Virus record (IMG/VR): IMGVR_UViG_3300005294_000052
Coordinates: 1 to 43,024 of that record
Reading direction: 5' to 3' (one strand)
DNA: 43,024 nucleotides
Source: a virus
Shown: positions 1 through 43,024 of the stretch, one piece after another
Position numbering within the stretch: position 1 is the stretch's first letter
How the letters are laid out: the number at the start of each line of letters is the position of its first letter
Notes under the pieces: model-generated
Told to the model about the DNA's origin: nothing
Seen by the model: the letters and a program-made list of their open reading frames with translations, nothing else
Databases searched by the model: none
Program-made: the position numbers and the translations under genes

Positions 1-124
1 ATTCAAGTTTGCGCGGATGGAAACAGTAACCTTCAGGCTGTGCGAGAAGATGGCACATAGCGCATGTTGCCAGTCCTTAGCGGGACTTTTCAATTATCGG
101 CACAGGGAACGGACACAACGCCGC

Positions 125-148
125 GCAATTCATAATCGCAGTGTGAGG
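125..148 (+). repeat. 24-bp direct repeat A, copy 1
   Basis: This 24-base stretch recurs exactly at 841-864. Each copy lies just upstream of a small gene (189-449 and 879-1094). Both are followed by a purine-rich GGTAAAGGA segment that serves as the ribosome binding site. In copy 1 an extra 23 or so bases separate the repeat from that site. Together with repeat B (470-492 and 1104-1126) it brackets two unrelated small genes. Confidence 0.9.
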
Positions 149-188
149 CAGAACAGAGTTTGAGTTTGTGAGGTAAAGGAGAAACGAA

Positions 189-449
189 ATGGCAGAGTTG
201 AAATTAGATTTTAATCAGCGAGAGCGGGCGCGATATGCCAAGCAGTTGCGCGAACTCGCAGAGAACGCAACCAAAGCCGCAGACGCACTTGAGAGTAATG
301 ACGATCCAGAAGCGACTGTACGCTTCATGATTGTAAGCATGGCTGGCTCTGCGCTTAGTAAAGACCTTGGGTCGGCGTTAGTAGACGGTCTCAAGGCTGA
401 GAAGGTCGAAGTTCTCGATGCTGATCGAATTGAATTTCGCAACCTTTGA
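189..449 (+). CDS. Small unknown protein (86 aa)
   Basis: I do not recognise this 86-residue protein. It is preceded by a good Shine-Dalgarno (AAAGGAG at about 175-181) eight bases before the ATG. The N-terminal half is charged and probably helical, with many Arg, Glu and Ala residues; the middle (around residues 45-60) is more hydrophobic and could form the core of a small helical fold. No Cys pair, signal peptide or membrane span is visible. It sits between direct repeat A and direct repeat B, the same arrangement as the unrelated gene at 879-1094, so it looks like an exchangeable accessory gene. Confidence 0.7.
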   Translation: MAELKLDFNQRERARYAKQLRELAENATKAADALESNDDPEATVRFMIVSMAGSALSKDLGSALVDGLKAEKVEVLDADRIEFRNL

Positions 450-469
450 GGTTTGAGTTTTGCCGGACT

Positions 470-492
470 ACTACCGCGAGCGTTCGCAGCCC
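470..492 (+). repeat. 23-bp direct repeat B, copy 1
   Basis: This 23-base segment recurs exactly at 1104-1126. It lies 20 bases after the stop of the gene at 189-449; the other copy lies 9 bases after the stop of the gene at 879-1094. It forms the downstream boundary of two otherwise different gene cassettes. Confidence 0.9.
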
Positions 493-503
493 ATAAAATC
501 AGA

Positions 504-731
504 ATGAAGCCCTACTATCAGGAAAACGGAATCACGATTTACCACGGCGCGGCTGAGGCGGTGCTGCCTACGCTGTCCGAGCGGTTCGATCTGGCCTTTT
601 TCGACCCGCCGTACAACGTCGGCAAGGACTATGGAACTTCGCGAGACGGGGAAGATCGAAACCTTGTCGTCAGTTTACGAACTGATCGAAGCCTAGATAA
701 GCGGCGTGGTGAGGAGCCAGCTTCCCTTTGA
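504..731 (+). pseudogene. Truncated DNA methyltransferase (N-terminal remnant)
   Basis: The first 45 or so residues match the start of a site-specific DNA methyltransferase: an N-terminus M-K-P-Y-Y-Q, a Y-H-G motif, and the catalytic motif IV DPPYNVGKDYG. The intact methyltransferase at 2601-3206 begins in the same way (M-E-P-Y-Y-Q ... YHG ... TDPPY). After motif IV the reading frame stops resembling the family. The C-terminal S-adenosylmethionine motif (FxGxGT) and target-recognition region are missing. The ATG at 504 is preferred because homology starts there; the frame is open from 453. At 631-696 another frame encodes a plausible peptide tail, so the gene may be joined to a fragment of something else. 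With about 75 residues it cannot be an active enzyme. Confidence 0.7.
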
Positions 732-740
732 ATACTTTAG

Positions 741-765
741 CTCGTGGCGCAGTAGCCACAACGAG
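741..765 (+). other. Hairpin next to the tRNA-like element
   Basis: The sequence folds as CTCG/CGAG (741-744 with 762-765) and TGGC/GCCA (745-748 with 755-758), with a six-base loop and a three-base bulge. It ends one base before the first stem of the four-arm element at 767-840 and could stack on it. There is no T-run, so it is not an intrinsic terminator. Its role is unknown; it could mark the 5' border of a processed RNA. Confidence 0.5.
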
Positions 766-766
766 A

Positions 767-840
767 GGGGCGCGGCGTGGTTCGACTCCACGGGGAGCCA
801 CCAACATGAGGCTCCCAAGCTCTCGGGGGAGAGCGGCCCC
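767..840 (+). tRNA. Candidate circularly permuted tRNA (3' half before 5' half)
   Basis: Read in order, the segment gives the 3' half of a tRNA and then the 5' half. First comes the 3' strand of an anticodon stem GGGGC (767-771), then a 4-nt variable loop (772-775). The T arm has a perfect 5-bp stem (776-780/788-792) and a canonical loop TTCGACT (781-787). The 3' acceptor strand GGGAGCC is at 793-799, discriminator A800 and CCA 801-803. After a 6-nt spacer come the 5' acceptor strand GGCTCCC (810-816), AA, a D arm GCTC/GAGC (819-822/831-834), G835 and the 5' anticodon-stem strand GCCCC (836-840). All 21 stem pairs are Watson-Crick. Oddities are A instead of T at position 8, a non-standard D loop, and no T at position 33 next to the stem, so the anticodon is unclear and the RNA may be degenerate or tRNA-like only. 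No known tRNA species is assigned. Confidence 0.55.
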
Positions 841-864
841 GCAATTCATAATCGCAGTGTGAGG
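841..864 (+). repeat. 24-bp direct repeat A, copy 2
   Basis: This is an exact copy of 125-148. It begins immediately after the last stem base of the tRNA-like element (C840). In copy 1 the same repeat is preceded by CACAACG plus four bases; here CACAACG (757-763) is separated from the repeat by the 77-base block holding the tRNA-like element. Confidence 0.9.
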
Positions 865-878
865 TAAAGGAAATGATG

Positions 879-1094
879 ATGAACAAAGCGCGACAACAGA
901 CCAAGCAACGGCTATTTGATGTGATCGATAAGTGGCTTGGCGAGACACAGGAGAAGAGTGATGCGCCTTTTGATTGTTTGATTGGCGACAACACGGTATC
1001 GCTGATGACTGATGCCGCCTTCGCTGTCATCGAGGCCGTCGAAGATAGTCATGCGTATCTCAAGAGTGAAGGAATGTTGGAAGAGGAGATTTGA
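879..1094 (+). CDS. Small unknown protein (about 71 aa)
   Basis: I do not recognise this protein. Three in-frame ATGs (873, 876, 879) follow each other; 879 is preferred because it leaves about seven bases after the AGGA site at 868-871, while 873 leaves almost none. The product is acidic at the C-terminus (ending E-E-E-I) and probably helical, without Cys pairs, signal peptide or membrane span. It is not similar to the 86-residue protein at 189-449, although both lie between copies of repeats A and B. This suggests that different genes occupy equivalent cassettes. Confidence 0.65.
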   Translation: MNKARQQTKQRLFDVIDKWLGETQEKSDAPFDCLIGDNTVSLMTDAAFAVIEAVEDSHAYLKSEGMLEEEI

Positions 1095-1103
1095 CCTTAC
1101 CAG

Positions 1104-1126
1104 ACTACCGCGAGCGTTCGCAGCCC
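1104..1126 (+). repeat. 23-bp direct repeat B, copy 2
   Basis: This is an exact copy of 470-492, placed just after the stop of the gene at 879-1094. Beyond it the two copies diverge. Confidence 0.9.
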
Positions 1127-1179
1127 CACCAGAGAGGGACACAGAGCAACAAGGCGTCGCAGTAACGAAGGGTGAGTAA

Positions 1180-2007
1180 ATGAGTGATCCGATTCATGTG
1201 ATTAGTTTAGGCGCCGGGGTTCAGTCGTCAACGATGGCGCTAATGGCCGCGCACGGCGAGATAACCCCGATGCCCGTTGCCGCCTGCTTTGCTGATACGC
1301 AAGCAGAACCTCCTAGTGTTTACGAATGGCTCGACTGGCTGGAAAGACAATTACCTTTTCCTGTTATTAGAGCAACAGCAGGAAACCTCGCAGATATTCT
1401 TACAACCTCTAAGCTCCGCAGAGACGGCCTTGGTTATTGGCAGAAATCGTCACTACCTGTCTACACGCTGGAGCCTGATGGCAACCGAGGACACGGAACG
1501 CGTGGCTGCACCTATGATTTCAAGGTTCTTGTCTTGCGGAAAGTGCAGCGCAAAATTGCCAAGATTCGTCGCGCTCAAAAGGACGTTGGAGTAGTTACGT
1601 GGATAGGTATATCGACCGATGAAGCGCATCGCATGAAGACCTCGAATGAGTTGTGGGTGGAGCATCGGTATCCTTTAATTGAATCCCGAGTAAGTCGGCA
1701 AGATTGCTTAGTTTGGATGGAAAATAAAGGTTATCCCAAGCCGCCACGCTCTGCTTGTGTGTTTTGTCCCTATCACAGCGATAAGGAATGGCGCAGGCTA
1801 AAAATCGAGGAACCCGAATCCTTTGCCCAGGCAGTAGCTTTTGAGCAGAAATTTCAAACTGAGCGAGCAAAGACCAAGGATGTTCGCGGCATTCCATTTC
1901 TTCATAGCTCCCGAATTCCGCTTGATCAGATTGACTTTAGTAATGCTGAAGATCGCGGACAAGCAAACTTATTCGGGAACGAGTGTGAGGGCATGTGCGG
2001 AGTGTAA
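1180..2007 (+). CDS. PP-loop (PAPS-reductase-like) protein
   Basis: This 275-residue protein belongs to the adenine-nucleotide alpha-hydrolase / PAPS-reductase-like superfamily often seen in phages. A variant PP-loop for nucleotide binding is visible at residues 9-18 (SLGAGVQSST). Cysteines at 110, 193, 196, 269 and 273 include a C-V-F-C pair followed by PYHSDKEW, a signature of this phage group. They may bind a metal or iron-sulfur cluster. Family relatives activate a substrate with ATP for sulfur or nitrogen transfer, as in DndC-type DNA phosphorothioation and in tRNA modification. The real substrate here is unknown. The start follows GGGTGAG at 1171-1177. The nearby methyltransferase genes make a nucleic-acid modification role plausible but unproven. 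Confidence 0.75.
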   Translation: MSDPIHVISLGAGVQSSTMALMAAHGEITPMPVAACFADTQAEPPSVYEWLDWLERQLPFPVIRATAGNLADILTTSKLRRDGLGYWQKSSLPVYTLEPDGNRGHGTRGCTYDFKVLVLRKVQRKIAKIRRAQKDVGVVTWIGISTDEAHRMKTSNELWVEHRYPLIESRVSRQDCLVWMENKGYPKPPRSACVFCPYHSDKEWRRLKIEEPESFAQAVAFEQKFQTERAKTKDVRGIPFLHSSRIPLDQIDFSNAEDRGQANLFGNECEGMCGV

Positions 2008-2042
2008 GCGTCACCACAGAAACGGATAGAGAGGGAGAGTAG

Positions 2043-2531
2043 ATGAGTTTGATTTTTGTAGATTGTGAAGCCTATGGCGGTGCTCCGTCTGTCGGCAAAT
2101 TAACTGAATTTGGCGCGGTCGAGTATAAGACCCGCGAAACGTTTCATGGTGTCATTTGGAAGAGTTCGCCCGACCCTGACAATCCTGCGATCCCGTTGCC
2201 GACTGAGTTAGCGGTTGCCGATCCGTCAATCGTATTCGAGCAGTTTGAGCAATGGCTACAACGCTTCAAAGCGCCCTACGTGTTCGTCTCCGACAACAAC
2301 GGATACGACTGGCAATGGATCAACGACGGATTCTGGCGCTATCTCAATCGCAACCCCTTCGGGCATTCATCACGGCGAATCTCAGACTTCTATGCGGGCC
2401 TGCGCCACAACTTCTTTACGCCTGCGCGTGAATGGAAACATCTCCGCAGAACGAAACACGATCACAATCCAGTCAACGACGCAATGGGCAACGTTGAAGC
2501 GTTTGAACGAATGCAGCAGGGTGAACGATGA
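2043..2531 (+). CDS. DEDDh 3'-5' exonuclease (DnaQ-like)
   Basis: The protein has 162 residues and the spaced motifs of the DEDDh exonuclease superfamily. Motif I is FVDCE (Asp7, Glu9), followed by TEFGAVEY. Motif II lies around residues 84-95 (DNNGYDWQWIND). Motif III is HNPVNDA with His141 and Asp146. Such enzymes remove nucleotides from 3' ends of DNA or RNA using two metal ions. It is a compact single-domain protein like RNase T or a stand-alone proofreading subunit, with no polymerase nearby in this window. The start follows a strong purine-rich site (GAGAGGGAGAG). Whether the substrate is DNA or RNA cannot be told from the sequence. Confidence 0.75.
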   Translation: MSLIFVDCEAYGGAPSVGKLTEFGAVEYKTRETFHGVIWKSSPDPDNPAIPLPTELAVADPSIVFEQFEQWLQRFKAPYVFVSDNNGYDWQWINDGFWRYLNRNPFGHSSRRISDFYAGLRHNFFTPAREWKHLRRTKHDHNPVNDAMGNVEAFERMQQGER

Positions 2532-2578
2532 ACAAATACAAATGCCTACTCAATCCCGGTGATTCTGTTCCTGGGTAA
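2528..2578 (+). CDS. Possible 16-residue peptide
   Basis: A 16-codon frame starts in an ATGA overlap with the stop of the exonuclease gene and reads MNKYKCLLNPGDSVPG. Its stop lies inside the direct repeat at 2572-2587. The overlap suggests translational coupling. It may instead be the remaining N-terminus of a longer gene interrupted by the methyltransferase cassette. Evidence is weak because of the size. Confidence 0.3.
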   Translation: MNKYKCLLNPGDSVPG

Positions 2579-2587
2579 TAGGTGCGG
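2572..2587 (+). repeat. 16-bp direct repeat C, copy 1
   Basis: The 16 bases TGGGTAATAGGTGCGG recur exactly at 3207-3222. The two copies flank the DNA methyltransferase gene with 13 and 0 bases to spare, which marks the gene as a discrete insert or recombination cassette of about 635 bp. Confidence 0.9.
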
Positions 2588-2600
2588 GAGCGCGGGAATA

Positions 2601-3206
2601 ATGGAACCCTACTATCAGGATCAGTCAGTGACGCTTTATCACGGCGATTGTCGGGAAATACTCCCATCATTGCCGAAGGTTGATTTAGTGCTTACTGATC
2701 CGCCTTATCCTGACTATCACGCTGACGCGTATCACTATCGAGATGGATTGCTAGAGGTTTTGAATATCTTGGATTGTAGGCAGTTAGTTTTTTGGTCTGC
2801 CAAAGCACCGTTTCCTTTGAGTTATTCAGCAATTCACATTTGGGACAAATGCCCGGGCGGCGAGATCGCGGCGGCTGCGTATGAAAGAATTTTTGAACGT
2901 AATGGGCACGCGGCTTACAAAATGTTTCGCGCTTTCGTTATCAACAATCCTGTTCGCGCCATGCGTAGCCGGGATTTTTACAGCGGACACCCCTCCCAGA
3001 AACCAACTTACCTGATTCGGCAATTACTAGCCTATTTATGCAAAGGAACGCAAGGTTCTCTGGTTGTCGATCCGTTCGCCGGGGTCGGCACGACCTTGAA
3101 AACGGCAAAGGACATTGGGCTACGGGCCATCGGCATTGAGATTGAAGAAAGGTATTGTGAAATCGCGGCAAATAGAATGTCTCAGGAAGTACTTCAATTT
3201 GCATGA
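2601..3206 (+). CDS. DNA adenine-N6 or cytosine-N4 methyltransferase
   Basis: From the ATG at 2601 the product has 201 residues. It carries the catalytic motif IV TDPPYPDY near residue 32 and, towards the C-terminus, the S-adenosylmethionine motif DPFAGVGTT followed by a GIEIEERY segment. The order catalytic motif first and SAM motif last is that of beta-class amino-methyltransferases. The protein is short for the family, so the target-recognition part must be small. The frame is open from 2559, but the 2601 start is chosen because the paralogous fragment at 504 starts with the same motif. No restriction partner is next to it, so it is probably an orphan methyltransferase protecting or marking phage DNA. 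It is bounded by direct repeats C. Confidence 0.85.
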   Translation: MEPYYQDQSVTLYHGDCREILPSLPKVDLVLTDPPYPDYHADAYHYRDGLLEVLNILDCRQLVFWSAKAPFPLSYSAIHIWDKCPGGEIAAAAYERIFERNGHAAYKMFRAFVINNPVRAMRSRDFYSGHPSQKPTYLIRQLLAYLCKGTQGSLVVDPFAGVGTTLKTAKDIGLRAIGIEIEERYCEIAANRMSQEVLQFA

Positions 3207-3222
3207 TGGGTAATAGGTGCGG
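3207..3222 (+). repeat. 16-bp direct repeat C, copy 2
   Basis: This is an exact copy of 2572-2587, beginning at the base after the methyltransferase stop codon. Removing one repeat plus the gene would join the short frame at 2528 to the leader of the gene at 3241. Confidence 0.9.
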
Positions 3223-3240
3223 CGGTGATTAGGTGGAAAG

Positions 3241-3369
3241 ATGAAAAAATCGACAGTTGAAAAGCAACCACAATCTGATGCTGAAGCTATTGCAGCCTGG
3301 CGCGCGAAACGGGCGAAGCAGGGGGAATTGCAAAAGCCGAAGGTGAAGAAAGGGAAGGCCGAGAAATAA
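3241..3369 (+). CDS. Small basic protein (42 aa)
   Basis: This 42-residue, Lys- and Ala-rich protein is unrecognised. The N-terminal half has the pattern of an amphipathic helix and the last 15 residues are almost all basic, suggesting nucleic-acid or membrane-surface contact. It starts after GGTGGAAAG and its stop overlaps the next ATG by one base (TAATG), so it is probably translated together with the next gene. Confidence 0.55.
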   Translation: MKKSTVEKQPQSDAEAIAAWRAKRAKQGELQKPKVKKGKAEK

Positions 3370-3632
3370 TGTCTTCGTTGGGCCGAGCGTTGGCACCGTA
3401 TCTTTATCCCGGTCCCGGGCGAACCTATTATGGCTATTGCAAGTCCGGTCACAAACTTTACCTTGATGAAGTGGGATGGGATCGCCTGAAAGCGGCGACC
3501 GCGAGAGAAGAGATTAACGGACTTCCCGACGCTCCCTGCAGGGTGGTTGCTCTGTTGCTTCCGTGCGGCGACATCGAAGAATTCGCCAAGCAATGTTACA
3601 AACGCTCTGACGGTACTTACTTTTACGCATGA
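3369..3632 (+). CDS. Unknown protein (87 aa)
   Basis: The product is an 87-residue protein of unknown function, coupled by a one-base overlap to the small basic gene before it. It has Cys residues at several places (YYGYCKSGHK, APCR, LLPCGD, KQCY) but not in a clear CxxC zinc-ribbon arrangement. A stretch rich in Val and Leu in the middle may be the core of a small mixed alpha/beta fold. It has no signal peptide or membrane span. Confidence 0.65.
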   Translation: MSSLGRALAPYLYPGPGRTYYGYCKSGHKLYLDEVGWDRLKAATAREEINGLPDAPCRVVALLLPCGDIEEFAKQCYKRSDGTYFYA

Positions 3633-3666
3633 AACAATCAAAACGCCAACAAGAGGAGGATGCGCG

Positions 3667-3903
3667 ATGAATCAGCGGCTAATTTCAATAGTGTCTGCGA
3701 TGGCGCTTCATCATGCCGTCGTCGTTGGGCGCGGATCTGACTGGGTTGCGAGTATGGTGGACGAAGCCTGTGCTCGCGATCCGATTCCGGGCACTGAGCT
3801 AATTGAAGCCCTCAAGATGCTGAATCGAGAAAAGGCGTCAGAGGCCCGGGGATCGCTACGGGATAGTAACAATGCCCAGCGGTCATACCTATCGGCGCGG
3901 TGA
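3667..3903 (+). CDS. Unknown small protein (78 aa)
   Basis: The ATG at 3667 is chosen because a perfect AGGAGG lies at 3653-3658, although the frame stays open upstream into the previous gene. The 78-residue product is unrecognised. It has a hydrophobic N-terminal third that looks more like a buried helix than a signal peptide, and a polar, Arg/Ser-rich C-terminus. No catalytic motif is visible. Confidence 0.6.
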   Translation: MNQRLISIVSAMALHHAVVVGRGSDWVASMVDEACARDPIPGTELIEALKMLNREKASEARGSLRDSNNAQRSYLSAR

Positions 3904-3912
3904 AACTCATCA

Positions 3913-4305
3913 ATGCGACGAAGTTGGATGTCTCGCGCGGAAGCCATGAAGAAACTGTCTCGCAAAGAACAAGAAATAGAAGCACGCAAGGCGGCGGATC
4001 CAATTGCTCAAGCGTTGGGGCGAACGGACATCGACTATTCCAGCGATGAACTTCCAACTGCTCCACGATTTGCCGATGGCCAAAAGCCAATTGCGGTGCT
4101 GAACTTTATTGACACGCCTTTCGAGACTCAGCACGAAGCCAAGGCAATGAAATTTAGCAAGGTGGAACTGACGATTCACCCGGCCGGGATTCAGGTCGAA
4201 TTCTGGAATGGCGATCGGCAGGTTTATGCAACCGTCGTTCATTCCGTGGATTGGGAGAGCGCGATTGCTCTGGCGATGCTGGAAATGAGTGAAGCCGCGA
4301 AATGA
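3913..4305 (+). CDS. Unknown protein (130 aa)
   Basis: This is a 130-residue protein without recognised motifs. Residues 1-30 are basic and probably helical; residues 60-120 alternate hydrophobic and polar residues, suggesting a beta-rich domain with an aromatic segment (EFWNGDRQVY), followed by a C-terminal helix. In-frame ATGs at 3928 and 3946 are possible alternative starts. Its stop overlaps the start of the J-domain gene (ATGA), so the two are probably co-translated. Confidence 0.6.
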   Translation: MRRSWMSRAEAMKKLSRKEQEIEARKAADPIAQALGRTDIDYSSDELPTAPRFADGQKPIAVLNFIDTPFETQHEAKAMKFSKVELTIHPAGIQVEFWNGDRQVYATVVHSVDWESAIALAMLEMSEAAK

Positions 4306-4898
4306 GCCACTACGAAACATTAGGAGTGAAACCTGACGCCGACGCTGCGGAAATTAAGCGCGCATATCGCAAGCGTGCCGAGCGAGCGCATCCAGACAAG
4401 CAGGGCGGCAACCAGGATGAGATGATGGCGGTCAATCACGCCTTCGATGTTCTGGGTGATCCTAAACGCCGACTGCTTTACGATGCCACTGGACAGGATT
4501 CCCAGCGGCCGATCGAGGAACAATCCCGTGGACTTCTGATGCAAGGATTTCAACAGGCGCTCGCGAAGGGCTCGCACACGATCTTGAAAGATGTTCGATG
4601 GTTCGTAAAAGAGGCTGAAGCTAAGACCGTCGAGAGTCAGCGCAAATCGCGAAAGGCAATTAAAGAACTTCAGTCACGCCGTAAGAAGATCAAAACCAAA
4701 GGCAAAGAGAACGTCTTTCACATGATCGTTGACGGCGAAATTCACAAACTCGAACAGAACATCGCAGTCATGGACGAAGGATTGAAAGTCGTCGCTGAAG
4801 CATTCAAGGCTCTGGATGAATATGAAAGTAGCGAGAAAGAGCCTGAGCGCGCATCTGCCCTTAACCTCGGATACGTTTACACATCAGGAAATTTCTAA
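4302..4898 (+). CDS. J-domain (DnaJ-like) co-chaperone
   Basis: Residues 1-65 form a typical J domain: it opens with HYETLGV, has a basic helix II (KRAYRKRAERA), the essential HPD tripeptide at residues 30-32 and a conserved LYD near the end. J domains stimulate the ATPase of DnaK/Hsp70. The remaining 130 or so residues are highly charged and likely coiled coil, with no Gly/Phe linker, zinc-finger or substrate domain of full DnaJ. The protein probably recruits host DnaK to a phage-specific partner, for example in replication or virion assembly; the partner is unknown. It starts four bases inside the preceding gene. Confidence 0.8.
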   Translation: MSHYETLGVKPDADAAEIKRAYRKRAERAHPDKQGGNQDEMMAVNHAFDVLGDPKRRLLYDATGQDSQRPIEEQSRGLLMQGFQQALAKGSHTILKDVRWFVKEAEAKTVESQRKSRKAIKELQSRRKKIKTKGKENVFHMIVDGEIHKLEQNIAVMDEGLKVVAEAFKALDEYESSEKEPERASALNLGYVYTSGNF

Positions 4899-4907
4899 GG
4901 AGAACAA

Positions 4908-5513
4908 TTGATTAGACCAGAACCATCAACAGCCGGAATCCCGATCTTCCGTGAACTATCAGGGCCAGAGGCAGCGGAGATTTTCGCGCACGACCTCGAG
5001 CAAGCCATCATCGACTTACTTGCCACGGGCGAGTTCAAACAGAAGGCTCTCGACCTTTTTGAAAAGAGCGGGAAGTTCGGCGCCGGCGCGGCTCACCCTG
5101 TGGTCGTTATGATCGCCAACATGAGGATCAAAGTGTACACATCGGTTGAAGCTGCGAGGTCGAAAGAGAAGATGCCACCTCCACAGAGCCATTCACTCGT
5201 GATTGAGACTGGTAAGCATGGCCCAGACTCCGAGGAAGTGATCACATCGGACGTGCAAATCTCGCGAATCATCGGGACCGACACTTCAAATGCAGTCGAC
5301 CGCGCTCGCAAAGAAGTTGGTATTACTCCGAAGGTGCCGAAGAAAGACAACAACGGCATCGTGCTAAACTCAACCGACGAGCATGAGGCGCGGGCGGCAG
5401 ACTATAAAGATCGCATGGCGAAGACCCATTCAAAGGCAGCGGAAACACGAGCAGCAAAGAAGGCAGAACGTGAGAAGTTGGCGAACAATGAACAAGCGCC
5501 GAAAGAGGCGTGA
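4908..5513 (+). CDS. Unknown protein with TTG start (201 aa)
   Basis: Translation most likely begins at TTG 4908, since AAGGAGA at 4897-4903 is ideally placed and no ATG fits. The 201-residue product is unrecognised. Residues 1-140 look like a folded mixed domain, with a helical start and a Val/Ile-rich centre. Residues 145-201 are almost entirely charged and Ala-rich (many Lys, Glu, Arg) and probably an extended helix or disordered tail. No enzyme motif, signal or membrane span is visible. Confidence 0.6.
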   Translation: MIRPEPSTAGIPIFRELSGPEAAEIFAHDLEQAIIDLLATGEFKQKALDLFEKSGKFGAGAAHPVVVMIANMRIKVYTSVEAARSKEKMPPPQSHSLVIETGKHGPDSEEVITSDVQISRIIGTDTSNAVDRARKEVGITPKVPKKDNNGIVLNSTDEHEARAADYKDRMAKTHSKAAETRAAKKAEREKLANNEQAPKEA

Positions 5514-5712
5514 AGCCGCGCTCCGCGAGCGTGAAGCGTTCTGGAAACTTAGCGTGCGCGAACGGATGATTGGAGACTTAGTGTTTCTTCGCACGCCTCC
5601 CGCCAACTTCGGATTTCTTGGATTCACGGTGCTTGAGCGCCAACTCAAAGACGCGGTGAATTATCTTACTGATACTTCTACCGTGCTACGGGCCAGAGTT
5701 AATGGAACCTGA
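5488..5712 (+). CDS. Small basic protein (74 aa)
   Basis: The ATG at 5488 lies 26 bases inside the previous gene; the frame continues upstream but would overlap that gene much further. The 74-residue product starts with a strongly basic segment (MNKRRKRREAALRE) followed by a helical region with aromatic residues. It is unrecognised; nucleic-acid binding is possible from charge alone. Confidence 0.55.
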   Translation: MNKRRKRREAALREREAFWKLSVRERMIGDLVFLRTPPANFGFLGFTVLERQLKDAVNYLTDTSTVLRARVNGT

Positions 5713-5727
5713 ACCTCAAGAGAAGAA

Positions 5728-5931
5728 ATGAACAAACCTGTTGAAGTTTATGCGTCCGATTTCATGTGCGCTAAATGTACTCGGCTGATGAAAAAGGAAT
5801 TTGAGATAGATGCTACCGCTTCGCCCATCAAGGCGAAGTCGTTGACGATCGAATGCGTCACGCGAGACTGCGAACAGTTTGGCCGTAAGACGCGGCCACC
5901 TCGTCTTACATTGGTAAGCAATGGAACCTGA
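5728..5931 (+). CDS. Small putative zinc-binding protein (67 aa)
   Basis: The product has 67 residues with Cys at about positions 14 and 17 (C-A-K-C) and again near 44 and 48 (C-V-T-R-D-C), which could bind one zinc ion. The fold would be a small ribbon typical of phage accessory proteins. AGAAG precedes the ATG at 5728. Its end overlaps the following gene by 11 bases. Confidence 0.6.
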   Translation: MNKPVEVYASDFMCAKCTRLMKKEFEIDATASPIKAKSLTIECVTRDCEQFGRKTRPPRLTLVSNGT

Positions 5932-6598
5932 AACCACAGAGAAGGAACCGCATCGCATCTTTGGGAGTAAGAACCCAAACATGCCGCTGTGGAAAGATCG
6001 CGTTCATAAGACCAATGGCGGTCGGGCGCGAAACATCACATGGGAATCCAGTGTGTTGAAATACATCCGGCCCTTCCGCGAAAAAGCTGGATGGAAGACC
6101 ACGCGATTTTGCAAAGAAGTTGTTGGTGCGATGAGGCTGATGGCTGGCCGATACGAGCAGATTAAAAAGGTGCTCGACATCTGGGATGGCTATGCACAAA
6201 AAACCAAGGGCCAAGTGTTCTCACTCGACAGAGCATGTGATGAAGCGGGAGTTGATCGCGATGAATTTGCAGGGCTTGCACTCGCCGCAGTCAAGCAGCA
6301 TTTCCGCATGACGGCGATGTCGATTGTGGATCTCAATATCGGTGACTTGGTTCAAGCCTCAGTAGACTACGCGAGTAAGGACACGAAAGAGTCATCGCCT
6401 GAACGAATGCGCCATCTTGAGAAGGCGGGCATTATCGACAAGGTGGCCCCAGGTGGAACCAAGGTCATCGTCAAACAGACCGCCAACAATAACCCGTCAG
6501 TTCCTGGTCGTTCGTTTGATTCTCAAATGGAGGAATTCGACAACGTGATCGAGGGCGAAATTTTGGGTGAAACAAAACTGATTGGAGACGGACGATGA
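5921..6598 (+). CDS. Possible small terminase subunit (225 aa)
   Basis: I do not recognise this protein with certainty. It is 225 residues, basic at the N-terminus, with a helical core around residues 55-150. The C-terminus is acidic and flexible. This shape (DNA-binding helical start, oligomerisation core, acidic tail that contacts the large subunit) and its place a few genes before the large terminase are compatible with a small terminase subunit. There is no clear helix-turn-helix consensus that I can point to. Alternatives are a replication or regulatory protein. The stop overlaps the next ATG (ATGATGA). Confidence 0.35.
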   Translation: MEPETTEKEPHRIFGSKNPNMPLWKDRVHKTNGGRARNITWESSVLKYIRPFREKAGWKTTRFCKEVVGAMRLMAGRYEQIKKVLDIWDGYAQKTKGQVFSLDRACDEAGVDRDEFAGLALAAVKQHFRMTAMSIVDLNIGDLVQASVDYASKDTKESSPERMRHLEKAGIIDKVAPGGTKVIVKQTANNNPSVPGRSFDSQMEEFDNVIEGEILGETKLIGDGR

Positions 6599-6792
6599 TC
6601 AACGGACAAGATGTTGTCTTTATTACTAAAGACGACAGAAAACATATTCTCGTCGCGATTGCCAAGCTGTGTGGCTATGGTTCTGGTGATAATATCGACT
6701 GGACTCGACTTCTGAAATTGATACCAGAAGAATCGTTTACCGTGCTTTCAACTCTTCACTCTCTGGAGCAATCCGATGATTCAACTGAGTGA
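6595..6792 (+). CDS. Unknown small protein (65 aa)
   Basis: This 65-residue acidic protein starts inside the stop of the preceding gene. No motif is recognised. It ends 17 bases inside the next gene, in a chain of overlapping small genes that runs to 7385. Confidence 0.55.
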   Translation: MINGQDVVFITKDDRKHILVAIAKLCGYGSGDNIDWTRLLKLIPEESFTVLSTLHSLEQSDDSTE

Positions 6793-6967
6793 ATGGTGCG
6801 GTAGTTTTCGCCGGACTGCTACGCTTACCGATGGTGAACACAAGGTTCCAATCGCCATGACCCTGGAAGACGCTGAGTCACCTGACGCGCTTGAAATCTT
6901 TCGATTGAAATTGAACGCGGCATTGGAGCAACTGGAGAAACTAAATGAGCATGGAAATCGGAGTTGA
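6776..6967 (+). CDS. Unknown small protein (63 aa)
   Basis: This 63-residue protein overlaps its upstream neighbour by 17 bases and its downstream neighbour by 23 bases. A GGAG site lies at 6764-6767. The second half (residues 30-60) is Leu/Glu/Lys-rich and probably an amphipathic helix. The function is unknown. Confidence 0.55.
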   Translation: MIQLSEWCGSFRRTATLTDGEHKVPIAMTLEDAESPDALEIFRLKLNAALEQLEKLNEHGNRS

Positions 6968-7385
6968 CGATGGCAAGTGCGTAACGTGCAAGCGCGGCTG
7001 GCCTCAAACCACTTTCAAGAATTACGACGAGAGCGATGCTACGCTTCCAATGGAATGCGATCAATGTATTGCGGCAAAGTCTCGCGTAGACCAAATCGCA
7101 GAGAAGATCGATGAGGCTCGCAATGGCGGCGCGGCCGTGGTGGTTCGACAAGTCGTCGTGACGGGCATCAAGTCAGGAACGAAGGTGACAGGATTTCGAT
7201 ACCCAACCCATGCGAACGCTGAATTGGCAATAACCGATCTACTGGTGACATTTGAAAACGGATCGGAGTATCTTTACGAAAACGTGCCCGTGGTTGTTTG
7301 TGAAGCATGGATGGGAGATACGTCTTTTGGGACTTACTTCATTCAACAGATCAAAAACAGCTACGACTTTAAGAAGGTGAAATAG
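6945..7385 (+). CDS. KTSC-domain protein with N-terminal Cys motif
   Basis: Residues 80-146 match the KTSC domain pattern: a beta segment LVTFENGSEYLYENVP followed by an S-F-G-T-Y-F motif and a final helix IKNSY. KTSC domains occur alone or attached to other domains in phage and bacterial proteins; their biochemical role is not firmly known. The N-terminal part has C-V-T-C at about 12-15 and C-D-Q-C near 38-41, suggesting a small zinc-binding module not present in most single-domain KTSC proteins. GGAGAAA precedes the ATG at 6945. Confidence 0.65.
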   Translation: MSMEIGVDDGKCVTCKRGWPQTTFKNYDESDATLPMECDQCIAAKSRVDQIAEKIDEARNGGAAVVVRQVVVTGIKSGTKVTGFRYPTHANAELAITDLLVTFENGSEYLYENVPVVVCEAWMGDTSFGTYFIQQIKNSYDFKKVK

Positions 7386-7520
7386 ATGGCAACCCCAACC
7401 TACGAAGAAATGTCCGCTGCTTATCAGAGGGCTTGCGACGGCAATAATATACTTGACGAATCCCCCGGTCGAGGGGGTGATGAGTCGAGTCTTATTGCCG
7501 CGTCCAAAGGGGGTGCATAA
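7386..7520 (+). CDS. Possible small protein (44 aa) containing an RNA fold
   Basis: A 44-codon frame begins directly after the KTSC gene and stops at the base before the protease ATG (TAAATG). The first 20 residues look plausible for a helix; the second half is rich in Gly and Ser and coincides with the base-paired element at 7439-7500. The frame may be a real leader-type gene coupling translation to the protease or may be open by chance over an RNA structure. Confidence 0.4.
   Translation: MATPTYEEMSAAYQRACDGNNILDESPGRGGDESSLIAASKGGA
7439..7500 (+). other. Long base-paired element upstream of the protease gene
   Basis: Three nested stems are visible. A perfect 9-bp stem joins 7439-7447 to 7492-7500, a 7-bp stem with one G-U joins 7451-7457 to 7484-7490, and a 5-bp CCCCC/GGGGG stem joins 7462-7466 to 7473-7477 with a GGTCGA loop. 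The internal loop has GAAT (7458-7461) facing TGATGA (7478-7483), which allows tandem G-A pairs. No T-run follows, so it is not a terminator. It ends 20 bases before the protease start and could act on that mRNA or on DNA packaging. Confidence 0.5.
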
Positions 7521-8510
7521 ATGCGCCCTCAAAGCCGAACGGGCGCGGGGTCGGTCGCGTTCCGCGATAAAAGGTGGAATAGCTGGCGTTGGCGACCGAT
7601 CTTAGAGAAGTGGGGTTATCTTCGCGTGTTTTTAGATCCAGACATATTCAAGTCCGTGGGATTCATAGTGGCGGGAACCGAACGGCTTGGCACTGTGTTT
7701 TTTGTCAGAGTTCCTTTGAGCGAGGGTAATAGTTTATTTGGAGAAGATTATTACGCGATAACTGCAAACCATGTCCTGACCCCTGATTCGCTTTTACGGC
7801 TACCCCTGAAAGGACAACAAGGATGGAAGGACGAGCCGTTTCTCTTGGCTGACTGGATACGATATAGAGAGCTTGATATAGCGATCTTGCCCCTTACCCT
7901 TTCTTTAGGCGATTACGACATTAAGCCGATACCGATGCGAGAGCTTATTGCTGATCGCAATTACATTCTTGCTGGCGGGAAACCTCCGGTTGAAACGGTG
8001 CCAGCATTTCACTGGGGAACGGGAGAAGAAGTTTACACGGTAGGGTTGTTTGACCAAGACATCGGGCCAAAGCTAGAGCGTCCCGTTGCCCGATTTGGGC
8101 ACGTTGCGTTAAGGCCCGCCGAAGGAGAGTTGTTAAGCATAGAGATTGATGAGGACGAAGTTGTTGAGGCAGAAGCATTCTTAGTTGAGTTGGCGAGTTG
8201 GCCCGGACAAAGCGGTTCACCTATTTTCCTCCGTCCGTGGGTTGATGAATCGCGAGGCTTGGAAAACCGGCCGCGCTGGGAATTCAATTTTCTTTTAGGC
8301 ATGGTGCAAGGGTTTTATCCTGGCGGCGAACAAGACGTGACAATTGACAGCACTGATTTTAGATTAAGGGGTCTAAACATGGGAATTAGCGTAGCAATAC
8401 CCTCATGGGCTATTCATAAAGCCTTAATGGAACCGGAGCTAAAGAATAGACGCGCAGGTTTATTGACTGAACAGTCGCGGGCACGAGCAAAAGGACCAAA
8501 GCTACTATGA
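7521..8510 (+). CDS. Trypsin-fold serine protease
   Basis: The 329-residue protein has the catalytic triad arrangement of the chymotrypsin/trypsin clan. His84 lies in YAITANHVL, Asp119 in ELDIAILPL, and Ser231 in WPGQSGSPIF, which is the GxSGxP nucleophile motif. There is no signal peptide, so it probably acts in the cytoplasm. A 40-residue Arg/Trp-rich N-terminus precedes the protease domain. It lies outside the head genes, before the terminase. A role as prohead protease is less likely, because capsid maturation enzymes usually lie between portal and coat and come from other clans. Cleavage of host or phage proteins, or a defence role, are open options. It begins at the base after the preceding stop. 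Confidence 0.75.
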   Translation: MRPQSRTGAGSVAFRDKRWNSWRWRPILEKWGYLRVFLDPDIFKSVGFIVAGTERLGTVFFVRVPLSEGNSLFGEDYYAITANHVLTPDSLLRLPLKGQQGWKDEPFLLADWIRYRELDIAILPLTLSLGDYDIKPIPMRELIADRNYILAGGKPPVETVPAFHWGTGEEVYTVGLFDQDIGPKLERPVARFGHVALRPAEGELLSIEIDEDEVVEAEAFLVELASWPGQSGSPIFLRPWVDESRGLENRPRWEFNFLLGMVQGFYPGGEQDVTIDSTDFRLRGLNMGISVAIPSWAIHKALMEPELKNRRAGLLTEQSRARAKGPKLL

Positions 8511-8581
8511 AACGAAAATCATCAGCAGAGTTTGAGAACTTTGACAGGGTTATGACCGGAGGTGAGGCGCGCGGTACATGA
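8507..8581 (+). CDS. Possible 24-residue peptide
   Basis: A short frame starts in an ATGA overlap with the protease stop and reads MKRKSSAEFENFDRVMTGGE before ending. The pattern K-S-S-x-E-F-E-N-F-D resembles the N-terminus of very short helical proteins often seen near such genes. The next frame (8562-8663) looks like a natural continuation, so this may be one gene split by a frameshift. Confidence 0.35.
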   Translation: MKRKSSAEFENFDRVMTGGEARGT

Positions 8582-8663
8582 TCGCTACGATGGCCCAATC
8601 ATTCGACAGCAAATCCATTCTGAAGTAGAAAAGATGGACTGGCCCGAAGTCGTCAATGTATAG
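8562..8663 (+). CDS. Possible 33-residue peptide or second half of split gene
   Basis: Starting at GTG 8562 the frame encodes 33 residues with a protein-like sequence (DRYDGPIIRQQIHSEVEKMD within it). It ends in an eight-base overlap with the large terminase start at 8656. The GGAGG lies too close to the GTG to be a good site. A +1 shift from the frame at 8507 near 8560 would fuse both into a protein of about 53 residues. Confidence 0.35.
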   Translation: MRRAVHDRYDGPIIRQQIHSEVEKMDWPEVVNV

Positions 8664-10839
8664 CTCTAAAATCAATAAGCGGAACTTAGAAGCCGCCAAC
8701 AAGATATTCCAGCGCCAGTATCCTCACGAAGAACTCACCTACCATTCCCCTGCTTTAGTGGATGAAATGAATGCCCACTTCGAAACCATTCGAGGGAAAG
8801 ATGGGCAATTCACCCGACCGCTCACGCCTGAAGAAGATTTGTGGATCACGAATGAGCGCATAGTTTGCCGGATTAACCATCGGTACACACTTGTTCGCTA
8901 CATGCACATAAAAGATCGCTTCAGCAAGATCGTCAAATTCAACCCAAACATCGCGCAGAAGATCATCGTCGACGTGCTCGCAGAAATGGAAGAAGCGGGA
9001 GTCGAACTCGTCCTTCAGTTTCTCAAGGCACGGCGTCTTGGTGTCTCGACTCTCTTTCAATTACTCGTGGCGATTCGCATCATGTTCAGCCGTAACATTT
9101 CAGTAATCAGTTCGGCGGCAAATCCGGAGACATCAGACAAACTTTCAAAGATGCTTTGGCTGGCAATTGAGAAAACCCCGTTCTGGCTTCGACCACTGTG
9201 TCCCTATCTTGGCGACTCCGCATTTCTCAACGGCAAACCAAACGGTCGATACAAGACAGGCATCTTCTATGAGTTTTCAAACGGTGTTCGACTGGACATC
9301 GAGCATGGCGATCAGAAAGCCGATCCCGGTCGCGGTGAGAATCCTAGTGTTGCCCACTTTTCTGAGACGGCCAAGATAGAGAAGCCCGAAAATTTGATTG
9401 ATGCAGGATTCATGCGCGCAATGATTCCGTCGCCAATGAACCTCGCTTGCTTCGAAGGAACTGGTGAAGGCAACGTTGGATGGTGGCCAAAGAAGTGGGA
9501 GTTCAATAAGAAGAATTACGGGATACCAGGTTCGGGCGCGCGCATGAGGCCGACCTTTCTCGGCTGGTATGTGGGTCGCGACATCTACCCGTCTGAAACA
9601 GATTTAAGAACGCAGGGATGGTATGAAATCGGAGACACTTGGGAGCCGTCGCAGGGAACCGCAGAACACGCGAAGCAATGCGCCAAAGCTGTGCGCGCCG
9701 ACCCTTTGCTCACAAAGCATCTGGGCAAAGATTGGGTGATGCCTCGCGAACAGATGTTTTTCTACGAGACAAACATTAAAGAGTATCGAGTCGATAAAAA
9801 ACTACACATCTGGGCAAGAGAGATGGCTGCGAACGACAGAGCCGCATTTACGCCGTCATACAAGTCGGTATTCGATCCCGACCTGTTGATGAAATATCAG
9901 GATGCGATTGCGGAACCGAAAGGAGTCTTTGGACTCAGAGGCACATGCGGAAAAGATCAGCTTGTCCCGAAGCGTTATCAACCCACAGAGCACCTGGGCG
10001 GAACGTCACTTCGCGTGACGGCTGACTGGTCCCGAAAAATAGGCCCATTCAACTTCGAACTCTACCCGCTGAAATTCAAAGGTTGGAATGAGTTTGATGA
10101 AGCTGGAAAAATCATTATTTGGGAGTGGCCAAAGAAAGGTGAAATCTATTCACTGGCCACCGATAACGCCGATGGTCTTGGCGCCGACCGTACCGTAATT
10201 CAAATCCTGCGCAAAGGTGGCATGGGAAGGTGCGATGCTCAGGTTGTAGAGTTTTGCTCAGACGCGATCAGCGGCGTGGAGCTGTGGCCGTGGGTGCTGG
10301 CGCTCGGAACCTTCTACTCGACGATGCGGGATGGCAAGATGCGATTGCCAAAGTTGATCCCTGAAACGAACCGTGAGGGCGGCAGGCAGTTGCTCAAAGA
10401 GCTTGAGATGCGTGGCTGGAAGTCGAACGACATCTACTTCGAATACAAACATCGATCGACGTCGCGCAAAGCAGCCGGAACAGTTTCGTATGGCTGGCAG
10501 ATGACTCCAATGAATCGCGATGAATTGGTTCAACGTGGAATCCAGGCACTTGAAAATGAAGTGATCGAAGTGAACTCTCCGGCCTTGGTAGACGAGATGG
10601 CGTCATTTGTTCGGGATGAGAATGGGAAGAAAACAGCGGCAAAAAATCGCCATGATGACAGGTTGATTTGCCTATTTCTCGCGTTCCACGGACTGTATGC
10701 TGAGATAGCCAGGGCAACAGGAGCCGACCCAACAATTGAAAGAACTCGTGCCATTCCGGAGGAAGTGTTGTACCCTGTGGCGACAGAGGGTTCGATGAAC
10801 GACGTCAGCCGCTACCTTGATGAAATGATCGGAGGCTAA
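8656..10839 (+). CDS. terL: Large terminase subunit
   Basis: This 727-residue protein is the DNA-packaging motor. The N-terminal ATPase has a Walker A-type motif KARRLGVST at residues 124-132 and a Walker B-like segment VAHFSETAK at 232-240. The C-terminal RNase-H-fold nuclease shows an acidic strand ATDNADGLGAD near residue 505 and a late HDD motif (KNRHDDRLICLF) near 670. It docks on the portal, pumps DNA into the prohead and cuts concatemers. The ATG at 8656 overlaps the upstream frame by eight bases. The length is within the upper range for TerL proteins. The gene order TerL, small genes, portal is typical of podovirus-like phages. Confidence 0.9.
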   Translation: MYSSKINKRNLEAANKIFQRQYPHEELTYHSPALVDEMNAHFETIRGKDGQFTRPLTPEEDLWITNERIVCRINHRYTLVRYMHIKDRFSKIVKFNPNIAQKIIVDVLAEMEEAGVELVLQFLKARRLGVSTLFQLLVAIRIMFSRNISVISSAANPETSDKLSKMLWLAIEKTPFWLRPLCPYLGDSAFLNGKPNGRYKTGIFYEFSNGVRLDIEHGDQKADPGRGENPSVAHFSETAKIEKPENLIDAGFMRAMIPSPMNLACFEGTGEGNVGWWPKKWEFNKKNYGIPGSGARMRPTFLGWYVGRDIYPSETDLRTQGWYEIGDTWEPSQGTAEHAKQCAKAVRADPLLTKHLGKDWVMPREQMFFYETNIKEYRVDKKLHIWAREMAANDRAAFTPSYKSVFDPDLLMKYQDAIAEPKGVFGLRGTCGKDQLVPKRYQPTEHLGGTSLRVTADWSRKIGPFNFELYPLKFKGWNEFDEAGKIIIWEWPKKGEIYSLATDNADGLGADRTVIQILRKGGMGRCDAQVVEFCSDAISGVELWPWVLALGTFYSTMRDGKMRLPKLIPETNREGGRQLLKELEMRGWKSNDIYFEYKHRSTSRKAAGTVSYGWQMTPMNRDELVQRGIQALENEVIEVNSPALVDEMASFVRDENGKKTAAKNRHDDRLICLFLAFHGLYAEIARATGADPTIERTRAIPEEVLYPVATEGSMNDVSRYLDEMIGG

Positions 10840-11097
10840 ATGGCAAAGAAACCAATCCCGATGCCAGTCTCAAATGAGCCGGATTACCCGTCTCTCGCTG
10901 AGATGAACAGTCGCGCAGTCGAGGAAATGGCGGCGCGTCAGCGCAACGAGCATCAGATGTATGCGGCCTGTCCGAGTTGCGGCCAGCAATTAACCGCTGC
11001 CGAACACGCACTCAAATCGACATCTTATGAGCCAACTCGGCCTGTCTTTTGTCGTGCTTGCGGGTGGTCGGGATCGGCGTACCGGGATTGCTATTGA
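10840..11097 (+). CDS. Small zinc-ribbon protein (85 aa)
   Basis: The protein follows the terminase stop directly. It has C-P-S-C near residues 45-48 and C-R-A-C near 71-74, the two knuckles of a zinc ribbon, after a disordered Pro-rich start. Such small ribbons near terminase and portal are common but functionally undefined. The stop overlaps the next start (ATGA). Confidence 0.65.
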   Translation: MAKKPIPMPVSNEPDYPSLAEMNSRAVEEMAARQRNEHQMYAACPSCGQQLTAAEHALKSTSYEPTRPVFCRACGWSGSAYRDCY

Positions 11098-11315
11098 TGG
11101 AAATTGAAGTTCTCGCCATTGGCACGGAGGTTACGATTGACGGTGAAATTCCGGCGACGATCCGGGGTATCTGCATTCGCTCAGAAAGCAATATCACCTA
11201 TGAATGCGTTTGGTGGGACGAGCGAAGCCGGAAGATTGAGTGGCTGACTGTCGACGAAATCAAACCCAAGTCCGAGCACAAGGCCATCACGATTCGACCA
11301 CGAGGGTTAGCATGA
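11097..11315 (+). CDS. Unknown small beta-rich protein (72 aa)
   Basis: From the ATG at 11097 (ATGA overlap) the 72-residue product has alternating hydrophobic residues consistent with a small beta barrel (V-L-A-I-G-T-E-V-T-I-D-G pattern and an E-C-V-W-W-D strand). This resembles the layout of small barrel proteins that adapt to portal or neck, but I cannot assign a family. It overlaps the next gene by four bases. Confidence 0.6.
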   Translation: MEIEVLAIGTEVTIDGEIPATIRGICIRSESNITYECVWWDERSRKIEWLTVDEIKPKSEHKAITIRPRGLA

Positions 11316-11581
11316 AAAGACGTTCATTTGTTCAATCGCTATTAGCACTCCCGGCCGCTGTTGCGCTGTCGAAGATTCTTCCAGTCAACCCCGAACCACC
11401 GCCACCCATCGCCGATAATTTGTTTACCGCACCGCCGCTCACGTCTTATCTGGCGAGTCCGCAACGCATTCGCATTACAGGTCGCAACCAGCATGGGGAA
11501 GTTATCTCAGAAGAGATCGTCGCTGGACATTTTGGTGAGATTAGTTTTAAGGACATTACACGCATCAAAGTCATCCAATGA
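11312..11581 (+). CDS. Small protein with twin-arginine-like signal (89 aa)
   Basis: From the ATG at 11312, within the stop of the upstream gene, the product begins MKRRSFVQSLLALPAAVALS. It has two arginines, S-F-V after them, and a hydrophobic stretch, which fits a twin-arginine (Tat) or short Sec-type signal, or a single N-terminal anchor. A Pro-rich linker and a small beta-rich domain follow. A signal-bearing protein between terminase and portal is unusual. It may be a membrane-anchored accessory gene; the function is unknown. The stop overlaps the next ATG. Confidence 0.6.
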   Translation: MKRRSFVQSLLALPAAVALSKILPVNPEPPPPIADNLFTAPPLTSYLASPQRIRITGRNQHGEVISEEIVAGHFGEISFKDITRIKVIQ

Positions 11582-12102
11582 AAACTCACGTCATTCGCAA
11601 ATTCATCTGTCCTCGCCACAGCTACTTCGACGCGCTGGTCAAGTGGGATGAGCGATACAATCCTCAGAAGTGTCCTCAGTGTAAAAAGAAATGTGAGTCA
11701 GTGTTCATTGCTACTCGCGCCGCGCTTCCGGCCGCAACTATTGTTTACGAGAAAATGGTTGGTGGAAAGGTCGAAAGGCTCTATGTTGATCCGCAGGAGC
11801 CAGCATCAATTGCTTTCGCAGAGAAGAACAAGTTTCAGCGTCGTGAAATCCAAGGCATGGCCGAAGCGCGAAGATTCGAACATGAAGTCGCGAACGAAAT
11901 GCGCCGTGAGCATACGGAGCAACAGAACGCGATGAGCCGGAAGAAAGAAGAAACGATGCGCGAAGCCCACGCGGAATTGCGTGATATGATGCCGCACATG
12001 GATGACTTCTCGCGGGCGCTCGCGAAGGAAGCTATTCGACAGTCAGAGTCGGGATACTCGCAGTCATACGATCCGAATTTCCGAATTGGGGCTTACAACT
12101 AA
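11578..12102 (+). CDS. Zinc-finger-like protein with helical tail (174 aa)
   Basis: The N-terminus has C-P-R-H near residues 11-14 and C-P-Q-C-K-K-K-C near 32-39, resembling the zinc-ribbon regulatory proteins (FmdB-type) that precede coiled regions. Residues 85-150 are strongly charged (Glu, Arg, Met, Ala) and probably one long helix. It starts in an ATGA overlap. It lies just before the portal and may be a virion or assembly protein, but no family is certain. Confidence 0.6.
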   Translation: MKTHVIRKFICPRHSYFDALVKWDERYNPQKCPQCKKKCESVFIATRAALPAATIVYEKMVGGKVERLYVDPQEPASIAFAEKNKFQRREIQGMAEARRFEHEVANEMRREHTEQQNAMSRKKEETMREAHAELRDMMPHMDDFSRALAKEAIRQSESGYSQSYDPNFRIGAYN

Positions 12103-12114
12103 AGGAGCTACATC

Positions 12115-12342
12115 ATGGATTGTTTCATCACGTTCGACGTTCACTGTTCAAAGGGTCACGAACTTGCTAAGTCCATAGGCGACGATTCGATCACATATCG
12201 CCACGAGAACGCGGCAGACTGCGAGTTCGGTGAAGAATCCGTGACGGTTTCGAAGATCACACCGGAGCAACTGTCCGTATTGTTCAAGCCCGCAAAGAAA
12301 GCCGCTGCGCCCGCGTCCAAGAAAACAGCCAGCAAAAAATAG
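12115..12342 (+). CDS. Small protein with Lys/Ala-rich tail (75 aa)
   Basis: The first 55 residues are a small mixed domain and the last 20 are an A-P-A-S-K-K repeat-like tail, basic and disordered, similar to tails that contact nucleic acid. GGAG lies 8 bases before the ATG. The stop is directly followed by the portal start. The function is unknown. Confidence 0.6.
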   Translation: MDCFITFDVHCSKGHELAKSIGDDSITYRHENAADCEFGEESVTVSKITPEQLSVLFKPAKKAAAPASKKTASKK

Positions 12343-14565
12343 ATGGCTCTGTCTCAATACTTCGCTCCAGTAGCGGTCAATTCCTCCGGTCGCAAACTCG
12401 GATGGCTTCGCGAAGCCTACCGGGAGTCCGAGATCGGGGTTGAGTCCTGCTACGGATACGATCTTCTGGATGAAGACCTTCGCATTTTTCGACAGATATT
12501 CCCCGACATGCTGTCAGGGTTTAGTGGTCCCGCTCTCTCAAGTCCGCCACTTTCAACGCCCACAGGTGCGGCAGTCAATCGCGGTCTTCACATTCCACAA
12601 GTGAAGCGAATGCTTTCCGAGATGACCGCCATTCTCGGAAACATCGAACCGTCATGGACTCACACGGCCAGCAACGAAGAACTTCGCGATGTATCCGATA
12701 AACTGGATGCTTGCACAAGAGTTTGGTGGGAGCGCACCCATGCAGTTGAGCGCATCATTGAGACGATCCAGTGGTCGGCGGTGAATCGCACGGGCTACAT
12801 CTTCCCCAAGTGGAATCCACATTTTCACGGCATCAATCAGGGCGATATTGAGTTGGGAGTTGGAGGCCCGAAATCCTTCTACCCGCTCTGGTGTCCCAAA
12901 TCAAACGACATTCAGCAGGCTTACGCCGGCACGATCGTTGAAGACATGCCGATTCATCAGTTCGGGATTACCTGGCCGACGCTGGTGAATAGCGTCAAGG
13001 TGAACGATCAGGCCACAGCGAACCTTGCGCAACAGGCAGGGCGCGCGGTGGGAAATGTTTTGCGCGGTGCCGCGGAGTTGTTTGATCCAAGCACAGGTAA
13101 GAAGCAGTTTCACGGCCAAGTCCCAGCAGTCAGGGTTTACTACACCTACATTCGGGACATGTCGATGAACCTCACTGGCAACACGGTCTGGATGGGCACA
13201 CCGCGAACCTATTGGAATTACGCTGTTCCGTCTGTAGGGTCAGACATTCCGACAGGACTCATCAACCCGAGCACCGGGCAAGACCTTACGAAAAAAGCGG
13301 AGAAAGAAGACTGTTATCTCTACCCGTGGCTTCGGTTGGTAATCTGGACGAATGACGTAATTTGCTATGACGGCCCAAGCCATGCGATTCACGGTAAAAT
13401 TCCCGCAGTAAAACTTACTCTCGATCCGTGGCCGTGGGACTATCTCGGCGGTTCATTAGTTCGCGACATTGCATCGCAGGCCGAAGCATTCAACCGACTG
13501 GTTCGTTCGATTGACCATCGCGAACAGAAGAAAGCAAAACCTCCGCGTCAAGTCAATATGGACATGATTGACGATACGACCGCGGAATCGCTTCGCAGGC
13601 TTATTGAAACACCGGGAGAGTTGGTTAAGGTCGACACCTTCCGCGAAGGCGAAGTGATTCGACCGCTTGACGATCCTCGCAACAATGAAATTCAACAGTG
13701 GGAATTGGAGTACGGTAAGCAGTTGGTCGAGATGATGACCGACGTGCTTGGGCTGAACAACCTTCAACGACTGGCCGAATCTCGGCAAATTCCCAGCGGC
13801 GACACCTCAGAAAAACTTCTCCAAATCACAGGCGCGCGCACCCAACGTAAGGGCAACATCATGGAGCGATTCTGTGCTGACCTCGCGCCTATGGTTGACG
13901 GGCTTCTGCTCCAGCACTACAACTTCGAACTCCGATGGAAATTGTTTGGTTATAAAGGTCTGACAGTGTTTGACTACGATCAAGATCGCGGCACGTTAGT
14001 TCCGGCCAACATCCCGGGCCGCGCTCTCTCAAACGGCAATCTCTTCGGTGACGGGCGTTCAGGCCGATTTGATTCTCGCATCAAGCGAGCGCGTTATTTG
14101 GCGGCGACAATGGGAGTTCAGATTGAGCGAGGATCGTTGCTGGACGTGACGTCGATGACGCGACAACTGCTCGAGTTGAGGCTCTACCAGGATCCCAACT
14201 TCCCGAAAGATCCGATTTCACTGGCTGAGTCGCTACGGCTAAATAATGTTGGTAGTTTAGACGACGGCGAGGACAAGGACAGCCGTATAGGGCGTGCTAA
14301 GAAATGGGCGAGAATTCAAACAGAAACCCTCGCAGCCCTTCAAGCGTTAGCGCAACAGATTATGGCGGCGGGTGATCCCTCTGCCCAGCTGGCAACTATG
14401 ATGCAGACCCTTGGCGCGGGTGCTGGCGGCAATGGTGGTGGGGCGCACGATGCGACAGGCCGACCCGAAGGCCGTCCGCCAAGTTATGAAGCACCGCCCG
14501 TGATGGAAACCCGCGACAACGGGCAAAGGACGATCATAAATACATCCGACCGAACTCGTGAATAA
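12343..14565 (+). CDS. Portal protein
   Basis: At 740 residues this is the head-vertex portal through which DNA enters and leaves. It lies downstream of the terminase and upstream of the scaffold and coat, which is the main evidence, together with a portal-like layout. It has an N-terminal helical part, a central beta-rich wing around residues 260-380, and a stem/crown region where a conserved-looking block (ASQAEAFNRLVRSIDH) is followed by long helices. The last 60 residues are Gly-rich and probably disordered. Its length is closer to the P22/podovirus portals than to HK97-type ones of about 400-450 residues. Confidence 0.8.
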   Translation: MALSQYFAPVAVNSSGRKLGWLREAYRESEIGVESCYGYDLLDEDLRIFRQIFPDMLSGFSGPALSSPPLSTPTGAAVNRGLHIPQVKRMLSEMTAILGNIEPSWTHTASNEELRDVSDKLDACTRVWWERTHAVERIIETIQWSAVNRTGYIFPKWNPHFHGINQGDIELGVGGPKSFYPLWCPKSNDIQQAYAGTIVEDMPIHQFGITWPTLVNSVKVNDQATANLAQQAGRAVGNVLRGAAELFDPSTGKKQFHGQVPAVRVYYTYIRDMSMNLTGNTVWMGTPRTYWNYAVPSVGSDIPTGLINPSTGQDLTKKAEKEDCYLYPWLRLVIWTNDVICYDGPSHAIHGKIPAVKLTLDPWPWDYLGGSLVRDIASQAEAFNRLVRSIDHREQKKAKPPRQVNMDMIDDTTAESLRRLIETPGELVKVDTFREGEVIRPLDDPRNNEIQQWELEYGKQLVEMMTDVLGLNNLQRLAESRQIPSGDTSEKLLQITGARTQRKGNIMERFCADLAPMVDGLLLQHYNFELRWKLFGYKGLTVFDYDQDRGTLVPANIPGRALSNGNLFGDGRSGRFDSRIKRARYLAATMGVQIERGSLLDVTSMTRQLLELRLYQDPNFPKDPISLAESLRLNNVGSLDDGEDKDSRIGRAKKWARIQTETLAALQALAQQIMAAGDPSAQLATMMQTLGAGAGGNGGGAHDATGRPEGRPPSYEAPPVMETRDNGQRTIINTSDRTRE

Positions 14566-14568
14566 ACT

Positions 14569-14796
14569 ATGAGCGCTCAACTAAAGCCAGTTCCCCGCAC
14601 GCAGTCTCGCTTACAAATAAAGGCGAGATTTGAACACGAAACACTTCAATTCGAAGGCAATCTTTTTGAATTCGTGGAGCACTTGATGCGCGAGAAGTGG
14701 ACGGGCAAAGGTACGTTTGTGCTCAACCAGGGAACGGTAATGGCAATGGATTTCGATCTTCGCGGGAAAAAGTCTATTGACAATGCGGGAACTTAA
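14569..14796 (+). CDS. Unknown small protein (75 aa)
   Basis: The 75-residue protein starts three bases after the portal stop. It has a basic N-terminus and a core with E-F-V-E-H-L-M-R-E-K-W. No family is recognised. It is the last gene before the intrinsic terminator at 14859-14897. Confidence 0.6.
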   Translation: MSAQLKPVPRTQSRLQIKARFEHETLQFEGNLFEFVEHLMREKWTGKGTFVLNQGTVMAMDFDLRGKKSIDNAGT

Positions 14797-14858
14797 CTCG
14801 TACAGTTAGCGGCGAACGAAGGTCGATTGGCTCGCGCCTATTTAGTAAGGCTACCGAC

Positions 14859-14897
14859 AAAGGCTCACGGGAGAAATCCTGTGGGCCTTTTTCTTTT
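14859..14897 (+). terminator. Strong rho-independent terminator
   Basis: A 14-bp stem (14859-14872 with 14877-14890, including two G-U pairs) closes a GAAA tetraloop. It is followed by TTCTTTT, after the stem's own T-rich end. This would end the transcript carrying terminase and portal, separating it from the scaffold and coat genes. The next frame starts only seven bases later, so a promoter for it would have to overlap the terminator or lie within the first codons. Confidence 0.85.
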
Positions 14898-14903
14898 GAC
14901 AAC

Positions 14904-15203
14904 ATGACACCAATGACATCAGTGCCGACGCAAGGCGGCGACATGGGAATGCGATCGGCGATTAACACCGCCGATCCCAGAGCGTTGATACAGCAACCAG
15001 TTGGTGTTTCAGGCCCGTCACCGGAAGACACTTCTAACGGCATCATTGATTCATTAAAGCAAGTGACCGGCATTATGCAGGCAATCGCTGGATCGAATTC
15101 ACAAGTGGCAGACGAATGCGATGCTGTTCTGAAACTGTGTGTTCAGATAGCGATGAAAACTCAATCACAGGCCGGAAGTCCACCTCAGTCAACTATGTAC
15201 TGA
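14904..15203 (+). CDS. Unknown virion-region protein (99 aa)
   Basis: The frame runs 99 residues, but the start is uncertain. ATG 14904 and 14913 directly follow the terminator and have no ribosome binding site, while ATG 14943 has a weak AAGGCGG before it. The product has a Pro/Gly-rich N-terminus and a C-terminal helical half (IIDSLKQVTGIMQAIAG ...). That is similar in layout to small oligomeric proteins encoded before scaffolds in other phages. The function is unknown. Confidence 0.55.
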   Translation: MTPMTSVPTQGGDMGMRSAINTADPRALIQQPVGVSGPSPEDTSNGIIDSLKQVTGIMQAIAGSNSQVADECDAVLKLCVQIAMKTQSQAGSPPQSTMY

Positions 15204-15261
15204 GTGGATCAACCCGCGCCTCTCGCTCAACCCGGCATAGCCGGAAGGCGGAAAGGTAGAT

Positions 15262-16161
15262 ATGGCAGAATTCAAAATCGAGGATTACATCAAGTCGCTC
15301 AACCTTCAAACCGACGAGGAGAAGAAGGCGGCCGAACTGTTATTCGCGAAACCGGAACGAGTTGAAGAAGTAAAACGCGGCTGGAATACCGTGCAAGAAG
15401 GTTCACGGATTGTCACGGAGGCCCAGACCCTAAAGCAACAAGCCGAAGCCGCGCAACGCGCCGCCGCCGAGAAGGAAGCAGCCAACAAAGCATGGTTCGA
15501 TTCGTTGAAAAAGTACGAGGACGATGCGAAGGCTACGGCAGACAAGGCGACGGCCTACGAGAAGTACCTGGCCGATATGGGCCTGACACCTGAAGCAGTT
15601 TTGACCGGAAGCGGCGTTCAACCGCCGGCACGAAAGGCAGCAGAACCTGCGATGGATACCAAGTTTCTCGAAGAGAACAAGCAATTTCGCGATCAGGTTA
15701 CGGCTACCGCCACCCTGCTGGCCGATCTTCCGTTCGAACTTCAAGCCATCAGCAATCGGCACGTCGAGCTTTACGGGACCGTGCCGCCGCCGGCGGTGAT
15801 GCGGGAACTTAAGGGCAAGTTCCTTGACCCGTCCAACACCAAGCCGCTGATGGAAATCGCCAGCGCAGAGCTGCACTTCGGCGAACGCGAGAAACAAGTA
15901 GCCGATGAGGCTCTTGAAAAGCGCGTCGAGCAAATGCTGGCAGAGAAAACAATGAAATGGGAATCGGAGCATAAACTGCCCACCGGGGCGCTGAGTGCCG
16001 CCGAAACCGAACCCGCCGTCAACATGACGAGCGAGAAATTTGCATCCGAGGTCAAGCGATCTTCGGAGAACGATATTAACCGGGTGAGCGAGAGAGACGT
16101 GGCCGCGTTCCAAGCTGCCGAACAAGAACTCGCTGGCCTCGGCATAAGGATGACCGGATGA
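15262..16161 (+). CDS. Putative head scaffolding protein
   Basis: The 299-residue acidic protein is dominated by charged, Ala-rich helices (clear coiled-coil pattern around residues 40-95) and lies immediately before the coat gene, the standard place for the internal scaffold of tailed-phage proheads. It has no protease motif, so this scaffold would leave or be cut by another enzyme. GGAAAGG at 15249-15255 precedes the ATG. Sequence identity of scaffolds is poorly conserved, so the assignment rests on composition and position. Confidence 0.7.
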   Translation: MAEFKIEDYIKSLNLQTDEEKKAAELLFAKPERVEEVKRGWNTVQEGSRIVTEAQTLKQQAEAAQRAAAEKEAANKAWFDSLKKYEDDAKATADKATAYEKYLADMGLTPEAVLTGSGVQPPARKAAEPAMDTKFLEENKQFRDQVTATATLLADLPFELQAISNRHVELYGTVPPPAVMRELKGKFLDPSNTKPLMEIASAELHFGEREKQVADEALEKRVEQMLAEKTMKWESEHKLPTGALSAAETEPAVNMTSEKFASEVKRSSENDINRVSERDVAAFQAAEQELAGLGIRMTG

Positions 16162-16163
16162 AA

Positions 16164-16185
16164 CACAGGGGCTTCGCCTCCTGTG
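16164..16185 (+). other. Hairpin between scaffold and coat genes
   Basis: An 8-bp stem (16164-16171 with 16178-16185, one G-U) closes the six-base loop CTTCGC. No T-run follows, so it is not a terminator. It sits nine bases before the GGAGG of the coat gene and may protect or process the mRNA so that coat is made in excess. Confidence 0.55.
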
Positions 16186-16204
16186 ACAACACTGGAGGCT
16201 AGAT

Positions 16205-17359
16205 ATGTCACTTAACATTTCGTGGCTGGACGCGATCACAAATAAAGTGATCAATCCGAGCGCGATCGAAGACCTTGTGTTTCGCAATGCCGTACTTCTG
16301 GCCTATACGCGGAAGAACGCATTCGAGGTTTATACGGGCGGTGTCTCAATGGACAACGCCTTCCTCAACAACGCCATGATCGGCGGCGCGTTTGCCAAGG
16401 GCGACCCGCTTTCGACTGACGTAGTTGAGCCGATTGCAGGGCAAACGTTCCCGCCTCGCACGTACTACACAGCGGTTGCGCACTACCTGGAAAATCTCGC
16501 CATCAACCGCGGACCCGCGGCAGTGTTCAAGGCGCTTTCGGTGAAGCACCGAGCAGCGATGAACACCATCAACAACATCTTCAACGTCGCGCTCTATCGT
16601 CACGGACAGGCGACCACCACGGGAATTATCTCGGGTGATCGCAGCACGCAGACGAACGGGCTGGACGAGGCGCTGAATGATGGCGCGACGCAAGGGCCGT
16701 TTGGTGATTATTTCGTCTCGTATGCTGGCCAATCACGCGCCAACACTTCGGAGCTGGCAGCGGGCTACTACTCAGTGCCCTATTTCTGCGGCAATGCGGC
16801 GACTGGCGCGGGAGGCGACATCAACTACTCGAAGATGCTCACGGCTTATTTGCGAGCGGTCAAGGGCAATCGCAAGCCAAACATCGCGCTGACGTCAAAG
16901 TCGTGCTGGGGCTTTATTGCGGCCAAGATTCAGGCGCAGCAAATCTTCCAGTTCACAGCAGGGCAGACGGACGCCTACTTTGGCGCCGACTCAATCAAGT
17001 TCATGGGCTGCGACATCATGATCGACGAGTACTGCCCGTCGACCATTGACGGCGTAAACGACCCTCGGTTGGGCAATTACCTGCTCGGGACGTTTGCAGC
17101 ATCGACCACCAACCAGCAAACGCTGCCTGGCAAGATGCCTTTCGCCGGAGAAACGGTCACTGCTGGCGAGGCGATCTACTGGCTGAACTCCGAACCGCTG
17201 AAGTTCCGCTTGTCGGATCATCCGCTGTTCAACTTCGGATGGAAGGGCTACGTTCCGCAGGCGAACGGCACGAAGATCGTCGGCGACATTCTGGCTATGG
17301 GCACTCTGGAATACAGAGCGCCGTGGCTGGGCGTCATTCAATTCGGTATCACCAGCTAA
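16205..17359 (+). CDS. Major capsid protein
   Basis: The 384-residue protein follows the scaffold and precedes two coat-associated genes. The even hydrophobicity, the N-terminal arm (residues 1-60), an E-loop-like segment around FPPRTYYTAV, and the late EYRAPWLGVIQFGI strand fit an HK97-fold coat. It has no cleavable N-terminal delta domain of HK97 size, so the separate scaffold serves that role. GGAGGCT at 16194-16200 is an excellent Shine-Dalgarno and is repeated before the next two genes. It should be the most abundant virion protein. Confidence 0.8.
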   Translation: MSLNISWLDAITNKVINPSAIEDLVFRNAVLLAYTRKNAFEVYTGGVSMDNAFLNNAMIGGAFAKGDPLSTDVVEPIAGQTFPPRTYYTAVAHYLENLAINRGPAAVFKALSVKHRAAMNTINNIFNVALYRHGQATTTGIISGDRSTQTNGLDEALNDGATQGPFGDYFVSYAGQSRANTSELAAGYYSVPYFCGNAATGAGGDINYSKMLTAYLRAVKGNRKPNIALTSKSCWGFIAAKIQAQQIFQFTAGQTDAYFGADSIKFMGCDIMIDEYCPSTIDGVNDPRLGNYLLGTFAASTTNQQTLPGKMPFAGETVTAGEAIYWLNSEPLKFRLSDHPLFNFGWKGYVPQANGTKIVGDILAMGTLEYRAPWLGVIQFGITS

Positions 17360-17376
17360 AAGGGAGGCTGAGACAA

Positions 17377-17976
17377 ATGTTCAACCAAGACAACGGATTA
17401 ACTCTCGTCACAGGCTTCCTGAATTCTGAAGATGTGGCATATGCCGGGGGATATCAGGGACTCGCGGGAGCCCCGGGCGAACTCGGCCAGATCGTTTCGA
17501 TTGGCGACGCGCTCGCGCTGAAACTCTCGAAGATTGCCACGGGCACGCTGTACGGTGGTCTGTATCAGAAGGTGCAGTTCAAGTCGGGATCGTCCGCATC
17601 GAACATTCGCGGTGGCGCTCTGATTTGGTACGACCGGGCCAACTTCATCGTTACGCCGGATCTCGCGGCCGTGACTGAAGGCGACTTTGCGGGCATCGGT
17701 CTGATGGCGAACACCAAAGGCAACTATGGTTTCATTCAGGTGGCCGGAAAATGCACGATTCAGTACCGCGCCTCGGTGACTGACACTAACGTCAGCGACC
17801 TCGTGCTTCAACTGACCACCACGAACACCTTTGACGCGATTGCGGACGCAACCGGATCATACATCTCAGGTGGAACCAAGGGTCTGAAGAATATCGTCGG
17901 CGTGGCGATCGAAGCTCCGGCCAATAGCGGCCTGAAAACAGCGTCGATTTGGGCGCGCAACCTGAACATCAAGTAA
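17377..17976 (+). CDS. Putative head decoration protein (199 aa)
   Basis: The start at 17377 follows AGGGAGGCT. The 199-residue product is Gly/Ala-rich and beta-rich, with a barrel-like pattern (GALIWYDRANFIVTPDL, GIGLMANTKGNYGFIQVAGKC). Proteins of this kind that directly follow the coat gene often bind the capsid surface as cement or decoration. It is not the lambda gpD trimer family in any obvious way, and the assignment rests on position and composition. Confidence 0.6.
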   Translation: MFNQDNGLTLVTGFLNSEDVAYAGGYQGLAGAPGELGQIVSIGDALALKLSKIATGTLYGGLYQKVQFKSGSSASNIRGGALIWYDRANFIVTPDLAAVTEGDFAGIGLMANTKGNYGFIQVAGKCTIQYRASVTDTNVSDLVLQLTTTNTFDAIADATGSYISGGTKGLKNIVGVAIEAPANSGLKTASIWARNLNIK

Positions 17977-17990
17977 GGGAGGCTGCAAAA

Positions 17991-18893
17991 ATGGCACTGG
18001 TTTACACGCTAATTAAGCGCGGCCACCTTATTGGCGGTCTTGAGGCTATCCTCATGGATATCCTTTTCGACTCAAGCTATCCAACCGGGGGAGAGTTAAT
18101 TGACAATTCCTCGGTTGGATTGCCGGCCATCCTTGCGGCCATCGACACTCGCTCAGGGGTATCTGATGGCCCGTACAACTTCAAATACAACAAAGCGACC
18201 GGGAAGATGCAGGTCTTTCGCTCTGGGAGTGGGCCGATCGAGGTCTATTCCCCGGGCGGTGGCGACATCAAGGGATCGGTTTCTGCGGACGTGGGCATTG
18301 CGTCAGGCGCTTTACCCACCAATGGTCAACTATGGTCGACGTTGGCTGACGCGGCAAACACTACGGCCTTTACCATTGCGCTCCAGCCTGATGTTGGCCG
18401 CAACGTCTCAATCTCGTTGAAGAACACGGTCGCGGGCGCGTCGACGGGTAATGCCGTCACGTTCACGATTGTTGGAACATTCCGCGGTGCGGCACAGACG
18501 GACACGGTGGCGTTTACCGCGCTGGAGTTGACGTCAACCGCGCAGAACGAAGTGGCCACGAAGCATTCGGTGAAGCCGTTTGACTCGGTGACTTCAATCA
18601 CGCCATCGGCGGCACAACCTGCGAGCTGGCAGCACGCGGCAGGACCCGGCAGCAAGATCGGGCTTCCGAATGCTACCGCTACCAACGCCGAAGCTGATCT
18701 GATCAAGCTGACCAAGAACGGTGCGAATCTGGCCATCACGGGTCTGTATTCAACGAATCAGACGGTAGACTTCGGCATCTTGGCTGACGGCGACGACATC
18801 TCGATCGAGTACCTGGGGTCGGGTGGATTCGTCGAACTCAACAGCGCGTTCGATTTGTCGGCCACAACAATGAGAGCCCTGTTTTTAGGTTAA
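17991..18893 (+). CDS. Coat-associated protein of unknown role (300 aa)
   Basis: The ATG at 17991 follows AGGGAGGCTG. The 300 residues comprise an N-terminal 90-residue region, then a beta-sandwich-like part from about residue 95 with many Thr, Val and Ala residues, similar in texture to head-fibre or Ig-like surface domains. No defined family is recognised. Its shared ribosome-binding context and position suggest a structural partner of the coat. Confidence 0.55.
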   Translation: MALVYTLIKRGHLIGGLEAILMDILFDSSYPTGGELIDNSSVGLPAILAAIDTRSGVSDGPYNFKYNKATGKMQVFRSGSGPIEVYSPGGGDIKGSVSADVGIASGALPTNGQLWSTLADAANTTAFTIALQPDVGRNVSISLKNTVAGASTGNAVTFTIVGTFRGAAQTDTVAFTALELTSTAQNEVATKHSVKPFDSVTSITPSAAQPASWQHAAGPGSKIGLPNATATNAEADLIKLTKNGANLAITGLYSTNQTVDFGILADGDDISIEYLGSGGFVELNSAFDLSATTMRALFLG

Positions 18894-18910
18894 TCGGTTA
18901 CAATGCTTCC

Positions 18911-19684
18911 GTGGCAAAACCCCGGTCTGATGAGGCGGTAGAAAAGCGACGTGCTTATGCGCGCGCCTACTACCGCTCTCACCCCCCTACTGGTGAGCGG
19001 CTAGAGCGGAAACGCGAGGCCACACGAAGACATAACGAGAAGAAGCGCCTACTTCGCCCTCCCAAGCCTGTACGTGGCCCGGATCCCGAATCACGAGCAT
19101 GCACCCAATGCCTAGAAGTTAAATCTCTGTCCCTTTTCCATAAGCAGCGCGGTTCACTTTATGGGCGGCGTGCGATCTGCAATGCTTGTGATTACAAAAA
19201 AGAGTGCGAATATCGGCAAAAGCCAGAAGTCCGTGCGCGTCGGCAGGCGCGGCAGAGGGCTGCAAATGCCCGTCTTTCACCAGAAAAGAAAGCAGCCAAA
19301 CGAGATTATCTACGCAGATGGAAAGAGACTTATGTGCCATCCGAAGAACAACGAGAGCGCAACCGTCAAGCTACAAGGGAATGGCATAAGAAGAACCGGC
19401 CTCGTATGCGCGAACACTGTCGCCGCTATGAAGCTAAAAAGCGCGCAGTAACAATCGGCGTGGTTTCGTACGATCGAATTTTAGATCGGGACGGGCTGCA
19501 TTGCTATCTTTGCAATACCGCAGTGGCCGTGAGCGAGCTTAGCTTTGACCACGTAGTGCCCTTGTCGCGCGACGGCGCTCACACAGAAGACAACATTCGA
19601 GTGGTTCATGCCGTTTGTAATTCACGCAAACGCAACCGTCTCTTAAGTGAAATTAAGGGCGACTGGCTAAGGTTGGTGGCTTAA
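18911..19684 (+). CDS. HNH endonuclease (likely homing enzyme)
   Basis: The C-terminal part (about residues 190-245) is an HNH nuclease module: two CxxC-type zinc ligands (CYLC and a later CN), the catalytic DHVVPLSRDG segment and an H-A-V-C-N motif with R-K-R-N-R after it. The N-terminal 190 residues are very basic, with another Cys pair near residues 64-67 (C-T-Q-C) and a C-N-A-C near 90, probably DNA-binding. The gene starts at GTG 18911 without a visible ribosome binding site and ends at the base before the next gene's TTG. Its intrusion into the head module and its composition suggest a free-standing selfish homing gene. A packaging-linked HNH would lie near the terminase, which is not the case here. 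Confidence 0.8.
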   Translation: MAKPRSDEAVEKRRAYARAYYRSHPPTGERLERKREATRRHNEKKRLLRPPKPVRGPDPESRACTQCLEVKSLSLFHKQRGSLYGRRAICNACDYKKECEYRQKPEVRARRQARQRAANARLSPEKKAAKRDYLRRWKETYVPSEEQRERNRQATREWHKKNRPRMREHCRRYEAKKRAVTIGVVSYDRILDRDGLHCYLCNTAVAVSELSFDHVVPLSRDGAHTEDNIRVVHAVCNSRKRNRLLSEIKGDWLRLVA

Positions 19685-20641
19685 TTGAGCACGTCATTTG
19701 ATTTTCTGTGGAATGAGTTGATTGGCACGGTCGATGGCATTGATCCGTTTTCTGCCAAAAAATTTGTGAACAGAAGTTATCTCGATATTTGCAATCAACG
19801 GGAGTGGGGGTTTCTGCGAGGGCGTGCCGTCGTACAAATCCCCGACGCCGTTACTACCGGAACGGTATCTCTCACTCAATTCAGTACATCAATTCAATTT
19901 GACGCGGCAGCAGCAGCGGTGCTGGATGTCTTTGGGTTGAATCCGCCGATTACTCAATGCCAGATTAAGGTAGGCGTGCTCGGCGGGGCTTATTCGATTG
20001 ACGAATACGCAGCCGGCGGCGCTGCAGTCTTGGATCGGGCATACCAGGGCGAGACGGATGCAGCGGCGACATACACCATCCTGCGGTGCTTTGTTTCGCC
20101 ACCTGACGACTTCCTGCGGTTCATTTCGATCAACGACACCTTGCGGTCAAAGACGATGATGTTTGGGCCTCAGTGGACTCAACAGACATTGGATCGATAC
20201 GACCCTCAGAGAATCGACACAAGCGAGCCCTACATCTTCGCAACCTACATTTACCGGGATGGCCATACACAATATGAAATCTGGCCCAACCCCACAGTCG
20301 GGCAAATCTTTTTGTGTGAATACCGGAAGCGTGGGGTTGATTTGGTGAGTGGCGACGATTTACCTGACGCGATTGGCGCGGATTTGGTATTATCGCGGGC
20401 GAAGTATCGAGCGTATGAATTTGGAGCGGCACACGCGACTCAGGCTTGGAAAGTTCAACAGTTCATGGCGTTGATGAAAGAAGCCAATGTGGACTATATG
20501 GTGAAGCTCCGCGATTACAAGAAACTGGACAAGGCTCAGAATCCGGATACAGTGGTGGTTCAGAATGATTGGGCGGGATTTATCTTTGACGCAGGGTGGA
20601 TGCAGTCGCACGCCGGGCCGTTTGGTTGGGGATACTGGTAA
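19685..20641 (+). CDS. Head-to-tail adaptor/neck protein (318 aa)
   Basis: The start is TTG 19685, directly after the HNH stop. The 318-residue product opens with a helical segment of the kind seen in P22 gp4-like or other connector proteins (W-N-E-L-I ... F-V-N-R-S-Y-L-D-I). A beta-rich middle follows, and near residue 240 the C-terminal region has L-V-L-S-R-A-K-Y-R-A-Y-E-F. This resembles neck adaptors that attach to the portal after packaging. The family is inferred from order and pattern. Confidence 0.6.
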   Translation: MSTSFDFLWNELIGTVDGIDPFSAKKFVNRSYLDICNQREWGFLRGRAVVQIPDAVTTGTVSLTQFSTSIQFDAAAAAVLDVFGLNPPITQCQIKVGVLGGAYSIDEYAAGGAAVLDRAYQGETDAAATYTILRCFVSPPDDFLRFISINDTLRSKTMMFGPQWTQQTLDRYDPQRIDTSEPYIFATYIYRDGHTQYEIWPNPTVGQIFLCEYRKRGVDLVSGDDLPDAIGADLVLSRAKYRAYEFGAAHATQAWKVQQFMALMKEANVDYMVKLRDYKKLDKAQNPDTVVVQNDWAGFIFDAGWMQSHAGPFGWGYW

Positions 20642-21030
20642 TGGAATACAAGGCTGAGATCATCTGCCGAAAAACTGAGTACGGCGATGTTTGCGAATGG
20701 AAAGGTAGCCATCGCGCCGTGGCCGCAGTGTACATGGAAAACATCCACCCCTTTATCGGTGACGGCAGGGTGGCTCAGCTTGGTGAAGTGTTCTCGTATG
20801 GTCGGTTGCGACTGCGCGTGGTTGATAATATGTCCGCGTGGAGGACCACGAAAGTTGGGGTGATGCTTGAAAGTCCTCATGCCCAACTCTATTGGCTCTA
20901 TCGCGAGAAGGCCGAAGCAATTGTCAGATTCATCCGTCGCTGCGAACTAGCTGTTCGCGCATTCAAAGGTACACTTCGGATCGGCGAAACATTGCCATTC
21001 ACATCACGACTGGCAGATAGACTTCTGTAG
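20641..21030 (+). CDS. Unknown protein (129 aa)
   Basis: The ATG at 20641 overlaps the previous stop by one base; the frame is open 45 bases further upstream. The 129-residue product is basic with a mixed alpha/beta pattern and Arg/Trp-rich parts. No family is recognised. By position it may be a minor head-completion protein. Confidence 0.55.
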   Translation: MEYKAEIICRKTEYGDVCEWKGSHRAVAAVYMENIHPFIGDGRVAQLGEVFSYGRLRLRVVDNMSAWRTTKVGVMLESPHAQLYWLYREKAEAIVRFIRRCELAVRAFKGTLRIGETLPFTSRLADRLL

Positions 21031-21039
21031 GGAGAAACT

Positions 21040-21378
21040 ATGAAAGACAAAGAACTCAGTGGCCCGAACAAGAGCCATCACGACGCAAGCGGATTGGTGT
21101 CAGCCAGCGACATGTCCATGCCTTGTCCCGAGCAGGGATGGGGCGGAGTTGACAACGTTCCCGGCGTTGATCCCGGCATGACGCCGCCGATTCGCAGTAG
21201 CGTGGATCGGGGCTTCAGTCCGAGCGGTGAAATGGTCGGCGGTCCCGGCCCGAACGTCGGCATGGATGGCAACGATATCGAAGTGCCGCTCACAACTCTT
21301 TTGGACGTTGGCGAACAGCCGGGCGAGAAAACTGGCGCGGGGCTGCGCACGGCGGTTGGCACTTCGTTCAATGGCTAA
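21040..21378 (+). CDS. Gly/Pro-rich disordered protein (112 aa)
   Basis: The 112 residues are rich in Gly, Pro, Ser and Asp with few hydrophobic blocks, so the protein is probably disordered. The stop overlaps the next ATG (TAATG). A role as flexible linker or assembly factor is possible; no family is recognised. Confidence 0.55.
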   Translation: MKDKELSGPNKSHHDASGLVSASDMSMPCPEQGWGGVDNVPGVDPGMTPPIRSSVDRGFSPSGEMVGGPGPNVGMDGNDIEVPLTTLLDVGEQPGEKTGAGLRTAVGTSFNG

Positions 21379-22721
21379 TGGCCTACACGTACCTGACGCT
21401 GGCCGAGGCGCGGGCAGACCTCTTGCAACGTCTTGGCGACCCTGACGGGGTTTTCTGGAGGTCTGCGGAAGTTGACGGTTATCTGACCGAAGCTATCCAG
21501 ACTTGGCAGGTTGCGGCCCTGTACCACAAAACCAGAGCGTCTTTCAACACAACTCCCGGCGCTCCCTTTTACGACCTCTCGCCACTGCTTTCGGACGGCG
21601 CATCGCTCGTTCTTGAGCGCACCTTAACTCCAGCACAAATCATCACGCGGATCATCTATCACCTGATGGAAAATCAGGGCACTGATGTTGACGGCACAGC
21701 TTGGGTGGGCACTGAGATGTTTTCTCTGAACGACCTAACGCAAGCCGTCTATCGTCGCGTGAATCGCTTCCTTGAAGAAACAGGGCAGATAGTCACGCGC
21801 GCAACTCAGGTAGTTTCGGCCGGGGAAGGGATTGTCGAACTCAATCAAAACATCATCGACGTTCGCCGCGCGGCGTGGACAACAATTGAGGGCGTGACCA
21901 CGACCCTGTGGCGCTCAAGTGAGTATGTTGCCGATTCGCAGTTCAATGACTGGAACGTTTCACCTGGTACGCCGGAAGCTTACTCGCTGGCAGTTCGGCC
22001 AGTGACCACGCTTCAATTGATTCCGGCGCCTATCGACAACGGCACGCTGGATTTGCTCACCGTCGACACATCAATCGTGACGTCAGTTCCAATTTTCAAT
22101 GACTTTGGTTGGGTGATTAAGTGGGGCGCGATGGCCGATCTTCTCGGACAGGAAGGTGAGGCGAACGACCCTGAGCGAAGTAAATACTGTGAACAACGTT
22201 GGGCCGAAGGGGTTCAACTCGCCAAGATAATGTCCACAGTTTTGCGGACGATGATTAACGGAGTCTCAGTGCAGACGTGCGCGCTATTTGATTTCGATGC
22301 CCAACAACCTGACTGGCAGGATTCAGTTTTGGATGCGGCGACGAACGCAGCCACGCCAAACACTCCGGCAATGGCTGGCCCAAACATGCTGGCGCTTTAT
22401 CCCGTTCCCGACTTAACTCTGGCGGTGCCGGAAGGCAATCATTCGATCACGATGGATGTTGTGAGGAACGCAATCATCCCGGTGAACGATGGCGACCTCG
22501 TGCAGATCGGGAAAGAGTTCCTTGCGGTGATTCTTGATTACGCCCAACATCTCGCGTCGTTCAAATGTCAGGGTGGCGAGTTCATGGCGACCTATGCTCA
22601 CTATGAAAGAATCTTCAGGGCAGCCGCGAACGAGAACGCGAGGCTGATGGAAAACAGCGATCAGTTCCCGATACTGGCAGTGCTTGAAGAAAAGGATAGG
22701 CCCAGATTGAAAGCAGCGTAA
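21378..22721 (+). CDS. Neck/tail-completion protein (447 aa)
   Basis: The 447-residue protein begins with a helix-rich segment (LTLAEARADLLQRLGDPDG) like those of tail-tube or head-completion adaptors, continues with two aromatic-rich beta-like regions (around 190-240), and ends with a helical C-terminus. Position between adaptor and tail hub supports a role in the head-tail junction or short tail. It overlaps both neighbours by one base, which indicates tight co-translation. The exact family is not recognised. Confidence 0.55.
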   Translation: MAYTYLTLAEARADLLQRLGDPDGVFWRSAEVDGYLTEAIQTWQVAALYHKTRASFNTTPGAPFYDLSPLLSDGASLVLERTLTPAQIITRIIYHLMENQGTDVDGTAWVGTEMFSLNDLTQAVYRRVNRFLEETGQIVTRATQVVSAGEGIVELNQNIIDVRRAAWTTIEGVTTTLWRSSEYVADSQFNDWNVSPGTPEAYSLAVRPVTTLQLIPAPIDNGTLDLLTVDTSIVTSVPIFNDFGWVIKWGAMADLLGQEGEANDPERSKYCEQRWAEGVQLAKIMSTVLRTMINGVSVQTCALFDFDAQQPDWQDSVLDAATNAATPNTPAMAGPNMLALYPVPDLTLAVPEGNHSITMDVVRNAIIPVNDGDLVQIGKEFLAVILDYAQHLASFKCQGGEFMATYAHYERIFRAAANENARLMENSDQFPILAVLEEKDRPRLKAA

Positions 22722-25700
22722 TGGCCGAATATAGTCACAAGCCGCGTAAGTTTTTGCTCAAAGGCGTAGACCTCTCTCGCCCCGTCGATCTTCTTGAGAT
22801 TGGCAGTTACGTTCTTGTCAGAAACGTCCGCGGATATACCGATGGTACAGTGACAACTCGCCCAGGCGCGGCAGCACTCGCGGCAGCGCTCGCTGGTGGT
22901 GCGGTTCATTCACTCAAACGCCTCAACGATGAAATTGGCCCCACACTCTCAACGCCAACTCAATCGTATGCGCGCATGGCCGGAGCGGGAACAAAGCTCT
23001 ATTCGGACAACTCGACACACAACGCTTTCACTGAAATCGCCACGGGCCTGTCAGGAAATCCAGTGACATGGATTCCGATTCGCCCAGAGCAGTCACCTCA
23101 ACCGTGGATGTACATTCACGACACAGCGAAACTTCTGCGCGCCAAAGCATCAGCCGCGGGTGACGTTACAAAGTCTTACCAGTGGGGCATCGCACCACCA
23201 ACCCAACCTTTGAGCATTGCTCTCGGTTCACCTGTTATCAAAACCATTGATGACATGGAGGCGGCAACGTTTGGTGGATGGGCAGCGAGTGCGGGAGCGT
23301 TCACGAATCCTGATCGCGCAGCGGCGATTGTTATCAGTAATATTCTTTTTGATACCGGGGCGACCGGGTGGGCCTGTGTGAATCCGGCGTCGATTGGTGA
23401 GATTCGCGAAGGCATGGACTTGACCACCTCGGCGAGCGCGGAGACGGTCAAGGTTGATTCGGTTTACAAAGCAATCACCACAACCACGATCGGCTCGATT
23501 CGCTACGACTCAGGCACGACGGGCCTTTGCACAATTCAGCTTGCAGCACCAACTGCTGAACTCGTAATGAATTCAATGGTGAGGATTGCGGCGGCTGAGA
23601 ATGTTCGCGTGCTTTCAGTCACCTATGGCCCTGACGGAATTCCCTCATTTCGATGTTCGACTACGGCTACTCGATCTGCGGGTGATGCGGTAGCGGGGCT
23701 CGCATCATTCCGCGCTTACTTTGCAAATACTCACGCCGCGGCCGAAACCTTGTCTGGCAAGATGTTGCAGGTAGTCACTGCCGGGACCGGGATTACAACT
23801 TTAACGCGCACGGTCGCCCTGGACTTGTCTACGTTTGGAACTCGCCCGGTGCTCCCCAGCGACATCATGGTGCTTTCGCTGAACACGGACAATGTGGCAA
23901 ACATCTCCGAGATTCAGCTTCAACTTGATGTTGATGCGAGCACAAACGATTTCACTAAAAACTATTACCTGAAGGCGATCAGCCCGGCTGATTTCACTCC
24001 AGTAGTTCAGCAAACACTTCCGCAATTGACCGTGCAGCAGCGAGTAATTCAGCGGGACGAGGTACGCGCCAGTCAGAGCCTCGCCCAGAAACTCAACATG
24101 CTGTCAATGGATTCCAACGAGATGGCGATTCTGCCGGGGGATGTTATTGACACCGGAGTCATTGCCGATCCAACGCCAAGCGTCGACCAGACCGCCACGG
24201 GCACAAGCCAGTGGAGCGTGATCAAGATTCCAATTAGCGAATTGCTGGCTGGCCGTGTTGGTTCAGATACGTCCCGGGGATTGAAAGACGTGGCGAAGAT
24301 TCGCATTTCGATTAACGTGGCGACCGGCACCCCTACGGTTCAGGTTGACGACTGGTACATCACTGGAGGTTTTGGCGCAGATTCAGTTTTGCCAAACTCA
24401 ACTGAGAACGCGGCTTCTCCATACTTCTGGACTTACCGCTATCGAGATGGCCGAACGGGTGACAAGTCGCCGTGGGCGCCATTGAATCGATCAGGCTTTC
24501 AAACCAGCCGCAATCGCCTGGTGCTCACTCCGACCGTCTCCACGGATGCGCAAGTAACGAAGATCGACATCGCGCGCATTGGCGGAACCCTGAACGAGTT
24601 TCGGATTATCGGCACGATGCCGAATTCCGGAACCTTCAACGATGACTTTCCGGATGACGTTGCTGCCGCCGGCCAGGCTGTTGACGTTCAAGACGTTCTG
24701 AATCTTGCGCAACCTTTCCCGGTGCTGGACATTCCGCGCACTGGCACATGCGACGTAAAGGGCACGGAAGTCATTTGGGTTTCGGGTGATAAATTCAACG
24801 TGGCAGCGATGAAGGATAGCCAAATCCTCATCAACAACGTTCCCTATAATCTGTACACGAATCCAGACACAGACCAGCATTTGACGTTGCTCCAGAACGC
24901 GGGAACGCAGACAGCGGTATCGTTTTTCATCCCTGACGCCTTCCTGCAAGGGCAAACTCTCGACGCGGTGTTTGGGCCATTTGCGCCACCGAACGGGCCG
25001 TTGGTGATTTTCGGAGTCAAACGAGGAACGCTGTATTGGACCACCGGAAACGACCCCTCACTGTCGCGAACGAACAACCAAAAGGAAATCACGGGCGGAT
25101 CTGAAGTTCTGATGAATGGGTGTCTCTACGATTCTCGCCCCTACATGCTTTCAAATGAGCGAATGTTTGAAATCATTTCCGATGGCCAGGGCGGCTATGA
25201 AGAAAGGGAGGTCGCCAACTCTAAAGGGCTATGGGCACCGTGGGGGCTCTGCGTAGGTATCAACCGAATTTACGTGGTCTGTGAAGATGGCATTTATGAA
25301 TCTGAGGGCGGCCAGTTTGTGAAAATCTCGCAAGACCTGGGGCCGCTACTTCCGCATGATGGCGTGCCGGGCGTGACTGTGAATGGAATTCTGCCTCCTG
25401 ATTTTGCGCAGACCGCATCGCACAAACTCGAATATGGCGACAACAAGCTGAAGTGGTCGTTTCTCGACACTGGCGGCACCTATCGCACATGGATTTACGA
25501 TACGTTCAAAAAGGGATGGGAGTCGCTGGACACCTATGCCTTCGAAGGCGTGATTCATTACCACGAAGAAGCTGAAAGCGTTCACTCAGAATTGATTGGC
25601 GGTAAGGATGGCATCGTTTACCAGGTTGGGGGAACCTTGGACGGAGCGGTCGCGATCACAAGTGCGCTGAAAACCGGGTGCGAAGACTGCGGCGAGTCTC

Positions 25701-26599
25701 GAGCGCAGAAGCAGTTTGGCGACGTTCAGTTGGATTGCAACACTGGCGCGGTCGATCTGACGGTGCGCGTGTTGACAAACAACTTGGTCACGACCTCGGC
25801 CACCGAGACAATAAACAACGCGCTTCGCACTTATGAACTCCTAAACATAGACAATGGGTTGGGAGTCACGGCGCGAAACATCAGTCTCGACATGGAGTGG
25901 ACAGGGTACGTCGTTCTCTATGAATGGAACCCCAGCTACATTCCTCGAAGCGATCTGGCCACAGAGCGGACTACCGACTGGTTCGCGCCGAATGGTGGCC
26001 AAGCCTGCTGGTTGCAGGGAGTAAAGATCGACATCGACACGTTCGGTGTTGCCAAATCTTTTCAAGTATTGGGTGATGACGACGCGCTAATCGCTACACT
26101 GAGCATTGATCACGACGGACGAGTCATTGAGCCGTTTACCTGGGAACCGGCGTTTGTGCATTTAGTTCGATTGCTGCCTGTGGGCGAGACGACAGACTTC
26201 CTGATGTACAGCGAGCCCGTCTGGGTATCGGAGCCGGAGCCGGAACTTGCGTTACTGTGGCAGACTCAACCGACAACACATGACTTCCAGGGGTTCGGGC
26301 ATGTCTACCGCGCACAAATTGCGCATCGATCGACAGCCGACGTCACGATGACTGTGACGATTGACGGGGTTGACTACGAATACACGATCCCAAATAGCAA
26401 CGGCGAATATGAGAAAACCTATGTGACGCTTCAAGCGATCAAGGGTAAATGGTTCGCTTACCGATTTGAGTCAACCGAAGGTGTGCGCGTGTACAAACGC
26501 GACTGCGTTGTGGAACTCAAGGCTTGGGCTGACGTCGCGGCCTACCAGTCTGGAACGCCCTTTGGGAGTCTGAGCAGAATTTCTGGCGCTGATATTTAG
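22721..26599 (+). CDS. Large tail hub / tail-tube-like protein (1292 aa)
   Basis: At 1292 residues this is the second largest virion protein. The N-terminus (KGVDLSRPVDLLEIG) and a long run of beta-rich, Asp/Gly/Thr segments resemble the P22 gp10 or T7 gp12-type proteins that form the short tail nozzle by beta-propeller domains. A region at about residues 560-700 has a D-W-Y-I-T-G ... W-T-Y-R-Y-R-D-G block typical of fibronectin/propeller strands. It starts one base inside the upstream stop. No enzymatic motif is visible. The length is greater than gp10 or gp12, so extra domains for fibre attachment are likely. Confidence 0.6.
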   Translation: MAEYSHKPRKFLLKGVDLSRPVDLLEIGSYVLVRNVRGYTDGTVTTRPGAAALAAALAGGAVHSLKRLNDEIGPTLSTPTQSYARMAGAGTKLYSDNSTHNAFTEIATGLSGNPVTWIPIRPEQSPQPWMYIHDTAKLLRAKASAAGDVTKSYQWGIAPPTQPLSIALGSPVIKTIDDMEAATFGGWAASAGAFTNPDRAAAIVISNILFDTGATGWACVNPASIGEIREGMDLTTSASAETVKVDSVYKAITTTTIGSIRYDSGTTGLCTIQLAAPTAELVMNSMVRIAAAENVRVLSVTYGPDGIPSFRCSTTATRSAGDAVAGLASFRAYFANTHAAAETLSGKMLQVVTAGTGITTLTRTVALDLSTFGTRPVLPSDIMVLSLNTDNVANISEIQLQLDVDASTNDFTKNYYLKAISPADFTPVVQQTLPQLTVQQRVIQRDEVRASQSLAQKLNMLSMDSNEMAILPGDVIDTGVIADPTPSVDQTATGTSQWSVIKIPISELLAGRVGSDTSRGLKDVAKIRISINVATGTPTVQVDDWYITGGFGADSVLPNSTENAASPYFWTYRYRDGRTGDKSPWAPLNRSGFQTSRNRLVLTPTVSTDAQVTKIDIARIGGTLNEFRIIGTMPNSGTFNDDFPDDVAAAGQAVDVQDVLNLAQPFPVLDIPRTGTCDVKGTEVIWVSGDKFNVAAMKDSQILINNVPYNLYTNPDTDQHLTLLQNAGTQTAVSFFIPDAFLQGQTLDAVFGPFAPPNGPLVIFGVKRGTLYWTTGNDPSLSRTNNQKEITGGSEVLMNGCLYDSRPYMLSNERMFEIISDGQGGYEEREVANSKGLWAPWGLCVGINRIYVVCEDGIYESEGGQFVKISQDLGPLLPHDGVPGVTVNGILPPDFAQTASHKLEYGDNKLKWSFLDTGGTYRTWIYDTFKKGWESLDTYAFEGVIHYHEEAESVHSELIGGKDGIVYQVGGTLDGAVAITSALKTGCEDCGESRAQKQFGDVQLDCNTGAVDLTVRVLTNNLVTTSATETINNALRTYELLNIDNGLGVTARNISLDMEWTGYVVLYEWNPSYIPRSDLATERTTDWFAPNGGQACWLQGVKIDIDTFGVAKSFQVLGDDDALIATLSIDHDGRVIEPFTWEPAFVHLVRLLPVGETTDFLMYSEPVWVSEPEPELALLWQTQPTTHDFQGFGHVYRAQIAHRSTADVTMTVTIDGVDYEYTIPNSNGEYEKTYVTLQAIKGKWFAYRFESTEGVRVYKRDCVVELKAWADVAAYQSGTPFGSLSRISGADI

Positions 26600-26640
26600 T
26601 CACTGTGGTACATTAAGCCGCAAATGGAAGGGTCTAACAC

Positions 26641-26967
26641 ATGAAAATTACGCTCGTTTCAAATGCCGTCGCTTACAACCTATACACGCTATGCGTGGCT
26701 GTTGACCCGAATCTTTTTAAGAATTGCCGAGGGTTGAGCATTCAATTGCCCGACGCGGCGATTGAGGCTGCGAACGCGGGGGCGAGTTGCAAGATCGGCA
26801 CGTCCAACGCCGCCGCAACCGCCGTAGACCCGCTCATCGCGCTGTCGGAGGGTGATACTTACAATTTCCCGCAGAGCGGAACTGCGAACACAATTTCACT
26901 GAAAGAAATAGGAGTAATTGCATCAGCGAACAATGCCGTGTTGTACGTCAACCCTGAAGTTGCATGA
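26641..26967 (+). CDS. Small virion protein (108 aa)
   Basis: The 108-residue protein is beta-rich with Ala/Asn-rich segments and no signal peptide. It is preceded by GGAAGGG and overlaps the next gene by four bases. The pattern (Y-N-L-Y-T-L-C at the start, short strands after) fits a small beta barrel or fibre-attachment protein. The family is unknown. Confidence 0.55.
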   Translation: MKITLVSNAVAYNLYTLCVAVDPNLFKNCRGLSIQLPDAAIEAANAGASCKIGTSNAAATAVDPLIALSEGDTYNFPQSGTANTISLKEIGVIASANNAVLYVNPEVA

Positions 26968-27767
26968 TCCAACGAAACATCAAAGGCAAGTGCGAAGAAG
27001 ACGTGCGCCGCACCATTGAGGATCTGGACGCATCAATCACCGCGCTTCAAGGTCAGCTCACCGCGCTCGCTGCGAAATCAAACGGGAATGCTCCATTGAG
27101 TCAACTTCAATTATCACAGGTGGCCGGACTCATCGGCGCGCGCGCTCAAGCCTTAATCGGCCCCGACACTCCAGATCCAGTGCTGGCCCAATTTGGTGGC
27201 GGTACGGTGACGGCAGTAACCGCCGGCGATTTGAGTCCGCTTTTTACTACAACCGAGTCGGCCGCGCCAATTCCTAACATAGCGTTTACGCAGATCCTTC
27301 AAAATGCGAACCTCGTCTTTGCGGGACCAGCATCGGGAGTGGCAGCGAATCCGGGTTTCCGGTTGCTGGTCAGCGCAGATTTCAGCGGATTCACAGGAGC
27401 GTTACTGTCCTCCACCGTCCTGAATCTCAATACGAACACCAAGCAAACGTTGTACACTGTGCCAGCCGGGAAGTCGGCGGTGGTTCTGTGGGTTGTGGGC
27501 CGGAGCGCGAGTGTTGACCTGAGCACCGGAGTTACCACGCTACTTAGTTTTGGATTTAATGCGGGCGCAACTGACTGGTCAACTGGAATGTTTGGGACTC
27601 CGGCGCTCACGTCGTCAGGCTTATTTCAAATGCTGAGTCAGACTGAGGCACTGTCTGGATTCCCCTCGGTGATTGGAACGGCGGGACAAATTTACGGCGC
27701 AATCACGGATGCGGCATTTGGTGCCGCGGCGACTCTAGTGATCGATTGCTTCGGCTACGAATTTTAG
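26964..27767 (+). CDS. Putative fibre or tail-surface protein (267 aa)
   Basis: Residues 1-45 form a likely coiled coil (EDLDASITALQGQLTALA), the usual trimerisation stem; the remaining 220 are beta-rich with Thr, Ser and Gly and a Val/Leu-rich C-terminus. This is typical of a short trimeric fibre or appendage. It starts in an ATGA overlap with the preceding gene. No receptor-binding family is recognised. Confidence 0.55.
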   Translation: MIQRNIKGKCEEDVRRTIEDLDASITALQGQLTALAAKSNGNAPLSQLQLSQVAGLIGARAQALIGPDTPDPVLAQFGGGTVTAVTAGDLSPLFTTTESAAPIPNIAFTQILQNANLVFAGPASGVAANPGFRLLVSADFSGFTGALLSSTVLNLNTNTKQTLYTVPAGKSAVVLWVVGRSASVDLSTGVTTLLSFGFNAGATDWSTGMFGTPALTSSGLFQMLSQTEALSGFPSVIGTAGQIYGAITDAAFGAAATLVIDCFGYEF

Positions 27768-27769
27768 TT

Positions 27770-28159
27770 ATGAGCGCACAGATTCAGCCACAGATTGAGT
27801 TTCGCTGGCTTGACGGGGAAGCCGCACGAGTTTTAGATCCTGACGGCATCGAATGGCCAGGCGATACGCGCGTTCTCTACGTCTTCGAAAACGGACAGCT
27901 CATTGCCCGATCTTCGATTATGTCAGTGCCGATGATTGAAGGCACATGGATCAAACCGGAGCATCGCAACGGAACGCTTGCGGTGAGGATTATTAAAGAG
28001 GTCGAACGGCACTACCTGGAAAACGGTGAAGAGGCGGCAATGGCGTTTGCGCCAGCCGATCAGCCCGAAGTCGCCGAGTACCTTAAGCGTCTGGGTTACG
28101 AAGAGAAGCCGCTGCGCTTTTTCATAAAGCCCTTAGTGTCGCGAGCAATAGCCGCGTAG
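27770..28159 (+). CDS. GNAT-like protein (129 aa)
   Basis: From the ATG at 27770, two bases after the preceding stop, the 129 residues show the GNAT acyltransferase pattern. A beta strand VLYVFENGQLIARSS comes first, then a segment like motif A with Arg/Asn (EHRNGTLAVRIIKEVER), and a C-terminal E-Y-L-K-R-L-G-Y-E. The R/Q-x-x-G-x-G/A acetyl-CoA loop is not perfect. Phage tail modules sometimes encode such proteins with unknown role, perhaps as structural scaffolds or modifiers of virion proteins. Confidence 0.5.
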   Translation: MSAQIQPQIEFRWLDGEAARVLDPDGIEWPGDTRVLYVFENGQLIARSSIMSVPMIEGTWIKPEHRNGTLAVRIIKEVERHYLENGEEAAMAFAPADQPEVAEYLKRLGYEEKPLRFFIKPLVSRAIAA

Positions 28160-28171
28160 AGAGGAACTTAA

Positions 28172-28831
28172 ATGCCAGCAATTCCATTGGTCGCTGCGGG
28201 AATCGGGGGAGCGTTCGGACTGTTTGGCGCGAAGAAGCAAGCTGACGCGACTAAACAGCAAGTCAACGCGATGCAGCCTCTAATAAACTCTCAAACGGAG
28301 GCGTCGCGATTTGCTTTAGATCAAGCAAGGACCGATCTGCCGGCCGCTCGTAGCGCCCTCAAAGGGCCATTGGATTTCTGGACAGGGATTCTCTCTGGCA
28401 ATCGCAATCAAATGTCGAGCGTTCTCGGGCCGGAGAATGACGTCATCGCCGGGCGAGATGCGATGGCCACGCGTAGCCTGAACGAGTTTGCTCCCCGCGG
28501 CGGACGCCGCACGTTGAGGCTTGGCGATCAACCCTTCACCACGGCCACGGACTACAATCGAACCCTTCTCGGGGTGCGCCCGCAGGCGGCGGGACAGGTG
28601 ACAGGACTAGGCCAGATTCTTGCGCAACTGGGACTCGGGGAACAGAGCGCGGGAACAGGCGCCGGGTCAAGCGCAATTCAGGGCGGTTTAGGGGTCGCGA
28701 GTTTGGCTAATCAAGGCGGGGCCGCGAGTGCCGCAGGGATGAACACTCTGGGGAATTCAATCGGCCAGATTTTGCTGCAACTTCAAAAGTGGAAATGGCC
28801 GGGAAGCATCACTCCTGGAGGTACACCTTAA
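28172..28831 (+). CDS. Internal virion (ejection) protein, gp14-like (219 aa)
   Basis: The N-terminus (residues 3-20) is a Gly/Ala-rich hydrophobic segment (PLVAAGIGGAFGLFGAKK) like the membrane-active start of internal virion proteins. The rest is Gln/Ala/Gly-rich with helical parts and a Gly-rich C-terminus. Together with the next two genes it matches the order of the T7 gp14-gp15-gp16 ejection set, in size ascending. GAGAGGAA precedes the start. Function is by analogy of context; identity to T7 proteins is not evident. Confidence 0.6.
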   Translation: MPAIPLVAAGIGGAFGLFGAKKQADATKQQVNAMQPLINSQTEASRFALDQARTDLPAARSALKGPLDFWTGILSGNRNQMSSVLGPENDVIAGRDAMATRSLNEFAPRGGRRTLRLGDQPFTTATDYNRTLLGVRPQAAGQVTGLGQILAQLGLGEQSAGTGAGSSAIQGGLGVASLANQGGAASAAGMNTLGNSIGQILLQLQKWKWPGSITPGGTP

Positions 28832-30076
28832 ATGCCTGACGGATTTGCCGTACCATCACAACTTGGCGCTGTTGGCTCTGGAATAATGGAGACGTATTTT
28901 GGTGGACTACTCCGAGAGCAAAAGACAGAACGCGAACAAAAGGATGCGGATCAGGCCCGACAGTTAGCGGCCTTTCACGCGCTTTTGCAGCATCCTGATA
29001 CGCCGGAATCTGAAGTGCCCAACATCTTGGATTCAGTAGCTAAGATGATCAAGGTAGACAAGGACTTCGCTCCCGTGACCGCGCATATGCGCGAAGGGAT
29101 GAAACGTCGCGTGCCGTCTGGACCTGAGCAAGAAACCGGGCAGAGTCGGTTTAATCGGATGAAGGAGCGAAGCTCTGCTGAAGGCATGGGCCTTGTTCCC
29201 GATCTTCCGGCGCAGGAGATGTATCAGCCAACCGCCGAATACGGATCGCTGACTCAGGCTCAGGCCGCAGATTCCCGCAACCTGTCGATGTACGAAGCAC
29301 AACAGGGGATTCAGACTCGCAAGATGTTGGAACAGCAGGCGGCAATGACTGACCGCGCAATTCAGGTTGAGTCACAGAAAGAAATCGCTCGCCAAGCACG
29401 GCTGGAAACTGAGTACAAACTAAAGCGTGACTTGCTGGAACCCAAGGAAAGACTTGCGGCAGATAAGCAGCGCAATCAGTACGAACAGTCGCTACTCGCT
29501 CAGTTGGGCCATGCGCCCTCAGAAGAAGAAAAGGCGTGGGCGCGCGCAAAGTCTGGCGAGATGGTTATCAACCTGGCTGACGCCATGTTGGGCCAGAAGG
29601 CGGCGGCAGCAGAAGCAAGTCGCGCAACGGCAAAGAACCGATTGGCACAAATCAAACATTGGAATAACCAAGACGCGCACGCGATTCGAATGGAAAGCAT
29701 TACCGGACTGTCGGCAGCATCGGCGCGACAATTCAATATGCAAACTCGCGAAGTCTGGCCAGAACTCAGCCGCGTAAAATCTGAGATTCTTCAACTCCAA
29801 AAGTTCAAGGCGACGATTGGGCCAGCGGACACGCGATATGATGCGCAACTTCAGGACTTGGAACAGCGTCGCGATGAACTACAACTCCAAATCAAAGACG
29901 CTCGCGATGCGCTGCAATCGTCCAGTGTGCCTTCCTCGCCGCAAAGCGCGGTCCGGCCAGATGGAAAGTACCACTACACGCCCGACCAGATCCGTCGCGC
30001 TCTGAGGCCGGGGCAGAGTTACGAGAGTGTGCTAAGACAACTGCAATCCAGACCCAACGTAGTAATCGACCAATGA
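28832..30076 (+). CDS. Internal virion (ejection) protein, gp15-like (414 aa)
   Basis: The 414-residue protein begins one base after the upstream stop, overlapping it as TAAATG. It is very rich in Gln, Ala, Glu and Arg with long helical stretches (residues 95-330) and a Pro-rich linker near 370-380. The fold is probably a helical rod, as in ejection proteins that leave the capsid with the DNA. The end is close to the 30080 gene (3 bases), so the three internal proteins form one unit. Confidence 0.55.
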   Translation: MPDGFAVPSQLGAVGSGIMETYFGGLLREQKTEREQKDADQARQLAAFHALLQHPDTPESEVPNILDSVAKMIKVDKDFAPVTAHMREGMKRRVPSGPEQETGQSRFNRMKERSSAEGMGLVPDLPAQEMYQPTAEYGSLTQAQAADSRNLSMYEAQQGIQTRKMLEQQAAMTDRAIQVESQKEIARQARLETEYKLKRDLLEPKERLAADKQRNQYEQSLLAQLGHAPSEEEKAWARAKSGEMVINLADAMLGQKAAAAEASRATAKNRLAQIKHWNNQDAHAIRMESITGLSAASARQFNMQTREVWPELSRVKSEILQLQKFKATIGPADTRYDAQLQDLEQRRDELQLQIKDARDALQSSSVPSSPQSAVRPDGKYHYTPDQIRRALRPGQSYESVLRQLQSRPNVVIDQ

Positions 30077-30079
30077 TCC

Positions 30080-33000
30080 ATGCCGGAAGATCCGCTCACC
30101 GAGATAGTCAACTCCACGCCTCGCGGCGTGCCGCATCTTGACGACCTGAAAAAGTTTGCCCAAGAATTCCGCCTAACTCCCGGCTCGACCACGGGGGGCA
30201 CTCATAACGTCGGCTCAAAACACTATTCCGGCAATGCAATGGACATCAGAGGTAGCGGCGGATTCTCCGACGCTCAAGTTGCCCAACTTGCGGCAGCCGC
30301 GAAAGGGCGCGGGTTGCGGTTGCGCGACGAAAGAACGCGACCGCCCAGGCAAAAAGTGTGGGGCGGTCCGCACGTTCATTTGGAGTACGCGGGAGGCGTG
30401 GGGCAAGATCCGCTATCTGAAATTGTAGGACTCGCGGCAGATGTAGATCCGCTGACGGAAATTACACAAGGGACTTCAGAACCGCAACCCCAGCAAATAG
30501 CCCTTACTACGAACGACGCCGCGTGGCATTTCGGCATGACGCCGGATGAAACCAAGAAGCTCCCCGCACAGGCTCGCAGAACATTGGAAGATGCGGTGGC
30601 CGAAGATGAGCGAAAGAAGGCCGCAGGGCAGATGATTGAGCCGCCATCGCTTCGCTATCAAAACGACATGCGTAAAGCGGCAGGGTTGAAGCCTCTCAAG
30701 TTCAACGTTGCTGTTGATGAAAACCAGCCGTCGCCATATTACAAACCAGATGTCGCGCCGCTCTCACTAGGAGCACCGTCAAGGCGAGTTCCGGTAGGGC
30801 CACCATCTTCGGGGTTCACTTTCAAAGATGGATGGCCGAGTGACGATACGGTTAAGGCTGCCATGTACCGCGAAGTGTCGAATGAGCGAGAGCGCAGCGG
30901 ATCTTATTGGATTAACGTAGACAGCGCAGTTAATGAGAAGTTTCAGCAATACCAGGCAGAGAAACAAAGGGCTGTCGATGTTGCGCAGCGAGGCCCGCGC
31001 TTTGAGGCGCGAGACAGCAATACAGAACGCATCGGCCAGTCTATCAATGACGTGCTTCTAAAGTACGCCCCAGGGCTGGCGACCATTGATGCGCCGGCGG
31101 GAATTAAAACTGACGTGCTTCGCGGGGCAGCGAGGGGCATTGGATTGCCAGTTCCCTTGCGTGAAGTCACCCGGGAGGAAAAGCTATTTGATTCTCGCGC
31201 TGAAGGAGAAAAGCATCTTCGGGAGATTGTTGGACAGAACGCTACCGCATTTTTGCCGTATGTTGGCGCAGGCAAGTTGGTGTCAATGGCCGGAGTGGTC
31301 AATCCGATTCTCCGAGATGCGCTGACATTTGGAATGGCGAACGCTGCCACGCAGTTGACGCAGACTGGCACAATCGATCCCAACAGCGTTGCCGAATCAA
31401 TCTTGATGGGTGGCGTAATGGGCAAGATTGCCGGAGTTGACCCATTTCTGAAGCGTCGCCTAGTGGCATACATCGCGCCGCAACTTGCCCTGGGCGTGGC
31501 AAAAGGTGAGTCCAAAGAGCAGATTATCCACTCGGTTATTTCCAACGGACTATTCGCCTTGGCTGGTGGTACGAAAGAGCGTGAGGGAGTTCCAACAGTT
31601 CCCGAAGCGTTACAAGGCAAACTGCGAATGGGCGAAGTCCGGGATCAGATTCGCCAGATGGGCGGCGAATTGACTAACCCCAACGAGGTTGCGGCTGGTG
31701 CGCCGCCTGATATTCGATGGGGCCAGCCGCCCAACTTCGATACCATTCTCGCCGTTCGCGAGTTGTTGGTCAGACCGCCGCGTGCGGCTGGCGACATGCC
31801 GGACATTCCCGAAGTCCCGGTAAGTACCATTTCAGAACCCAGACTGGTCAAGCAAACCCCGCAAGCCGGAGTTAATCGCCCGGTCGAATCTGCTACGGAA
31901 GTTCCCCGCCAGGTGCCTACGTTGGCCGAAGCCGCTCAACCTGAGAGAGTGGCGGCTTCCACGCCTTCTGAGGGTGGAGTAGGTCAAACTTTCACAGTCT
32001 ATCGTGGCAGTGAAAGCGGGCACCCAGAATTGACTGGCGAGGGTAATTTCACCACGTCGCCCAAGACTGCCCGTTTGTACGGCAAAGTGAAAGAGCATCG
32101 AGTTACATTAACCAATCCCAAGGTTCTTGACGGGAAAGGTCAACTGAAGGGCGAGTGGGGCGACTTTGAGGAAGAAATAGCGCAAGCCAAAGCAGAAGGC
32201 CACGACGGATTGGTGGTTAAAAACATCATTGACGTTCCGAGTCGAATGGAGGAAGGCTACTACGCCGACCGTCTACGGCCATACGCGAGCGATATTGTGA
32301 TCCCGTTCGATACTGCGAAGGCTCTCTCTGAGGGTGGAGTATCTGTAGGGGAAGGGAAACAACTGCGTGATATTGGCTATTCGCAATCTACCATCGACGC
32401 GATGACGCCGGAGCAAGTGTCCGAAGTTCTATCAAAGAACCGCACTGCGAGTTGGGTGGTTGTGAATAAGGCCACGGGCGAACCCGTTACGGAACTGTAT
32501 GGCAAGAGCGCGGTTGACAAGTTAAATACCGCAAAGTACGAAGCCGTTCCGATTGAACAATACCTCTCAAACATAAACGAGCAAATTGCCAAAGGCGCAA
32601 CTGGCACCGTCAACTATCGCAAGTCTGTTCCTCAACTAAAGACTAAACCATCTGTACCTGAGACGAAACCGAACTATGATGACTTGGCAAAGGCAGACAG
32701 CGATGCCAGCAATCGTATCACTCAACGCATAGCCGAACTGGGCGAGCAAATGAGAGGCGGCAAGCCTGACGAAGCGCGAAAGGCCGCAGACGAAATGCGG
32801 CAACTTCAAGAGCAATCGCCATCTCATCCATTAGTAGCTGCCGCTAAGAAGGCCCAACAAGAACGATTAGCGGCGAAATCAGCACCATCTGTACCTCAAG
32901 AAGCACCAAAGACCGTTCCGCTGAAGCCTCTATCCACTTTGGCGGTCGGTCGTGAATCGCCTGTCAGTACCGAGCGGGGTACAGAGGTCAATACGCGATA

Positions 33001-36000
33001 CGCCATCGTGGAAGCGCCCGAACTGGTGACATCACACGATACGATGCTGAATCGCAACCCGATCTTCCCGGCCGAACTCCAGCCACGCGAGCGGGACCGC
33101 GCAGCGTCCGCTGACCAAATCAACCGTATCGCCCAAGGCGTCCGGCCCGAATACCTTGGAGAGTCGCCAAAGGCCAGCGAAGGCGCTCCCATCGTTGGGC
33201 CGGATGGTATCGTTGAATCTGGCAATGGTCGCGTTCTGGGTCTGCGTAAGGCGTTCGAATCAGGGAAGGCTGAAACGTACCGCCAGTACCTTTTGGACAA
33301 CGCAGAAGCCTTTGGCGTCGATAGGGCGGCTATTGAGGCCGCGAACCAGCCCGTACTTGTGAGAATCCGCGAATCTGAGGTGGATCGCCCTCAATTCGTC
33401 CGAGAAGCAAATGAAGCAGGCGTGGCCAGCATGTCGGCGCCGGAACAGGCCCGCAGTGACGCCCAGAGGCTCACAGGCTCGCTTTTGTCCACCTTCGCAC
33501 CCTCCGAGTCAGGGGAAATCAACACAGCGGCTAATACTCCATTCGTTCAAGCGTTCATGCGTGACGTGGTTGGGCCGAATGAGTTGGGGCGATACGTCTC
33601 GGCGAAGGGTGAAATCTCGCAGGAAGGGCTGACCAGGATACGCAACGCGATATTCGCCCGAGCCTATGGGGATTCGCCTGAAGGGTTGCGCGCGCTCGAG
33701 AAGTTGGCTGAATCGCCTGACAACAATGTGCGGAATATCACCACGGCATTCCTTCAGAGAGCAGGGCAATTCGCCGCATTGAAGGAAGGCATTGCTAAAG
33801 GTGAGCGGTACGAACTCGATCCGACCAGCGACTTGACGAAGGCTCTAGCGAAGATGTCGTCATTGCGTGAACAGAGCACAACTGTCGCGGATTATCTGAA
33901 TCAGCGCGGATTGTTTGGTGACGACCTGACGCCCATGCAAAAGCAGATGCTTTGGGTGTTCGACGAGTTCAAACGAAGTACGCGAGCAATTAGTGACGTG
34001 CTGGACAACTATGCCAAAGGTGCGGAAGCCGCTGGCAGTCCAAAGCAGACGGCATTTTTCGAAAAGAGCCCGCCGACCAAAGAAGCGTTGATGGAGGCGG
34101 CAATAAGGGAGACAGTCAGAGATGCAAACAAAGAGATTAGTTTATTTGCGCCAGAAGGGGTTTCTGCCCAGCCAGAGACAAGTAGCCGTGTTCCGGACAT
34201 TGATACGGCAAGCAAACCAGTCAGTCGGGAAGTCCCTCGGCCAGATCGAAGCATTGCGGTCGAACGTCCCGCCGAAGCCGTCGAAAGCGTAGATCCATTA
34301 ACTGAAGTCACGTCTGGACAGAACCTTGGCCCCGGCGCAAGGTCTATCCACGAGCCCGCGATAGAAGTGAAGGAACGTTCATTCGGTAAGCGATTCGTCG
34401 AAGACGAGCGCATGGTGGAAGAACTTCGCGAATCGCTGGGAACCGAGAGATATTACGAGCCAATCCCCAACAAACTTACGATGGAAGATGCGCGAGCGTT
34501 TGTTGATTCGCGGAAGATGGCCGATGCCATTCTCGCCATGCGCGACGAGACTAATTCGATGGAGCCGAGAGTTCGCGTTACCGTGGGTCAATTGATTCTC
34601 CAGAAACTCAACCGCTCGCTTAAAAACCTCAAGGATGTTGATGCCAACGCAGCGCGATACGTGCTCGACACTGGCTATGAAACCCAAGTCTGGCTGGATG
34701 CTTACCTGACCCGATTAGGTCAAGGTTCTCAGGCGGCGAGGATGTGGAGCCAGATGGGGCCGGACGGCTCTCTGAATATGTACAAGAGGGCGGTTGAAGG
34801 GGTGCGGGCCGAGTACGCGAAAAAGGCTGGCGCAGAAGTTCAGGAAATCATCGACACTGCCAATCAAGAAGGGTTGACCCATGAGCAGCGCGTCGCTGAG
34901 TTATCCAAACTATTCGGGAAGAATAAGACTGCACGTCAAGTCAAGACTCATTTAGAGAAACTGGTGGCTGCTGCCGAAGACGGAAAACTCACCGACCAAC
35001 AATTCTATGAGATTGCGGCAGATCGTCTCGGGCTTCCAAAGTACACACGAGAGATTGCTGATCGCATCGTCGATTTAGCGCAGAGGATAGAAGACGCACC
35101 CGAAGGTCTGCCCAAAGACAAACTCATCTTCGAACTGAATAAGTTCATCGCTTCACAAAAGGGATTCACGCCTTGGGATTTACCCTTTGGAATTTACTAC
35201 GGCAACATCCTGAGCGGCTACAACACGAACTTGGTAAACACGCTCGACACAGCTACCAACGTCCTGTCGGAAATCAATGGCCTGGCGCTAAATAATCCTC
35301 GAGCCGCGGCCAAGATTTACTCTGGATTGATGCGCGGATTGAATGAAGGCAGATTCGATGCGTTGCTCGTGATGAATGAAGGCCGGATGATTACCGATGG
35401 TAAGTGGTTGGAAGTTCCGCGCTTGATGGAAATCGCTCAGTTTGGGAAAAAGGGCGGCGTCCCGATCCTTACTAAATCTCGAATCGGTCGCACTATGAAG
35501 TCGGTCGCCGAATCGAAGATTGCAACCCCGCTAAACGCCTACAAGTACGCAACTCGCTTACTGGCCGCAAGTGATGCGGTGTTTTATCGCGGCGCGAAGG
35601 AAGCCCGCTCTGCGCTGCTGGCTTTCCGCATGGCTGAAGCGGAAGGGCTGAAGGGCGATGCCCTGCAAGCCCGCGTGCGAGAAATCCTTGCCTTGGATCG
35701 CACGGCTGATTTTGAAGCTCAGGCTGAGCGGGAAGGATTTACCGGGACCGAGGCGAAGGTTCGCGCAATCGAACTTCAGGAACTCACTCGCAATAAAGAC
35801 CTAAATGCCGATGCTGCTGAATTCGCGGGAGAGTCAACCTACAATCACGATCCGCATGGAACCTTGGGCCTCGTCTCTCAGAAGATTTCATCCTTAGCAC
35901 AGGACGTTCCGGCACTCAAACTCTTTGTGCCATTCACGCGCATTGTCGCCAACGTTACCAATCGGGGTCTGAACTGGACACCTTACGGTTTTAAGCGTGC

Positions 36001-37021
36001 GCTCAAAGGATGGGGCTACGGGGAAAGAGCGGAGACGCTAACACCTGAAGCTCAGAGACTCATGCTCACGCGCGCAACGATTGGCACCGCTGGACTGGTT
36101 ACGCTCGGGGTGATGCAACAAGCCGGGCTGCTTCAAATTCATGGCAATGGCCCGAGTGATTCTGAGAAGCGTCGCCAACTTGTTGCCGCCGGGTGGAAGC
36201 CTTACAGCGTCCAAATGGGCAACACTTACATTTCCTATGTGAACACTCCTGTTGGGTTGGGCCTTTCCGTTTTGGGCAATGCTACCGACGCCTCGCGCTA
36301 TCACGAGATGGCGCAGAAGGAAATCGGCACTCGCATGGCTTACGCTGTGGCGCGCGTGGGCAGCACAATCTTCAGTCAGAGTTTCCTGTCGGGATTGAAC
36401 AGATTGTTCGAGGCTTTGTCGGATGATCCAGAAACTTCGGTGCGGGCGGTGAAGGGCGTACTAGGAACATCGGTTCAGGCGTTCACCGTTCCCAATATCG
36501 TCCGTGATGGCTACAGACTTTTCGATCCAAAGCAATACCAATCGAATTCACTGATGGGCGACTTAGTGCGCAACACTCCGTTTGCGGCTCTCGCATTAAG
36601 ACCTGCGCTGAATGCTTTCGGCGAACCTGTCGAGATGCCGCGGCAGCGATTCGTCACCTTTGGAACCAACGATCCAGCGTGGAAGTTTGTGGTTGATCGA
36701 GGGCTGCGCGTTCCTGTTCCAAGTCGAACAACCGAACTGAAGCCAAATCAGCGAATCACGCCAGAGCAATACTATTCCCTACTGCAAACCACAGGGCCGG
36801 AAATCAAACAGTGGATTACCGACAACAGGCTTCGGCTGAGTGGAATGACTGAAGATGCTGTGCAGGATGCGCTCTCGAAAGCGGCTGGCGACATTCACCA
36901 GCGGGCATTGGATCGCATGGAACCGTCGCGGTTGATTCGCCGAACGCTGTTTCGCGGCGTGCCGCGACCGCCTGAGATGGTGAGCCCAAGCCCGTCGCCT
37001 GTACCGTTACCACCACAATAA
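30080..37021 (+). CDS. Giant polyvalent virion protein (2313 aa): M15-like peptidase, ART-like, DdrB/ParB-like
   Basis: The N-terminal 105 residues match an M15-type peptidoglycan peptidase: SxHxxGxAxD at 46-55 (His48, Asp55) and GPHVH at 96-100 (His98, His100). From about 637 an ART-PolyVal-like domain follows (YRGS with Arg642, FTTSPKTARLYG, GHDGLVV at 707). At about 985-1130 a DdrB/ParB-like domain has NPIFPAELQPRERDRAA and ESGNGRVLGLRKA. The C-terminal 800 residues are helical with an LSGYNTNLVNTLDTAT block and a hydrophobic segment near 2000. The motif DPL[TS]E[IV] recurs at 4, 110, 123 and 1405. As the last, largest ejection gene it resembles T7 gp16, here with an M15 peptidase in place of a lytic transglycosylase. 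It probably enters the cell with the DNA, cuts peptidoglycan and delivers its other domains. It starts three bases after the previous stop. Confidence 0.75.
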   Translation: MPEDPLTEIVNSTPRGVPHLDDLKKFAQEFRLTPGSTTGGTHNVGSKHYSGNAMDIRGSGGFSDAQVAQLAAAAKGRGLRLRDERTRPPRQKVWGGPHVHLEYAGGVGQDPLSEIVGLAADVDPLTEITQGTSEPQPQQIALTTNDAAWHFGMTPDETKKLPAQARRTLEDAVAEDERKKAAGQMIEPPSLRYQNDMRKAAGLKPLKFNVAVDENQPSPYYKPDVAPLSLGAPSRRVPVGPPSSGFTFKDGWPSDDTVKAAMYREVSNERERSGSYWINVDSAVNEKFQQYQAEKQRAVDVAQRGPRFEARDSNTERIGQSINDVLLKYAPGLATIDAPAGIKTDVLRGAARGIGLPVPLREVTREEKLFDSRAEGEKHLREIVGQNATAFLPYVGAGKLVSMAGVVNPILRDALTFGMANAATQLTQTGTIDPNSVAESILMGGVMGKIAGVDPFLKRRLVAYIAPQLALGVAKGESKEQIIHSVISNGLFALAGGTKEREGVPTVPEALQGKLRMGEVRDQIRQMGGELTNPNEVAAGAPPDIRWGQPPNFDTILAVRELLVRPPRAAGDMPDIPEVPVSTISEPRLVKQTPQAGVNRPVESATEVPRQVPTLAEAAQPERVAASTPSEGGVGQTFTVYRGSESGHPELTGEGNFTTSPKTARLYGKVKEHRVTLTNPKVLDGKGQLKGEWGDFEEEIAQAKAEGHDGLVVKNIIDVPSRMEEGYYADRLRPYASDIVIPFDTAKALSEGGVSVGEGKQLRDIGYSQSTIDAMTPEQVSEVLSKNRTASWVVVNKATGEPVTELYGKSAVDKLNTAKYEAVPIEQYLSNINEQIAKGATGTVNYRKSVPQLKTKPSVPETKPNYDDLAKADSDASNRITQRIAELGEQMRGGKPDEARKAADEMRQLQEQSPSHPLVAAAKKAQQERLAAKSAPSVPQEAPKTVPLKPLSTLAVGRESPVSTERGTEVNTRYAIVEAPELVTSHDTMLNRNPIFPAELQPRERDRAASADQINRIAQGVRPEYLGESPKASEGAPIVGPDGIVESGNGRVLGLRKAFESGKAETYRQYLLDNAEAFGVDRAAIEAANQPVLVRIRESEVDRPQFVREANEAGVASMSAPEQARSDAQRLTGSLLSTFAPSESGEINTAANTPFVQAFMRDVVGPNELGRYVSAKGEISQEGLTRIRNAIFARAYGDSPEGLRALEKLAESPDNNVRNITTAFLQRAGQFAALKEGIAKGERYELDPTSDLTKALAKMSSLREQSTTVADYLNQRGLFGDDLTPMQKQMLWVFDEFKRSTRAISDVLDNYAKGAEAAGSPKQTAFFEKSPPTKEALMEAAIRETVRDANKEISLFAPEGVSAQPETSSRVPDIDTASKPVSREVPRPDRSIAVERPAEAVESVDPLTEVTSGQNLGPGARSIHEPAIEVKERSFGKRFVEDERMVEELRESLGTERYYEPIPNKLTMEDARAFVDSRKMADAILAMRDETNSMEPRVRVTVGQLILQKLNRSLKNLKDVDANAARYVLDTGYETQVWLDAYLTRLGQGSQAARMWSQMGPDGSLNMYKRAVEGVRAEYAKKAGAEVQEIIDTANQEGLTHEQRVAELSKLFGKNKTARQVKTHLEKLVAAAEDGKLTDQQFYEIAADRLGLPKYTREIADRIVDLAQRIEDAPEGLPKDKLIFELNKFIASQKGFTPWDLPFGIYYGNILSGYNTNLVNTLDTATNVLSEINGLALNNPRAAAKIYSGLMRGLNEGRFDALLVMNEGRMITDGKWLEVPRLMEIAQFGKKGGVPILTKSRIGRTMKSVAESKIATPLNAYKYATRLLAASDAVFYRGAKEARSALLAFRMAEAEGLKGDALQARVREILALDRTADFEAQAEREGFTGTEAKVRAIELQELTRNKDLNADAAEFAGESTYNHDPHGTLGLVSQKISSLAQDVPALKLFVPFTRIVANVTNRGLNWTPYGFKRALKGWGYGERAETLTPEAQRLMLTRATIGTAGLVTLGVMQQAGLLQIHGNGPSDSEKRRQLVAAGWKPYSVQMGNTYISYVNTPVGLGLSVLGNATDASRYHEMAQKEIGTRMAYAVARVGSTIFSQSFLSGLNRLFEALSDDPETSVRAVKGVLGTSVQAFTVPNIVRDGYRLFDPKQYQSNSLMGDLVRNTPFAALALRPALNAFGEPVEMPRQRFVTFGTNDPAWKFVVDRGLRVPVPSRTTELKPNQRITPEQYYSLLQTTGPEIKQWITDNRLRLSGMTEDAVQDALSKAAGDIHQRALDRMEPSRLIRRTLFRGVPRPPEMVSPSPSPVPLPPQ

Positions 37022-37034
37022 CCTTGCAGGGAGA

Positions 37035-37067
37035 ATGATTGACCTATGCTATCCTTTCGACCCATGA
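37035..37067 (+). CDS. Possible leader peptide (10 aa)
   Basis: A 10-codon frame (MIDLCYPFDP) starts four bases after GGGAG and ends in an ATGA overlap with the start of the tailspike gene at 37064, which lacks its own Shine-Dalgarno. Ribosomes finishing here could restart on the tailspike gene. It may be chance. Confidence 0.3.
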   Translation: MIDLCYPFDP

Positions 37068-39589
37068 AGAGACTCTTGCTTGCCGTGTTGGTAGTTTTGG
37101 GATTTGTCTCAATCGCACAAGCGCAATATGTTCGGGTTTTAGGCGTGGCCGAGAGAACCGGAACGGCAATCGTCTCTGGAATCTCCAGCACCAACAAACC
37201 GAGCATCACTTATCCAGGCGCGACAATTACGATCTATAACGCAGGAACAGTCACTCCAGCAACTATATTCAGCACGAGCACTGGAACCGCGAAAGCCAAT
37301 CCGTACACAGCCTCTCTCACCGACGCTACATACGACTTCTTCATTGCTCCAGGCGCGACATTCGATGTCAGAGTAAGCGGCACCAGTGGTGGTGTTGCTA
37401 TTACGACATTTACCCGCGCCGGGTACACCGCTCCTGGGACGCCGGGAACTTCGTTAGCATTGTGTGGCGGGACTGACGACACTGCACTACTTGCTGCCCT
37501 GAACACAATCAACGCCACGATCCAGATTCCAAACTTGACTACTTGCGCATCGAACACCCAGACCATCTCTGTTGCGCTTCAGGTTGACAATGGCGGGTTG
37601 CTGAAGCCGATCACCGGACAGACTATCTCGCTCACTGGCAGCTTCAACGCGGGTGGAACAACTCCTCATCAAGCCTTCACTAACGCAACTGCCGGACTCG
37701 GCACTGTCACCTTTGCCAGCAGCGCGCGACTACGTGAAGTCTATCCCGAATGGTGGGGCTGTGTGGCTAATGGCTCTACGGCGTGTCAGGCGTCATTCGA
37801 CGCGGCTATCGCGTCCTTCCCTAATAATGCGCCGGGGGTCAACGGAGGTGTGATCAAGCTTGGGGTTGGAAACTACCGAGTCACCGGATTAACGATTACA
37901 GATGTTCAAGCCCACATCGTCGGCTCAGGCAGCATTGGCGATTCGGGTTCAACAAATACTGTTTCGACAATTATCAGCACCGTTTCTGACGCGCCGATTC
38001 TCAACTACGCTCGCGGAAGTCTCCACAACTATCGAGTGCGTCTGGAGAATGTGACGTTGGTTGGTAATAGCACGGGAACATCGCAGCATGGCATCGTGGT
38101 GGACAACGGTGGAATTGTTCTCAACAACGTGAGCATCAGTTTGGTTGGAGGAAATGGGTTATTTCTCCAACACTCAGTCGTTGGTAGCTACAACAACCTT
38201 GAAATTCACCAAGCAGGAATAGACGGCATCCGCTCTCAACCTAGTGCATCTGTCGCTCCAGGCACGCCGCCTGCTGTCACGGCAAACACCTTCTACCATG
38301 TGTCAATCGGGGGAACCGCAGCCAACCAAGCTGCTGTGCATCTCTTTTGCGCTCATGGCAATAACTGGTGGGGGCTGGACGTGGAGAATGGCACGTACTC
38401 AACCATCTCCACCATTAGCAACGCCGCCGCCGCTGTTATCACTACTTCATCTGCTCACGGATTTACGACCGGACAAACGACGGTCATCAGGGGCAATGGA
38501 ACGTTTGAGGGGACAACTCTCGGCGCAGCGTTGCTAGGCGCGCAGGTTGTTACTGTCCTGACGCCCACCACGTTTTCCGTTCCTGTCGATTCATCTGCAT
38601 TAAGTGGCTTCAGCGGCACAGCTACGGTGAATGGTACGCGTGGAATCTGGTTCGATCGGGAAGTGACCTGTACGCAGGAAACTACCTATAACGGTGTCTA
38701 TGGTTACTGGTCAGAAGCCACTGCCGTTGATGTCCAATTTAACGGCACATCGGAAAACAATGTCGTGATCTTCTCGCGGCGAGATACTGGCCAAGGAGCG
38801 CCGATAGTGGTTGCTGGGAGTCCCGGCACCGGCAATCGGTATGACGATTACAACGCATACGCTACTTCACAAACTCAGCGTCTCACGGGTCGGGTGATAA
38901 TTGGTGATGACTCGGCGCAGATTGCCGGAGCAGCAGGACTCAAGATCACAACTGGTAATCTTAATTTCGTCACTTCTGGACAGATGATTACCTGGGGGCC
39001 GTCATTAGCGAAACTAGGGGTGACATCTTCCACTAATATCAATTTTGTTGATAGTACGGGTACGGACGCTGGAAGCATCAACCTTGGCCCCGGTTCAGCA
39101 GCCTTTACGCAGTTGCTTAGAAATGGTACTGGGGTTGATGTTCGCAATGGCGATAACTCAGCTTACGGGCCACTTACCGCCAAGAATCTCATCGTTGCGA
39201 ATACGGGAGTCTTGCGAACGACACCCAAGACCAACAACACTTGGGGAGCGGCGATCTCACTGGATGTTTCAATCTCCAATCACGATATTGCGGCCGTGTT
39301 TGCCACAAGCGCCACGTCCACCATTACGCCAACGGGAGCAGGGACCGCTGGAGACTGGCTTTTCATTAACACGATCAATGGGGCCGGAGGATCGGTGGTA
39401 GTGACTTTCGCCTCAACCTTCCATTCGTCAGGGACGCAAACGACGCAAGCGAGCAGGTATAGCTCGATCGCCTTTCGCAGCACGGGATCGGTGTGGGTGG
39501 AGCAGTATCGCACTACCGACCTTGCTTTCCTGCGGCCCTACGTTCAGCATCCCTTACTTCAGCTCATGACCCAAGGAGTTCATTCATGA
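37064..39589 (+). CDS. Tailspike-like protein with Sec signal peptide (841 aa)
   Basis: From the ATG at 37064 the product begins MKRLLLAVLVVLGFVSIAQA, a textbook Sec signal peptide with an A-Q-A cleavage site. An upstream in-frame ATG at 37046 would add six residues. A short beta domain follows, then VYPEWWG (about residue 230), a hallmark before pectate-lyase-type beta-helix tailspikes, then a region of short repeated strands (VTLVGNSTGTSQHGIVVDNGG). The C-terminal part is beta-rich. The order and composition are those of a host-polysaccharide-binding or -cutting tailspike. The signal peptide is the odd part, because virion proteins are normally assembled in the cytoplasm. The next gene begins in an ATGA overlap. 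Confidence 0.7.
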   Translation: MKRLLLAVLVVLGFVSIAQAQYVRVLGVAERTGTAIVSGISSTNKPSITYPGATITIYNAGTVTPATIFSTSTGTAKANPYTASLTDATYDFFIAPGATFDVRVSGTSGGVAITTFTRAGYTAPGTPGTSLALCGGTDDTALLAALNTINATIQIPNLTTCASNTQTISVALQVDNGGLLKPITGQTISLTGSFNAGGTTPHQAFTNATAGLGTVTFASSARLREVYPEWWGCVANGSTACQASFDAAIASFPNNAPGVNGGVIKLGVGNYRVTGLTITDVQAHIVGSGSIGDSGSTNTVSTIISTVSDAPILNYARGSLHNYRVRLENVTLVGNSTGTSQHGIVVDNGGIVLNNVSISLVGGNGLFLQHSVVGSYNNLEIHQAGIDGIRSQPSASVAPGTPPAVTANTFYHVSIGGTAANQAAVHLFCAHGNNWWGLDVENGTYSTISTISNAAAAVITTSSAHGFTTGQTTVIRGNGTFEGTTLGAALLGAQVVTVLTPTTFSVPVDSSALSGFSGTATVNGTRGIWFDREVTCTQETTYNGVYGYWSEATAVDVQFNGTSENNVVIFSRRDTGQGAPIVVAGSPGTGNRYDDYNAYATSQTQRLTGRVIIGDDSAQIAGAAGLKITTGNLNFVTSGQMITWGPSLAKLGVTSSTNINFVDSTGTDAGSINLGPGSAAFTQLLRNGTGVDVRNGDNSAYGPLTAKNLIVANTGVLRTTPKTNNTWGAAISLDVSISNHDIAAVFATSATSTITPTGAGTAGDWLFINTINGAGGSVVVTFASTFHSSGTQTTQASRYSSIAFRSTGSVWVEQYRTTDLAFLRPYVQHPLLQLMTQGVHS

Positions 39590-40797
39590 AACGAGTATTG
39601 TTGACTCTTATCTTTACGATTGCCTGTGCGTTCAATGCGCTTGCTCAAGTGCAATCGCAGCGAGTGGTTTTCACCAGCTCTAATCCGCCGACATCTTGTG
39701 TTGCGGGGAAGGTGTACACGAATCCAAGTCTTAGTCCAGCTAAAGAATGGATAGGCACGAGCGCTGGAACCTGTACTCTGATTTCGACCGGAGGAACCGT
39801 CACCAGTGTTACGGGCACGGCCAATCAAATCAACGTCGCCACAGGCACTACAACGCCAGCACTGACCCTCTCATCCACGATAGTTACGCCAGGCACTCTG
39901 ACTGTGACCGGATTGACTTCGGGCAGGGTCCCGATCATCGGAGCCTCTGGGTTGATTTCAGACGACTCCGATCTTACTTTTGCCACGGATACTTTGACCG
40001 CCACTAAGCTGGGAGCAACTACGCTTACTGGAACAATTTCAGGTGGAGGCCAGCAACTCAACAACATCATCATTGGCACGACAACTCCACTGGCAGGTTC
40101 CTTTACTTTCGGGGGTTTTGGAATCGCCGGAGCCGCGGGTACTCGCGTCAACATCCGAGACTCCACGGGAAGCGGAACAAACTATGGCGTCGATTCAGAA
40201 ATGAGCGGAGCGGCTGCTGTAAATGTTGGTGGTTACTTTAGTGCTACGGGCGCAACGAACAATTACGGACTCCAGCTTAGCGTTGCGGCAGCGGCAAACA
40301 ACTACTCAATCAAGTCAGACGGCACGGCCCAGAGTCTGTTTGCTGGCCCAATCATCAACACAGGCATTACCACTGACGCTACCCACACAGATTCAACGGT
40401 CTGCCAGGATACAACCACCCACCAGTTTTACTTCGGATCTGGAGCCGCGGGGATCTGCTTAGGCACATCTTCCGCACGGTTCAAGCGCGACATCAAGCCA
40501 CTCAGCCTGGGACTGAAACAGATTGTCGGGCTCAAGCCAGTCAGTTTCAACTACCTCAAGGGCTACGGCGATGAAGGTGCGCGTCGTCAAGTAGGCTTTA
40601 TAGCCGAGGAAGTCAACAAGACAATGCCTTCGCTGGTTGGGCTAGACAAAGATGGCAAGCCTCAGAGCGTTGACTATATGGGCGTGATGGTAGTCGCCAC
40701 TCAAGCCATCAAGGAGTTGAGTGCCAAGGTGGATGCGCAGCAACAGGAGATAGTCAAACTGCGACGGATGGTTCGGCAAATGAGGAAGCACAGATGA
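39586..40797 (+). CDS. Fibre with S74 intramolecular chaperone and Sec signal peptide (403 aa)
   Basis: AAGGAG at 39573-39578 fits the ATG at 39586. The protein starts MKRVLLTLIFTIACAFNALA with Q after it, a typical Sec signal peptide. The middle is a Thr/Gly-rich beta fibre. The last 105 residues are a peptidase S74 chaperone. The S-S-A-R-F-K-R-D-I segment has the Ser and Lys five residues apart, as in endosialidase chaperones, then V-G-F-I-A-E-E-V and a final coiled coil (AKVDAQQQEIVKLRRMV). Such domains trimerise the fibre and then cut themselves off. Confidence 0.8.
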   Translation: MKRVLLTLIFTIACAFNALAQVQSQRVVFTSSNPPTSCVAGKVYTNPSLSPAKEWIGTSAGTCTLISTGGTVTSVTGTANQINVATGTTTPALTLSSTIVTPGTLTVTGLTSGRVPIIGASGLISDDSDLTFATDTLTATKLGATTLTGTISGGGQQLNNIIIGTTTPLAGSFTFGGFGIAGAAGTRVNIRDSTGSGTNYGVDSEMSGAAAVNVGGYFSATGATNNYGLQLSVAAAANNYSIKSDGTAQSLFAGPIINTGITTDATHTDSTVCQDTTTHQFYFGSGAAGICLGTSSARFKRDIKPLSLGLKQIVGLKPVSFNYLKGYGDEGARRQVGFIAEEVNKTMPSLVGLDKDGKPQSVDYMGVMVVATQAIKELSAKVDAQQQEIVKLRRMVRQMRKHR

Positions 40798-41495
40798 GAA
40801 TTCTTCTGCTTTTACTACTCATGCTGGCAGCGTTTTCAGTAACTGCCCAAACGAACGTTGGCGTGTTTGTGACAGGTAACGGTGTTCCCACTACTGCACT
40901 GAAATGTGGTTCGCAGAGCTACCTGGATTTGAACACAGGATTGGTTTACCCATGTAACGACGGATTATGGGGCGCACCCCTGACTTTTTCTATTTCCCAA
41001 TCCGGGTCTGCAAATATCTCAACTGTCGGCACAGTGAACACGGGCACATGGAACGCTACAGTCATCGCCGATGGCAAGATTGCGCCGTCCCTAACCAGTA
41101 AGAGCTACGCCGGCTCAACCGTGACGATGACGGGAGCGATTCTGTCGTCAGGTGGTGGTATCGGCTACACAACTGGCGCCGGCGGCGCCGTGACTCAGCT
41201 TACCAACAAGAGCACTGGCGTTACTCTGAACAAACTGAGCGGTACGATCACCATGAATGGCGCTGCGCTGGCAGCGGCTGCGATCGTGACGTTCACCGTA
41301 ACCGATTCGTTTGTGGCAGCTACGGACGTGATTGTGCCAATGCACGACAGCGCGGGAACGATTGGCGCCTACACCATAACTGCCAACACGCCAGGGGCAG
41401 GTTCCTTCAAAATCAGCATAAGGAATAATACGGCGGGGTCGCTGAGCGAGGCTATTGTAATTAGATTTGTAGTTATCAAAGCTGTCGTGAACTGA
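40794..41495 (+). CDS. Fibre-like protein with Sec signal peptide (233 aa)
   Basis: It starts in an ATGA overlap with the S74 gene. The N-terminus MRILLLLLLMLAAFSVTA followed by Q-T-N is a strong Sec signal. The mature part has short beta-strands rich in Ser, Thr and Gly. The C-terminal 100 residues (a GGAVTQLTNKSTGVTLNK start, then ITMNGAALAAAAIVTF) match a C-terminal domain common in phage tail-associated proteins. It has no chaperone of its own. Confidence 0.7.
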   Translation: MRILLLLLLMLAAFSVTAQTNVGVFVTGNGVPTTALKCGSQSYLDLNTGLVYPCNDGLWGAPLTFSISQSGSANISTVGTVNTGTWNATVIADGKIAPSLTSKSYAGSTVTMTGAILSSGGGIGYTTGAGGAVTQLTNKSTGVTLNKLSGTITMNGAALAAAAIVTFTVTDSFVAATDVIVPMHDSAGTIGAYTITANTPGAGSFKISIRNNTAGSLSEAIVIRFVVIKAVVN

Positions 41496-41511
41496 TGGAC
41501 CAACTAAAACG

Positions 41512-42321
41512 ATGAAAACACTCTTCTTGCTTCTTATTCTGTCCGTCGCGGTCGCGGCGCAGACTCCTACAAGTTTTACTGGCCCCGTCAGGTTGACTAC
41601 TACGACTGAATCTGCCAATCAAAAGACCTATGAGTGGCGAATGTCTGGGCCGGATTTAGTTGGGGTCACGCTCACCGATGCCGGGGCTGATGGCAGCGTG
41701 TTTCTTTTTATGCAACGCTCCGGTACAAACGTACGCCGAATTCACCAGTACATAACTAATGGCGCAGGGATTGACATAGTGTATGACAATCCGAACTGCG
41801 AGCCAGGGTATTGCTCGACTGATACCAACCCTCTTACTGAACTGCCCTTTATTGCCAACAAGATCGACATCAACACGGATATGGATGCGGGAGTTGTCGG
41901 GGTCAATAGTCGGATACTTTTGCTCAATCAGAAGTTCACTATCGAGGCCCCCGAGCCGACTGTCAACCTTCTCATTGGACACACAAGCGCCAGCTCGGTC
42001 GATCCGGGGTGGATCGCCGTAGGGAACGGACGAGGCTTGTCGGCCTTCAACTCAACGGACACTGGCACAGTCAGTCTGGTCAAACTTAACTCGTCTAACG
42101 AAGTGGTAGTGGGGACCTCGGCGTCGGGAGTAATAATTCCCGGCGTGATTAAGACCACTCCTGTAAATGTTAGCAATCTGCCGGCGTGTAACAGCGGTTC
42201 TGCTGGTTGGTATGCGAGCGTTTCGGACGCAACAGCCCCGACTTATCTTGGTGTGGTGGTGGGCGGCGGTTCTGTGAAAGCCCCGGTGTTCTGTAACGGC
42301 GCCAATTGGGTTACGCACTAG
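41512..42321 (+). CDS. Fibre-like protein with Sec signal peptide (269 aa)
   Basis: The N-terminus MKTLFLLLILSVAVAA followed by Q-T-P is a Sec signal. The remaining part is beta-rich with Asn, Thr, Gly and Cys. Two Cys pairs (NCEPGYC near residues 97-103, and Cys residues in the C-terminal 60) could form disulfides, which would suit a periplasmic or extracellular protein. No family is recognised. It is the last + strand gene and lies close to the convergent leftward operon. Confidence 0.65.
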   Translation: MKTLFLLLILSVAVAAQTPTSFTGPVRLTTTTESANQKTYEWRMSGPDLVGVTLTDAGADGSVFLFMQRSGTNVRRIHQYITNGAGIDIVYDNPNCEPGYCSTDTNPLTELPFIANKIDINTDMDAGVVGVNSRILLLNQKFTIEAPEPTVNLLIGHTSASSVDPGWIAVGNGRGLSAFNSTDTGTVSLVKLNSSNEVVVGTSASGVIIPGVIKTTPVNVSNLPACNSGSAGWYASVSDATAPTYLGVVVGGGSVKAPVFCNGANWVTH

Positions 42322-42349
42322 GAAGCACTACTAATCTGGCTTAGGGTGT

Positions 42350-42616
42350 CTACAGGGAACCTGCTCTAATAACATCACAAAGATTCTTCCAGCCTGATTT
42401 GCGAACCAAAAGATATTTACTGTCAGGGTCTAGCTGATTAGACACATCTTCGGCACACTTCTCCAGCGCCCGCTTAATCGGTTCAAGGTGGGCGTATTCG
42501 ATTCCGTTCTCAGGCTGTTCGCCTTCCACGTAGAAATTCGGATCGCCATCGCGCTCCCCGCTTATCCACACTCTTGCTGGTGGCTTCCCTACCTCTGGCG
42601 GTGCGTGTTCGCTCAT
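42350..42616 (-). CDS. Unknown protein, leftward operon (88 aa)
   Basis: The ATG at 42616 (complement) overlaps the stop of the next upstream leftward gene as ATGA; a TTG nine bases earlier is less likely. The product is acidic and Pro-rich at first, with a helical second half (LEPIKRALEKCAEDVSNQL) and a C-terminal basic part. No family is recognised. It runs opposite to the fibre genes, converging with them. Confidence 0.6.
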   Translation of the reverse strand: MSEHAPPEVGKPPARVWISGERDGDPNFYVEGEQPENGIEYAHLEPIKRALEKCAEDVSNQLDPDSKYLLVRKSGWKNLCDVIRAGSL

Positions 42617-42906
42617 TGTTCCCAAAGTTCCGATTCAATGATGGCTGCAACTTTCTTCACCGTAGACTCTCGCTGCAAAACGTCTGCACAGTGACACACC
42701 GCCTCATTCCAAACTTCTTGGTTAGTCTTACCTTCCCACGTTCGCTGTAGATTCATCCACTCGCCAAGTCCGACTTGCTGCTCGTGACAGTCACCGCTAA
42801 CTTCTTCTGAGATTTCCTTGGCTGCTCTCATACTTGGAGACTCACTCGGCGGTGTCTCACTTCCTACGGGTGGCGTGGGTGCTTCTGCTTTAGGTGTATC
42901 AGCCAT
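42613..42906 (-). CDS. Unknown protein, leftward operon (97 aa)
   Basis: The 97-residue product has a Pro/Ser/Thr-rich disordered N-terminus (about 30 residues) and a helical C-terminal part with Cys residues. GAGGAG precedes the ATG at 42906. It overlaps the gene before it by eight bases and the gene after it by four bases, so the three leftward genes form an operon. Confidence 0.6.
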   Translation of the reverse strand: MADTPKAEAPTPPVGSETPPSESPSMRAAKEISEEVSGDCHEQQVGLGEWMNLQRTWEGKTNQEVWNEAVCHCADVLQRESTVKKVAAIIESELWEQ

Positions 42907-43024
42907 TCTTCGACTCCTCTGTAAACTCGGCCAGTAATTGTTTGATATCCGCAGCTTTGTAAATGCGATATCCGGTAGGGGTGAACTTCGCAGTCACCGA
43001 AATTTTTCGTTGTGCTCGTTTGCG
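42899..43024 (-). CDS. C-terminal part of a small HTH-type protein (partial)
   Basis: The frame is open to the window edge and ends at 42899. The visible 41 residues include T-P-T-G-Y-R-I-Y-K-A-A-D-I-K-Q-L-L, which is like the wing and last helix of MerR/excisionase-type DNA-binding domains. It could be an excisionase or a regulator; the start and helix-turn-helix part lie outside the window. Confidence 0.5.
   Translation of the reverse strand, partial: RKRAQRKISVTAKFTPTGYRIYKAADIKQLLAEFTEESKNG

Follow-up and report, generated by a model that had tools for sequence, protein, structure and literature searches.

A circularly permuted tRNA-like locus in a soil phage record and candidate counterparts in other phages

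The 43,024-nt IMG/VR record IMGVR_UViG_3300005294_000052, a soil phage sequence analysed over its whole length and hereafter termed the window, carries at 767-840 a permuted tRNA-like locus in which both the sequence and a permuted-tRNA covariance model place the 3' half first and the 5' half second, with a short spacer between them. Each of the elements of the locus listed in Table 1 was found at the place assigned to it by a prior sequence-only reading of this DNA, and 21 of the 21 proposed stem pairs were confirmed as Watson-Crick. The atypical points recorded in that reading were equally correct, position 8 being A, A14 being absent, and U33 being supplied by none of the 8 enumerated junctions of the 7-nt anticodon loop. 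Direct reading of the sequence further indicated that the two usual tertiary pairs have been swapped rather than lost, with A8-U14 standing for U8-A14 and C15-G48 for G15-C48.

Table 1. Features of the permuted locus in the window, and positions of candidate elements in other phages
Feature	Source	Position	Strand	Remarks
Anticodon-stem 3' strand GGGGC, opens 3' half	window	767..771	+	5/5 Watson-Crick with 836-840
Variable loop GCGG, position 48 = G	window	772..775	+	G48 fits C15 as swapped Levitt pair (sequence)
T arm CGTGG-TTCGACT-CCACG	window	776..792	+	5/5 Watson-Crick, canonical T loop
Acceptor 3' strand GGGAGCC	window	793..799	+	7/7 Watson-Crick with 810-816
Discriminator A + encoded CCA (ACCA)	window	800..803	+	sequence; presumed 3' end after A803
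6-nt spacer ACATGA between halves	window	804..809	+	sequence
Acceptor 5' strand GGCTCCC, opens 5' half	window	810..816	+	pairs with 793-799; predicted RNase P cut before G810
AA (817-818), D arm GCTC-TCGGGGGA-GAGC (819-834), G26 (835)	window	817..835	+	4/4 Watson-Crick D stem
Anticodon-stem 5' strand GCCCC	window	836..840	+	pairs with 767-771; first five bases of direct repeat D2
29-nt repeat copy leading into ORF 873-1094	window	836..864	+	97% repeat; putative leader
BF/GAP32-type jumbo-phage element, conserved, unannotated	L297; L299; L300; L301	697-819; 411-534; 408-525; 402-519
Three candidates	Sinorhizobium phage phiM12	96518-96586, 100433-100504, 101682-101749 (L294 1019-1087, 4933-5006, 6183-6250)		permuted model
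Candidate	Bacillus phage G	405232-405319 (L295 733-820)		permuted model
Two candidates	Rhodococcus phage NiceHouse	80518-80589, 80669-80768		permuted model
Candidate	Bacillus phage vB_BcoS-136	55556-55625		permuted model
Candidate	Serratia phage BF	305228-305296		permuted model

The second copy of the 29-nt repeat, at 120-148, reads GCCGC where 836-864 reads GCCCC, and the GGGGC of 767-771 is matched only by the copy beside the element. Two short repeat pairs (120-148/836-864 and 470-492/1104-1126) lie before or between small ORFs in the window and may represent shared leaders. Adjoining the permuted element is ORF 453-731, which starts like the methyltransferase encoded at 2559-3206 (MKPYYQENGITIYHGAAE...DPPYN) and diverges from it after about 55 residues, and so appears to be a truncated methyltransferase. 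The window phage encodes a terminase distantly similar to that of an Acidobacteria phage, together with a portal and a head protein, and this combination makes a bacterial host likely.

The minimum-energy fold of the linear strand was itself the permuted cloverleaf at 767-840, and when the two halves were rejoined in silico ARAGORN called a tRNA; within the raw 43-kb window, by way of contrast, there was no ARAGORN tRNA, no conventional tRNA gene with its 5' half first, and no match to any Rfam family, RF00005 included. A covariance model was constructed from 50 phage tRNAs permuted computationally, the window locus being left out of the training set, and its sole match in the window was 767-840 at 55.9 bits with an E value of 9e-19, the exponent of which is rough owing to a short calibration. 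A structure scanner applied to 2 x 20 Mb of Markov-1 random sequence carrying the dinucleotide content of either the window or the L086 contig described below reached a maximum of 20 pairs, once per 20 Mb, and returned no 21-pair case. The swapped order of the halves, as originally proposed, was thereby borne out. Although the local sequence is GC-rich (73%) and might be thought to favour fortuitous hairpins, nothing as good arose in 40 Mb of random sequence, and with the E value cited above an assembly of hairpins by chance is extremely improbable; chance is no serious explanation for the arrangement at 767-840.

A conventional tRNA interrupted in its anticodon loop by a large intron was rejected as a candidate, there being no 5' acceptor strand upstream of 767. 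The locus might alternatively be a relic, comprising the inner 3' and 5' halves of a tandemly duplicated tRNA whose outer halves have been lost. Tandem identical tRNAs do mimic the pattern: permuted-model matches in tRNA-rich genomes mostly represented neighbouring conventional tRNAs, removable by ARAGORN overlap, and when 30 bacterial model matches were fetched (nine or so at contig ends, beyond reach of the overlap test) nearly all of those with readable surroundings proved to be tandem conventional tRNA pairs. The truncated-looking methyltransferase ORF upstream could similarly be taken as a sign of local rearrangement. However, the leftover halves of conventional tRNAs about which the sequence-only reading had been concerned were untraceable on both sides of the window copy, all 21 pairs are intact, and the A8-U14 and C15-G48 pairs have been swapped together, a joint change which decay would not favour and which counts against a decayed tRNA. 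A relic is accordingly judged very unlikely.

The flanks of the window locus are unpaired, RNAduplex performing no better than shuffles (p 0.90), and they form no bulge-helix-bulge or other splicing structure, whereas several relatives have flanking stems and canonical anticodon loops. RtcB was not found in the window record or in the phages of L086 and L120, and an RNA_ligase-family domain of the PF09414 type, present in the phage of L086, was not found in the window record or the phage of L120; a T4 Rnl1 search of the window record, run without a positive control, gave no match. Homologues of the window copy were sought by terminase (two near-identical contigs, neither covering the locus), via a PAPS-reductase-like ORF (no permuted locus of comparable score among 80), by leader repeat, and by blastn against phages, and by these routes none was found, so that there is no covariation directly for the window copy.

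A search for tRNAs sharing the acceptor 3' strand of the window gave 35 phage loci. The exact acceptor pattern yielded one additional permuted case only among viral contigs (L087) and no permuted case among 85k prokaryote genomes, where the one match was a conventional tRNA-Lys followed by a hairpin. A second permuted candidate occurs at 9257-9325 of L086, one of the 35 loci and from a 178 kb phage, and exhibits 21 pairs, T8-A9 and a canonical D loop; it is surrounded by a GGGATAGT/ACTATCCC flanking stem with an ACAGCA bulge (9226-9349), and a permuted tmRNA (ARAGORN tmRNA*) follows about 0.5 kb downstream. A third, in L120 (same record as L087), has an acceptor stem identical to that of the window and scored 55.6 bits. 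Relaxation to a purine/pyrimidine-coupled pattern gave 19 further loci, with permuted candidates in L164, L173 and L179, and other permuted candidates, each with an acceptor mismatch, were present in L163. ARAGORN reported no tRNA at the relevant spot for the candidates in L086, L120, L173, L164 and L179. A group I intron as the circularising agent was discounted, no Rfam group I match being located near L119, L120, L163, L164, L173 or L179.

On rejoining, one candidate in L173, an 89 kb rumen phage, gives the tRNA-Pro(UGG) loop UUUGGGC, and L173 is matched by a tRNA of the crAss-like phage cr116_1. In the phage of L173 (L215 560-8500; G040:36500-48000) a ...ACTTACAA motif also recurs about a dozen times, in several cases accompanied by a complementary arm; its copies surround complete tRNAs or permuted ones, or form a hairpin within tRNAs of conventional order, often in the D loop and also in anticodon regions (e.g. 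L215 1423-1530, 1601-1721, 1882-2003 and 2120-2244). No Rfam family could be assigned to this element, which resembles a small intron or processing element of tRNAs that has not been described. A tRNA cluster in G038 (L218, L219) displays a ACTTCGATT motif adjoining complementary arms.

The permuted model was additionally run on 13 named phages, matches overlapping conventional tRNAs being discarded, and the resultant candidates are included in Table 1; Cronobacter phage GAP32 also gave a permuted candidate, with no ARAGORN tRNA at that spot. No tRNA or other RNA gene was annotated over the cultured-phage candidates in the records checked. One phiM12 candidate rejoins to CUUAGGA, a Leu UAG loop, and the second of NiceHouse to CUGUUAA, an Asn GUU loop. 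The phiM12, BF and L086 copies sit inside inverted-repeat stems, which in phiM12 are long inverted repeats around all three candidates, and comparison of the second phiM12 candidate with phiN3 revealed a nearly identical flanking stem combined with strongly different D stem, T stem and variable loop. Listeria phage P100, a relative of which has proposed Y RNAs, yielded no permuted tRNA separable from its conventional tRNA array. The check suggested in the sequence-only reading, a permuted-tRNA covariance search of this and related phages, thus both matched 767-840 and uncovered further phage candidates. That reading was aware of no established phage examples; more than ten further permuted candidates have now been found in phages, some of them cultured, so that the window copy is one member of a set. 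No report of permuted tRNA in phages was found in the openly licensed papers searched.

When 16 permuted candidates were aligned to the model, 94.6% of cells were paired, a value reached by 0 of 500 shuffles, and 7/7 acceptor and 5/5 anticodon pairs changed on both sides; as the set was picked by a model that rewards pairing, its covariation is only supportive. An unbiased test was afforded by BF, SNUABM_47, GAP32, Kaldavass and XbC2, which were gathered by DNA similarity, and among these homologues compensation was seen at four pairs, of which two belong to the anticodon stem and one each to the T stem and the flanking stem, against 0 in slid controls. The uncompensated divergence of strands, regarded in the sequence-only reading as fatal to its proposal, did not therefore occur where testable, since the BF/GAP32 anticodon strands change with compensation. 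The elements of this family have a flanking stem, a AACAGCAA bulge and a closed acceptor hairpin with a loop of ATCG, CGAA or TTCG (no loop in two members), and are YrlA-like, albeit under the Rfam cut-off. They possess neither CCA nor a conserved anticodon, features which, with the closed hairpin, make a tRNA mimic a better reading of them than a tRNA.

YrlA is a bacterial Y RNA and a tRNA mimic. It is the nearest known RNA to these permuted elements (RF02553), sharing with the window copy the arm order of anticodon-like stem, T arm, acceptor hairpin and D arm; both this nearest bacterial RNA of the same order and permuted tmRNA had been overlooked in the sequence-only reading. The window locus might be a divergent YrlA-like Y RNA, in which a permuted tRNA-like domain acts with Ro60 (Rsr) to tether or modulate an RNase, for example PNPase. 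Several phage elements attained 31-45 bits with RF02553, against a family cut-off of 69 (GAP32 44.7, Kaldavass 41.9, BF 40.3, L120 36.9, phage G 36.2, phiM12 35.2, CBB 31.4), and the acceptors of BF, SNU47 and GAP32 are closed by four-base loops and are devoid of CCA. Sub-threshold TROVE matches were located at record positions 408158-408346 of Bacillus phage G, about 3 kb from its permuted element, and at 155405-155590 of G038, about 1 kb from its own; the element and match in phage G are candidates for a Y RNA and its Ro60. One paper proposes Y RNAs for Listeria phage CKA15 and cites Y RNAs of mycobacteriophages (PMC12282133); YrlA has also been described as uncut by an anticodon nuclease, which it possibly inhibits (PMC7790460). 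The sub-cut-off scores, weak TROVE neighbours and this literature suggest that part of the phage set may be Y RNAs, and hence of a known kind. For the window copy itself a Y RNA is nevertheless unlikely: there was no RF02553 match even at E 10 (401 bases searched) and no TROVE/Ro60 domain was found in the 43 kb record, which may be an incomplete genome, and the locus differs from YrlA in its encoded ACCA, its 7-bp acceptor with a spacer, and its lack of a long Y stem formed by the two ends.

Equally, the locus could encode a decoding circularly permuted tRNA, the anticodon-loop ends being joined and the acceptor then opened, as in algae and archaea. The encoded CCA and complete cloverleaf are consistent with such a role, as are the canonical rejoined loops in L173 (Pro), phiM12 (Leu) and NiceHouse (Asn). 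Against it, no junction of the window copy gives U33, its flanks are unpaired, and the phage's terminase is distantly like that of an Acidobacteria phage, so that an archaeal splicing endonuclease is not expected. Taken as a reading of the window locus this is decidedly unlikely; decoding, while improbable for the window copy, appears plausible for other phage copies.

The interpretation we prefer, to which we would give about an even chance, is that 767-840 is a real, selected permuted tRNA-like gene, the acceptor end of which is matured and the product of which is likelier to be a mimic than a decoder. The succession of an encoded A-CCA, a short spacer and G1 argues for this interpretation; A8, the odd D loop, the lack of U33 and of a flanking stem, the failure of the searches above to yield a homologue of this copy, and the failure to find RtcB or an RNA_ligase domain in the window record were counted against it. 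The gene would form part of an operon-like run of small phage genes, and its + strand transcript is predicted to adopt a cloverleaf whose anticodon loop is left unclosed. A cut by RNase P before G810 would follow, and 3' processing would leave the CCA terminating at A803 as a mature acceptor end. Cuts before G810 and after A803 would give a two-piece RNA, composed of a 3' half and a 5' half held together by 12 pairs, a state that would resemble two-piece permuted tmRNA, except where the anticodon ends were joined by a ligase of the host, RtcB for instance. Because no junction of the window copy gives U33, a tRNA mimic is likelier than a decoder; such a mimic may present tRNA enzymes or nucleases with a decoy or a substrate, or may act as a processing mark upstream of the ORF starting at 873.

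Since genes of swapped order recur, unannotated, in other phages including cultured ones, it seems that phages produce an RNA of the type familiar chiefly from algae and archaea as permuted tRNA. More broadly, and only tentatively, circularly permuted tRNA genes may constitute an undescribed class that is widespread in tailed phages, with some members competent in decoding and enclosed by flanking stems that contain conserved motifs; tRNA permutation would thus exist in the bacterial domain, and the window copy would be a stem-less, CCA-encoding member of the class. Standard tRNA finders did not report such loci, and if cultured phages do carry unannotated copies, the tRNA inventories of phages are incomplete. 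If correct, the proposal implies that permuted tRNA-like RNAs can be matured or tolerated by bacteria or phages, and that YrlA-type mimics may belong with real permuted tRNAs to a single evolutionary series. A direct test is possible because phiM12, G and BF grow on laboratory hosts.

Outside algae and archaea, permuted tRNA genes are not known to occur. The circularly permuted genes of these two groups (reviewed in PMC3978253; archaeal cases in PMC3218864) share with the window copy an upstream 3' half, a short intervening sequence and a cloverleaf that is complete once rejoined, whereas the window copy is set in a probable bacterial phage and has neither flank pairing, and hence no bulge-helix-bulge, nor U33. 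The window copy and permuted tmRNA have in common a T arm and CCA that come first, followed by a spacer and then the 5' acceptor strand, but the former has a true 4-bp D stem and a 5-bp anticodon stem, and the window returned no ARAGORN tmRNA call with a tag reading frame and no RF00023 match. Two-piece permuted tmRNA is known in both bacteria and phages. The phiM12, BF, phage G and NiceHouse candidates exhibit the same permuted cloverleaf and are unannotated in their records; the window copy differs from those of phiM12, BF and L086 in being without an inverted-repeat stem, and from the BF/GAP32 elements in possessing CCA.
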